Shown here: piece by piece, positions 1 to 41,483 of the stretch
Layout of the letters: the number at the start of each line of letters is the position of its first letter
Numbering within the stretch: the stretch's first letter is position 1
Origin: a virus
Virus record (IMG/VR): IMGVR_UViG_3300048838_000118
Location: 1-41,483 of that record
Length of the DNA: 41,483 nucleotides
Reading direction: 5' to 3' (one strand)
Notes under the pieces: generated by a model
Told to the model about the DNA's origin: nothing
The model's input: only the letters and a program-made list of their open reading frames with translations
Databases searched by the model: none
Made by a program: the position numbers and the translations under genes

Positions 1-48
1 TAGATTGGGGCAGGTTGTAGCTGGAGGAAATATTTATTATAATTCTGC
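1..48. repeat. 48-base end overlap, copy 1 (circular join)
   Basis: Bases 1-48 recur at 41436-41483 with one difference: T at 31 against G at 41466. The overlap means the linear window is a circular or circularly permuted molecule opened at an arbitrary point, because a reading frame runs straight through it. The mismatch could be a sequencing or assembly error or real population variation. A true physical terminal repeat is less likely, because the repeat lies inside a coding gene. Confidence 0.85.
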
Positions 49-586
49 AAGATCATTTAATTATTCAGTAAACAACGTACAAGACCATTTCGATTTACTT
101 CATGATGCAATAGTAAGATGCCTTGAGGAAGGCATTGATTTCTATACATCGGTATGTGACATAAATAAATCAGTAAGACATGAAAATCTCAAACATGAGC
201 GTCTTGAATTAGTGAAGCACACGCAAAAAAGGCCAGCCGGATGGAATTTCAGGGCGGGGAAATATTTCTGCGACTTAAATAGGTTGCTTGTCAAAAATAA
301 TATTCAAGAAGGCATGCACGCGATGAATGGTGGAGAGAAGCAGTTTGGTATGTACAGTGTTGATTTCTATATACCTGAATATGAGATAATTATTGAATAT
401 AACGAAGCTAGTCATTATGCCAATAAGAAGAAGATGTCTTACGATTCAAATAGAAGAAAGTATTTAGAGAAAATTACAGGTGTCCCGGTGGTAATAGTTC
501 ATGAAAATAAAGAAAGTGTTCTTTGGTGTCTCAGGGAAATAAAGAGAATTATAAAGCTTAGTAATCTCAAGATGTTGTACGCTTAA
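2..586 (+). CDS. DUF559/Vsr-like PD-(D/E)XK nuclease domain protein (5' end at 41431)
   Basis: This is the main part of a gene whose start is at the other end of the window (ATG 41431, or 41428). The joined protein is about 197 residues and begins MDRLGQVVAGG. The last 80 residues look like the small very-short-patch-repair/DUF559 endonuclease fold. They carry YSVDFYIPEYEIIIEY, then NEASHY, then a YDSNRRKYLE helix and a final hydrophobic strand VPVVIVHE. The D of VDFY and the E of IIEYNE would be the metal-binding residues. In that family these enzymes nick or cut DNA, but the target is unknown here. The N-terminal 90 residues are unrecognised. The gene is much richer in A+T than the capsid genes, which suggests recent acquisition. 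A KilA-N-type or mobile nuclease role is equally possible. Confidence 0.6.
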   Translation, partial: RLGQVVAGGNIYYNSARSFNYSVNNVQDHFDLLHDAIVRCLEEGIDFYTSVCDINKSVRHENLKHERLELVKHTQKRPAGWNFRAGKYFCDLNRLLVKNNIQEGMHAMNGGEKQFGMYSVDFYIPEYEIIIEYNEASHYANKKKMSYDSNRRKYLEKITGVPVVIVHENKESVLWCLREIKRIIKLSNLKMLYA

Positions 587-629
587 TGTTCGGAAAGTGT
601 TTTGCAAGCAATTTCGATATACTATACTG

Positions 630-995
630 ATGGATAATAAATATTTTGTAGAAATATACACAAATGAAACATTCAACTCAAAAATAAAGTCAATGCTAAT
701 TGTTTTCTATAACAGGTCTAGGGTTGCATTTCTTGAGCAGGCTATTGATGTTGAAGATTTTATAGAAGAAATGTGGCAATCCTTATTTGAGAGTAAAAAA
801 TATAAACCTGAGATGCCTTTGTGTTATGAAATAATAAGATGCAACGCAATAGATTATGTTAGAAAGATATGTAAAAAGCATAACAAAATAAAGATTGTAA
901 GCCTCGATTCTTATAATAAGAATAGCGGTCTTGGCGGTATATTCAATGTTATAAATGTAGATCATGAGTTTGTCAGGCATGAGGCTTGCGTTTGA
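630..995 (+). CDS. Sigma-factor region 2-like protein
   Basis: This is a protein of about 121 residues. Its middle resembles region 2 of extracytoplasmic-type sigma factors: an acidic VEDFIEEMWQSLFE helix, then a long helix with NAIDYVRKICKKHNK, then a VSLDSY segment. In sigma factors this pattern (DAEDL..., NRAIDYLRR..., SLDE) binds the core polymerase and the -10 element. No region 4 helix-turn-helix follows in the same frame, so it is either a truncated sigma or a partial-domain transcription factor. It lies just before the packaging and capsid genes, where a late-gene activator would be expected. ATG 630 is used; GTG 597 in the same frame is an alternative, and neither has a strong ribosome binding site. 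It is AT-rich like its upstream neighbour. The family call is by eye and only moderately secure. Confidence 0.5.
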   Translation: MDNKYFVEIYTNETFNSKIKSMLIVFYNRSRVAFLEQAIDVEDFIEEMWQSLFESKKYKPEMPLCYEIIRCNAIDYVRKICKKHNKIKIVSLDSYNKNSGLGGIFNVINVDHEFVRHEACV

Positions 996-1186
996 TCCAG
1001 AACGTGATGGGCTACGTCCATCTATACCGCAACAGATATGTAAAACAGCGCACAAACAAGCTATCCAAGAAGTCGTGGGACCAAATCTATCAGCTTATCG
1101 GAAGCGAGATGGTAAGCATGGCGTGTGAGATGGACCTGAGAAGGGAAAAGATAGCAGGGAGTCCGGGGGACAACCAAGGCCCATAA
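986..1186 (+). CDS. Short basic protein following the sigma-like gene
   Basis: This 66-codon frame starts at TTG 986 and overlaps the sigma-like gene by 10 bases in another frame, as coupled phage genes do. The protein is basic (VKQRTNKLSKKSW) with a predicted helix IYQLIGSEMVSMACEMDLRREK. No family was recognised. Its last 11 codons run into the tRNA-Met-like element at 1153, and its stop lies in that element's anticodon loop, so the 3' end may not be functional coding. It could be the displaced C-terminal part of the sigma-like protein after an ancestral frameshift. Confidence 0.35.
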   Translation: MRLIQNVMGYVHLYRNRYVKQRTNKLSKKSWDQIYQLIGSEMVSMACEMDLRREKIAGSPGDNQGP

Positions 1187-1220
1187 CCTTGGAAGCGCGG
1201 CTCGACTCCGCGCCCTGCTT
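1153..1220 (+). tRNA. Degenerate tRNA-Met(CAT)-like gene
   Basis: The fold has a 7-bp acceptor stem (AGCAGGG with CCCTGCT at 1213-1219) and discriminator T1220. The anticodon stem CAAGG/CCTTG encloses the loop CCCATAA, giving anticodon CAT. The T-stem CGCGG/CCGCG carries the loop CTCGACT. The D-arm is shrunken (GTCC/GGAC around only three bases) and the usually invariant U33 is C. At 68 bases it is shorter than a normal tRNA. It overlaps the end of the ORF at 986-1186. It may be a decayed tRNA or a minimal functional one, and no CCA is encoded. Confidence 0.5.
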
Positions 1221-1430
1221 GACCGTCTTGATGGCTGATCCTGCCAATTGCGGCAGTGTAGGCGTCAGGCCGGTTTGTGTCAAAGCGCTGGGGTGCGGAC
1301 GTGACACACCGCATGGGTAAGGCGCGGCAAAGTCCGGGCAACGGGGGTCAGCCCATGTTGACGACCACCCGGCAATTACAGAAAACACCCGGCAAGCCTC
1401 TTGGCAATGCTCAAGCCGCCGGGTTCATTT
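1221..1430 (+). other. Structured non-coding stretch between two tRNA genes
   Basis: I see no convincing gene here. The stretch is rich in inverted repeats: CTGCC/GGCAG near 1240-1256, GTGTCA/TGACAC near 1277-1307, and ACCCGGC paired with GCCGGGT near 1387-1423 enclosing CTTG/CAAG. The motif ACCCGGCAA occurs twice. It could be the processed leader of a tRNA transcript or contain further decayed tRNAs. The 117 bases after the tRNA-Thr (1504-1620) are also non-coding, with no clear signal. Confidence 0.35.
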
Positions 1431-1503
1431 GCCATTGTAGCTCAGGTGGTAGAGCGGATGTCTCGTAATCATCGGGTCAGGGGTTCGAGTCCCTTCGATG
1501 GCT
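1431..1503 (+). tRNA. tRNA-Thr (anticodon CGT)
   Basis: The cloverleaf is good. The acceptor GCCATTG pairs with CGATGGC (one G-T pair), the D-arm is GCTC/GAGC with the loop AGGTGGTA, the anticodon stem GATGT/TCATC has one terminal T-T mismatch, and the anticodon loop is CTCGTAA. The T-stem AGGGG/CCCTT carries TTCGAGT. The anticodon CGT reads ACG threonine codons. The discriminator is T and no CCA is encoded. It is 73 bases long and lies just upstream of the packaging genes. Confidence 0.9.
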
Positions 1504-1620
1504 GACAGCTCCAGACGTGGAGACCGTAAGGCGGTGGTTTTTAAAATACCGGCCCACCCCGCAACGTAAGGCGGCACTGACCCGGCAGAAGGCAATGGAC
1601 CGGGAATTATTAAGGGTATA

Positions 1621-1968
1621 ATGCCATACAGAGCCAAGCAACCATGCCAGGAACCCAGCTGTAGCGCACTGATCGATAAAGGATTGTACTGCGAGAGGCA
1701 CAAGAGGCCAAGCGCCAAGCCCACCAATGAGGCACGGCAACGGTTCGAGAGCGGCAGGACATGGCAAGCGATCAGACGCTACCATCTATCACACAATCCA
1801 TTATGCCATGACTGCATGGGGCAAGGGATAGTCAAGCAAGCCGAGCAGGTGCACCACATAGACGGTGACCATGAGCATAATTTAGAGTTGAACCTCATGA
1901 GCCTGTGCCGATCCTGTCATAGCAAGCGCACGGCAACGGAGACGGGTAGGGGACCTTCCAATCGCTAG
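1621..1968 (+). CDS. HNH endonuclease, packaging-associated
   Basis: This 115-residue protein begins at ATG 1621. It has an N-terminal Cys/His cluster (CQEPSC...YCERH), then an HNH core: CHDCMGQG, VHHIDGDHEHNLELNLMSL and CRSCHSKRTATE. The two CxxC pairs hold the structural zinc, and the HHID histidine with the distal N and H forms the metal-dependent nuclease site. HNH proteins of this size directly upstream of P27-type terminase genes (HK97 gp74 type) stimulate cohesive-end cutting during packaging. That position is what is seen here, apart from the HNH gene inserted in between. The role is inferred from family and place. Confidence 0.85.
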   Translation: MPYRAKQPCQEPSCSALIDKGLYCERHKRPSAKPTNEARQRFESGRTWQAIRRYHLSHNPLCHDCMGQGIVKQAEQVHHIDGDHEHNLELNLMSLCRSCHSKRTATETGRGPSNR

Positions 1969-2049
1969 CAGGCGTTTGGGTGTCAATCGTGGTGGGGTCA
2001 AAGATACACATGCCCAAGTTAAAGACCGGGGTTCATTGGGGGTTTAGCG

Positions 2050-2892
2050 TTGCCAGACAAGAAATGCACTAAATGCGGAGAAATTAAAAACGAGTCTGAG
2101 TACTATTATGATAACAGGCGAGATCAGTACCAGTCTTTTTGTAAGAAATGTAAAACGGCTATAACAAAGCCAAAAAGGGACGCCAGGTATATAAGTATTA
2201 GATCAGATCCTGTTAGGTGGGCTGAATATTTAAATGGATGCGCGAGAAGGTATGCCACTCATAATCCACCGAAGAAAAAATATACTTTAAGCGTTGATGT
2301 GCTAGAACAAATAGAAAGCATCCCTGATACGGTGATATCAAAGATTAAGCCAAAGGAAAGCAACAGGTCATTCAGATATTACGAGAAAGTGAAAAATGAC
2401 CCCGTGTATCAAGCTAGACAAAGAGAAATTAGAAATCGGTATGAAGAGCGGAATCCGGGCAGGCAAAAAAAGTCACACATTAGAGCTGGAACTAATTTAC
2501 GTGGAAGAGTAAATGAAATAATAAGAAGTTCAGGAAGAGGCAAGCGATGTCGAGAACTATTTTCAATGTCAGGTTCTGATTTTAAGAAATATATGGAATT
2601 GCAATTTAAAGAAGGAATGTCATGGGATAATTATGGGACCGCATGGCATGTTGACCATATTATTCCTTGCTCCGTATTTGATCTAAGCAACCCAGTAAAT
2701 CAAAAGATATGTTTCCACTACCTTAATTTAAGGCCACTTAAAGCAATTGATAACATGAAGAAACACAATAGAGTGCCTGATAATGCTACAGAAATAATAC
2801 GGCACATTGTTGCCGTCTTAAAGGAAGAGGCGCAACATGAGTCCAGGACCGAGGCCAAAGCCTACAGTGCTGAAACAGGCGCAAGGGCTTAG
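2050..2892 (+). CDS. HNH homing endonuclease, AT-rich insertion
   Basis: This 280-residue protein starts at TTG 2050 after a GGGGG purine run. Its N-terminal zinc-ribbon is CTKCGEIKNESEYYYD followed by CKKCK, as in many phage homing enzymes. The middle is lysine- and tyrosine-rich. The C-terminal HNH core has WHVDHIIPCSVFDL, then a conserved N (HYLNLRPLKAIDNMKKHN). The gene is much richer in A+T than the terminase genes on either side, which marks it as a selfish insertion between the packaging HNH gene and the small terminase. Its last 56 bases overlap the terminase small subunit start in another frame, so it uses host-gene sequence as its own C-terminus. Confidence 0.85.
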   Translation: MPDKKCTKCGEIKNESEYYYDNRRDQYQSFCKKCKTAITKPKRDARYISIRSDPVRWAEYLNGCARRYATHNPPKKKYTLSVDVLEQIESIPDTVISKIKPKESNRSFRYYEKVKNDPVYQARQREIRNRYEERNPGRQKKSHIRAGTNLRGRVNEIIRSSGRGKRCRELFSMSGSDFKKYMELQFKEGMSWDNYGTAWHVDHIIPCSVFDLSNPVNQKICFHYLNLRPLKAIDNMKKHNRVPDNATEIIRHIVAVLKEEAQHESRTEAKAYSAETGARA

Positions 2893-3310
2893 AAGCCACA
2901 AGAAGCAGAATACAAAAGAACCGAAACCGATGGGTCCGATAGGAGAGGCTCCCGGGTGGATGACCAAAGAAGAGCGCTCGGTATGGGATGAATATATTTC
3001 ACTAACCCCTCCGGGACTTTTGACCAGCATGGACGCGCCGATGTTCGCGCGGTGGGTAGCTGAATATATCCTTTATCAAAGGGCGCATGGCATTGTTTCA
3101 AAGTCAGACGATCTTTCAACCGTCGCAGAGTCCGGCTATGAATCGCCTATCGCGGCGCTTGCCATTATGCGGAAGTCATCCGAGGTCATGCTGAAAATTG
3201 AAAACGAAATGGGGTTCACTCCGGCAGCTAGAACCAAGATAGCCATAAATGATCCACCGGAAGAAAGCGAGTTTGAAAGATTCGTAAACAAGATGAAAAC
3301 AGCCAAGTAA
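2837..3310 (+). CDS. terS: Terminase small subunit, P27 family
   Basis: This 157-residue protein starts at ATG 2837 behind GAAGAGG. The opening MSPGPRPKPTVLKQAQG is typical of P27-type small terminases (GRPPKPT... basic start). It is followed by PMGPIGEAPGWMTKEERSVWDEY and a helical region with MDAPMFARWVAEYILYQRA. The C-terminal part ends in the usual segment before the large subunit. In the family it recognises the packaging site on concatemeric DNA and delivers it to the large subunit. Two bases separate it from terL. The start lies inside the 3' end of the HNH gene. Confidence 0.88.
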   Translation: MSPGPRPKPTVLKQAQGLRSHKKQNTKEPKPMGPIGEAPGWMTKEERSVWDEYISLTPPGLLTSMDAPMFARWVAEYILYQRAHGIVSKSDDLSTVAESGYESPIAALAIMRKSSEVMLKIENEMGFTPAARTKIAINDPPEESEFERFVNKMKTAK

Positions 3311-3312
3311 GC

Positions 3313-5004
3313 ATGGAGAATTACCCGCTCACCACTCGCGCGTTTTCATACGCTGACGATGTGTTAGGCGGAAAGATAACCACTGGAAAGTGGGCGCAAC
3401 TTGCATGCAAGCGCTTCTATGATGACCTGAAAACAGGAAGTAAACGCGGGTTATTATTCGACTTCGATGCATCCGAGCATCGACTAGCATTCTACAACTT
3501 CGTAAAGCACAGCAAGGCGGAATGGGCGGGACAGGTATTCACGCCAGAACCGTGGCAAGCGTTCATTGATGCGAACATATTCGGATGGAAAAGGGCCGAC
3601 GGAGCGCGTCGGTTCAGGACCGTGTATACAAGCGTTGCGCGAAAGAACGGCAAGAGTACGCAATTAGCGGCTACCGGACTATATCTAGCATTCTTCGACA
3701 ATGAGGAAGGAAGCGAAGTATTCACCGCCGCCGTGAAGTATGAGCAAAGTTGCATCATCCATTCCGAGTCAACTCGGATGGTGAAATCATCTCCAAGCCT
3801 TCGCGGGATGATCAACGTTTTCAAGAATACGTTGACTTGCGAGGCGCACAATCAGAAGTTCGTGCCTCTTGGGCAGGACTCGAACACTCAAGACGGTTTG
3901 AATGTACACGCGGCGCTAGTGGACGAGTATCACTGTCATCCGACTTCCGGCCTTTACGACGTGTTGAAAACAGGAACCGGATCGCGTCGTCAACCGATGG
4001 TATACGTCATCACGACAGCCGGATTCGAAAAGTCATATCCGTGCTATGAGATGGAACTTCGGATAAAGCGCATACTTGAAAAGTCAGAGGATGATGATAC
4101 TGTATTCGGGATTATCTATTCGCTCGATGACAACGACGACTGGACCGACCAGAATACATGGATAAAAGCCAATCCAAACATGGGGGTTTCGCTCAAGCTT
4201 GACGTTTTGCAGGACAACTTCAAAGAGGCATTCTCAATGCCTTCAAAGCAGAACGGATTCAAGACCAAGCATCTGAACATCTGGACCGAGGCTGAAACCC
4301 GCTGGCTGACAATGGAATCTTGGAAGCTCAATAGTGATCCGGTTGACGCCGACGGACTCGCTGGCCGCCTCTGTTTCGCGGCGCTCGACCTCTCGACGAC
4401 GATTGACCTGACCGCGTGGGTGCTGTGTTTTCCTCCTGATGGAGACGGCGACAAGTACCGGTTCCTTTACCGCTTCTTCATCCCGCAGGATGGGATACAC
4501 GAACGGACGCAAAAGGAAAAGTTTGACTACGAGACGATGGTGCGGAACGGCTTCATCACGGCGACTCCGGGCAACGTGGTCGATTACGATTTCATCAAGG
4601 CGCAGATATATGAGGACGTCAGGAAATACGACATCCGCGAACTTGCCTATGATCCATGGAATGCGACCTCGATAATAACCGACATACAGAATGACATCGG
4701 CGCAACCTGCGTTGAGTTCCGGCAGGGTTTCGCAACCATGTCGCCGGCGTGCAAGGATTTTGAGAGAAAGGTTCTCGGGGGTAAGCTTGCGACTGCGGAC
4801 AATCCCATCATGAATTGGATGATTGGATGCACGGAAGTCGTAAGCGATCCTGCTGGAAATATCAAATTGGTGAAGCCCGACCGGAACAAGACGGGAAAAC
4901 ACATCGACGGTGTAGTCGCTTCCGTCATGGCGCTCAACCGGGCGGTGAAGAATGAGGGCGACGGGCCGAGCATCTACGAAACCGAGGAGCTGTTGATAGT
5001 ATGA
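3313..5004 (+). CDS. terL: Terminase large subunit (ATPase-nuclease)
   Basis: This 563-residue motor protein cuts concatemers and pumps DNA into the prohead. The adenine motif TPEPWQ is at about residues 77-82, the Walker A-like SVARKNGKST at 107-116 and the Walker B ALVDEYH at 201-207. The C-terminal RNase H-type nuclease shows FAALDLSTTIDLTAW, then AYDPWNAT, then HIDGVVASVMA, with aspartates in the expected three places. It belongs to the Terminase_1/YmfN-like group found with HK97-type phages. The stop codon overlaps the portal start (ATGA). Confidence 0.95.
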   Translation: MENYPLTTRAFSYADDVLGGKITTGKWAQLACKRFYDDLKTGSKRGLLFDFDASEHRLAFYNFVKHSKAEWAGQVFTPEPWQAFIDANIFGWKRADGARRFRTVYTSVARKNGKSTQLAATGLYLAFFDNEEGSEVFTAAVKYEQSCIIHSESTRMVKSSPSLRGMINVFKNTLTCEAHNQKFVPLGQDSNTQDGLNVHAALVDEYHCHPTSGLYDVLKTGTGSRRQPMVYVITTAGFEKSYPCYEMELRIKRILEKSEDDDTVFGIIYSLDDNDDWTDQNTWIKANPNMGVSLKLDVLQDNFKEAFSMPSKQNGFKTKHLNIWTEAETRWLTMESWKLNSDPVDADGLAGRLCFAALDLSTTIDLTAWVLCFPPDGDGDKYRFLYRFFIPQDGIHERTQKEKFDYETMVRNGFITATPGNVVDYDFIKAQIYEDVRKYDIRELAYDPWNATSIITDIQNDIGATCVEFRQGFATMSPACKDFERKVLGGKLATADNPIMNWMIGCTEVVSDPAGNIKLVKPDRNKTGKHIDGVVASVMALNRAVKNEGDGPSIYETEELLIV

Positions 5005-6473
5005 CAAAGCCTACTCTAGTACAGCGGCTCGGCGCGCGCATGGCCGGAGCGTATCATCCGCAGACAATAGCCGACATGGACAGGTTGATGGACGCCGCCA
5101 TTGGTGGATACGGCGCATCCTCCGGGGCGCTTGTCTCCGGTTCGACCGCTGTCAACTTTTCCGCGTTTTTCTCCGGCGTATTCCAGATATGCCAGACCAT
5201 CGCTTCATGCCGGACAACTTTGTACAAGGAATCCGGCGATTTCGTCAAGAATCCGTGGAAAACGCATCCGGTTTACGGCCTTTTGACAAGAAAAAGCAAC
5301 GATTTCATGAACGCTTTTACCTGGAAAGAGCGCATGCAATACCACGCCATGGTATGGGGGAATGGCTATTCCTTCATCCAGCGCGACTCAGGATTGCGCC
5401 CGGTGGCATTATGGCCGCTGAATCCCGAGCGTGTGACGCCGAAAATCATTGAAAACAACGGACAAAACGCAAGATTGGTCTATATTTTCCGCGATATAAA
5501 CGGAAAAGAGATCGAATACGCGCAGGATCAGATATTCCACCTAACCGGCTTCGGGTTTGATTCGGTCAAGGGTTATTCGCTACTTGAGATCGCCCGCGAG
5601 ACAATCGGGCTTGGACTTTCCCAGCAGGAGTTCTCCGGCAAGTTCCTTTCAAACGGCGCGCACCTTGGCGGGATACTCAACGTCAAGAAAGCGATTGGTG
5701 AACAAGCCAAGAAGACCCTGCGCGAACGTTTCTCCGACATGTACTCCGGCGTGGCAAACTCCGGCAAGTTCGCGGTCGTTGAATCTGAGGAGCTTTCGTA
5801 CACCCCGTTGGGTATGCCGCTTGCGGACGCGCAATTCCTTGAATCGAAGATATTCCAGCTTGGGGAAATTGCCCGCATCCTGAATATCAGCCCCTACAAA
5901 CTGAAAGATTATTCGCACGCCACCTTCTCGAACATCGAGCACTTGGGAATCGAGTACGCGACCGACACGATCCGCCCGTGGGCCGAGCGTTGGGAAGCGG
6001 CGATTGACACGCAACTGCTGACCGACTCGGAAAGCTCGCGCGGGTTCGCGGAGTTTGACCTTGCGTCTATCCAGCGCGGTGACATGAAGACCATGAACGA
6101 GGCGTACAACTCCGCACGTAACGGCGGATGGATGAACGCAGATGAGATCAGATACCGACAGTCGATGAACCCAATCGAGGATAAAAAAGTCGGCAAGACG
6201 TATTGGAGACCCAAGAATATGGGTGACGCGGCATTGGATGATCCCGAGCCTGTCGTTAACCAGCCAGTCGATCCGGTGGAACCGGACGAGGACGACAAGA
6301 AGGAACAGTCTGAGCCGAGCAACCAGACTCCAGTAGTCGTCAACCTTGCTGTCGGCGAGGGCGCTCACACCGGGCCAGGAAAGATGATAAAGAAAACCGT
6401 CGCCTTCGAGCGCGGGGTTGACAACGAGATTGTAAACGCGGTGGTAACGGAGGAATGGGCAGATGGCAAGTAA
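5001..6473 (+). CDS. Portal protein, HK97 family
   Basis: This 490-residue protein forms the dodecameric ring at the capsid vertex through which DNA enters and the tail attaches. Family features include the N-terminal SGSTAVNFSAFFSGVFQICQ region, the hallmark stretch PVYGLLTRKSNDFMNAFTWKERM and the wing/stem segment FLSNGAHLGGILNVK. The FQLGEIARILNISPYKLKDY motif, with the F-x-R-I-L-NI-P-x-L core, is characteristic of HK97-type portals. The C-terminal 70 residues are acidic and proline-rich, then end in a valine-rich segment. The next gene starts inside its end. Confidence 0.93.
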   Translation: MTKPTLVQRLGARMAGAYHPQTIADMDRLMDAAIGGYGASSGALVSGSTAVNFSAFFSGVFQICQTIASCRTTLYKESGDFVKNPWKTHPVYGLLTRKSNDFMNAFTWKERMQYHAMVWGNGYSFIQRDSGLRPVALWPLNPERVTPKIIENNGQNARLVYIFRDINGKEIEYAQDQIFHLTGFGFDSVKGYSLLEIARETIGLGLSQQEFSGKFLSNGAHLGGILNVKKAIGEQAKKTLRERFSDMYSGVANSGKFAVVESEELSYTPLGMPLADAQFLESKIFQLGEIARILNISPYKLKDYSHATFSNIEHLGIEYATDTIRPWAERWEAAIDTQLLTDSESSRGFAEFDLASIQRGDMKTMNEAYNSARNGGWMNADEIRYRQSMNPIEDKKVGKTYWRPKNMGDAALDDPEPVVNQPVDPVEPDEDDKKEQSEPSNQTPVVVNLAVGEGAHTGPGKMIKKTVAFERGVDNEIVNAVVTEEWADGK

Positions 6474-6864
6474 TCTCAAGCAGGCCGATCAGGCGGTAAA
6501 CACAATGGCCAACGCGCTTGCGGCGCAGGCCAACAACGGATATATCCGAATCTACTCAGGCACGCAACCGGCGACTGCTGACACGGCTATCGTTGCACAG
6601 GTCCTACTCGCCGAGCTCCGCTTTCCGGCATCAGCTTTCGGGTCGGCGTCTGCGGGTGTGATAACCGCCGGGACCATCGCGCCCGTCAACGCCGTGGACA
6701 CCGATACCGCGACGTGGTACAGGGTCCTTAAATCCGACGGAACGACCCCGCTGTGGGATGGGTCGGTCGGGACATCAAGCGCTGACATGATCCTCAACTC
6801 GGTCAACATCGGTTCAGGAGCGGCGGTAACCATCACCGGATTCCAGAGGACGGTGACCAAGTGA
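6463..6864 (+). CDS. Beta-rich virion-type protein A
   Basis: This 133-residue protein is rich in Ala, Thr, Gly and Ser (YIRIYSGTQPATADTAI, PASAFGSASAGVITAG). It resembles short phage proteins of beta-sandwich composition that sit between portal and protease genes and decorate the capsid or adaptor. No enzyme motif is visible. It overlaps the portal gene by 11 bases and the following gene by 4, so translation is coupled. The exact role is unknown. Confidence 0.7.
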   Translation: MASNLKQADQAVNTMANALAAQANNGYIRIYSGTQPATADTAIVAQVLLAELRFPASAFGSASAGVITAGTIAPVNAVDTDTATWYRVLKSDGTTPLWDGSVGTSSADMILNSVNIGSGAAVTITGFQRTVTK

Positions 6865-7397
6865 GCTACCACAGCGCGGCTACTTTCAGGACGCTTGGCG
6901 CGGCGGCGACGGCGCAGAACTTCTTCACCCTCTACAACGGGCATGCGTCAAAAGTTGTCCGCGTACGCCGCCTTGTTTTTCAAATGGACGCAACAGCAGT
7001 GCTTACCACGTTCATGCCGATCATGAAAACCTGCCGGGTTGCGGCGGCTTCGGGCGGAACGGCACTTGCCAAGGTAGACTGGGACAGCGCGGCGGCGTCA
7101 GACGCACTTGTCGTGGCAAGAGGTGCCACTGCCTCCGATGGTGGAACCGCAACGGCGATAACAGCCACACCGACGACAAACACACTGTGGCAACAGTTTG
7201 GCATGCGGTTGCACACGGCGGTCGGGCAGGTGCTCGGGCTGGATAATAACAGCCTTTCGGCAATAGCCGAATCCACGCCGGTGGTGCTCAGGCCCGGCGA
7301 GGGCTTGCTTGTCCACATGGTAGCCGCCGCGACGACCTCGAACCCGGCAACAAACTTCTATTTCGTACAATGCGCATGGAGCGAGGACGCATCCTAA
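6861..7397 (+). CDS. Beta-rich virion-type protein B
   Basis: This 178-residue protein starts at GTG 6861, overlapping the previous stop. It has a repetitive Ala/Thr/Gly composition with alternating hydrophobic strands (VRRLVFQMDATAVLTTF, VVLRPGEGLLVHMVAA). It resembles the next protein: both have a VRxxRxxxQ-D segment followed by MPIxKxxxxxAASGG, and both have a late RPGExLxxxxV segment and an aromatic W near the end. The two are probably paralogues encoding capsid or tail decoration subunits. No enzyme motif was seen. Confidence 0.7.
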   Translation: MSYHSAATFRTLGAAATAQNFFTLYNGHASKVVRVRRLVFQMDATAVLTTFMPIMKTCRVAAASGGTALAKVDWDSAAASDALVVARGATASDGGTATAITATPTTNTLWQQFGMRLHTAVGQVLGLDNNSLSAIAESTPVVLRPGEGLLVHMVAAATTSNPATNFYFVQCAWSEDAS

Positions 7398-8192
7398 ATG
7401 GCCGTGACGTTCCGGGGATCGATCTGCACGAACTACGTCGTACCCACAGACGGATCGTACTGTTTTGTTCTTGAAAACAGCTTGCGGTCTATGTGCAATG
7501 TCCGTATCCTGCGTTGTGTCATGCAGTTCGACACTCAGGCACTATCAACCGTTGCCGGTGGAATAATGCCCATCGCCAAGGCCCGAAAGGGAACCGCAAG
7601 CGCATCGGGTGGCATGGTCATGAGCGCAAAGGCGGCGCTTGATTCCACCATCAACTCGCCGGACCCCGGCGTCATAGTGCGCCTTGACCCCGGATTCGGC
7701 GGAACCGTCAGCAGTGACATTGCCATAACCGGCACCGTGCAGACAATGGGCGAGGAGTTCACGGCGCGGCTCATGACCGGCGCGGAGCAATGGCAGTCAT
7801 ACGACGCGACGCTATTCAGTCCCATGGAATCAGGACCGATCATAATACGCCCCGGTGAGCTTGCCGCTATCCAGTGGGTTGAGGGCCCAAAAGCCGTGGG
7901 CGGGATAGCGTTTATCCAGATGATCTGGGAAGAGGATTCACTTGGAACCGGGTACACGATCAGCGGTAATGTGACACTTTCGGGAAGCGCCGTATCAGGG
8001 GCGAAAGTCCTTGTCGTGACCGACACAGACCGCGACATGCCCGCGCCGGAACTGGAAGTGCTGACAACCGGGGCGCCGGGCACGTGGACAAAGACACTTG
8101 CATCGGGAGTCAAGGCGAGTGTGTTTGTACAGCACCGCTCGGGCGAAACCCTCTACACCGATGAGGGAGCGCCCTACATAGCGAAGCCGTAA
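7398..8192 (+). CDS. Beta-rich virion-type protein C with C-terminal carboxypeptidase-regulatory-like domain
   Basis: This is a 264-residue protein. The first 190 residues match the plan of the gene just upstream (CNVRILRCVMQFDTQ, MPIAKARKGTASASGG, IIIRPGELAAIQWVEG). An added C-terminal domain follows, TISGNVTLSGSAVSGAKVL to VFVQHRSGETLY, with the look of a carboxypeptidase-regulatory or Ig-like fold. Such folds on virions often bind sugars or stabilise capsids. It abuts the previous gene with no gap, and its stop overlaps the next start. The role is inferred. Confidence 0.7.
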   Translation: MAVTFRGSICTNYVVPTDGSYCFVLENSLRSMCNVRILRCVMQFDTQALSTVAGGIMPIAKARKGTASASGGMVMSAKAALDSTINSPDPGVIVRLDPGFGGTVSSDIAITGTVQTMGEEFTARLMTGAEQWQSYDATLFSPMESGPIIIRPGELAAIQWVEGPKAVGGIAFIQMIWEEDSLGTGYTISGNVTLSGSAVSGAKVLVVTDTDRDMPAPELEVLTTGAPGTWTKTLASGVKASVFVQHRSGETLYTDEGAPYIAKP

Positions 8193-8809
8193 TGGCATAT
8201 ACACCCCCGGCGAACAACGCCATCGACTTCGCGCTTTCAGCGTACACGGCACCGGCGAACAACGCGATCAGTTTTGAGCTTTCGTCAAACACGGGAATAA
8301 CCGGAACCGTAACCGAGACTCAGGCAAAATCCAGCGAATCCGTTACCGGAGCGCAGTCGTATTCAGGGTCGGTCGTCGAGACGCAGAGGGCCAGCACCGA
8401 AGAGATAGACGGGGAGCAATCGTTCACCGCGTCGGTGGTGGAAGAGCAACCAAGGCAGACTGAATCCGTAACCGGATCGATCCCGGCGCCCGCAATCACG
8501 GGAACGGTTGACGAGGCCCAGCCGAAGCAGACCGAAATGGTCGGCGTCCGAATAGAGGAAAACTACATCCGGGGCGTGCTGGAAAACCCGGTATACGCAT
8601 GGGTGCCGATAGAGCTTCCCATCCCTCCCATTTCCGGGAAAGTGCAGGAGCGGACAAGCCCACAGACTGAATCTGTTCGGGCGGTGGTTTCAATAAGCGC
8701 GATAGTATCCGAATCGGTTGGGGCTGGCGCATGTTGCGATGCAAGGATAGGCCGAAGCAGGGCGCAACGGGAACTTGACATCAAGGCGATCCTTCAAGCG
8801 GTCGCATAA
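8192..8809 (+). CDS. Repeat-containing virion-type protein
   Basis: This is a 205-residue protein. It opens with two copies of a Y-T-x-P-A-N-N-A-I-x-F motif (residues 3-14 and 18-29). About five imperfect repeats of 20 residues follow, with the pattern GTVxETQxxxTExVxG (for example ITGTVTETQAKSSESVTG and ITGTVDEAQPKQTEMVGV). The repeats suggest stacked beta-strands in a fibrous or adhesive virion protein. The end is a charged helix RAQRELDIKAILQAVA. It is placed among capsid genes. The function is not known. Confidence 0.65.
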   Translation: MAYTPPANNAIDFALSAYTAPANNAISFELSSNTGITGTVTETQAKSSESVTGAQSYSGSVVETQRASTEEIDGEQSFTASVVEEQPRQTESVTGSIPAPAITGTVDEAQPKQTEMVGVRIEENYIRGVLENPVYAWVPIELPIPPISGKVQERTSPQTESVRAVVSISAIVSESVGAGACCDARIGRSRAQRELDIKAILQAVA

Positions 8810-8820
8810 GGGAAGGTTAT

Positions 8821-9654
8821 ATGGGACGAAATAAATCATGGTTCAGGATGGAGCGGAAAGACGACATCGCCGAGATTGAGATATTCGACGAGATAGACGG
8901 ATTTTGGGGTTTCGGTCCCAAGGACTTCAAGGCGCGTCTTGACGAGGTGAAAGGAGCCAAATCAATCAAGCTTCTTCTCAACTCTCCCGGCGGGTCAGTA
9001 TTTGACGGCATGGCGATAGCAAACATGCTAGCCGCGCACCGCGACAAACTGGAGATCGAGGTTGTCGGTCTTGCCGCGTCAATCGCCTCGATAATCGCGC
9101 TCGCTGGCAAGAAGCTGACGATGGCCGAGGGTTCATACTACATGATCCATAATCCGCTTACCGTAATGGTCGGCGATTCAGGCGAGCTTCGTAAGACGGC
9201 GGACCTGCTCGACAAGATGAAAAGCGAGTTCGTCGCCGCGTACAAGAGGAAGAGCGGGAAAGAAGACAAGGAAATCTCCGACATGATGGACGCGGAAACA
9301 TGGATGACCGCTCAGGAAGCGGTTGACAACGGGTTCGCCGATGCGGTCGAGGATTACGGTGAGATAGCCGCGAAGATCGACGGGTCGGAGATTGCAAGGC
9401 ATTTCGGGAAAGTGCCGGAAATACTGGCAAAGGCAGAAGAGAAGAAGATTACGAACCCGCGCGAATTGGAGAACCTCCTGCGAGACGCAGGGTGCTCGAA
9501 AAAGGAAGCGGTCGCAATAGTCGCCGATGGATGGAAAGCGGTCGGGCGGGGTGATCCTGAACCGGAAGCGCGGGGTGATCCTGTGAAAGCCATTACACCT
9601 GCGATGCTGATAGCTGAAATCGAAGCGAACGAACAGAAAGGAGAACACGAATGA
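8821..9654 (+). CDS. Prohead maturation protease, ClpP-like (S14)
   Basis: This is a 277-residue protein. The ClpP fold is clear: LLLNSPGGSVFDGMAIANML at 51-70, the nucleophile Ser87 in GLAASIAS, and the catalytic His110 in YYMIHNPL. The acid is probably Asp157 in DAETWMTAQEAVDNGFAD. In HK97-type phages this enzyme digests the scaffold region of the capsid protein inside the prohead. The last 100 residues are a linker with a duplicated GDPEPEARGDP-like segment and may take part in assembly. The stop overlaps the capsid gene start. Confidence 0.93.
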   Translation: MGRNKSWFRMERKDDIAEIEIFDEIDGFWGFGPKDFKARLDEVKGAKSIKLLLNSPGGSVFDGMAIANMLAAHRDKLEIEVVGLAASIASIIALAGKKLTMAEGSYYMIHNPLTVMVGDSGELRKTADLLDKMKSEFVAAYKRKSGKEDKEISDMMDAETWMTAQEAVDNGFADAVEDYGEIAAKIDGSEIARHFGKVPEILAKAEEKKITNPRELENLLRDAGCSKKEAVAIVADGWKAVGRGDPEPEARGDPVKAITPAMLIAEIEANEQKGEHE

Positions 9655-10943
9655 ACAAGCAGAAAATGCTCGCGAGGATTGGAGAGATCCAGACCCGCCG
9701 GGAAGAGATCAAGGCAAAGGGTGACGCGGCTACCGAGGCCGAGGCCGCCGAGTTCAAGGCGCTTGTCGCCGAACAGGTAAAGCTCAAGGGCGACATCGCG
9801 GTGCTTGACCAGGCAGATGAGCTTGACAGCTTTATGGCCAAGGCCGCTCCGGTTCCCGCTGGAATCGCGGTAGGCGGACCAGTTGCCGAAGAGACCAAAT
9901 ACTCACTAGGCGAGTACATGCAGGACATCTTCAAGGCATCCACCGGACGGGAGCGTACCCACCGGTTCGAGAACCTCCAGAAGAAGTTCAAGGCCGCAGC
10001 CACAGGGCTTTCCGAGGGTGTGCCTTCCGATGGTGGGTTCCTTGTCGGAACCGACATGATGAGCGAGCTCATCGAAAAGACCTATGAGAACGCACAGCTT
10101 GCGGGCCGCTGCTCCCGTGCCGCCATCAGCTCCAATTCCAACGGAGTGACGGTCAACGGAATCTCCGAATCCTCCCGCGCGAACGGATCACGCTTTGGCG
10201 GCATCCTTGGCTACTGGGAAAACGAGGCCGACTCGATCACGCCGACCAAGCCGAAGTTTTTCCAGGTCAACCTGAAACTTTCCAAAGTCACCGCCGCGTA
10301 CTACGCGACTGATGAGGTCTTGTCCGACGCTCCCTTCATGCAGGCCAAGGTAAACCAGCTTGTCGCTCAGGAACTCGGCTTCAAGGTTGACGACGCTCTT
10401 ATCCGCGGAACCGGAGCTGGACAGCCGCTCGGTTTTCTGAACGCCCCCGCGCTTGTCTCCGTTCCCATCGAGACCGGGCAGTCTGCCGATACAATCAAGT
10501 GGGAGAACATCAAGAAAATGTATTCCCGCATACCAGCCTACAACCGCCGGAACGCGGTATGGGTGGCGAATGACGAATGTCTGCCCGAACTCATGGGAAT
10601 GGCGATGCCCGTCGGAACCGCAGGCGTGCCGGTATGGCTCCCCGCGAACCCAGCGATGAACCAGCCCTACGACATGCTTTTGGGCAAGCCCATCGTCTAC
10701 GCCGAGCAGGCATCAGCGCTTGGCGACGTCGGCGACATTTCCTTGGTTGACTTTTCGCAGATACAGCTTATCGACAAGGGCGGCATTCAGGGCGCCTCCT
10801 CGATCCATGTGGCATTCCTCGCGAGTGAACAGGTATTCAAGTTCGTCTACCGCGTCGATGCCCAACCTCTTTGGAAGGGGCCGCTCACCCAGTACAAGGG
10901 AGCCGCTACCCAGTCCCCCTTCATCACCCTCGCGGCACGGTAA
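9651..10943 (+). CDS. Major capsid protein, HK97 fold
   Basis: This is a 430-residue protein. The first 100 residues are a charged coiled-coil delta domain (scaffold part) beginning MNKQKMLARIGEIQTRREEI, and they are expected to be removed by the upstream protease. The mature domain shows GLSEGVPSDGGFLVGTDM, the E-loop and spine region YYATDEVLSDAPFMQAKVNQ, and GTGAGQPLGFLNAP. A conserved C-terminal part follows (VFKFVYRVDAQPLW). All of these are characteristic of HK97-type capsid proteins. It is the most abundant virion protein in such phages. Confidence 0.95.
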   Translation: MNKQKMLARIGEIQTRREEIKAKGDAATEAEAAEFKALVAEQVKLKGDIAVLDQADELDSFMAKAAPVPAGIAVGGPVAEETKYSLGEYMQDIFKASTGRERTHRFENLQKKFKAAATGLSEGVPSDGGFLVGTDMMSELIEKTYENAQLAGRCSRAAISSNSNGVTVNGISESSRANGSRFGGILGYWENEADSITPTKPKFFQVNLKLSKVTAAYYATDEVLSDAPFMQAKVNQLVAQELGFKVDDALIRGTGAGQPLGFLNAPALVSVPIETGQSADTIKWENIKKMYSRIPAYNRRNAVWVANDECLPELMGMAMPVGTAGVPVWLPANPAMNQPYDMLLGKPIVYAEQASALGDVGDISLVDFSQIQLIDKGGIQGASSIHVAFLASEQVFKFVYRVDAQPLWKGPLTQYKGAATQSPFITLAAR

Positions 10944-10959
10944 AAAGGAGCAACTGAAA

Positions 10960-11436
10960 ATGGCCAACGAATTCAAGGTCGCCGAACAGGGGCATGTGGT
11001 CCCCTTCCTCTATCCGATTTCGATGAACGGAATCGCTACTGAACCGGAATATGTGAATATGAAAAACTATTCCCATATCGACATCATAATCGCACTCGGC
11101 ACGACCAACGGGGCGGCGGTGACCTTCACCGTCAAATACTCCGCGACCGCGTCCGGCGGTACCGCGATGCCCTTCGCCTACTACAAGGGCATCACTGCCT
11201 CAACCGACACGCTCGCCGCACGCGCCGCCGCGACTACAGCCGGTTTCGCCGCTTCCAATGATTCGGTGACAAATAGCTTCTACGTCATCTCCATTGACGC
11301 GGCTGAAATCCCCGACGGATACAACTTCATCGGGCTTGTCGCCTCCGGTGCGGCAACCACTACTCCCGGATGCGCGGTCGGTATCATGTCAGGTTCGCGC
11401 TATGCCGAACCCCAGTCCGCTACGGTCCTTAGCTAG
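10960..11436 (+). CDS. Capsid decoration-type protein
   Basis: This 158-residue protein starts at ATG 10960, 8 bases after an AAGGAG site. It is rich in Ala, Thr and Gly with strand-like segments (YSHIDIIIALGTTNGAAVTF, YNFIGLVASGAATTT). Small proteins of this composition directly after the major capsid gene commonly bind the capsid outside and stabilise it. No enzyme motif was seen. The family could not be named by eye. Confidence 0.7.
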   Translation: MANEFKVAEQGHVVPFLYPISMNGIATEPEYVNMKNYSHIDIIIALGTTNGAAVTFTVKYSATASGGTAMPFAYYKGITASTDTLAARAAATTAGFAASNDSVTNSFYVISIDAAEIPDGYNFIGLVASGAATTTPGCAVGIMSGSRYAEPQSATVLS

Positions 11437-11613
11437 ATGGCCGTAAGGCTACTCGTCCCCCGTCTCGGTTTCGAGGCGGGGGACATCCTGGACAGGGGCG
11501 AGGCCAGCGATGCCAAGTGGATCGCCTCAGGATTGGCGGAAAAGGTGCGTGAAGAAGCACCGAAAACAGAACGGGCCAAAAGCCCGAAAGGGATGAAACA
11601 TGGGAGCGCCTGA
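11437..11613 (+). CDS. Short head-associated protein (58 aa)
   Basis: This is a small frame starting immediately after the preceding stop (TAGATG). The sequence MAVRLLVPRLGFEAGDILDR has the shape of short phage proteins that begin with a strand pair and a GD turn and then a helix (SDAKWIASGLAEKV). The tail is basic (PKTERAKSPKGMKHG). Such genes lie after capsid genes in many siphophages, but their role is unknown. It overlaps the next gene by 14 bases. Confidence 0.6.
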   Translation: MAVRLLVPRLGFEAGDILDRGEASDAKWIASGLAEKVREEAPKTERAKSPKGMKHGSA

Positions 11614-12313
11614 AAGCAAATGGGTAAACGGCGCGACCGGAGCGAATCTTGTTTTCCACGACGAGGCCAGCGAGGATTCCTGGATCGACGCGATAGGCCG
11701 AGACGTGCGAAAATGGGAGCTGCGCTACGGTGCGGACTTTACCACTGGTATAGAGTTCACTAATACGGCGGTCGGAGCATCGACTGTCGTGCAGGGAGTG
11801 ACGGCGGGATGCCGGGCGCTCATGACCACGGCGGCAGCCGAGAACAACGGGAATAACCTGCAGCTTGTCGGAACCCCGTTCCAGCTAGCAAGCAACAAGC
11901 CGCTTTATTTCGGGGCGAAAGTCACTCTCGGAACGGCGGCTGGGTCAGACCTGTTCGTCGGGCTTGGATCGACCGATACATCATTGGTTGCCGCGCATGT
12001 CATGGCAACAGCGGGGTCTGCAGTAGGCATAATCTCCATGTCGGCGGCTACCTTCACCGCGTATAATGAAATCCATGCCAACGAAGTCAACACGCTGACG
12101 TCGGTCGCTCGGGATACCAACGCGCACGTATTGGAGTTCTACTACGACGGCTACGGGAACATCAAGTTCTACATTGACCGTGCGCTTGTGGCGACTCACA
12201 CGACCTACATTCCGACGGTCGTCATGGCTCCGGCAATCGTGTTGCAATCGAGCGCTGGCGGACTCGCGGAAACCTGCAAAGTGGACTGGATGCGTTGCAT
12301 CCAGATCGTATAA
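11600..12313 (+). CDS. Virion decoration-type protein, tandem paralogue 1
   Basis: This 237-residue protein is built of beta-strands. Shared landmarks with the next gene include a W-x-x-AIGxDVRxWExRYGxDFTT segment near residues 28-50, then VGTPFQLASxxPLYFGAKV, then FxVGL. Both end in VxWMRCIQ. The spacing of strands and the YFGAKV segment resemble concanavalin-A/LamG-like sandwich domains, which bind glycans or other capsid proteins. It is followed by the paralogue after a 12-base gap holding GGGAGG. Confidence 0.7.
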   Translation: MGAPESKWVNGATGANLVFHDEASEDSWIDAIGRDVRKWELRYGADFTTGIEFTNTAVGASTVVQGVTAGCRALMTTAAAENNGNNLQLVGTPFQLASNKPLYFGAKVTLGTAAGSDLFVGLGSTDTSLVAAHVMATAGSAVGIISMSAATFTAYNEIHANEVNTLTSVARDTNAHVLEFYYDGYGNIKFYIDRALVATHTTYIPTVVMAPAIVLQSSAGGLAETCKVDWMRCIQIV

Positions 12314-12325
12314 GGGAGGGCCGAA

Positions 12326-13027
12326 ATGAGCTTGATGAGCAAATGGATAGGCTCCACCCAAGTCTATTACGATGATTACGAACACCGTTGGGTGCGGGCA
12401 ATCGGGCCTGATGTGCGCTCGTGGGAAATGCGCTACGGGTCCGACTTCACCACGGCGAAAGAGTTCACCGTCACCTATGTTGACGTCGGCGCGGGGACCT
12501 CGCTTTTCACGCAGGCGATAACGGCAGGCGACAGGTGCCTTATCACCACGGCGCAGAACGAGAATGACGGATGCGTACTGCAGACCGTCGGGACTCCGTT
12601 CCAGCTTGCATCAGGTCATCCGTTGTATTTCGGGGCAAAGGTTTCAATATCCGACGCGACGCAATCCGACTTCTTCGTCGGGCTCACCACGAAGGATACC
12701 ACCCCGATAGCTACCCATGCACTCGACGTGGTGGATGACGGAATATATTTCTACAAGCTGGACGGAGTGACAACCATATATGGTGCGGCTGAAAAGACCG
12801 GGACCGTATCGGCTGTTGCGTCTGCCATAGCGATGGGAACGTCGAAGGCGATATATGAAATCTACTGGGACGGAGCTACATTGTTCTACTACCACAACGG
12901 TGCGCTCGTGACGTCGATTGGTGCCGGGTATCCGACAGTGGTACTTGCACCGACCCTACAGCTTGCCGCCGGAGCCGCCGCAGAGAAAACGGGGCTTGTG
13001 GAGTGGATGCGCTGTATCCAGCTCTAA
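12326..13027 (+). CDS. Virion decoration-type protein, tandem paralogue 2
   Basis: This 233-residue protein aligns along its length with the preceding gene product (RAIGPDVRSWEMRYGSDFTT, VGTPFQLASGHPLYFGAKV, EWMRCIQL). The sequence has diverged enough that the duplication is not recent. Tandem copies could form hetero-oligomers on the capsid or bind two ligands. No catalytic residues were seen. The family name is not secure. Confidence 0.7.
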   Translation: MSLMSKWIGSTQVYYDDYEHRWVRAIGPDVRSWEMRYGSDFTTAKEFTVTYVDVGAGTSLFTQAITAGDRCLITTAQNENDGCVLQTVGTPFQLASGHPLYFGAKVSISDATQSDFFVGLTTKDTTPIATHALDVVDDGIYFYKLDGVTTIYGAAEKTGTVSAVASAIAMGTSKAIYEIYWDGATLFYYHNGALVTSIGAGYPTVVLAPTLQLAAGAAAEKTGLVEWMRCIQL

Positions 13028-13037
13028 GGGGGCCGCC

Positions 13038-13379
13038 ATGAAATACTATGCGGTCGATGGGCAGGGACCGATCAATGTCAGGTGCAGGCAGGATATTGGC
13101 CGGTTCGGAGCCATAGCTCCCGAAGAGATACAGGTGCATCAGGTAAGGCTTCATCTGAGCGCGGCGAGTGCGGCGGAGGACTTTGTAACCAAGATCGATT
13201 CAGGTATTGATCAACGGTTCGACGTCGTGCTTGACACGAAGGCGATGAACGGTCTGACCGATTACGTATATCGGCCATACCTTCCGGATTATCTCAGATC
13301 TGATGACGACCTTCTGATCACAAAGACCAACGCGGCTGCGCTCACGTGGGCGATAACCGTAGTCTACGACGAGATATAA
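13038..13379 (+). CDS. Hypothetical head/connector-region protein
   Basis: This 113-residue protein starts at ATG 13038 after GGGGG. It starts MKYYAVDGQGPINVRCRQDI and has mixed alpha-beta composition. No family was recognised. Its place between capsid decoration genes and the connector gene suggests a minor virion or assembly protein. The start is chosen by the purine-rich site and the absence of overlap with the previous stop. Confidence 0.6.
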   Translation: MKYYAVDGQGPINVRCRQDIGRFGAIAPEEIQVHQVRLHLSAASAAEDFVTKIDSGIDQRFDVVLDTKAMNGLTDYVYRPYLPDYLRSDDDLLITKTNAAALTWAITVVYDEI

Positions 13380-13389
13380 AGGGGACAAG

Positions 13390-14319
13390 ATGGGCCTTCA
13401 AATCAGCGTGCAACCGACAATAGAACCTGTCAGCATCGCGGAGGCGAAGGCCCATCTTCGTCTTGACACCGGAACGTTTGCCGATGAAGTGGCAAGCGTG
13501 CAGGCCCTCGCCCCGGATGCCTACGCGGTAACTCCGCTGTTCGGCATTGTCGGGACGGGTGTTGACGTGCTCAATAAATCGGCTTTGATGCAGATCAGTG
13601 TCGGCGCTGTCGGGGCCGGCGGTACCCTTGATTGCAAGATCCAGGAATCAGCCAACAATATCACTTTCACCGACTGGACCGGCGGAACCTTCACGCAGAT
13701 TGTTGCCTCTGGAACATTTGAAAAACAGTATACCGGAATCAAGCAATATATCCGACTTGTCGCAACCATCGCGGTCGCCGGGATAGACTTCGGCGCGTCG
13801 GTAGTAACCGGTAATTACATGACCGCAGACGATACCTATATCGGATCGCTTATCACTACCGCGCGGGAAATCTGCGAAGAGTACCAGAACAGGTCATACA
13901 TAACACGCACCTATGAACTGACGCTTGACGAGTGGCCTGACGCCGATGTCATAGAACTTCCGATGCCTCCAGCGATTGCCATATCATCGATAACATCAAC
14001 ACTTTCCGACGGGACAACATCCACGTGGAGCGCATCGGAATACCAGCTTGACGCTTCCGGTTTTGTCGGGCGCCTGTCTCCAGCCTACGGATACTCATGG
14101 CCGTCCGACAATCTCCGCGAACTCGCCGGAATCAAGATCACCTATACCGCCGGGTGTGGTGCGCTTGCGTCAACCGTTCCCAACAGGGTCAAGCACGCGA
14201 TGATGATGCTGGTCGGAGAGCTGTACGAGAACCGAGAGGACACCGACAGGATGCAATCGTTCACAGTTCCGTGGGGAGTCAAGTCGCTTCTCTCGATTGA
14301 CAAGGTATTCGCGGTATGA
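13390..14319 (+). CDS. Head-tail connector (gp6-like) with an inserted beta domain
   Basis: This is a 309-residue protein. The two ends match the HK97 gp6/YqbG-type connector: PVSIAEAKAHLRLD near residues 13-26, then DDTYIGSLITTAREICEEYQNRSYITRTYEL at about 147-177, and a helical C-terminus VKHAMMMLVGELYENRED. Normally these helices follow each other directly. Here about 118 residues of beta-rich sequence (about 28-146, with GAVGAGGTLDCKIQESANN) are inserted between helix 1 and helix 2. The connector ring joins portal to tail. The insertion could project outward as a decoration. The stop overlaps the next start. Confidence 0.8.
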   Translation: MGLQISVQPTIEPVSIAEAKAHLRLDTGTFADEVASVQALAPDAYAVTPLFGIVGTGVDVLNKSALMQISVGAVGAGGTLDCKIQESANNITFTDWTGGTFTQIVASGTFEKQYTGIKQYIRLVATIAVAGIDFGASVVTGNYMTADDTYIGSLITTAREICEEYQNRSYITRTYELTLDEWPDADVIELPMPPAIAISSITSTLSDGTTSTWSASEYQLDASGFVGRLSPAYGYSWPSDNLRELAGIKITYTAGCGALASTVPNRVKHAMMMLVGELYENREDTDRMQSFTVPWGVKSLLSIDKVFAV

Positions 14320-14627
14320 GGTCAGGACGCTTGCGGCACAGGCTTTCAATCTACGATGTCAAACTATCCGGCGGTGTCCCTTCAACCGAGACATTGACTT
14401 TGCTAGGTACTTTTCCTTGTGAAATATCTCCGATGAGCGGCAAGGAATATCAGGGGCTTGGCGGAACATCGAACGTACTCACGCATAAGATCACCATGCG
14501 GTACATCAAGAACCTGACGACGGCGAACATCGGGATATTCGAGGGGCGCCGCTTCCGGTTCACTGCCGTGATAAACCCGGATGAGCGGAAACGTGAGTTG
14601 CAGATCATCGCGGTGGAGTCGAAATAA
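14316..14627 (+). CDS. Head closure / head-tail adaptor protein
   Basis: This 103-residue protein has the start MRSGRLRHRLSIYD typical of SPP1 gp16/HK97 gp7-type head closure proteins (G-x-L-R-H-R-x-x-I). It then has a beta-barrel with GTFPCEISPMSGKEYQG and a C-terminal ERKRELQIIAVES strand. In the family it plugs the connector and stops DNA leakage before tail attachment. It overlaps its neighbours by 4 bases and 1 base. Confidence 0.85.
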   Translation: MRSGRLRHRLSIYDVKLSGGVPSTETLTLLGTFPCEISPMSGKEYQGLGGTSNVLTHKITMRYIKNLTTANIGIFEGRRFRFTAVINPDERKRELQIIAVESK

Positions 14628-15022
14628 TGGCGACGATTGAGAACGCACTCTATAATTTCATAACCTCCCAAAACTCGATAGCGGCATACGTCGGCACCGA
14701 TGTCTACCCGTTCGCCGCTCCCGACCTGTTGGAAACCGACTTCATCCGCTACCAGATCATAACACCTTCCAATGATCCGGTGGAGTTCTCCGACAAGGTG
14801 ACTGCGCAACCGACAATACAGATAGACGTATTTTCCAAGAGCGCGGCGAACTGCCTTGCTATCGGCAATCTTCTTGTTACGGCGCTTCACGGATTCAAGG
14901 GAACGCTTGACACCGGGCTTGTGGTTACAACCTCTTTTGCCGATGGTCCGATGGTCATGAGGGATGCGGATGAACAGTGGTATCACGGAATAATCTATTG
15001 GGAAGTGGAGTATACACGTTGA
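14627..15022 (+). CDS. Tail terminator / tail completion protein (gp17-like)
   Basis: This 131-residue protein starts at ATG 14627, sharing a base with the previous stop. The plan helix-strand (MATIENALYNFITS), a DVYPFAAPDLLETDFIRYQI strand pair and QPTIQIDVFSKS followed by a helix is that of DUF3168/SPP1 gp17-type tail terminators. These cap the tail tube and bind the head. The identification rests on fold pattern and gene order. Confidence 0.7.
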   Translation: MATIENALYNFITSQNSIAAYVGTDVYPFAAPDLLETDFIRYQIITPSNDPVEFSDKVTAQPTIQIDVFSKSAANCLAIGNLLVTALHGFKGTLDTGLVVTTSFADGPMVMRDADEQWYHGIIYWEVEYTR

Positions 15023-15645
15023 AGAAACTTGTTATCGTAGGCGGTGGAGTTACGAAAGACCGTGCCCCATACAAATCGGACGCGGTGATATGGTCAACAG
15101 CAAGCGTCGGGCAGGAACTTCCAAGGGTAGACGCGTGCTTTGAATTGCATGACGGAGTCTATGGACCTGAATTATTGAACAAAATTAATTGCACGATCTA
15201 CATGAAAGAGGCATCAAAGGAAGTGCCAAAGAGCGTGCGATTCCCAATCGAGAAACTTGTCTCAAAATACGGCCGGCGGTTCAACGGCACGATGGTGATG
15301 ATGCTGGCCTTCGCGCACATGGAAGGGTTCAAGGAAATCGAGATATACGGGATTGACTTCAACTCCGACGAGGAACCGGGACGGAAGATGATGTTCCTCT
15401 GGATGATGGGCTACCTCACCGCCCTGGGAATATCGCTTAGAATAGCGGACGGGTCATACCTCATGGACACCTGCCCGACCTACAGCTACGAGGATAACGG
15501 ACGGGCGTATCTTGACGCGATGAAATCCGCTGTCAAGAATCAATATACCGAACTGGACCACAACATCCGCGCGATGTCAGAGCAAAGGGCATACGTCAAG
15601 GGCGTGGTGGATACAGTCGAGACTTTCACAAGGAGATACCTATGA
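15019..15645 (+). CDS. Rossmann-type phage enzyme-like protein (DUF115/glycosyltransferase-like)
   Basis: This 208-residue protein starts at TTG 15019, overlapping the previous stop, with GGAG upstream. It opens with a Rossmann strand-turn MKKLVIVGGGVTK, then IWSTASVG, then DACFELHDG, resembling the W/F-ELH signature of a phage family with a nucleotide-sugar-type fold. The centre has YGRRFNGTMVMMLAFAHMEG followed by the strand EIEIYGIDF, also typical of that family. Such proteins are sometimes compared with motility-associated glycosyltransferases (DUF115). It sits between the tail terminator and tube genes, where only structural genes are expected. It may modify the virion, host glycans or DNA. 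The substrate is unknown. Confidence 0.5.
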   Translation: MKKLVIVGGGVTKDRAPYKSDAVIWSTASVGQELPRVDACFELHDGVYGPELLNKINCTIYMKEASKEVPKSVRFPIEKLVSKYGRRFNGTMVMMLAFAHMEGFKEIEIYGIDFNSDEEPGRKMMFLWMMGYLTALGISLRIADGSYLMDTCPTYSYEDNGRAYLDAMKSAVKNQYTELDHNIRAMSEQRAYVKGVVDTVETFTRRYL

Positions 15646-16079
15646 GCGTAGCAACCGGATTCGATGTCATCATCAAGATTGTCACGGGCGCGACCTGCAC
15701 CTGCACCAATGATCAAATCTCGATAGCGACGGGTACCTGCACCAAGATACCATATCTTGATTCCTACTCGATGGCACCATCAAGGGCCATGATCGATACC
15801 ACGGGATTCGGTGACAAGATCACCAAGGTTATCCCGGGGATACCTTCGTACACCCTGGACTTTGGCGGCGGACTGGACCTTACCGATTCCACCCAGCTTG
15901 CTCTGTGGAACGGATTCTCTTGCACGACTCCCGCGTCAAGGACTCTTAGAATCTACGACGGCGGAAAGAAAATAACCGTAAAGGGATACCTCACCGGCTC
16001 ACAGATCGGTTCATCGCCCACCGGGAAATCCACCTTCACGGCCAATCTTTCGATGACCCACCTGCCGAAAACGACCTAG
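15642..16079 (+). CDS. Major tail tube protein
   Basis: This 145-residue protein follows the enzyme-like gene with a 4-base overlap. Its sequence has beta-barrel tube features: YLDSYSMAPSRAMIDTTGFG, then IPSYTLDFGGGLDLTDS, then KKITVKGYLTGSQIG and STFTANLSMTHL. The MIDTTGFGD segment and the final strand are typical of small phage tail tube subunits. It lies directly before the frameshifted chaperones and the tape measure gene, as in most siphophages. The CTCTN patch near residues 18-22 is unusual. Confidence 0.82.
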   Translation: MSVATGFDVIIKIVTGATCTCTNDQISIATGTCTKIPYLDSYSMAPSRAMIDTTGFGDKITKVIPGIPSYTLDFGGGLDLTDSTQLALWNGFSCTTPASRTLRIYDGGKKITVKGYLTGSQIGSSPTGKSTFTANLSMTHLPKTT

Positions 16080-16099
16080 CATAAAATCAAGGGGGAATC

Positions 16100-16426
16100 A
16101 TGGACATCAATATAAACGACACCGAAAGGTACATACCAGAAAACTCAGACGTGGTATTCAATCTCCGGTTCCTGACCGTCAAGGACCAGGACGAGATCGA
16201 ATACTACGAGGCATTTTCCAAAGGCACGCGGATCGCCATGAAAACCAATTTCCAGGAAGCGTTCAGGCGTGGGGTTGAATCGATCGAAAATTGTAAGATA
16301 AACGGCAAGGAAATAAAGACGCCGGATGAGTTCCTTGCGATCCGTGGCAATAAAAAACTACGTGACATGATGCTCGACGTCGCAGTGCACATCAAGGAAG
16401 CGTCCGAGGTGGACCCAAAAAACTAG
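16100..16426 (+). CDS. Tail assembly chaperone G (short product)
   Basis: This 108-residue protein begins at ATG 16100 after GGGGG. It is helical and acidic with MDININDTERYIPENSDVVF and a C-terminal helix RDMMLDVAVHIKEASEVDP. It occupies the position of the gpG-type chaperone that coats the tape measure protein during tail assembly. Its last codons are the slippery heptamer A AAA AAC, directly before TAG 16424. A fraction of ribosomes should therefore make the longer G-T fusion. Confidence 0.85.
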   Translation: MDININDTERYIPENSDVVFNLRFLTVKDQDEIEYYEAFSKGTRIAMKTNFQEAFRRGVESIENCKINGKEIKTPDEFLAIRGNKKLRDMMLDVAVHIKEASEVDPKN

Positions 16427-16458
16427 CACGCGCCTTCGGTCTGTGGGCCGGAGGCGCG
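16417..16458 (+). promoter_or_regulatory. Programmed -1 ribosomal frameshift signal
   Basis: The in-phase heptamer A AAA AAC (16417-16423) directly precedes the stop codon of the chaperone gene. After a 5-base spacer, an 11-bp stem (16429-16439 with 16448-16458, one G-T pair) encloses an 8-base loop. Slippage by one base moves reading into a frame that stays open from 16423 to 16743. Slippery site, spacer length and stem-loop all match the known arrangement for lambda G/GT-type frameshifting. Confidence 0.9.
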
Positions 16459-16743
16459 GTCTACAGGCACGGGACAATAGCAGAAACTTTGCAGGCTTAT
16501 TCAAGGGCTAACAAGGATGAATGGCTGTTGGTCCCGTTGCTTGATCCTGTTGGAAACTATCGCTTTGAGGAAATCAAGCTTGTCGATGTCCCGTCCTACA
16601 TGACCAACGGATTTTTTGTGGCTCTCCGATGGTGGAAGCGTTGCCAGAAACACGGGCTACCGCGGACAGACTGGCGGGACATGACCATAGCCCAGATGGA
16701 AGTGCTGAACGTGTTTGACATCCTGTGGAGTCGGAGGAAATAG
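16423..16743 (+). CDS. Tail assembly chaperone T domain (read by -1 frameshift)
   Basis: After the slip at 16423 the frame reads LARAFGLWAGGAVYRHGTIA and continues through QAYSRANKDEWLLVPLLD to IAQMEVLNVFDILWSRRK, adding about 106 residues to the 108-residue G protein. The T part in lambda-type systems binds the tail tube subunits. An internal TTG at 16489 could start a shorter product, but it lacks a clear ribosome site, and the frameshift reading explains the open frame upstream of it. Confidence 0.85.
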   Translation, partial: LARAFGLWAGGAVYRHGTIAETLQAYSRANKDEWLLVPLLDPVGNYRFEEIKLVDVPSYMTNGFFVALRWWKRCQKHGLPRTDWRDMTIAQMEVLNVFDILWSRRK

Positions 16744-16744
16744 C

Positions 16745-17137
16745 ATGGCTACAAGACTGTTGACCATGAAAGTCGGCGGCTCGATAGGCAAGTTCGGATA
16801 CAGCCATATACCTGATGACATCAAGCTTGACGTCGTTAATATCGGAGTAAATACCGCATACCGTATAGCCGTGCTGAACGCGCCGTATGATCCAACCCCT
16901 GACGGAATCCATATCAAAGAGGATTTGAAGTTCAAGCTTGCGACAAATGCGGATCCTATCGGCGAGGTGTGGATAAAATCACCATACGCGGCGGCGGCTG
17001 AGTACGGGTCGAGGCGACGGTTCGCGCATCCTTATTTCAGCAAGGGACGCAAGGCGGCATGGCAGAAGATTCGCGCCATTCTGAGAAAGGCTGTCAAGGA
17101 AGCCATAGCTAAGGAGAAACCAATTGGCGACAACTGA
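16745..17137 (+). CDS. HK97 gp10-like / minor tail completion protein
   Basis: This 130-residue protein starts at ATG 16745, one base after the previous stop. Family-type features are PDGIHIKEDLKFKLATN, then a strand VWIKSPYAAAAEYGSRRRF and PYFSKGRKAAWQKIRAILRKAVKEA. The pattern of a short basic helix, then AxxxExGxxxxxAxPY(F)xxA, is that of the gp10/tail-joining family. Those genes usually lie between connector and tube genes. Here it follows the chaperones and precedes the tape measure gene, a rearranged order. Confidence 0.75.
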   Translation: MATRLLTMKVGGSIGKFGYSHIPDDIKLDVVNIGVNTAYRIAVLNAPYDPTPDGIHIKEDLKFKLATNADPIGEVWIKSPYAAAAEYGSRRRFAHPYFSKGRKAAWQKIRAILRKAVKEAIAKEKPIGDN

Positions 17138-18962
17138 GGAGCTACGGTTACAGATAAAGGCCGAAGTCGCCGACGCCGTCGGCAAGCTCAAGCAGTACGA
17201 GCGCCAGACCAAGGCGACGGCCGACCAGAACACTTCGCTGTCAAAAACTTTCGCCGCCATGCGCGACGTCATGCAGGGTCCGATAGCCGCCGGAAAGATG
17301 GTGGCGGGTGAACTCTCAAAGATCGCAAAGTTCGCCGGTGAACTCTATGATGCATGGGGAGTCGCCGAGCAGGCCGGTATAGTTTTCAACCAAGCCATAA
17401 AGGACTCGGGGACAATAAGCGCGGCTGGTGGACAGCGGCTCAAGGCGTATGCAAGCGAGTTGCAGAAGGTCTCAATCTACGGCGACGAAGGGACCGTTGC
17501 GATAATGGGCAACCTCGCCGCCATGGGCAAATCAGAGGACCAGATCAAGGAGCTGATAAGCGCGGCGGCTGACTACGCGTCGGCTACCGGAATCGACCTT
17601 GACACGGCTGTCAAGCAACTCAATTCCACCCTTCAGGGCAACGTCGGCGTACTTGGTCGGCAAAACTCCGCAGTCAAGGCGCTCACCACCGAACAGCTCA
17701 AGAATGGCGACGCGATAAAGGTAATAGCCGAGCAATACAAGGGCATGGCCGAGGCGGTTGGGGGAAGCGCGGCTGGCGGAAAGATATCGCTGACAAACGC
17801 GTTCGGCGACCTGAAAGAGGAGATGGGTTCGATGGTTGCGGACACCATCAAACCAGTGCAGAACGCCATGACAGAGATGTTCTCCAAGATGGCGTCTGAC
17901 ATGGCTAACGCACGCAATTCAATGGCCGCTCTTGGGGGTGGCTCGGATGTTGATTATGCAAGCGCAAAACAATCGATACGTGACCAGATATCAAATCTTG
18001 AGAATATGGGTCATGTTATAAGGAATAATGTTGACTATACGCAACTGGCAATTGACGCAAAAAAGAAAGAACTTCAGATTGTAATAAATAATGAGAAAGC
18101 AGAAAATGCGAGGACAAGGGCAAGGCAAGAATCAAATATGCGCACTTCCGATGCCGCAACTGCAACGGCTGAGGCAAGCACGCAGGCAGAACTTGCGACT
18201 TTGGCAATAATAGAAAACTCTCGCGCTTTGCTCGAAAACAACGAAGCCATGAAAATAGAGTTCGCTCTTGCGAAACAACTTGCCGGTGGATTGACCGAGC
18301 TTGCGACCGAGGCATTCGGAGGGCTGAACACCGAGCTTGCCAATATGTACGATCTTACAGAAGGCGAGAAGTCTCCATTTGTCGGAATGACCGAAGACAT
18401 GCGCATGGCTATCGAGGCCATCGACCCGCTTATCGGCAAGGTGACTGAACTTACAGCCGCGCAGGAAGCCATGAGATCGGCGGCAATATCCGGCTACACT
18501 TCAATGGCCGAGGCTCTGGGGTCGGCGCTCATGACCGGCGAGGACGGCTGGAAAGCCTTCGGAAAGGCCGGGTTGAACGCGATTGCCGGAGTTGTCGAGG
18601 CGATGGCTCACGAGGCCGAGATAATCGCCGGAATCGCAATGGCCAAGGCCCTTGGTGGAAACTTCGCGGCGCTTGCCGAGGCCGGTGCGGCTCTTGGCCA
18701 GGTTGCGGCGGCATACGCGGCGGCCGGTGCGATACGGGCAATCCCTCTCGCCGAGGGCGGCATAGTCATGCCCACACCCGGAGGCACACTTGCGAGGATA
18801 GGCGAGGCTGGAAAACCGGAGGCCGTGATCCCGCTTGATAAGATGGGCGGCATGGGTGGAGGCGTAACGCAGATATTCAACATCGGCGGATCGGTGATAG
18901 CCGAGCGTCAAGTAAAGTCGCTTGCCATGTCCGGTCTCGCGCAAGCATCGAGGGGATACTAG
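17124..18962 (+). CDS. Tape measure protein
   Basis: This 612-residue protein starts at TTG 17124, overlapping the previous gene by 14 bases. The N-terminus is a coiled coil (LRLQIKAEVADAVGKLKQYE). A conserved TMP core follows (ALTTEQLKNGDAIKVIAEQY, GGKISLTNAFGDLKEEMGS). The hydrophobic C-terminus AGVVEAMAHEAEIIAGIAMA to LAEGGIVMPTPGGTLARIGE is typical of phage tape measures. Its length predicts a tail of roughly 90 nm if the usual 1.5 angstrom per residue holds. A stretch at about 17930-18250 is richer in A+T than the rest and may be a replaced segment. Confidence 0.92.
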   Translation: MATTEELRLQIKAEVADAVGKLKQYERQTKATADQNTSLSKTFAAMRDVMQGPIAAGKMVAGELSKIAKFAGELYDAWGVAEQAGIVFNQAIKDSGTISAAGGQRLKAYASELQKVSIYGDEGTVAIMGNLAAMGKSEDQIKELISAAADYASATGIDLDTAVKQLNSTLQGNVGVLGRQNSAVKALTTEQLKNGDAIKVIAEQYKGMAEAVGGSAAGGKISLTNAFGDLKEEMGSMVADTIKPVQNAMTEMFSKMASDMANARNSMAALGGGSDVDYASAKQSIRDQISNLENMGHVIRNNVDYTQLAIDAKKKELQIVINNEKAENARTRARQESNMRTSDAATATAEASTQAELATLAIIENSRALLENNEAMKIEFALAKQLAGGLTELATEAFGGLNTELANMYDLTEGEKSPFVGMTEDMRMAIEAIDPLIGKVTELTAAQEAMRSAAISGYTSMAEALGSALMTGEDGWKAFGKAGLNAIAGVVEAMAHEAEIIAGIAMAKALGGNFAALAEAGAALGQVAAAYAAAGAIRAIPLAEGGIVMPTPGGTLARIGEAGKPEAVIPLDKMGGMGGGVTQIFNIGGSVIAERQVKSLAMSGLAQASRGY

Positions 18963-21575
18963 ATGGCGCTGAAATATATCCCGCAGTCGTGGAAAGACGA
19001 CATGCGGACAAACTTTAATCACGATTTCAACTTCTACATCAACCCTCGCGGGCGGGTGCTTCCGGCGCTCACCTCTGCTGGGGTTTCGTATATCAAAAAT
19101 GATATAACCATAAACATGCGCGGAACGTACCGGATGCAATGCGGAGCAAGTACCGACCTGACGTATGCCTACACACTTCCGCAACGGTTCATAATAGAGG
19201 GATGGTTCAAGCCGGAGTTCGCGTATGATGTGGCAAGCGCACAAGATATATTCAATATCCCAAGCCTTACTGACGCATGCAGTATGTATTATTCAGCGTC
19301 TAATGACGTATTCAGTTTTTCTACCACCGTTGGCGGCGTGAATAATCTTATTTCTACAAGTCCGGCGTTTACATCGAGCGTTTCATTGCAAAAGTGGATA
19401 TACGTCCGTTGTTTTTTTGATAACCTCGCAAAGCTGAAAGGCTTCTATTGCACGGTCAACGGTGTGGTGTATGCCAACTCCCAGAACGTCCCCGGCGCCG
19501 GTGATTCCATCCCGCTCAATACCGTTTCTTTATTTTTGGCAACTGACGCCGAATCATCCTATTGGATAATCCACGAACTCGACGAGACGCTTACGACGGG
19601 TGAATATAAAACCTATCAAGCTGACCGGCAGATAATATTTGACTTCAACGGGACGACCCTTGGCCGAGAGCGCATCCGCATCCCCGTTGTCCACACGCCG
19701 ACCGACACGCGCGGGGTCAAGTCGTTCAGCCTGTCAAAGTCGGTCGAGAACCCGATGACCGGAAGCGCCGGGGCGAACACGGCAAGCATGACGCTTTACA
19801 ATGTCAATGGGCAATTTTCGGATGACCAATACGACGCGTTTGACCCGTTCCAGGGCAGGTACAACGGGACACAGAAGTATTTGCAGAACCGGGTCGGGGT
19901 GGAGATAGAGTCAAGATATAAGCGTTCTGGATCGGTCAATGATATACCGAACGGCACTCCGGTCTATTTGGATGATGCATGGGCATCATCTGATGGGTGG
20001 ATTGCAGCCCGCATGACACTTTCATACGCATACGGGGTGGTAAGACTTACATCGACAGGAGTTGACCCGCAATTGCTCAAAGTATTTACAACGGCGTCTC
20101 TCACAACAAAAAAAATACGCATAAAGGCAAGGAAAATATCAGGTACCACATGGGATTCAATAATATTCGTATACGATGCGGTATATGGTGATCTTAAGCA
20201 ACTGCCACTCACTAATTTTGCCGCTTCAACTCCCGGGATGTGGGCTATAGATACTGTCACTATCCCGGCACTGGCGACAGCGGACAGGGTGCGTATCGAC
20301 CTTGGCGCATCATCGGACACGATAGCCGAGATTGACTGGATATATATAGGAGACCTTTCCGAACTGACAGACACCATGCCCGAACCTCTTTTCATCGGCC
20401 GAACCACCCCCGGCGCTTTCCGCCGCTCGTCGCCAAACCATCTGTACGGTGAGGCTACCATCGACATCGAGGACGGAATATCAGAGCTTGGCGAGACAAA
20501 ACTGCGCCGTGCCTACGGGTTCGACTCATACGACCTGTCAGACCCGGCGAACGAAAGCGATTCGCTGTACCATTCGATCGCAAGACTCGTGACAAAAAAA
20601 GAGATCAGGAACTATATCGGCAACTCGTCGATTGAAAACGCGACCATCGCGAACTCGTGGACCAACACGGGAATGGCGACGTTTGAGCGGTCGAACACCT
20701 ACGCGCAGTTTGGCACCTACTCGATGAAGTGCATCGCTGACACCATCGGCGACAAGGTCACGCAGAGAATCACCTTCTCCGGGGTTGACAAGATAGACGT
20801 GGATGACGTGTTCAACTTCTCCGCGTACATCCGGCAGGGAACCGCGTCGGCAGTCAAGATAATGATCGAGGAGACCGATGGGGCCGGAACCATCATAGGC
20901 GCGGCAAGCCAGACGGTATGCGGGACTGACATCGACCGTTTCACCCGCGTCAACGTGTCGCGCACCATACTTTCATCCTCTTGTGTCGGGCTGAGAGTTA
21001 CAATCTACGCGGTTGCCACTTCCACCTTCTACGCCGACGGCTTCATGTTGACCCGTGGGATTGATCCGGTTGATTGGAATATCGTCAACGCCAATGACGG
21101 GGCCGCCGGGGTTATCGGCGCCGATTCCTACACCGCAGGGCTGTATGACAGCGTTGCAATCGACGCGGACGCTGTTGACATCGAGCATCCCTACGCGCTT
21201 GTGGAAAAAGGCAACACGGCATGGGACGCGATGAAGAAGATAGGCGACGCCTCGATTGCGGCATACAACGGCATGAGTCCCGACGGGGTGTTGCAATTCC
21301 GCGTCAGGTACAACTCGGCCGACATGGAAAACCTTGGGGACGTCGAGGACTTCGGGGGCGTGGCTACAAGCCTTGACGTTAAGGGCGCGAACGCAATAAA
21401 GGTCCACGGTGTTATTATTGTTAAGGAAACGGCTGAGAAGCAACTATGGACAGCTGAGGGCGCAGGGATATTCCTTACCGATTCTGGGTCAAAGGTCAAG
21501 CAACCTATACTCAATGGGAACTACCTTACAATATCCGGTGCCAATACCGTAGAAATGAAATACGAGGAAAACTGA
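18963..21575 (+). CDS. Baseplate / distal tail protein with lectin-like domains
   Basis: This is an 870-residue protein starting two bases after the tape measure stop. Residues about 55-225 look like a LamG/concanavalin-type domain (RFIIEGWFKPEF, WIIHELDETLTTGEYKTYQ). Next come a tail-hub-like region (GVKSFSLSKSVENPMTGS, VGVEIESRYKRSG) and a carbohydrate-binding-type module near 555-700 (GNSSIENATIANSWTNTGMA, YSMKCIAD, FYADGFMLTRG). The modular arrangement suits a host-cell or glycan-binding baseplate protein. No enzyme motif was recognised. The exact hub family is inferred from position. Confidence 0.75.
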   Translation: MALKYIPQSWKDDMRTNFNHDFNFYINPRGRVLPALTSAGVSYIKNDITINMRGTYRMQCGASTDLTYAYTLPQRFIIEGWFKPEFAYDVASAQDIFNIPSLTDACSMYYSASNDVFSFSTTVGGVNNLISTSPAFTSSVSLQKWIYVRCFFDNLAKLKGFYCTVNGVVYANSQNVPGAGDSIPLNTVSLFLATDAESSYWIIHELDETLTTGEYKTYQADRQIIFDFNGTTLGRERIRIPVVHTPTDTRGVKSFSLSKSVENPMTGSAGANTASMTLYNVNGQFSDDQYDAFDPFQGRYNGTQKYLQNRVGVEIESRYKRSGSVNDIPNGTPVYLDDAWASSDGWIAARMTLSYAYGVVRLTSTGVDPQLLKVFTTASLTTKKIRIKARKISGTTWDSIIFVYDAVYGDLKQLPLTNFAASTPGMWAIDTVTIPALATADRVRIDLGASSDTIAEIDWIYIGDLSELTDTMPEPLFIGRTTPGAFRRSSPNHLYGEATIDIEDGISELGETKLRRAYGFDSYDLSDPANESDSLYHSIARLVTKKEIRNYIGNSSIENATIANSWTNTGMATFERSNTYAQFGTYSMKCIADTIGDKVTQRITFSGVDKIDVDDVFNFSAYIRQGTASAVKIMIEETDGAGTIIGAASQTVCGTDIDRFTRVNVSRTILSSSCVGLRVTIYAVATSTFYADGFMLTRGIDPVDWNIVNANDGAAGVIGADSYTAGLYDSVAIDADAVDIEHPYALVEKGNTAWDAMKKIGDASIAAYNGMSPDGVLQFRVRYNSADMENLGDVEDFGGVATSLDVKGANAIKVHGVIIVKETAEKQLWTAEGAGIFLTDSGSKVKQPILNGNYLTISGANTVEMKYEEN

Positions 21576-23419
21576 TGGCGCAACTGCTGACACCAAGAAC
21601 TCCGTTTGGAACAGGTATATCGGTAGCTGACGACGGAACAAAGACTCCGGTATACAACACTCCGTTCGGCGAACTTATAAACGACCTAAACTCTGCCGAT
21701 ATTCTATCGCTGATGCTTAACCTGAAAGCTCCAGCAAAGAAGGATATAAAAATACTATCCGTCTCGGGAATAACATTTGCGGAAAGGTCGCAGGATACAA
21801 GCGGAAATAATTCAGCCTACAACCAGCTCACTGAAATAGTAGATACAACCACATACCCGGATAGGGCTATACTGACGCTGTACAATGGACGTGGGTACAA
21901 TGTATATCTGACAGAGGCTACGCTGAACGGGTTCAGGACAATACAGTATTCCGGTGAGGCTGGCGAGCTTATCCACGACTCCCTCAAGCGTGACGATGAC
22001 ATCCGGCGCAACGGCGAGACCGTATTCGAGATCGGCAACGAATACATTGTGGACGGCACGCAATGTGCAAAAATTGCAGATTACTGGTATAAGGCATTGG
22101 GAAAGAAGAAGCACATGTACGCTCTTTCGATACCCGGGTCATGCCCGTGGTATTCCGTGGGCGACTGGTACAATCTGAAAGTAGGGGAGGCTGACACAAA
22201 TGAGTACATCGACACGGTGGTTGAATGTTTCGCGGTTGACGTTGAGCGCAGCGCTGGCGACATCGGCTCTACTACTCTTATCCTGCGAGATGTCGAGGAT
22301 AATTGGGCAAAAACCACACTCTATGAAACACGGATCGCCACAGGAGGAAGCCCCAAGCGGAGAGTCAACCGATCCAATATAGTTACCGTTGCGTCAAGTG
22401 AGTATGACGGGACATATGACTACAAGTGCGACGGCGTTGACGATGACGTGCAGATCCAGGCGGCTATTGACTATGTGTCAAACACGTTTGGAGGCGGAAC
22501 GGTACAGCTGACGAATGGTGCTATGATTGCCAGTGCTACAATAACTATGAAATCAAATGTTATTTTAAGAGGCGTAGGTAATAGCACTGCGCTAAAACCT
22601 AAAAACTCAAGTGTCAAAACATTAATAGATTTCACGACGGCAACAGGTGCCATTGTCAGCGATCTTAAAGTTGATGGTGATGGATCAAATATAACCTTCG
22701 ATACTGCTGGTACTAGTGCTATAAATAATATGTATATAATAGATGGTAAAAATATTGGAACATTGAAGAATATAAGTATAACAAATTACAGTCTGCAAGG
22801 TACAAATGGGGTAACATTTTTCTATATTTTCTATAGGGCACTTGATATATCTTCATGTACTGTAGACGGCAATAAAGTAGGAAATTCAGGAACAGCATCA
22901 AGCCTTGTCGGGTTTCTTTCGTGCGATAATATAACAATGTGCTCTACTTCATCTAATACGTCATCTGATACAAACTCTCCTATATACGGTTTTCAAAATT
23001 GCACTAATTTATCTGCGTGCTCGGTAATTGGAAATTCAACAGCTGGCGCAGGCGGGTTGATTCTAGCATTCTATATATGTAATAATGTTTCTTCGTGTAG
23101 CTTGAAAGACAATGAAACATCGGGATCAAATGCGCATATACAGGGGTTTACGTCATGCGAAAACATGGCGGCTTGCTCTAGTTCGGATAACATAACTGAC
23201 TCTTCAAATATATATTCTTTTGTCGCATGCAAGAGAATATCCGTATGCTCGACTCTATCAAACACTACGATATCTGGAACAAAACAAGGATACCTAGATT
23301 GCAGATCAGTTCAGCAATGCAAATCTTCCGGCGACTCAACTTCATATGTTACTTCGTATGCAGACTCAGGTACCGCAAACGCATGCGCCGATACAAGTGA
23401 TGGCGGGTATAATAGTTGA
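21575..23419 (+). CDS. Tail fibre / receptor-binding beta-helix protein
   Basis: This is a 614-residue protein. The first 250 residues look like a baseplate-attachment region. A pectate-lyase-type beta-helix follows: KCDGVDDDVQIQAAIDYVSN and VILRGVGNSTALKPK are classic for phage fibres with a right-handed helix. From about residue 420 there are about six repeats of 24-28 residues with the pattern CSxxxNxxxxxxxxIxGFxxCxNxxxCS. Each repeat carries two cysteines about 20 residues apart. The repeat region (22500-23400) is distinctly richer in A+T than the N-terminal half, which suggests exchange of the receptor-binding part. The protein ends DGGYNS. Confidence 0.85.
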   Translation: MAQLLTPRTPFGTGISVADDGTKTPVYNTPFGELINDLNSADILSLMLNLKAPAKKDIKILSVSGITFAERSQDTSGNNSAYNQLTEIVDTTTYPDRAILTLYNGRGYNVYLTEATLNGFRTIQYSGEAGELIHDSLKRDDDIRRNGETVFEIGNEYIVDGTQCAKIADYWYKALGKKKHMYALSIPGSCPWYSVGDWYNLKVGEADTNEYIDTVVECFAVDVERSAGDIGSTTLILRDVEDNWAKTTLYETRIATGGSPKRRVNRSNIVTVASSEYDGTYDYKCDGVDDDVQIQAAIDYVSNTFGGGTVQLTNGAMIASATITMKSNVILRGVGNSTALKPKNSSVKTLIDFTTATGAIVSDLKVDGDGSNITFDTAGTSAINNMYIIDGKNIGTLKNISITNYSLQGTNGVTFFYIFYRALDISSCTVDGNKVGNSGTASSLVGFLSCDNITMCSTSSNTSSDTNSPIYGFQNCTNLSACSVIGNSTAGAGGLILAFYICNNVSSCSLKDNETSGSNAHIQGFTSCENMAACSSSDNITDSSNIYSFVACKRISVCSTLSNTTISGTKQGYLDCRSVQQCKSSGDSTSYVTSYADSGTANACADTSDGGYNS

Positions 23420-24066
23420 TGGAAAACTTAATATATAAATGCACCTGTCTGGCAAACGGGAAAGTGTATATAGGATTGACAACAAAGGGTCTGGCTCACA
23501 GGATTAGCAACCACGTAAGGACAAGTAAATGCACAAATAGAAATAACATGTTTTACAACGCAATTAAAAAACACGGTAAAGAAAATTTTGCATGGGATGT
23601 TTTGGAATATTGCGATGAAGGAGAACTGGAAAAAAGGGAAATATTCTGGATCAGATATTTTGATTCATACCACAATGGGTATAATTCAACTACTGGCGGC
23701 GAGCTAAAAAAAGAATATAGCACCGTATCAAAGTTAAAAATGAGCATGGGGCGCAAAGGACAAATCCCATGGAATACTGGATTAAAACTTGGGCCACTGA
23801 GTGAATTGCAAAAAGAAAAGTTAAGAATATTGGCTAAAATAAATAGCAACAAAAACAGAATGAACCAGAAAACAAGAAAGACGATAAGGTGCAAAGAAAC
23901 CGGGGAGGTATTCAATTCCATTAAGGAGTGTTGCAATAAAATGAAACTAAACAAGCTATCTGTATCAAGAAACCTCCGTGGAATATACCATAGCGCCGGT
24001 GGTTATTGGAACCAAGGATTTCACTTCGAACAAGTTGAGCAATCATCCGGAGGCTACAATTCATGA
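23419..24066 (+). CDS. GIY-YIG homing endonuclease
   Basis: This is a 215-residue protein from ATG 23419, which shares its A with the fibre stop. The GIY-YIG core shows IYKCTCLANGKVYIGLTTKG, then HRISNHV with the catalytic Arg, and LEKREIFWIRYFDSYHNGYN with the metal-binding Glu. The C-terminal half has a NUMOD-type DNA-binding pattern (RKTIRCKETGEVFNSIKECC, then LSVSRNLRG). These enzymes cut at an intronless or insertion-free site and spread by gene conversion. The gene is AT-rich and ends in SSGGYNS, mirroring the end of the fibre it follows. Confidence 0.9.
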   Translation: MENLIYKCTCLANGKVYIGLTTKGLAHRISNHVRTSKCTNRNNMFYNAIKKHGKENFAWDVLEYCDEGELEKREIFWIRYFDSYHNGYNSTTGGELKKEYSTVSKLKMSMGRKGQIPWNTGLKLGPLSELQKEKLRILAKINSNKNRMNQKTRKTIRCKETGEVFNSIKECCNKMKLNKLSVSRNLRGIYHSAGGYWNQGFHFEQVEQSSGGYNS

Positions 24067-24344
24067 CCGACCCTACAGCACTTCTTCCGTGGTTTTCTAT
24101 CATCATCGGCCTTATCACAATCTACGGCTTCTACAACCAACGGAGGGCATACATTATGGATCAGGGCAAGCGTCAGGCTGACATCTCGCAACTCCGCCGG
24201 GACATGGACGCCGCGTATGCCAAGATCGAGGTGCTGGAAAAGGCAAGCAGTTGCACCGATGTGGACCTTGCCGAGCTGAGGACAGACATGAAGCACGTCT
24301 TGGGAGCGTTGGAACGGATTGAAAGGAAGCTGTCCCATGAGTAG
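24063..24344 (+). CDS. Membrane-anchored coiled-coil protein (holin-region, XhlA-like)
   Basis: This 93-residue protein starts at ATG 24063, overlapping the GIY-YIG stop. An N-terminal membrane segment (WFSIIIGLITIYGFY) is followed by a charged heptad-type helix (DISQLRRDMDAAYAKIEVLE and LRTDMKHVLGALERIERK). One membrane segment plus coiled coil next to an endolysin gene resembles XhlA/hemolysin-type lysis proteins, but those usually have the membrane segment at the C-terminus. A tail-associated or lysis-accessory role is likely. The endolysin start overlaps its end. Confidence 0.65.
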   Translation: MTDPTALLPWFSIIIGLITIYGFYNQRRAYIMDQGKRQADISQLRRDMDAAYAKIEVLEKASSCTDVDLAELRTDMKHVLGALERIERKLSHE

Positions 24345-24777
24345 ATCACTCGATGACCTTTGCGACCGGTTGCGACCGATAGCAAAAGCGTTTACGGCTG
24401 AATTGACTGAGGCGGAGATACCGTTCTCCATCATCGAAACACTAAGGACGAAGGCGACGCAGATAGCATACTACGCGCAGGGACGGGAACCGCTTGAGGC
24501 TGTCAACGCCAAGAGAAAATCGGCGTACCTCTACATGCTCAAGGAAAGCGAGAACCGGATTGTCACCTACACGCTGAACTCAAAACACCTCACCGGCGAG
24601 GCGCTTGATATTGTTCCATTGACGGCTTTGGGCACTCTGTGGTGGACCGCGCCAAAGCACACATGGGAACTGATCGGAAACATCGGCGAGTCCTACGGGC
24701 TTGTATGGGGTGGACGCTGGGGCGCGAAGGACGGTCGCTTGGGATGGGATTGCCCGCATTTCCAGTTGGGTGCATAA
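24337..24777 (+). CDS. Endolysin, M15 family L-alanyl-D-glutamate / D-Ala-D-Ala peptidase
   Basis: This 146-residue enzyme starts at ATG 24337. The zinc site is complete: His84 and Asp91 in SKHLTGEALDIVP, and His141 in DCPHFQL. This is the VanY/T5-endolysin arrangement HxxxxxxD...HFQ. It cuts peptide cross-bridges of peptidoglycan to release progeny. There is no signal peptide, so export depends on a holin, which the next gene may supply. It overlaps both neighbouring genes. Confidence 0.93.
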   Translation: MSRSLDDLCDRLRPIAKAFTAELTEAEIPFSIIETLRTKATQIAYYAQGREPLEAVNAKRKSAYLYMLKESENRIVTYTLNSKHLTGEALDIVPLTALGTLWWTAPKHTWELIGNIGESYGLVWGGRWGAKDGRLGWDCPHFQLGA

Positions 24778-24977
24778 TGAAAGTGACAAAGGGAAGGGCG
24801 TTTGTATACAGCCTTATCAGCATTATGGGCGTATACATAATCAGCGCGGTTTTCTTCAAGGCCGGTTCGGAGGGTCCGGCCTTCACGGCGATTGTAGCAT
24901 TGGCGTCAATGTACATACTTGGCAACGTGGCCGACAACGGGGTAAAAGGCAAGTTTTTCAACGAGGGGCTGAAATAA
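24777..24977 (+). CDS. Small membrane protein, probable holin
   Basis: This 66-residue protein starts at ATG 24777, sharing one base with the endolysin stop. Two hydrophobic segments are visible: GRAFVYSLISIMGVYIISAV and AFTAIVALASMYILGNVA. Both ends are basic. Size, two membrane spans and direct coupling to the endolysin gene fit a class II holin, which forms the membrane lesions that free the enzyme. The family was not identified. Confidence 0.7.
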   Translation: MKVTKGRAFVYSLISIMGVYIISAVFFKAGSEGPAFTAIVALASMYILGNVADNGVKGKFFNEGLK

Positions 24978-25090
24978 CCGATCGGGTATAAAACCACGTT
25001 ATACCGTGGCGGGTATTACCGTTCGGGTATATTCAGCTGGATTATACGGAAATTAGACAGTTTATGCTTGATCGGTAATATTGGGGGAAT
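24978..25090 (+). other. Non-coding spacer with repeated GGGTAT motifs
   Basis: The 113-base gap holds three copies of a CGGGTAT motif (near 24984, 25010 and 25024) and the small hairpin CCACG/CGTGG. ATTACCG near 25015 is complementary to CGGTAAT near 25074. Such spaced short repeats can be operator sites. The gap separates lysis genes from a metallophosphoesterase gene and may carry its control region. Confidence 0.35.
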
Positions 25091-25954
25091 ATGGATTACC
25101 AAGAGATGAGATACGATTCCGACAAAGAGAAGGATTATTCGTTCGCCCTGTTCTCCGACCTTCACGCTGATTCCGACACTTTCGACAAAACGCAATTCGT
25201 CAAGGATGCCGAGAAGTATAGGGCTTTGGGTGCTCAATTCCTCTTCAATGGCGACTTGTTCGACGCGATACTTCCGACCGACCGGAAGCGCTACACACGC
25301 GGAAACGACGGCTTTGACGATGACGCGCAGATCAATGCGCGGCTTGACCACGTGCTGGAACTCCTGACGCCATACGCCGACAGCATCGCATTCATCGGCA
25401 TCGGCAACCATGAGGCGTCAATCGTAAAATATGACCATGTGGATCTTGTCAAAATGCTTGTGCGCGAACTGACGTTGAAGCGTGACAGGAAACTCCCGCC
25501 GATCAAGCGCGGCGGCTATCAGGGCTTCATCCGTCTGCGTTTCGTCGGGAGGGGTGGGAAGGATACCCGGTCATTCGACATCTACCGGGAGCATGGGAAG
25601 GGCGGCGCGGCTCCGGTCACAAAGGGAACAATAAACATCCAAAGATTGCACACCACCTTCGTCGCTGACCTTTACTGGCTCGGCCACACCCACACGCAGA
25701 TCATCGACCAAACCCCGTGGACCATCTATCCCAACGCGATGGGAAGGATCATCCGCAAGCGGAAAAGGTCGATCATAACGGGCGGGTATCAGGATTCTTT
25801 CATCCAGCGGGACATGGGCGAGAAGGATTCTTACCGCAACGCGTACCCGGAGGAGAGATTCCTGACGCCCGGCGGGATGGGATGCGCCCTTTTGCGGCTG
25901 AAGGTTCCAAGCACAAGCCACGATATAGACATGGAGGCGGAGATAACATCATGA
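25091..25954 (+). CDS. Calcineurin-like metallophosphoesterase
   Basis: This is a 287-residue protein. All five blocks of the two-metal phosphoesterase fold are present: FSDLHAD at about 20-26, FNGDLFD, IGIGNHEAS, the later YREHG and LGHTHTQ. These Asp, His and Asn residues bind two metal ions that hydrolyse phosphodiester or phosphomonoester bonds. The substrate is not evident. Phage members have been linked to nucleotide or DNA-end processing. It lies after the lysis genes and before a lipase-like gene, an unusual place. GGGGGAA precedes the ATG. Confidence 0.88.
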   Translation: MDYQEMRYDSDKEKDYSFALFSDLHADSDTFDKTQFVKDAEKYRALGAQFLFNGDLFDAILPTDRKRYTRGNDGFDDDAQINARLDHVLELLTPYADSIAFIGIGNHEASIVKYDHVDLVKMLVRELTLKRDRKLPPIKRGGYQGFIRLRFVGRGGKDTRSFDIYREHGKGGAAPVTKGTINIQRLHTTFVADLYWLGHTHTQIIDQTPWTIYPNAMGRIIRKRKRSIITGGYQDSFIQRDMGEKDSYRNAYPEERFLTPGGMGCALLRLKVPSTSHDIDMEAEITS

Positions 25955-26115
25955 GCGTTGACCATATCAAATCCGATCTACGTTACGGGTTCTATCTGAT
26001 CGAGCGGACGGGCATACCCGAAGAGACGATGGACAAGATCAAATCCTTGGTAAAGAATGTCAACTCGGAACACGCCGACGCCATCTCACTAATGTACGCG
26101 GAGGATGTCAATTGA
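25951..26115 (+). CDS. Small hypothetical protein (54 aa)
   Basis: The gene starts at ATG 25951, overlapping the previous stop. The helical sequence MSVDHIKSDLRYGFYLIERT to SEHADAISLMYAEDVN has no recognised family. It lies in a coupled string between the phosphoesterase and lipase-like genes and may be a partner of either. The GAGG in its last codons serves as the ribosome site for the next gene. Confidence 0.6.
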   Translation: MSVDHIKSDLRYGFYLIERTGIPEETMDKIKSLVKNVNSEHADAISLMYAEDVN

Positions 26116-26690
26116 CCTACGATCAGGCTTTTTACCATGTCACACATGGACCGTGGCATACAACCGGCGATGACGTGCAGTACCGTGTCGAGGACGCGCC
26201 GGGGAAGGTTGGGCGACTATTCTTTCAATGCTCGGCTTCCGATAGGGATTGGATCAATAATTTCAACTTCCCGGCCATGCCGTACAAGCGGATGGACTTT
26301 CCGTGGTACGTACATTCCGGCTTTTTGAAAGCATGGAAGTCATGCCGCGATACCATCGCCGATCTTGTCAAGGATTACGAAGGGCTTGAGATAGTCGGAT
26401 ACTCACACGGCGCGGCTCTTGCCACATTCGCGCATGAGGATTTCCTTTTCACCCACGGGGTATATCCACGGACGATAACTTTCGGGGGTCCGAAGGTTCT
26501 ATGGATGCCTTGCCCGGTGAAGGGCCGTTTCGACGGGATGACCCGCGTGCTTGTCCGGGGCGATATTGTCGGCATGCTTCCGCCATTGGGTTATGAGCAT
26601 GTTGGCAGGCAAAAGCTTATCGGGCCGTGGTCGTGGCCGTCAACCAAGAAGCATGAGCCGTCAGCCTACCGTAAATACTTGGAGGCGTGA
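26112..26690 (+). CDS. Lipase-like alpha/beta hydrolase (class 3)
   Basis: This 192-residue protein starts at TTG 26112, 7 bases after GAGG. The nucleophile elbow GYSHGAALATFAHEDF (G-x-S-x-G, then a helix) and the following strand TITFGGPKVLWMP are the class 3 lipase signature (TFGxPR). A later Asp (RGDIVGMLPPLGYEHVG) and His (KKHEPSAYRKYL) fit the Ser-Asp-His triad in order. No signal peptide is visible. A lipase may help cleave host outer-membrane lipids or esters during lysis, which fits its place after the endolysin block. Confidence 0.85.
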   Translation: MTYDQAFYHVTHGPWHTTGDDVQYRVEDAPGKVGRLFFQCSASDRDWINNFNFPAMPYKRMDFPWYVHSGFLKAWKSCRDTIADLVKDYEGLEIVGYSHGAALATFAHEDFLFTHGVYPRTITFGGPKVLWMPCPVKGRFDGMTRVLVRGDIVGMLPPLGYEHVGRQKLIGPWSWPSTKKHEPSAYRKYLEA

Positions 26691-27151
26691 TGTGCCGTCA
26701 AAACCCGCTATTGCCGTTGCGTGCGCTCTGTCTATCGGTGCTTTTACTCTTGGCTATCGTGTCGGTGAGGGCGCAGGATATTCCAGCCGCCAGGGAGAAG
26801 TTGACGCAGGCGCTATCACTATTGGACGACTTGAGTCAGAGCTTGGCGCAGAGGGAGGAAGACTTGACCTTGAAAGACGCGCTATCGAAAGAGAACGAAG
26901 CGGACTTGAAGAGGCGAGAGGACAGCTTGAGAGCGACCGAATTAGCCTTGAGCGGCAGAGAGCAAGGGATCGCCGAGCGCGAGAGCTTGACGCAAGAGAG
27001 AGAGAGCGCCTACGAAGCGATGGGGCTGGCGTTGAGGGAATTGGAGTCCTTATACGCGAGGCAATCACGATCCTTGACGCTCGCTAAATATGGCTTGGTC
27101 GCCCTTGGCGTGGCCGCAATCGTTGAAGGTATCACCATAATCGTCAGATAA
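26690..27151 (+). CDS. Membrane/coiled-coil protein, outer frame of an overlapping pair (spanin-like)
   Basis: This 153-residue protein starts at ATG 26690, 4 bases after GGAGG and overlapping the lipase stop. It has an N-terminal signal or membrane segment (LCLSVLLLLAIVSVRAQ), a long charged coiled coil (REKLTQALSLLDDLSQSLAQ to RESLTQERESAYEAMGLA) and a C-terminal membrane segment (YGLVALGVAAIVEGITIIV). The architecture resembles unimolecular spanin-type lysis proteins, which link inner and outer membranes. A second frame is fully open inside it from 26692. It is the last gene before the terminator. Confidence 0.65.
   Translation: MCRQNPLLPLRALCLSVLLLLAIVSVRAQDIPAAREKLTQALSLLDDLSQSLAQREEDLTLKDALSKENEADLKRREDSLRATELALSGREQGIAERESLTQERESAYEAMGLALRELESLYARQSRSLTLAKYGLVALGVAAIVEGITIIVR
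26692..27087 (+). CDS. Nested alternative-frame membrane/coiled-coil protein
   Basis: From GTG 26692, six bases behind the same GGAGG, a second frame of 131 codons runs without a stop inside the preceding gene. It also encodes an N-terminal membrane segment (AIAVACALSIGAFTLGYRV) followed by a long charged helix (IGRLESELGAEGGRLDLERR, RELDARERERLRS). The repeated helix code may make both frames look coiled-coil by chance. If translated, the pair would be a nested two-gene lysis arrangement like Rz/Rz1. Confidence 0.4.
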   Translation: MPSKPAIAVACALSIGAFTLGYRVGEGAGYSSRQGEVDAGAITIGRLESELGAEGGRLDLERRAIERERSGLEEARGQLESDRISLERQRARDRRARELDARERERLRSDGAGVEGIGVLIREAITILDAR

Positions 27152-27162
27152 TCGTCAGTCAA

Positions 27163-27178
27163 CTGTCACTTTTGACAG
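27163..27178 (+). promoter_or_regulatory. Small inverted repeat after the lysis genes
   Basis: CTGTCA and TGACAG form a 6-bp stem with a four-base loop, followed by TATTTA. CGTCAG occurs twice just upstream. It may be a weak terminator or an operator. It lies 50 bases before a much stronger terminator. Confidence 0.35.
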
Positions 27179-27225
27179 TATTTATGAACTAATTGTCATT
27201 TTAGTCTATTTACGCAAACGTTCCG

Positions 27226-27270
27226 CCCCGCCTGACGGCCTCCTCCTCCGTCGGGTGGGGCTTCTTTTTG
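27226..27270 (+). terminator. Rho-independent terminator ending the late region
   Basis: CCCCGCCTGACGG (27226-27238) pairs along 13 positions with CCGTCGGGTGGGG (27248-27260), including two G-T pairs, around a 9-base loop. It is followed by CTTCTTTTTG. It separates the structural and lysis genes from the promoter-driven early region. Confidence 0.92.
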
Positions 27271-27303
27271 TCTAAAAATAATCAAAAATAATGCAATAAT
27301 CGC

Positions 27304-27332
27304 TTGACAACCTAATCGCTTGGGTCTATACT
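27304..27332 (+). promoter_or_regulatory. Sigma-70-type promoter for the early region
   Basis: TTGACA (27304-27309), a 17-base spacer and TATACT (27327-27332) give a near-consensus promoter. The leader then contains the hairpin GGTTGC/GCAACC at 27340-27357 before the first ribosome site. It fires immediately after the late terminator and reads into the small early genes. Confidence 0.88.
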
Positions 27333-27380
27333 ATAATCATGGTTGCAGTAAGGCAACCGAGCGAGACCAGGAGGGATAAA

Positions 27381-27611
27381 ATGGTAGTATTCGTAAAGAT
27401 TCTTAGCGCAAACATGGGCGACGGTTGGGCTGATGAGCGAGAGGCCGCGAACGGTTACGCGAAATGGCTCGAAAATCAGGGGATAAAAGCCGAAGTGGAA
27501 TACGCATCAGGCGTTGGTGGTGTGGCTTTTGATGAGGATGGAGAAGAGACTGACATCGGGCACCTCTGGGAAAGATGGTGCGCAAGCGAAGAGGCCAAGG
27601 CTTACTTATGA
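27381..27611 (+). CDS. Small early protein (76 aa)
   Basis: This is the first gene after the promoter, starting at ATG 27381 with AGGAGGG six bases upstream. The protein is acidic with MVVFVKILSANMGDGWADER and a DEDGEETD stretch. The start at 27381 is preferred to an in-frame ATG at 27339, because 27339 lies inside the leader hairpin. No family was recognised. Strong early expression is expected, so a host-takeover role is plausible but unproven. Confidence 0.7.
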   Translation: MVVFVKILSANMGDGWADEREAANGYAKWLENQGIKAEVEYASGVGGVAFDEDGEETDIGHLWERWCASEEAKAYL

Positions 27612-27661
27612 AATACTCAAACCGACTGGTGTGCACTCGTATCAAGGTTAAGGAGGACATA

Positions 27662-27874
27662 ATGCAAGTAGGAGAGTACGTAGTAACCAGCAAGACCGGC
27701 GACAGCAAATGGCACGAAACCAGTGCAAAGACTCTCAAGGCGGCTAAGACTGCCGCGTCAAAAATGTATCAGCAGAGCGTAGGCGGAACGATAGAAGTCG
27801 GCATGCCAATGGATGAATTTTCTGTGACCACTGTTGCAGTCAAGCGCGGACTTGATAAGTGGGTAAATATTTGA
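27662..27874 (+). CDS. Small early basic protein (70 aa)
   Basis: The gene starts at ATG 27662 behind AGGAGG. An in-frame ATG 27608 overlapping the previous stop is an alternative but lacks such a site. MQVGEYVVTSKTGDSKWHE is followed by lysine- and alanine-rich helix TLKAAKTAASKMYQ and a C-terminal strand. No family was recognised. It could bind nucleic acid, given its charge. Confidence 0.65.
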   Translation: MQVGEYVVTSKTGDSKWHETSAKTLKAAKTAASKMYQQSVGGTIEVGMPMDEFSVTTVAVKRGLDKWVNI

Positions 27875-28002
27875 CCGACATATCCCAAGCCGCAGCCGCC
27901 CTCGGCAAAAAAGGCGGCGCGTCAAAGTCAGCCGCCAAGCGCAAGGCATCAGCCGAGAATGGGAAGAAGGGCGGACGACCAAAAAAGATAAAAAATAGTT
28001 AA
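27871..28002 (+). CDS. Short lysine-rich AT-hook-like protein (43 aa)
   Basis: TTG 27871 overlaps the previous stop, so translation is coupled. The peptide has ALGKKGGASKSAAKRKASAE and ends NGKKGGRPKKIKNS. The GKKGGRPKK core is an AT-hook-type minor-groove binding motif, also typical of a common class of tiny phage proteins with two GxKGG segments. A DNA-binding or nucleoid-type role is likely. Confidence 0.65.
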   Translation: MTDISQAAAALGKKGGASKSAAKRKASAENGKKGGRPKKIKNS

Positions 28003-28010
28003 GATTTCTG

Positions 28011-28039
28011 TTTACAGGATCGATAATAGGGTGTAGAAT
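28011..28039 (+). promoter_or_regulatory. Second sigma-70-type promoter
   Basis: TTTACA (28011-28016), a 17-base spacer and TAGAAT (28034-28039) fit the consensus closely. It lies between two coding units and 20 bases before the next start codon. It gives the small-gene block a second entry for transcription. Confidence 0.75.
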
Positions 28040-28058
28040 TATGGAAATGGAGGACAAG

Positions 28059-28217
28059 ATGACACTGACCAAGGAACGCCGCAGGGAGATCGCCCGTCTT
28101 GAATCCCGTCTGGAACGTGAGGCCGTCAAGGAAGGCGCGCGCGTGATAGCCGAGCGCTACGGGTACAACCACGTGATCCGGCGTGTGGCCAATCTCAGCG
28201 GGATGAGACTGGCATGA
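28059..28217 (+). CDS. Small arginine-rich helical protein (52 aa)
   Basis: ATG 28059 is preceded by GGAGG. The protein MTLTKERRREIARLESRLER to NHVIRRVANLSGMRLA is a basic helix pair with a possible helix-turn-helix at its end. It directly follows a promoter, as small regulators often do. No family was recognised. The next start codon overlaps its stop. Confidence 0.6.
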   Translation: MTLTKERRREIARLESRLEREAVKEGARVIAERYGYNHVIRRVANLSGMRLA

Positions 28218-28306
28218 AGCGTGAGCACGGCGTGTGGTACGTCTACTTTTCCGGCAGGTGGTTCGCGTTCGCCACTCTCAGGGACGCGGTTGACGCAAGG
28301 CGCTGA
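28214..28306 (+). CDS. Tiny basic peptide (30 aa)
   Basis: ATG 28214 overlaps the preceding TGA. The peptide has an aromatic-rich strand pair (GVWYVYFSGRWFAFATL) and ends DAVDARR. That layout resembles short phage proteins with a W-x-V-x-F-x-G-x-W hairpin. Its last codons run into the tRNA-like minihelix at 28300. Confidence 0.5.
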   Translation: MKREHGVWYVYFSGRWFAFATLRDAVDARR

Positions 28307-28338
28307 CCCGCTCGCCGGTTCAACTCCGGCACGGCGCA
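28300..28338 (+). ncRNA. tRNA-like minihelix 1 (acceptor plus T-arm only)
   Basis: GCGCTG (28300-28305) pairs with CGGCGC (28332-28337; one G-T), and GCCGG/CCGGC carries the loop TTCAACT. The T-arm almost directly abuts the acceptor strand, as in tRNA, and a single A follows. The D- and anticodon arms are absent, replaced by seven bases. It lies between two genes, ahead of a ribosome binding site, and a second copy occurs at 29109. Confidence 0.6.
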
Positions 28339-28358
28339 TTGTATATAAAGGGGGTTTT

Positions 28359-28895
28359 ATGCCGTATAAGGATATCGAAAAGAAAAGAGAGAATGCGAAG
28401 GCATATTATGAAAAAAATAAGGATAATATCAGGTTGAGCCATAAGAAATATAGAGATTTTAATAGCGAAAAAATTAAAGAGCAAAAAAAGAAAAAATATG
28501 ATGATAATAAATATAAAATACTTCTAAGAGCTAAAATATACCGTGATACGCACCAAGATATAATCAAGAAATATTATCAAGAAAACAAAATGAAGATATC
28601 TGAAAAATCAAGGGAACGGAATAAAAAAAACAGGAATAAAATTATTGAGCGGTCGAAAAAATGGAGAGAACTTAATAATGAAAGGTACAAGGAATATTAT
28701 AAAATTCACAATGTTTTAAATAAAGATCAAAAGATAGCGTATAGGAAAAGTAATATAAATAAATTTGCGGCTTATTCCTTCTTTTACAGAAATGGAATAT
28801 CGGCGAAAACATGCCCAAATGAGTTATACGATGCTTTGGTTTTACGTTTTACGCTTAAGCGTGAAATTATTAGGCTTAGGGAGGCTTCAAAATGA
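28359..28895 (+). CDS. AT-rich lysine/tyrosine repeat protein, homing-endonuclease-related
   Basis: This 178-residue protein starts at ATG 28359 after AAGGGGG. It is almost wholly charged helix with repeats of the K-x-Y-x-x-N/D type (YYEKNKDNIRLSHKKYRD, KKYYQENKMKISEKSRER). This matches the linker of phage HNH homing enzymes, including the one at 2050. No HNH core is present. The end PNELYDALVLRFTLKREIIR resembles a phage protein tail found with such linkers. It is far richer in A+T than its neighbours, so it is probably a decayed or non-nucleolytic mobile gene. Confidence 0.65.
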   Translation: MPYKDIEKKRENAKAYYEKNKDNIRLSHKKYRDFNSEKIKEQKKKKYDDNKYKILLRAKIYRDTHQDIIKKYYQENKMKISEKSRERNKKNRNKIIERSKKWRELNNERYKEYYKIHNVLNKDQKIAYRKSNINKFAAYSFFYRNGISAKTCPNELYDALVLRFTLKREIIRLREASK

Positions 28896-29101
28896 AGCAA
28901 CTAACAATCGAGGAACTGCGGGAAGTAATGTCAGACCAGATTCGTCTGGTGCAATCCGGAAAAGGCGACCTTGACGTTGCCGATTCGCTTGCCAACATGA
29001 CCGGCAAGGTGCTTAAATCGGTAGCCCTTGAAATCGCGTACGGTGAGCATAAGTCAAGGGGTGGTGCCTTGATCGACATGATGGAGAAGGCGGCAAAGTA
29101 A
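28892..29101 (+). CDS. Conserved-type small phage protein (69 aa)
   Basis: The gene starts at ATG 28892 behind GGGAGG, overlapping the previous stop. MKQLTIEELREVMSDQIRLV is followed by VADSLANMTGKVLKSVALEI, a helical pattern I recognise in short early phage proteins of unknown role. It may form a helical dimer. The stop is just upstream of minihelix 2. Confidence 0.65.
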   Translation: MKQLTIEELREVMSDQIRLVQSGKGDLDVADSLANMTGKVLKSVALEIAYGEHKSRGGALIDMMEKAAK

Positions 29102-29108
29102 AAACAAA

Positions 29109-29146
29109 GCGCCGACAGCTCGCGGGTGCAACTCCCGCGCGGCGCA
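29109..29146 (+). ncRNA. tRNA-like minihelix 2 (acceptor plus T-arm only)
   Basis: GCGCCG (29109-29114) pairs perfectly with CGGCGC (29140-29145). The second stem CGCGGG/CCCGCG carries the seven-base loop TGCAACT and directly abuts the acceptor strand. A single A follows. It has the same plan and the same surrounding words as the copy at 28300, with stem bases changed but pairing kept. The next gene's AGGAGG lies 15 bases downstream. Confidence 0.65.
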
Positions 29147-29170
29147 TATCTGTTAATCAAAGGAGGTCAG

Positions 29171-29329
29171 ATGCTGGACTACAAAAAATGCATGGGATGG
29201 CATGGCGTATCATGCTTGGACTGCGTGCGGCTTGTGGCTTGCAACGCGGATGAGGACGGCGAGCTGGTGGAGAGGCCGGATACGGTAGGGAAGAGGTGCC
29301 CAAAATACGTGGAGGTTAGGAAGAAATGA
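29171..29329 (+). CDS. Cysteine-rich small protein (52 aa)
   Basis: ATG 29171 follows AGGAGG. Five cysteines (KKCMGWHGVSCLDCVRLVAC ... RCPKY) suggest a zinc-binding knuckle. Small proteins of this kind in phage early regions often bind host factors. No family was recognised. The ATGA overlap couples it to the next gene. Confidence 0.65.
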   Translation: MLDYKKCMGWHGVSCLDCVRLVACNADEDGELVERPDTVGKRCPKYVEVRKK

Positions 29330-29526
29330 AAGCACATGCGAACAGGTTTAGCATCGCTATTTTATTGGCTCGAATGTTTTCCATGTCAATGGCAAAAAAA
29401 CACGGCAAAAATATCGTGTCCGCAGGCGTTGGTTTTGGCGGCAGGAAAGGCATGATTGATCTAAGCGGTATTCCTCCCGCATGGAAGGGCAGAAGGATGT
29501 CGCGGATCATGCGGGGTGGAAAATGA
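29326..29526 (+). CDS. Small basic hypothetical protein (66 aa)
   Basis: The gene starts at ATG 29326, overlapping the previous stop. The protein is basic with MKAHANRFSIAILLARMFSM and ends AWKGRRMSRIMRGGK. It has no recognised family. A weakly hydrophobic segment near the start may be a peripheral membrane helix. It is part of a coupled string. Confidence 0.55.
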   Translation: MKAHANRFSIAILLARMFSMSMAKKHGKNIVSAGVGFGGRKGMIDLSGIPPAWKGRRMSRIMRGGK

Positions 29527-29831
29527 ACGGCAAGCAAGCCAAGAGGGCGCGGGCGATGGCAAACCATGAGGCGGTCAAGCGTGGATTGTGGAATCAAGGT
29601 GAGTCGAGTGTCTATTCTAAATGGTGGCGAAAGATTCTCGCAAAGTTATTTCCGAAGTACCGAAATCGGTATACAGGGTGGGTTGGGCGGTGGTACAAAG
29701 CCACTCTAAAGAAATGGGCAAGAATTGCATACGCTCAGATCCATGATAATGATGTCAAATCTTTCCTGAACGTGCAAAGAAAACTTCGCGCAAGACTTTC
29801 ACGGGAAAGAATGTCGGGGGCGGTAAAATGA
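29523..29831 (+). CDS. Basic hypothetical protein (102 aa)
   Basis: ATG 29523 overlaps the preceding TGA. The protein is strongly basic and tryptophan-rich (VYSKWWRKILAKLFPKYRNR, GRWYKATLKKWARIAY), as in small nucleic-acid-binding or membrane-surface proteins. No family was recognised. The stop overlaps the next start. Confidence 0.6.
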   Translation: MNGKQAKRARAMANHEAVKRGLWNQGESSVYSKWWRKILAKLFPKYRNRYTGWVGRWYKATLKKWARIAYAQIHDNDVKSFLNVQRKLRARLSRERMSGAVK

Positions 29832-29950
29832 AAGCGCAGATAATCTCATTCATCATCGAGCTTATCGGGTTCGTGTTCGTCCTGCTGGTGTGCGCGTTCG
29901 GCATCGGCGCGGCGGTAATCAACAACTGGAGGGTCAGGCGATGGCATTGA
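29828..29950 (+). CDS. Tiny single-span membrane protein (40 aa)
   Basis: ATG 29828 overlaps the previous stop. The peptide is mostly one hydrophobic helix (FIIELIGFVFVLLVCAFGIG) with a basic tail NNWRVRR. It lies in a run with two other tiny membrane peptides. The role is unknown; membrane modulation or superinfection functions are possible. Confidence 0.55.
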   Translation: MKAQIISFIIELIGFVFVLLVCAFGIGAAVINNWRVRRWH

Positions 29951-30024
29951 CGCCGATGGGCTACAGCATTTTGGTGGTGTCAACAATATGGTTTGTCTGG
30001 GCGCTGTGGAGGTTCGAGCAATGA
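29941..30024 (+). CDS. Tiny single-span membrane peptide (27 aa)
   Basis: ATG 29941 lies 5 bases after GGGTC and overlaps the preceding frame. The peptide MALTPMGYSILVVSTIWFVW ends ALWRFEQ, so one membrane helix and a short cytoplasmic tail are expected. It is coupled to the next gene by ATGA. Very short frames like this are uncertain. Confidence 0.4.
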   Translation: MALTPMGYSILVVSTIWFVWALWRFEQ

Positions 30025-30209
30025 TAATGCCACATCAGGCAATAATCAGGCTTGCAGATAGGTTCGAGAATACTGATGATAAAGCTTTGAGGGAAGAGCT
30101 TATCTGTGTTCTCAAAAGATTCAGCTATCTATCGGCGCAGGATCGCAACCTTATTGATGTGACTGCGGCGGCAGATGCTTTGACAGCTTTGGGGCGCGTC
30201 GATGCTTGA
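30021..30209 (+). CDS. Small helical protein (62 aa)
   Basis: ATG 30021 overlaps the previous stop; ATG 30027 is an alternative. The sequence MPHQAIIRLADRFENTDDKA to IDVTAAADALTALGRVDA is helical with conserved-looking leucines. No family was recognised. It overlaps the next gene by 8 bases. Confidence 0.55.
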   Translation: MIMPHQAIIRLADRFENTDDKALREELICVLKRFSYLSAQDRNLIDVTAAADALTALGRVDA

Positions 30210-30465
30210 GATCAAGATTGACGGGTTCGATGATCCTTTGTGGGTTGACTACAAGTACAATCCCGGTTGCAAGGCAAAGGTTTCGCGGTACGAGGTGCTG
30301 CCGATGGAACCGGATGAGGATGACGAGGTTGAGGAAGTCACGATTCGGTTTTCCGCTGACGGGGCCGACGCTTCGGACATACTGAGGCAGTCGTTGATCG
30401 ATGACGTCGGGGAGAGGTGCCTGGAATACGAGCGGGATAGGCGGGAATTGGGGGAGGTCGATTGA
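30202..30465 (+). CDS. Acidic hypothetical protein (87 aa)
   Basis: ATG 30202 overlaps the previous gene. The protein has a strand-rich start MLEIKIDGFDDPLWVDYKYN, an acidic middle EPDEDDEVEEVTIRF and a charged helix at the end. Its strong negative charge could make it a DNA mimic, but this is only a suggestion. No family was recognised. Confidence 0.6.
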   Translation: MLEIKIDGFDDPLWVDYKYNPGCKAKVSRYEVLPMEPDEDDEVEEVTIRFSADGADASDILRQSLIDDVGERCLEYERDRRELGEVD

Positions 30466-30548
30466 TATACTTCATCGTTTTTTCGGTGGGCGGATTGTTC
30501 GGATTCACTCTGGCGGCGCTGATGGTTGCGGCGAGTAGGGAGGGATGA
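30462..30548 (+). CDS. Tiny single-span membrane peptide (28 aa)
   Basis: TTG 30462 overlaps the previous stop behind GGGGAGG. The peptide is a single membrane helix (IYFIVFSVGGLFGFTLAALM) ending AASREG. Its GGGAGG codons serve as the ribosome site of the next gene. This third tiny membrane peptide within 700 bases strengthens the view that such peptides are real here. Confidence 0.5.
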   Translation: MIYFIVFSVGGLFGFTLAALMVAASREG

Positions 30549-31021
30549 TGGGATTCAGTCTGGACAACTACGAACAGGTCAAGGACAGGATAACACGGTT
30601 CTACGCGGACCATCCTGACGGGTCGATAACAACCGAGCTTGTCAATGATCCATCGTCGGTAACTTCCTTCGCCACTTTCAAGGCTACGGTATCGATAGCC
30701 GGGACCGTGAAGGCGACGGGGTACGCGATGGAGCAGCAGGGTCAGGGCGTGAACAAGGACGCGTGGGTCGAGAACGCGGAGACGTCGGCGATAGGCCGGG
30801 CGCTTGCCAACATGGACTATTGCGGCACGATGAGACCAAGCCGCGAGGAGATGTCAAAGGTTGGCGGGTCAGATCGGGAATACGCTGAACTCAAGACCGC
30901 GTTGATCGACTACATCGCGGCGGGAGCCTTCGAGCATCCCGAAAACGTCGAGAAGGTGATAGCCGAGAAGAATATCCAGATGATGAGAAGGGCGCTTGAA
31001 CACGCCAAGGTGAAGCCGTGA
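30548..31021 (+). CDS. ERF-like single-strand DNA annealing / recombination protein
   Basis: This 157-residue protein starts at ATG 30548 (or 30545) behind GGGAGG. The segment WVENAETSAIGRALANMDYC is the hallmark ET(S/A)AIGRAL motif of the ERF-type and related phage annealing proteins. Before it stand FATFKATVSIAGTVKATGYA strands, and MRPSREEMSK follows. In the family it binds ssDNA and anneals complementary strands during recombination-dependent replication. It is shorter than classic ERF (about 200 residues). Its neighbours include a NinB-like gene and, further on, SSB. Confidence 0.6.
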   Translation: MGFSLDNYEQVKDRITRFYADHPDGSITTELVNDPSSVTSFATFKATVSIAGTVKATGYAMEQQGQGVNKDAWVENAETSAIGRALANMDYCGTMRPSREEMSKVGGSDREYAELKTALIDYIAAGAFEHPENVEKVIAEKNIQMMRRALEHAKVKP

Positions 31022-31221
31022 TTGCATGGGATGACCTTGCGGCTGAGGCTGAGTCAATGAGAATACAGGATTCCGTATCCGGGCTTGTCTCGGATGCGTT
31101 GGAAGAGGAAAAGCCGCTTGTCAGGAAGGGCTACCGGATGACTGGTCCGGCGTCGGCGCACGCGGCGATACTATCATACGCTGTCAGTCTGGGAATGGAC
31201 GTTGACCCATGCCAGAGCTGA
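31018..31221 (+). CDS. Small hypothetical protein (67 aa)
   Basis: GTG 31018 overlaps the annealing-protein stop. The protein MIAWDDLAAEAESMRIQDSV to HAAILSYAVSLGMDVDP is helical and acidic. No family was recognised. It overlaps the next gene by 13 bases, so it is translated with the recombination genes. Confidence 0.6.
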   Translation: MIAWDDLAAEAESMRIQDSVSGLVSDALEEEKPLVRKGYRMTGPASAHAAILSYAVSLGMDVDPCQS

Positions 31222-31670
31222 AACTGCACCTTGCCAAGCGGATCGTTACCGGATGCATAGACAGGCTATGCTTTGATCTTCCAGGACAAACCGTTCCGGA
31301 CGCAAGAAGGTTGATAAAGGCTGGGGTTGAAAGGTTTGACGACCGGTACAATGTCACAATCTCGACACCTTCGCGCAAGCGCACGACAGGTGACCTGTCG
31401 CAATCGCACCACCTGAACGGACATATCCAGCAGATCGCGGTGGCGACGGGAAACGATTTCGACGACGTGAAGCTATACGTCAAGCGCCGGGCCATGTCCA
31501 TGGGGCTTCCGTATCTGACAAATGAGAATGGAGACGTGGTCTACTCGCTTATCGACGGGGAGCCATTGCCCATGAGTGAACGGGATATGACAACCATCCA
31601 ATGCGGCTGGTGCATTGACTGCGCGCATATCGTCGCCGCTGATTTCGGCGTCACACTGGTGGAAAATTGA
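31209..31670 (+). CDS. NinB-like recombination protein (tentative)
   Basis: This is a 153-residue protein. The plan resembles NinB/Orf-type recombination mediators: a strand-rich start ELKLHLAKRIVTG, a DLSQSHHLNGHIQQIAVATG helix where NinB has S-x-x-QN-x-x-x-H, and YVKRRAMSMG. A late PMSERDMTTIQCGWCIDCAH segment then stands where NinB has a conserved Ser-Glu helix. In lambda such a protein binds ssDNA and SSB and loads the annealing protein. The neighbouring annealing-like gene supports this. The match is by eye and weak. Confidence 0.4.
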   Translation: MPELKLHLAKRIVTGCIDRLCFDLPGQTVPDARRLIKAGVERFDDRYNVTISTPSRKRTTGDLSQSHHLNGHIQQIAVATGNDFDDVKLYVKRRAMSMGLPYLTNENGDVVYSLIDGEPLPMSERDMTTIQCGWCIDCAHIVAADFGVTLVEN

Positions 31671-31963
31671 CCTACTACAAAAAAACGCACAGGCGCACGA
31701 GTGTTGAGCGGAAGATAATGGATTGCTACAAGGCGCAATTCCCAATGTGCGAATGTTGCGCCATAGAGCAAACGGTAGACGCGCATCATATCGTGACGGA
31801 AGGTAGCGGAGGCCCAACTGAGGTTTGGAACCTGCTGGCTCTCTGCCGGGTGTGCCATACGATGATCCACATGATGGGATGGAAGAAGGCGTGCAGCAGG
31901 TTTCCGCACCTTGCGGGAAAGATCGTCGGGGCGAGGGTAAAGATGGGGAGGGGATTGAAGTGA
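31667..31963 (+). CDS. HNH endonuclease, early region
   Basis: This 98-residue protein starts at TTG 31667, overlapping the previous stop. The compact core has CECCAIEQTVDAHHIVTEG, then VWNLLALCRVCHTMIHMMG, giving the two CxxC zinc pairs and the H-N-H order (HHI, NLL, H). The start is basic (YYKKTHRRTSVER). Such small HNH proteins beside recombination genes may resolve or nick branched DNA, like Rap/RusA-type enzymes, or may be independent homing enzymes. Confidence 0.85.
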   Translation: MTYYKKTHRRTSVERKIMDCYKAQFPMCECCAIEQTVDAHHIVTEGSGGPTEVWNLLALCRVCHTMIHMMGWKKACSRFPHLAGKIVGARVKMGRGLK

Positions 31964-32211
31964 CCATAGATAAGATACTGGAAGTGGAACAGCTCGGCGT
32001 AACCAGTAATATGGGACCGATGAAAGGGGCGTTCAGCCAGCTCGCCGCCGAGGTCAGGCGGTTGCGGGAACGTGATCGAGTGTTGATGGAAGCGCTCGGA
32101 TATGTGGTGTGTTGCGACGTCAATCCAAAGACATCGGATATATCGCCTACATCGAGGCTCATGTTTGCGGCAAACCGTGCCCGTGCCGCCATTGAAGCGG
32201 TGAAGGAGTAG
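31960..32211 (+). CDS. Hypothetical protein (83 aa)
   Basis: GTG 31960 overlaps the HNH stop, behind GGGGAGGGG. The protein VTIDKILEVEQLGVTSNMGP continues into a helix AEVRRLRERDRVLMEALGYV and ends AANRARAAIEAVKE. It resembles short phage early proteins with a coiled helix. No family was named. Confidence 0.6.
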   Translation: MTIDKILEVEQLGVTSNMGPMKGAFSQLAAEVRRLRERDRVLMEALGYVVCCDVNPKTSDISPTSRLMFAANRARAAIEAVKE

Positions 32212-32214
32212 GGG

Positions 32215-32622
32215 ATGAAGAAACCTGAAATAGTCAAGGATGATACATTCGGGATAGCTTATTACAACGCCTCCGAGATGGACGCCTACATCGCGGTCCT
32301 TGAGTCGGACAACGCCGAGATGCACGGATGTATTTCGGAACTGCAAGCCCTCTTCGACCTACAGCACACCCGCGTCAAGGCCGCAGAAGCCCTATGGCGC
32401 AAGGCCCACCCCGGCAAGGAACACGTGACGCCCGACCTTGGGGAGCTGGTTGGGTGGCTGATGGATGGGCGGGTCAAGGAGCTAGAGTCGTCGCTGGCGG
32501 AAATGGTGGAATATGCACGTGATTATCTCGGATGGGCGAGGGAAAAGCCTGACGAGATGGTTAAGGATGCTATCCAAAAGACACAAGTCTCCATCGACCG
32601 CGCACGGGCGTTGTTAGGGTAG
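32215..32622 (+). CDS. Hypothetical phage protein (135 aa) bordering the cassette array
   Basis: ATG 32215 follows AGGGG. The sequence is helical and acidic (MDAYIAVLESDNAEMHGCIS; ALWRKAHPGKEHVTPDLGEL), with no recognised domain. Its base composition matches the phage core. Its stop codon (32620-32622) touches the first attC-like stem, so this gene marks the upstream border of the integron cassettes. Confidence 0.65.
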   Translation: MKKPEIVKDDTFGIAYYNASEMDAYIAVLESDNAEMHGCISELQALFDLQHTRVKAAEALWRKAHPGKEHVTPDLGELVGWLMDGRVKELESSLAEMVEYARDYLGWAREKPDEMVKDAIQKTQVSIDRARALLG

Positions 32623-32653
32623 CTTATACCGATGGGTGTAAGCGTTGTTATGC
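32613..32653 (+). other. attC-like recombination site 0 (R'' lost)
   Basis: GCTTATACC (32622-32630) pairs with GGTGTAAGC (32635-32643). The core GTTATGC (32647-32653) follows at the spacing seen in the complete attC sites. The expected R'' box is degenerate (GTTAGGG in place of a YYYAAC box). It is the left border of cassette 1 and may be a mutated attC or a secondary target used by an integrase. Confidence 0.65.
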
Positions 32654-32948
32654 GGACGCCCTATCGGCGTAACCGCTTCGCTTATTACGCCGATAGGGCG
32701 CGGAGGTTATATGAGAGGGGAAGAGATTAAAGGAAATCATGCACACGACGCAGGAGCCTATGCACGGTGTTCTTACTGTGGTCGATATTCTGACAAACCG
32801 GGATCACTTCGCGGGTATGTAAAGTGTGACTGCGGGAAAATTGCTGGATGGTGCGGAAGCTTCAAAAAGCCAGATGAAAAATCTATCTGGAGCAACGCAT
32901 AACAACTGCTTCGACCTGACATCATAACGGATGCAGGTTAAGCAAATG
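32648..32948 (+). mobile_element. Integron gene cassette 1 (301 bp)
   Basis: The cassette starts at the TT of core G^TTATGCG and ends at the G of the next core. Its end box CGCATAAC (32896-32903) is the exact reverse complement of its own start, as expected for a circularised and re-inserted cassette. It holds a 16-bp perfect hairpin (32657-32672 with 32685-32700) around the loop CCGCTTCGCTTA, one gene and attC1. Confidence 0.9.
32711..32902 (+). CDS. Cassette 1 zinc-ribbon protein (63 aa)
   Basis: ATG 32711 follows GGAGG by four bases and lies 10 bases after the hairpin. The protein has YARCSYCGRYSDKPGSL and VKCDCGKIAGWCG, giving paired cysteines for a zinc ribbon, and ends KKPDEKSIWSNA. 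The stop codon lies inside the attC R'' box, a common economy in integron cassettes. No family was recognised. Expression from its own ribosome site is likely. Confidence 0.75.
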   Translation: MRGEEIKGNHAHDAGAYARCSYCGRYSDKPGSLRGYVKCDCGKIAGWCGSFKKPDEKSIWSNA

Positions 32949-32955
32949 TTAGATG
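32896..32955 (+). other. attC: attC1 recombination site
   Basis: R'' CGCATAAC is at 32896-32903 and R' GTTAGAT at 32948-32954. Between them the strand folds as GCTT/AAGC, ACCTG/CAGGT and ATC/GAT, with unpaired CG against T and AC against G and the loop ATAACG. Unequal unpaired bases on the two arms are the extrahelical markers that integron integrases use to choose the strand. Confidence 0.9.
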
Positions 32956-33314
32956 GATGCTCTGCCGCATTTCGGCAGTAGCCAAAATACGGACAGCGCA
33001 CCAAGCCGTCCGGGAGGATAGCGTGAAAGAAGAAAAGCAGAAAATCCGACGATTTCTCAAGGCAAACGGATGGACGAAAATTGACAAAAACTCCGAGTAC
33101 GAATCCTGGGGAAGAGACAATGCTGTCGGTGTAGATTTCAACGATAGTGAAATCACCTTTATTGGTGACTCGGGCGATTTTGCAAGCATCCGTTTGGACT
33201 TCTACGCTCTGGTCGGATTTTTCTACGTGAAAAGATTGTTGCTGCCGGTGATCCCGGACGGCATCTAACAACGACTTCAACTTGACTCGCTTGCGCTCGC
33301 AAGTTAAGTCAATG
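32949..33314 (+). mobile_element. Integron gene cassette 2 (366 bp)
   Basis: The start core GTTAGATG (32948-32955) and end box CATCTAAC (33262-33269) are exact reverse complements. Upstream of the gene are hairpins CTGCCG/CGGCAG (32962-32978) and GGAC/GTCC. It carries one gene with a GGAGG site and attC2. Confidence 0.9.
33023..33268 (+). CDS. Cassette 2 small alpha/beta protein (81 aa)
   Basis: GTG 33023 lies behind GGGAGG. An in-frame ATG 32957 would read through the hairpins and is not preferred. The protein VKEEKQKIRRFLKANGWTKI, then GRDNAVGVDFNDSEITFIGD and FYALVGFFYVKRLLL shows a helix-turn and beta-strand plan common among uncharacterised cassette proteins. No family was named. The stop lies in the attC box. 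Confidence 0.75.
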   Translation: MKEEKQKIRRFLKANGWTKIDKNSEYESWGRDNAVGVDFNDSEITFIGDSGDFASIRLDFYALVGFFYVKRLLLPVIPDGI

Positions 33315-33321
33315 TTGGGCG
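33262..33321 (+). other. attC: attC2 recombination site
   Basis: R'' CATCTAAC (33262-33269) and R' GTTGGGC (33314-33320) flank the stem GACTT and AACTTG paired with CAAGTT and AAGTC (11 bp). It is interrupted only by the single extrahelical C at 33278. R' belongs to the next cassette, so R'' and R' do not match each other, as expected. Confidence 0.92.
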
Positions 33322-33641
33322 GATTGCATACAGCATAACCGCTTCGCTTATTATGCAGATAGGCAACTAAATTGGAGGTCAAGAATGATTTTTAGACGGA
33401 TCAGATACTACATAAACAAGTTTATAGACTGGTGTTATTTCGGAAAAATTACATGTAAAGTAATATCGTGGGACGGGGGCTGCGAATCTGAAATAGAATT
33501 CCGTGGCCGAAATAATGAAGTTGTAGGGTATTGGGCTTATGGCTATTATGATCCGTATATGCCTTATCCACGTGGCCTCCAACGCCCAACAAGTAATTCA
33601 ACCTGACAATGCCCAGTAGGTCATTGCAGGTTAAGCAAATG
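33315..33641 (+). mobile_element. Integron gene cassette 3 (327 bp)
   Basis: The start core GTTGGGCG (33314-33321) and end box CGCCCAAC (33583-33590) are exact reverse complements. The leader hairpin GCATAA/TTATGC (33333-33338 with 33351-33356) has the 12-base loop CCGCTTCGCTTA, identical to cassette 1, on an unrelated stem. One gene and attC3 follow. Confidence 0.9.
33385..33606 (+). CDS. Cassette 3 protein with GYWAYGYYDPYMPY motif (73 aa)
   Basis: ATG 33385 follows GGAGG by six bases. The protein starts basic and aromatic (MIFRRIRYYINKFIDWCYFG), then has strand-type GGCESEIEFRGRNNEVVGYW and a tyrosine-rich YGYYDPYMPYPRG. The final codons run through the attC site. No known family was recognised. 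The sequence is coherent, so it is probably a real, folded protein. Confidence 0.75.
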   Translation: MIFRRIRYYINKFIDWCYFGKITCKVISWDGGCESEIEFRGRNNEVVGYWAYGYYDPYMPYPRGLQRPTSNST

Positions 33642-33648
33642 TTAGATG
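33583..33648 (+). other. attC: attC3 recombination site
   Basis: R'' CGCCCAAC (33583-33590) and R' GTTAGAT (33641-33647) flank stems AACCT/AGGTT (33600-33604 with 33628-33632) and CAATG/CATTG (33607-33611 with 33622-33626). The unpaired GA stands against C. Its 3' half is the same as in attC1 (GCAGGTTAAGCAAATGTTAG), so the two sites are related. Confidence 0.88.
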
Positions 33649-33927
33649 GATCGGCACACCGAATAAGCCTAACGGCTCACACGGATGGCCGACTAAATGC
33701 CATTGGAGGTAATTGTGAAGAAGTGGAGTAATAAAGATTTACTAGATCAGCTTATTATTCGCGCCAATCAGGTTGGTATTTTAAGCGAAAGTAACGAAGT
33801 CAGGGAGTTGTGCGAAGAAGTTTTGCTCCGTATGTCCAGTGGCATGGCTAACAACGAGTTCAAGGTGACAACGCGTATGGCTGGTACGCCTGATAAAGAT
33901 TGGTAGGCGTTGCGCCTTAACTCAATG
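33642..33927 (+). mobile_element. Integron gene cassette 4 (286 bp, damaged end)
   Basis: The cassette starts at core GTTAGATGG (33641) and ends at the G of another GTTAGATGG (33927). The leader has TCGGC/GCCGA enclosing AGCC/GGCT hairpins. The expected end box CATCTAAC is missing, so this cassette would no longer excise normally on its 3' side. Confidence 0.75.
33715..33906 (+). CDS. Cassette 4 helical protein (63 aa)
   Basis: GTG 33715 lies five bases after GGAGG. An in-frame ATG 33697 precedes that site and is not preferred. The protein VKKWSNKDLLDQLIIRANQV to NEVRELCEEVLLRMSSGMAN is a helical bundle pattern, ending VTTRMAGTPDKDW. No family was recognised. Short helical cassette proteins can be antitoxin-like, but there is no partner gene here. 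Confidence 0.7.
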   Translation: MKKWSNKDLLDQLIIRANQVGILSESNEVRELCEEVLLRMSSGMANNEFKVTTRMAGTPDKDW

Positions 33928-33934
33928 TTAGATG
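33908..33934 (+). other. attC4 half-site (5' half lost)
   Basis: CGCCTTAACTCAATGTTAGAT keeps the spacing of L' and R' seen in the other sites. The R'' and L'' arm is replaced by GGCG, which pairs locally with CGCC. The core GTTAGAT is intact at 33927-33933. It looks like an attC that lost its 5' half by deletion. Confidence 0.6.
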
Positions 33935-33943
33935 GACACTACA

Positions 33944-34109
33944 CGGCATAAGCAAAGCTTATGCCGACGGGTATCTATCTGGACAGGACCCACAGGATGG
34001 TTCAGTGGTAAAGAACAGGGCAGGCCTTCAAGTTCGATTCTTGTGTCGCTTGGTAGCCGTGAAGCTTGTCCGTCCGCTGGTTCGATTCCAGCGCTGTCTT
34101 GATAGATAC
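33944..34109 (+). ncRNA. tRNA-like structured RNA element downstream of the cassettes
   Basis: A 10-bp perfect hairpin (CGGCATAAGC with GCTTATGCCG, 33944-33966) precedes a larger fold. GTATCTATCTGGACAG (33971-33986) pairs with CTGTCTTGATAGATAC (34094-34109) at 15 of 16 positions. Inside it are a D-arm-like hairpin GTTC/GAAC (34000-34016), a T-arm-like hairpin CAAG-TTCGATT-CTTG (34029-34043) and a second one CGCTGG-TTCGATT-CCAGCG (34075-34093). The second directly abuts the closing helix, as a T-arm does in tRNA. No complete cloverleaf could be drawn. Confidence 0.6.
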
Positions 34110-34140
34110 CTGATGATTTTCAGACTAGAAGGAGTATGGG

Positions 34141-34353
34141 ATGGAGAGAAAAGCCAAAGCAAGGACATGGTTTGGTTGTAAGCCGTGTCTCTATACACCG
34201 AGACGAAACGAAAAACAGTCGTCTGAAAACTGGAGTGTCTATAGTCCGGGTAAGTGTCCGAAATGCGGTGCAAAGATGCGTATGCACTTTGAGACACCCC
34301 CTGAAGAAATTACAGCGAAATGGTTTGAACGGGCGTTGCTCAAGGAGGACTGA
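34141..34353 (+). CDS. Zinc-ribbon protein, phage restriction-alleviation type (Lar-like, tentative)
   Basis: This 70-residue protein starts at ATG 34141 after GAAGGAG. Cysteines in GCKPC and CPKCGAKM form a zinc ribbon, and the protein ends in a helix (EEITAKWFERALLKED). The pattern of two cysteine pairs, an internal W, and the last pair followed by a helix is seen in small phage Lar-like ribbons. It is a weak match. It marks the return to ordinary phage genes after the cassettes and RNA element. The next gene starts at its stop. Confidence 0.5.
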   Translation: MERKAKARTWFGCKPCLYTPRRNEKQSSENWSVYSPGKCPKCGAKMRMHFETPPEEITAKWFERALLKED

Positions 34354-34581
34354 ATGGAAGAGATCAAGCTCGGTGAGACGCGGCACGCGCTACACGACAC
34401 CGACGCCGACCTGCTGGACGGGTTCGCCAAGGCGGCGCTGACGGGGATGCTTGCGTTTGGGGCAAGCAATATGCACAAAGACTCTGTACGTAGAGTTGTG
34501 GCAGAAGAGGCTTACTCTATGGCTGATGAAATGATGTCCGAGCGGGTAAGGCGAAGGAAAAACAATGGAGGCAACGAATGA
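34354..34581 (+). CDS. Hypothetical helical protein (75 aa)
   Basis: ATG 34354 directly follows the previous stop with AAGGAGG upstream. MEEIKLGETRHALHDTDADL, a weakly hydrophobic helix (AKAALTGMLAFGASNM) and a basic end RVRRRKNNGG are seen. No family was recognised. ATGA couples it to the SSB gene. Confidence 0.6.
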   Translation: MEEIKLGETRHALHDTDADLLDGFAKAALTGMLAFGASNMHKDSVRRVVAEEAYSMADEMMSERVRRRKNNGGNE

Positions 34582-34979
34582 ACGATCTAAACAGTGTGGT
34601 TTTAGGCGGGCGGCTTACCCGTGATTCAGAGACAAAATACACCGCCGGAGGGCTTGCCGTGTGCAACTTCTCCATCGCCAACAACCAGTCGAAAAAGTCC
34701 GGAGACGGATGGGAGATGGTGGCGTACTTCTACGACGTCGCGGTGTTCGGCAAGATGGCTGAGACGCTTGGTCAGTACCTTGTCAAGGGCAAGCAGATAA
34801 CCCTTGTCGGCGAGCTTTCAACCGACCGCTGGGAGAAGGACGGCGTGAAGCATGAGAAGGTTAAAATAAGGGCTACAAGCATCCAATTGGGCCATGGCGG
34901 GGATACCCACTCCAGCAAACCATCGGATTCAGAAACAACCACCGTGGCAGACGGATTCGCCGATGATATCCCATTTTAG
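34578..34979 (+). CDS. ssb: Single-stranded DNA-binding protein
   Basis: This 133-residue SSB has the OB-fold opening MNDLNSVVLGGRLTRDSETK and AVCNFSIANNQ, then YFYDVAVFGKMAETLGQYLVKG and the strand RWEKDGVKHEKVKIRATSIQ. The acidic C-terminal tip FADDIPF docks partner proteins. It protects ssDNA during replication and recombination. The start overlaps the previous stop. Confidence 0.95.
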   Translation: MNDLNSVVLGGRLTRDSETKYTAGGLAVCNFSIANNQSKKSGDGWEMVAYFYDVAVFGKMAETLGQYLVKGKQITLVGELSTDRWEKDGVKHEKVKIRATSIQLGHGGDTHSSKPSDSETTTVADGFADDIPF

Positions 34980-34988
34980 GATGCGAGC

Positions 34989-35180
34989 ATGAGTAGGGAA
35001 ATATCGGCGACTATTGACGACGAGCTTTATTTAGCGTGCATGGTCAACGCGCAGCACAGGTTTGGTGCGACCGCGCGGATGTCAGATTATGTGAGGACGG
35101 CGCTTGTCCAGCTTGAGCGCCGTGATTCGGCGACAAGAGCCAAAACGGGGCGTGGAAGCGTCGGAAGCGCTCGGGAGTGA
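34989..35180 (+). CDS. Ribbon-helix-helix-like protein (63 aa)
   Basis: ATG 34989 follows GAGC. The start MSREISATIDDELYLACMVN is a strand followed by a helix, then RFGATARMSDYVRTALVQLE forms a second helix. This is the Arc/MetJ ribbon-helix-helix pattern, so a dimeric DNA-binding regulator is likely. The C-terminus is short and basic. Its target is unknown. Confidence 0.6.
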   Translation: MSREISATIDDELYLACMVNAQHRFGATARMSDYVRTALVQLERRDSATRAKTGRGSVGSARE

Positions 35181-35213
35181 GAAAGTACGTCTATACGTGT
35201 TTGCGTTTGATGC

Positions 35214-35230
35214 CTGTACAGACTGTACAG
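35214..35230 (+). promoter_or_regulatory. Tandem 8-bp palindromes, possible operator
   Basis: CTGTACAG occurs twice (35214-35221 and 35223-35230) with one base between. Each copy is a perfect palindrome. It lies 11 bases before the start codon of the next membrane protein and 34 bases after the ribbon-helix-helix gene, so that protein could bind here. This is only a suggestion. Confidence 0.35.
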
Positions 35231-35241
35231 CGGAGGGCATT

Positions 35242-35454
35242 TTGATAATCATCACAGCGTTTATCTGCTGGCTCATGTTGATGCGCTGGCAGATACGGCA
35301 CATCCACAACAACCGGGGCTGGTCGTACCTTGACCACTACAGATACGGCGACCGGCTTACGTGGCGTGGGTACAAGTCAACAGCGATAGACGTCAAGCAG
35401 TATGACATGGTGATAAGACGGGACCTGAGCGGGCTGATATGGAGGGGCAGATGA
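35242..35454 (+). CDS. Single-span membrane protein (70 aa)
   Basis: TTG 35242 lies 5 bases after GGAGG. An N-terminal membrane segment (IIITAFICWLMLMRW) is followed by a basic aromatic tail (RGWSYLDHYRYGDRLTWRGY). The frame is open upstream, but no better start was seen. The role is unknown. It overlaps the MazG-like gene start. Confidence 0.6.
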   Translation: MIIITAFICWLMLMRWQIRHIHNNRGWSYLDHYRYGDRLTWRGYKSTAIDVKQYDMVIRRDLSGLIWRGR

Positions 35455-35693
35455 TATTCGATGAAATAGCCGAAGAAAGAAAGCGGCAGGATGACAAGTG
35501 GGGTACGCAATCGCACGAGCCGATAGAATGGCTTCCGATACTTATGGAGGAAGTTGGAGAGGTGGCGCGGGAGGTGTGCGAAAACCACTTTCCGGTATAC
35601 GGGAAAAGTGATATGTCAAATTACCGAAAAGAACTTATTCAGGTTGCGGCGGTTGTGGTACACATGATCGAGAATCTGGATGCAACAGAATGA
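35451..35693 (+). CDS. MazG-like nucleotide pyrophosphohydrolase
   Basis: This 80-residue protein starts at ATG 35451 behind GGAGGGG. MIFDEIAEERKRQDDKWGTQ is the typical phage MazG-like opening, then ILMEEVGEVAREVCENHF holds the ExxE metal site, and RKELIQVAAVVVHMIENLD completes the helical fold. Such enzymes hydrolyse (d)NTPs to monophosphates and can blunt host alarmone or nucleotide signals. The ATGA overlap couples it to the helicase gene. Confidence 0.9.
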   Translation: MIFDEIAEERKRQDDKWGTQSHEPIEWLPILMEEVGEVAREVCENHFPVYGKSDMSNYRKELIQVAAVVVHMIENLDATE

Positions 35694-37069
35694 CGTATCA
35701 AGAGTTTATTGAAAGCAAGAGCCAATACGGATCAAAGACAGGATTCAAGCCGACATTCATGCCTGATTGGCTCTTTGATTTTCAGGTATTCCTTACCGAG
35801 TGGATGGTAGAGCATGGAAGGTCTGCATGTTTTGCAGATTGCGGGCTTGGAAAGACTCCGATGCAACTGGTGTGGGCGCAGAATATAATCGAGCATACCA
35901 ATAAGCCTACGCTTTATATAACTCCCTTGGCGGTATCATCGCAGACTGTAAAGGAGGCTAATAAGTTCGGAATTGACGCCGTGCAATCCAAGGATGGAAA
36001 GTTTGAAGGAAAAAGGATAATTGTAACAAATTACGAGCGATTGCATAATTTCAGCCCTGATGATTTCGGAGGTGTTACTTGCGACGAGTCAAGTGCGATA
36101 AAAAATTTTCACGGGAAGCGCAAAGCCGAGGTTACCGAGTTCATGCGTACAATAAAGTACCGCTCTTTATGGACCGCAACCGCCGCTCCGAATGACTACA
36201 TCGAGCTTGGGACATCCAGCGAAGCGCTAGGGGAATTGGGATACATGGATATGCTTAATATGTTTTTTAAGAACGACCAGAATACAAGCGATACTAAAAC
36301 AAAATGGAGGTCTCAACAAGGTAGCTCTAATAAGTTCAGGTTCAAGGGTCACGCCGAGCTTGCTTTTTGGAGGTGGATAACTTCATGGGCGCGTGCGATG
36401 CGCAGACCGTCAGACCTGGGGTTTGACGATTCAAGATTCATACTTCCGCCGCTCATCGAGAATGAGCATATTGTCGAATCCTCAAAACCGCTCCCGGGCT
36501 TCCTGTTCTCGCTTTCGGCCTCCAATTTTTACGAAGAGAGACTTGAACGGAGGCAGACAATAAAGGAGCGTTGCGAACATGCCGCAAAACTTGCTAGCGC
36601 GCATGATGATTCAACCGTTTTGTGGTGCCATATGAACGACGAGGGCGATATGATGGAAAAGATGATAAAAGGTTCGGTACAGATTTCAGGAAAAGACAGC
36701 GATGAGAAGAAGGAGGAGGCGTATTCAGGGTTTGCGGATGGCAGTATCAAGAAGCTTATAACCAAGCCGAAGATCGGAGCGTGGGGTTTAAATTGGCAAC
36801 ATTGTAACCATGTGATAAGCTTTGCAAGCCATTCATATGAACAATATTACCAGCAGGTCAGGAGATGCTGGAGGTTCGGACAAAAAAGGCCGGTTACTGT
36901 TGACCTTATCGCTTCGGAGGGTGAAGTAGGGATAAAGAATAACATGAGAAGAAAATCCGAAGCGGCTGACAAGATGTTCACTTCGCTTGTAAATGAAATG
37001 AACAACTCAATACGGATAAACAAGTCGAATACGTTCACGAATAAAATGGAGGTTCCAGCGTGGCTATAA
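35690..37069 (+). CDS. SNF2-type DEAD/DEAH helicase
   Basis: This is a 459-residue protein. Motif I is ADCGLGKTPMQL at residues 49-60, motif II is TCDESSAIKN (DES in place of DEAH, as in many phage SNF2 proteins), motif III is WTATAAPND, and motif VI is QQVRRCWRFGQKRPV. The enzyme uses ATP to move along or remodel double-stranded DNA. Phage members of this family probably unwind replication intermediates. The methyltransferase gene starts 10 bases before its end, so the two are made together. Confidence 0.92.
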   Translation: MTYQEFIESKSQYGSKTGFKPTFMPDWLFDFQVFLTEWMVEHGRSACFADCGLGKTPMQLVWAQNIIEHTNKPTLYITPLAVSSQTVKEANKFGIDAVQSKDGKFEGKRIIVTNYERLHNFSPDDFGGVTCDESSAIKNFHGKRKAEVTEFMRTIKYRSLWTATAAPNDYIELGTSSEALGELGYMDMLNMFFKNDQNTSDTKTKWRSQQGSSNKFRFKGHAELAFWRWITSWARAMRRPSDLGFDDSRFILPPLIENEHIVESSKPLPGFLFSLSASNFYEERLERRQTIKERCEHAAKLASAHDDSTVLWCHMNDEGDMMEKMIKGSVQISGKDSDEKKEEAYSGFADGSIKKLITKPKIGAWGLNWQHCNHVISFASHSYEQYYQQVRRCWRFGQKRPVTVDLIASEGEVGIKNNMRRKSEAADKMFTSLVNEMNNSIRINKSNTFTNKMEVPAWL

Positions 37070-38055
37070 CGAATCAGGTCATTACCGACAAGTACGCTCT
37101 GTATAACGGGGATTGCATGGAGGTTATTCCAGGACTTCCCGAATCAAGCATACATCTTTCCGTATATTCTCCACCGTTTGCTGGATTGTATCAATATTCA
37201 TCGAGCGAAAGGGATTTCTCTAACAATAGGGATTACGACGATTTTTTCACACAATACGGATTCCTTGTGAATGAGCTTTTCAGGGTAACGATGCCGGGGA
37301 GGATGACGTGCGTTCATTGCATGGATGTTCCGGCTACAAATACCGGGAAAGGCGATTATCTTATTGACTTTCCGGGTGACATAATAAGGCTTCATGAGAA
37401 ATATGGATTCAGGTATGTAGCAAGGTATAGTGTTTGGAAAGAACCTCTTGCGGTAAGAAACCGCACCATGACAAAGGCTCTCGCCCATAAGACCATAGTT
37501 GACGATTCGAGTAAGTGTACAGTAGCAAGCGCCGACTATCTTTTAGTATTCAGGAAGAAAGGTGAAAATCCTGTTCCAATAGCTCACCCGACAGGATTGC
37601 ATAAATACGCCGGTGAAAGGAAGATTCCGGAAGAGCTTTATATTTATAAGGGATGGACCGGAAAGCAGACAGAGAACAGGTTTAGCCATTGGATATGGAG
37701 ACAATACGCATCAGCATTTTGGGATGACATAAGACTTGACCGTGTTTTACCATACAAACCAGCTCGTGACAAGGAGGATGAAAAGCATGTTCACCCGCTA
37801 CAGCTTGATGTCATAGAACGGGCGGTAACACTTTGGAGCAATCCGAAAGAAAACGTGTTGACACCATTCATGGGAGTAGGGTCTGAGGTTTTCGGATCTG
37901 TCATAAACGGAAGGAACGGAATCGGAATAGAGCTTAAGCCATCCTATTACAATCAGGCTGTCAAGAATCTTGAAGAGGCAGGAAAGCCGGAGAACCAGAT
38001 GGAAATGATACTTGACAACAAACCTGAATATGAAGATATACCGGATGAAGAATAA
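37060..38055 (+). CDS. DNA methyltransferase, beta-class (N6-A or N4-C)
   Basis: This 331-residue protein starts at GTG 37060 after GGAGG. The catalytic motif SPPF is at residues 37-40 (VYSPPFAGLYQYSS), ahead of the cofactor motif FMGVGSEVFGSVINGRNGIG at about 270-289. This is the beta-class order. SPPF favours N4-cytosine or N6-adenine methylation. It probably protects phage DNA from host restriction. No matching restriction gene was recognised here. Confidence 0.9.
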   Translation: MAITNQVITDKYALYNGDCMEVIPGLPESSIHLSVYSPPFAGLYQYSSSERDFSNNRDYDDFFTQYGFLVNELFRVTMPGRMTCVHCMDVPATNTGKGDYLIDFPGDIIRLHEKYGFRYVARYSVWKEPLAVRNRTMTKALAHKTIVDDSSKCTVASADYLLVFRKKGENPVPIAHPTGLHKYAGERKIPEELYIYKGWTGKQTENRFSHWIWRQYASAFWDDIRLDRVLPYKPARDKEDEKHVHPLQLDVIERAVTLWSNPKENVLTPFMGVGSEVFGSVINGRNGIGIELKPSYYNQAVKNLEEAGKPENQMEMILDNKPEYEDIPDEE

Positions 38056-38389
38056 TGACTTCGCCTTCACCGCCGTGCCCTGCGCCCTTGCCAACTGCAC
38101 GCCGGGCCACATCCGGTTGTCAGACGGGCCGATATACTACCCGACATCGCACGGACCGAACAACCACCACAAGAAGTATGGGTCGAAGGAGGAGTACGAG
38201 CGGTCAAGGCTCAAGCCGGTCAGACTATTCCGCGACGGGTTCTCCGCCGAGTTCGCGTCTGTCGGTGATGCCGCCAAGTTCCTGCGGCGTGACCATGCGA
38301 TAATGTCTAAGGCATTGACTATCGACGGGTATTGCTACGACGCGGACAAGGTGCGGTACTTCGTCGAGTTTATCAAGAAGGAGGGGTAA
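38045..38389 (+). CDS. Hypothetical protein with homing-type DNA-binding helix (114 aa)
   Basis: ATG 38045 overlaps the methyltransferase end. The protein has HHKKYGSKEEYERSRLKPVR and FASVGDAAKFLRRDHAIMSK followed by YCYDADKVRYFVEFIKK. The FxSVxDAAKFLxxxxxxxSKAL pattern resembles NUMOD1/IENR1 DNA-binding repeats of homing enzymes, without a nuclease core. It could bind a specific DNA site. It is compositionally like the phage core. Confidence 0.55.
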   Translation: MKNNDFAFTAVPCALANCTPGHIRLSDGPIYYPTSHGPNNHHKKYGSKEEYERSRLKPVRLFRDGFSAEFASVGDAAKFLRRDHAIMSKALTIDGYCYDADKVRYFVEFIKKEG

Positions 38390-39081
38390 TGTTCAAGCGC
38401 TTCCACGACCGCGACAAGTGGCACAAGCAATGGTATAGAAAACTGCCGCCAAAGGAGAAGTGCGCTTGGGACTTCATAACCTCCGAGTGTGACAACGTCG
38501 GGGTGTGGGAGGCAGACACTGAAGCGGCCGAGTATTTCATAGGGGAGCCGATAGATTGGGACGCTTTCAGGATAAAATGCAACGGTAATATCTACCTCAT
38601 GCCGAATGGAAAATGGTGGCTGGTTGACTTCTGCCGGTTCCAGTATCCCGAGCTTACGGAGGACACAACCTCGAAACCGTTGCTTTCATACATCGCATTA
38701 TTGAAAAAACATACCCTATGGATACCCTATCGTAACGGTATATATACCGTACAAGATAAGGATAAGGAAAAGGATAAGGAAAAGGATAAGGAAGAAGATA
38801 AGGACAAGAGCAAAAATTCAAAGAGAAAATACGGGGAATACCAGAATATCCGGCTCACCGACTCCGAGGTCGAACGGTTGACAGAGGAGCTTGGGCAGGA
38901 CGTTTTCGGTGAGGTAATCACGTTCTATTCGGCCTGGAAAAAGGAGAAGAACCCGAAAACGGCTGACGATAATCTGACGATAAGGCGGTGGGTGATCAAG
39001 GCAGTCAGGGACCGGAGACCGAAGGAAGATCAATTCGAGGCGCAATGCCGGGCGATATTGGAGCGTGATAATGGCCGATGA
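38389..39081 (+). CDS. DnaD-like replication initiation / helicase-loader protein
   Basis: This 230-residue protein starts at ATG 38389 behind GGAGGGG. The N-terminal FHDRDKWHKQWYRKLPPKEK and WDFITSECDNVGVWEAD form the winged-helix type domain of phage replication organisers. A lysine/aspartate tandem repeat (DKEKDKEKDKEEDKDKS) links it to a C-terminal helical part (IRRWVIKAVRDRRPKEDQFE). It likely opens the origin and loads the replicative helicase. The linker is encoded by short DNA repeats and could vary in length by slippage. Confidence 0.8.
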   Translation: MFKRFHDRDKWHKQWYRKLPPKEKCAWDFITSECDNVGVWEADTEAAEYFIGEPIDWDAFRIKCNGNIYLMPNGKWWLVDFCRFQYPELTEDTTSKPLLSYIALLKKHTLWIPYRNGIYTVQDKDKEKDKEKDKEEDKDKSKNSKRKYGEYQNIRLTDSEVERLTEELGQDVFGEVITFYSAWKKEKNPKTADDNLTIRRWVIKAVRDRRPKEDQFEAQCRAILERDNGR

Positions 39082-39715
39082 CATCATGGACCTGATCAAG
39101 TACTACACCGTCGGCGCTCCCGATACCATTTTGCTGACGTCGGCAAACAGGTTGCTCGGAAGGTGCAAGCCGGAGACGCGAAAGGCGGCGATAGACTGGA
39201 TCATTGATAACATACCTTGCTCAGACGGGAAATACCCGCACAAGCTGAGTGTTACCGACATCAAGCATGCGCTAGAGGAGGTCGGCGAACCGGCGAGCGA
39301 GTACATCCAGACCGTGGAATGGACCTGCGACCTTTGCGGGATAAAGTTCCAGTACGCCCAGATCGTGACCTACGCTGACAAGCACGACAAAGGGATATTC
39401 GACTACTGCCCAAGGTGCGGACTGCAACCATGCGACACCATGCAGGCGCAGGACGAGGCCAAGTTCCAGAACGGCAACGAAAGGGCGTGGTACTCGCGGC
39501 GCAAGGAGGAGGTCAACAGGTCATGGAAAACCGGATCATTCAGGGGTGACAGTATGGGCGTGTCAAAACCGGGTGGATGGATATTCAACAAGGCGCAGGA
39601 TGATGCTTTCGAGGCAGGTAAACGCCGCGAATTGGTGGAGACCATGAAACGGCAGGCAAGAGATGAGATTGCGCGGCTTGGGCTGGCAAAGGCCATGAAG
39701 GAGGAAAACCGATGA
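39071..39715 (+). CDS. Zinc-finger replication-region protein (214 aa)
   Basis: ATG 39071 overlaps the previous gene by 11 bases. MADDIMDLIKYYTVGAPDTI and KLSVTDIKHALEEVG form helices. A zinc finger follows (WTCDLCGIKFQYAQIV and DYCPRCGLQP), then a long basic helix (EAGKRRELVETMKRQARDEI). Its place right after the helicase-loader gene suggests a partner in replication. No exact family was named. Confidence 0.65.
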   Translation: MADDIMDLIKYYTVGAPDTILLTSANRLLGRCKPETRKAAIDWIIDNIPCSDGKYPHKLSVTDIKHALEEVGEPASEYIQTVEWTCDLCGIKFQYAQIVTYADKHDKGIFDYCPRCGLQPCDTMQAQDEAKFQNGNERAWYSRRKEEVNRSWKTGSFRGDSMGVSKPGGWIFNKAQDDAFEAGKRRELVETMKRQARDEIARLGLAKAMKEENR

Positions 39716-39903
39716 TGTGCTACCGTGACATGACGTTCTGTGCCTTCCACGCCGGATGTCTCTCAGGCGATACTTGCCCGCGTGCGTTGACTGAGGATAT
39801 AATCAGGCAGGCTAATGAGTGGATCGAGAATGTACCGGTATGCGTCTACATGGACAAACCGGAATGTTTCGTTGACAAGGGGGATTTCGATGCCCGCAGA
39901 TGA
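39712..39903 (+). CDS. Cysteine-rich small protein (63 aa)
   Basis: ATG 39712 overlaps the previous stop. The start MMCYRDMTFCAFHAGCLSGD TCPRALTEDI and the later KPECFVDKGDF show six cysteines with a pattern I know from short phage proteins that end in DKPxCF. It is probably a zinc- or Fe-binding fold. The function is unknown. Confidence 0.65.
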   Translation: MMCYRDMTFCAFHAGCLSGDTCPRALTEDIIRQANEWIENVPVCVYMDKPECFVDKGDFDARR

Positions 39904-40054
39904 CATCAACGACGCGATAGCATGGGCGAACCTGCTGCCCGATTTGGGGGACGCGCACTGGGCGAAAACGCTGGCGAGACACTGCGAGGTGTACATGGCT
40001 AGGATTAAGCGGTTGGAGGTGCAACTTGAAAACATCGATAACGTTCGAGTTTGA
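39890..40054 (+). CDS. Small helical protein (54 aa)
   Basis: ATG 39890 overlaps the previous gene by 14 bases behind AAGGGGG. MPADDINDAIAWANLLPDLG to ARIKRLEVQLENI is helical with a C-terminal heptad. No family was recognised. It is part of a coupled string of small genes. Confidence 0.55.
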   Translation: MPADDINDAIAWANLLPDLGDAHWAKTLARHCEVYMARIKRLEVQLENIDNVRV

Positions 40055-40259
40055 GGAAGGTGACGGGGCTTGTCCACGTGACTACATCGATCCCGGATCG
40101 GCCCTCGTGGCGATAAGCGAGATAACCGGGTACATGCGCGAGATAGACAAGTACGGCATGAACGGGGCTTCATCGATGACGCCGGAAGCCGTAATAGACG
40201 TAATCAGGCGCAGGGTGCGGGATATATGCGAGGATATACCACAGGAGTGGAAGCAGTGA
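40026..40259 (+). CDS. Small hypothetical protein (77 aa)
   Basis: TTG 40026 lies 7 bases after GGAGG and overlaps the previous gene by 29 bases. MKTSITFEFEEGDGACPRDY is followed by helical SALVAISEITGYMREIDKYG and RRRVRDICEDIPQEWKQ. No family was recognised. The overlap is longer than usual for this phage, but the ribosome site supports it. Confidence 0.55.
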   Translation: MKTSITFEFEEGDGACPRDYIDPGSALVAISEITGYMREIDKYGMNGASSMTPEAVIDVIRRRVRDICEDIPQEWKQ

Positions 40260-40432
40260 AATACGCGATAGTTGACATCCTTGACGGATCATGGCTCGGT
40301 GGTGTGTCATACGACTCGCACGCGGAGGCTCGTGATGTGCTATTGGGCAGACAGCATGAGGAGCGGTACGGATACGTTATCGAGAAGGTCGAGGAAGTCA
40401 AGGACACGATGACGGGCAATCTTTTTGGATAA
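40256..40432 (+). CDS. Small hypothetical protein (58 aa)
   Basis: GTG 40256 overlaps the previous stop. MKYAIVDILDGSWLGGVSYD is a strand pair, then AEARDVLLGRQHEERYGYVI is a helix and VEEVKDTMTGNLFG the end. It resembles tiny alpha-beta phage proteins. The role is unknown. Confidence 0.55.
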   Translation: MKYAIVDILDGSWLGGVSYDSHAEARDVLLGRQHEERYGYVIEKVEEVKDTMTGNLFG

Positions 40433-40443
40433 GGGGTTTATCA

Positions 40444-40752
40444 ATGGACTATGACAATCCGCTACCCGACGCGATAAGCGCCGACAGCCTCATGTGTCTG
40501 TGCGCGTTCAGGTACGCAATCGGGCGTATGACGTATGTTCCGAGCCATGTCGTCCGGTTTCTCAAGGCAAACTGGCCGAAAATAGACAGCGTTTCCCGTG
40601 ATTGTATAACACGCGACCTGCGCGACGAGATCCACCGCGATGACATGAGCCGTGAGCGTGACTGCAACGCGTGGCATCCATTGGGGCATGACTGCGACCG
40701 CAATATGTGGGTTGAGTTCAATAGATGGATTGAAGATCATGGCGGGGATTAA
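40444..40752 (+). CDS. Hypothetical protein (102 aa)
   Basis: ATG 40444 follows AAGGGG. MDYDNPLPDAISADSLMCLC to YVPSHVVRFLKANWPKIDSV and a late CNAWHPLGHDCDRNMWVEFN carry several Cys and His residues, possibly a metal site. I recognise the type as a short phage protein in replication-region operons, without known function. It overlaps the next gene by 14 bases. Confidence 0.6.
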   Translation: MDYDNPLPDAISADSLMCLCAFRYAIGRMTYVPSHVVRFLKANWPKIDSVSRDCITRDLRDEIHRDDMSRERDCNAWHPLGHDCDRNMWVEFNRWIEDHGGD

Positions 40753-40915
40753 CTTCACGTGCGCCTGCGGAAAGGTGACGAGGATCGAGATACCGGAAAT
40801 AACGGAGCTTCGCAGGCGCGTGGTTCAACTTGAAAAACGCATCAGCGACCTGCAAAGGATCCAGAAGCCGGATAGTGGCCTTGACGCTCTCCGCTCCATA
40901 TTCGGGATGAAATGA
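40739..40915 (+). CDS. Small protein with coiled coil (58 aa)
   Basis: ATG 40739 overlaps the previous gene. MAGINFTCACGKVTRIEIPE has a CxC pair, followed by a heptad helix (LRRRVVQLEKRISDLQRIQ). A zinc knuckle plus dimerising helix is likely. No family was recognised. Confidence 0.55.
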   Translation: MAGINFTCACGKVTRIEIPEITELRRRVVQLEKRISDLQRIQKPDSGLDALRSIFGMK

Positions 40916-41142
40916 GCCGATCCCGCCGTAAATCGCCCGTGATAACCCACCAGCAAAGGCACAGCGTATACGTCAAGTGGGCCAAGCGTCAGGCGTCAAA
41001 GGCCGTCAGGAAAACATGGTGCATTCCTGACGGCGGGTCGTACAAGAAGTTGCTGAGTCCGTACAATATATGTGACTTCAAGTATTCGGCATGGTGGCAT
41101 AATTGGTATGACAAGGATGACCGGAGGTGGCATGCGAAGTGA
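40912..41142 (+). CDS. Basic aromatic hypothetical protein (76 aa)
   Basis: ATG 40912 overlaps the previous stop. MSRSRRKSPVITHQQRHSVY, WAKRQASKAVRKTW and a tryptophan-rich end (YSAWWHNWYDKDDRRWH) suggest nucleic-acid binding. The R-R-K-x-P-x-x start is common in short phage proteins of unknown role. It overlaps the next gene by 11 bases. Confidence 0.6.
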   Translation: MSRSRRKSPVITHQQRHSVYVKWAKRQASKAVRKTWCIPDGGSYKKLLSPYNICDFKYSAWWHNWYDKDDRRWHAK

Positions 41143-41431
41143 CCGCGAATCCTGCTATTCCCGGCTTGTCAAGCTCGGAGTATCACCGGAGACGGCTGAC
41201 GCGACGGGAAAATATAGCAGAAGTCAGATATACAATAGATTAAGAAGCGTAGGGGTTTCTATTTTTGAGGCAGACGATAAATCTTCATTCTTATGTAATT
41301 CAGATAAGATCGATGTTGATATAGTATTCATGATTATAGAAGGGTTTACCTATAGTCATATATGTGATACACTTCACATTAGCAGTAAGACCATATCTTG
41401 CGCCATAAACACTATTAAGCGAGGGTTATGA
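41132..41431 (+). CDS. Helix-turn-helix protein (99 aa), possible late regulator
   Basis: ATG 41132 follows GGAGG. The first 40 residues (MRSDRESCYSRLVKLGVSPE) end in SRSQIYNRLRSVGVSIFEAD. The C-terminus IIEGFTYSHICDTLHISSKT to CAINTIKRGL has the LuxR/sigma-region-4-like helix-turn-helix shape (TYxxICDxLHISxKTI). The 3' two thirds are AT-rich like the block across the join. It directly precedes the nuclease and sigma-like genes, so a role in late transcription is plausible. Confidence 0.6.
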   Translation: MRSDRESCYSRLVKLGVSPETADATGKYSRSQIYNRLRSVGVSIFEADDKSSFLCNSDKIDVDIVFMIIEGFTYSHICDTLHISSKTISCAINTIKRGL

Positions 41432-41483
41432 TGGATAGATTGGGGCAGGTTGTAGCTGGAGGAAAGATTTATTATAATTCTGC
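41431..41483 (+). CDS. Start of the DUF559-like nuclease gene (continues at base 2)
   Basis: ATG 41431, or 41428, begins MDRLGQVVAGG and runs off the end of the window; bases from 41436 on repeat the start. GAGGG (41421-41425) lies 5 bases before 41431, and the previous stop codon overlaps the start. See the entry at 2-586 for the domain description. Confidence 0.7.
   Translation, partial: MDRLGQVVAGGKIYYNS
41436..41483. repeat. 48-base end overlap, copy 2
   Basis: This matches bases 1-48 at 47 of 48 positions (G at 41466 against T at 31). Within the joined gene the change would alter one codon (AAT to AAG). Confidence 0.85.

Follow-up and report, generated by a model that had tools for sequence, protein, structure and literature searches.

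The window analysed here, a whole IMG/VR virus record of 41,483 bases, contains a genuine cassette array of integron origin within a tailed phage. We believe that positions 32624–33934 are probably an integrase-less integron cassette array that was built in the phage by integron-type site-specific recombination, with the integrase acting in trans. At the level of sequence, the array consists of attC sites with matching boxes, a conserved site at its head, a conserved leader in its cassettes and cassettes shared with other phages, and no integrase was found in the window. A first-pass annotation had placed four small-gene units separated by attC-type sites at this position; the head site, the hairpin element that opens each cassette and an apparently degenerate fifth unit are additional to that description.

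Four attC sites and their cassettes

The proposed array is borne out by four attC sites within 1.04 kb, scoring 52.7–67.4 bits in covariance model R1, which was built on 26 sites, mostly from other viral contigs, and whose training set includes attC1 and attC2 of the window and excludes attC3 and attC4 (Table 1). As an outside control, R1 gave 67.2 bits to the attC that follows aac(6')-Iae in the class 1 integron of plasmid pMAK3 (NC_009982). A three-box attC pattern had three matches in the window vs none in 100 shuffles. The sites have the R''/L''/L'/R' architecture, their stems covary, and the unpaired bases lie on one arm as in canonical attC, in keeping with the inequality between arms reported previously. 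Viral locus L056 shares 88% identity with attC3 and the adjoining leader start over a stretch of 81 bases.

Each of the four units carries one small ORF with its own GGAGG-type site, as had been described. The earlier observation that the first eight bases of cassettes 1, 2 and 3 are reverse complements of the cassette's own end box also holds, at all eight positions in each case. When viral arrays are taken together, the cassette's own box pair matches at all four variable bases in 58 of 74 cassettes vs 7% of cross pairs, the hallmark of insertion from a circular cassette.

Table 1. Features of the cassette array, in window coordinates
Feature	Position	Strand	Details
Putative attI-like head site	32624-32654	+	inverted repeat, 5-nt spacer, R' box GTTATGCG
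Head-site inverted repeat	32624-32641	+	TTATACC-GATG-GGTGTAA
Cassette 1	32647-32903	+	R' GTTATGCG, R'' CGCATAAC; exact reverse complements, 8/8
Leader of cassette 1	32655-32706	+	30.5 bits
ORF of cassette 1	32711-32902	+	63 aa
attC1	about 32896-32955	+	66.2 bits, model R1
Cassette 2	32948-33269	+	R' GTTAGATG, R'' CATCTAAC; box pair 8/8
Leader of cassette 2	32956-33005	+	41 bits
ORF of cassette 2	33023-33268	+	81 aa, GTG start
attC2	about 33262-33321	+	67.4 bits, model R1
Cassette 3	33314-33590	+	R' GTTGGGCG, R'' CGCCCAAC; box pair 8/8
Leader of cassette 3	33322-33371	+	40.4 bits
ORF of cassette 3	33385-33606	+	73 aa, runs into attC3
attC3	about 33583-33648	+	58.5 bits, model R1, outside training set
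Cassette 4	33641-33852	+	R' GTTAGATG, R'' TGGCTAAC; mismatched, 5/8
Leader of cassette 4	33649-33697	+	20.9 bits
ORF of cassette 4	33715-33906	+	63 aa, GTG start
attC4	about 33845-33934	+	52.7 bits, model R1, outside training set; long terminal loop
Leader-like element of fifth, apparently degenerate unit	33935-33980	+	13.2 bits, E=0.15, leader model R2; hairpin part only

The array resembles a bacterial CALIN in the IntegronFinder sense, with at least two attC sites close together and in the same orientation, one gene per cassette and no intI nearby. It differs from a bacterial CALIN in lying in a phage, in having a recurrent attI-like head and in the two-helix leader of each cassette.

The array type recurs in other phages

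Two attC pattern scans of IMG/VR together with model searches, counting near-identical contigs once, found attC sites of this family, accompanied by the same type of leader, in about 29 further viral records, and the family attC alignment shows strong covariation. One member (L068) is the finished genome of Tetrasphaera phage TJE1, an isolated virulent phage with the same attC and leader types. Because the window is a virus record, probably metagenomic, a chimeric contig or the misassembly of bacterial attC DNA into a phage contig has to be weighed; with the same array type in all these records and in the finished TJE1 genome, and with co-directional phage genes surrounding the window array and ssb 0.6 kb downstream, we regard this as very unlikely.

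Few relatives of the window's proteins are encoded in array-bearing contigs, the single-strand binding protein being the one most often shared; for the most part, then, the phages in which the array recurs are not related to that of the window. The only segment that aligns between L039 and L056 is 383 bp long, 97% identical and essentially one cassette; we take this near-identical cassette as a probable sign of mobility between phages. In L029 and L055, which are homologous upstream, a head site lies at the matching place and is followed by different cassettes.

In most phages where ssb was detected it lies within about 1.1 kb of the array (L029, L030, L032, L033, L056 and L058); its coordinates are 34578–34979 in the window and 1846–2196 in TJE1. 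Two separate head sites with cassettes occur in some phages (L028/L029, L037/L039 and L059/L091, each pair being one record). Other phage genes served poorly as bait for relatives: an Erf-like gene found none, and the helicase found seven contigs, none of which had an attC hit in the family scan.

Arrays of this general kind have been described before. Qi et al. (2023; PMC9892861) reported attC clusters without an integrase in phages, TJE1 included, and found that IntI1 could recombine five of six attC sites from phages, those of TJE1 among them. The array alone is thus not new, and the first-pass impression that the arrangement was not known to be common has to be revised in the light of that report. 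The TJE1 CALIN (HQ225832) is like the window array in its attC family, its leaders, the ssb close downstream, the lack of any tyrosine recombinase found in the record and a GTTAGACC..GGTCCAAC hairpin directly before the first cassette. The phage itself is different, and in the TJE1 stretches that were compared, ssb alone encodes a protein detectably similar to one of the window.

A conserved site precedes the first cassette

Across the family, cassette arrays are immediately preceded by a head site with the consensus TTA(T/G)(A/G)C-(C/T)GAAC-(A/G)-G(T/C)(A/C)TAA, followed after about five bases by the R' box. A leave-one-out weight matrix placed the head site at the best position of its record in 23 of 26 cases and ranked that of the window first among 82,966 positions; it failed to do so for L065, for TJE1, whose spacing is off by one, and for an L030 unit that lies internally and is no head. 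Model R3, trained without the window, has a single match in it (32615–32654, E=3.4e-4), and over 745 kb of viral loci it finds array heads only, most of them from its training set. When all viral contigs were searched with a specific head-site pattern, the four that matched carried cassette arrays without exception, and one match revealed a cassette that the attC scans had missed, with leader, ORF and truncated attC.

In its conservation, its place ahead of the first cassette, its R box at the crossover and the inverted half-box upstream, the element resembles attI sites. Unlike these, the head site of the window is not beside intI and R3 sees no likeness to attI1; its attI role is putative. 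Could the element instead be a transcription terminator, or another hairpin that stands before the first cassette by chance? Qi et al. (PMC9892861) read the TJE1 hairpin as a terminator, this copy is annotated as a putative terminator, and a terminator scan matched the window at 32622–32643. Furthermore, TJE1 and L065 fail the leave-one-out test, which we count against the head-site reading, and the base-pairing signal is weaker in head sites than in attC. On the other hand, the scan gave five sites in all vs 3.5 expected from shuffling, the stems of most copies are A+T-rich and lack a T run, and the distance between hairpin and GTT crossover does not vary within the aligned set. We therefore consider a terminator or chance hairpin unlikely; position, spacing and recurrence appear to fit an attI-like site better.

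The head site also bears on whether the array is a passive hitchhiker or fossil, that is, a piece of a bacterial array captured by illegitimate or homologous recombination and immobile in the phage. Off-target homologous or illegitimate recombination is the entry route suggested by Qi et al. (PMC9892861), the boxes of cassette 4 are mismatched, and some terminal cassettes of other arrays have a truncated attC. Random capture, however, would not account for a common head site ahead of the first cassette in most of the family's arrays; boxes match as a rule, and a near-identical cassette occurs in otherwise dissimilar contigs. Passive capture is accordingly a distinctly improbable account of the array as a whole. 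Parts of it may nevertheless be fossil, as the cassette 4 mismatch and the truncated sites indicate. At some array ends attC is cut off after its left half (L037, about 1350–1320 on the minus strand; L091, 11020–11042), and end cassettes lacking the right half should be immobile.

Integrase, host and proposed mechanism

No Phage_integrase (PF00589) match was found in the whole 41.5-kb window, which may itself be a fragment of a genome; this agrees with the earlier failure to recognize a tyrosine recombinase, and the intI gene of a complete integron is missing from the window. Tyrosine recombinases were likewise absent from all 15 viral records searched first (three of them with helicase relatives and no array) and from 21 of 25 further related viral records. 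Those of four array-bearing records gave 18–57 bits or nothing as integron integrases, against the NCBIfam cut-off of 265 bits that served as our threshold.

A 25-base attC segment had its sole exact match in the bacterial and archaeal genome collection in L008 (DUQJ01000097.1), a short integron-cassette contig of a 'Clostridiales' MAG. Bacillota were considered as host phylum and set aside: among 101 genomes only this MAG and one weak hit were found, and since the other Bacillota sampled lack such attC sites the contig may be misbinned. None of the integrases encoded in the MAG comes near the integron-integrase cut-off. Tetrasphaera jenkinsii is the only host named for any member of the family; the Treponema link raised in the first pass is conjectural.

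We propose that cassettes would enter as circles, the folded attC strand being joined to the attI-like site, where cleavage is expected after the G at 32647, and that earlier cassettes would be pushed downstream by newer ones. The integron integrase would act in trans, with the host or a co-resident element as its likeliest source. Since neither this integrase nor the host was found, trans mobilization is something that we infer; of the first-pass proposal, the part on an integrase-less array in a tailed phage finds support, and a host integrase, itself presumed, offers the best account of how the cassettes move. The array may well be active at present. No promoter was recognized in the cassettes; transcription probably enters them from the co-directional phage operon in which they lie.

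Cassettes open with a two-helix leader

After the R' box, nearly every cassette has GAY, a helix P1, a short joint, a hairpin P2, A(C/T)A, the closing arm of P1 and a ribosome site. Because the MAFFT leader alignment leaves P1 out of register, this helix was tested with cross-combined arms: the P1 arms are complementary within their own leader in 72% of cases vs 23% for cross-combined arms. The leader directly follows an attC in 65 of 95 cases in the family, and most of the others belong to first cassettes. Neither the leaders nor the attC sites matched any Rfam family.

In a comparison that took in few bacterial cassettes, the two-helix form occurred on viral contigs only, and the bacterial cassettes examined have just a short hairpin at the leader position. 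The idea that the leader is exclusive to phages was weakened by L008 and the class 1 cassette, which also open with a short GAC hairpin. The pMAK3 integron, whose first cassette opens in this way, differs from the window array in having intI1 and attI1, with no head-model match at attI1 and no leader-model match.

The main text of Qi et al. (PMC9892861) names no leader, and we found no description of one in open-licence papers. As far as we have found in that literature, a recurrent attI-like head together with a two-helix leader common to many phages is undescribed. A riboswitch role claimed for the 5' regions of integron aminoglycoside cassettes is disputed (PMC9410878), and a function for the leader should therefore not be assumed; it would probably act in the mRNA, for example by preventing the upstream attC hairpin from obstructing the ribosome site.

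Cargo and implications

To the four cassette proteins of the window Pfam and PHROGs assign nothing beyond a weak match of the cassette 3 protein to PHROG 2993, a family without an assigned function; the cassette 1 protein has no Pfam family above cut-off and none in PHROGs. Cassettes of other arrays encode DNA methyltransferases, a Lar-like protein and many small phage-type proteins, and the pool therefore looks like phage accessory genes. This qualifies the first-pass idea of phages moving integron cargo: elsewhere in the family the cassettes resemble small phage accessory genes and not typical integron cargo.

A broader proposal, to which we give about even weight, is that unrelated tailed phages share a dedicated system of cassette exchange, consisting of an integrase-free attI-like platform, a pool of accessory genes with a common leader, and an integrase of the host. 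If true, the integron would here have taken on a phage-adapted form that has no integrase of its own and serves the trading of genes between phages, which would maintain landing sites and exchange small accessory genes via the host integrase, as opposed to carrying cassettes by accident. It would also offer a site-specific explanation for some phage mosaicism, and it would link the phage and bacterial cassette pools, given that a clinical class 1 attC scores as high as the phage sites.

Minor features of the window

The fifth unit, after 33934, has no recognizable attC. Within it, positions 33968–34110 are strongly structured (folding z-score −3.0), with tRNA-like arms and a sub-threshold tRNA match of 17 bits. 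An abiF RNA match (1388–1424) lies directly 5' of a tRNA-Thr(CGT) gene (1431–1503), both close to the beginning of the record.
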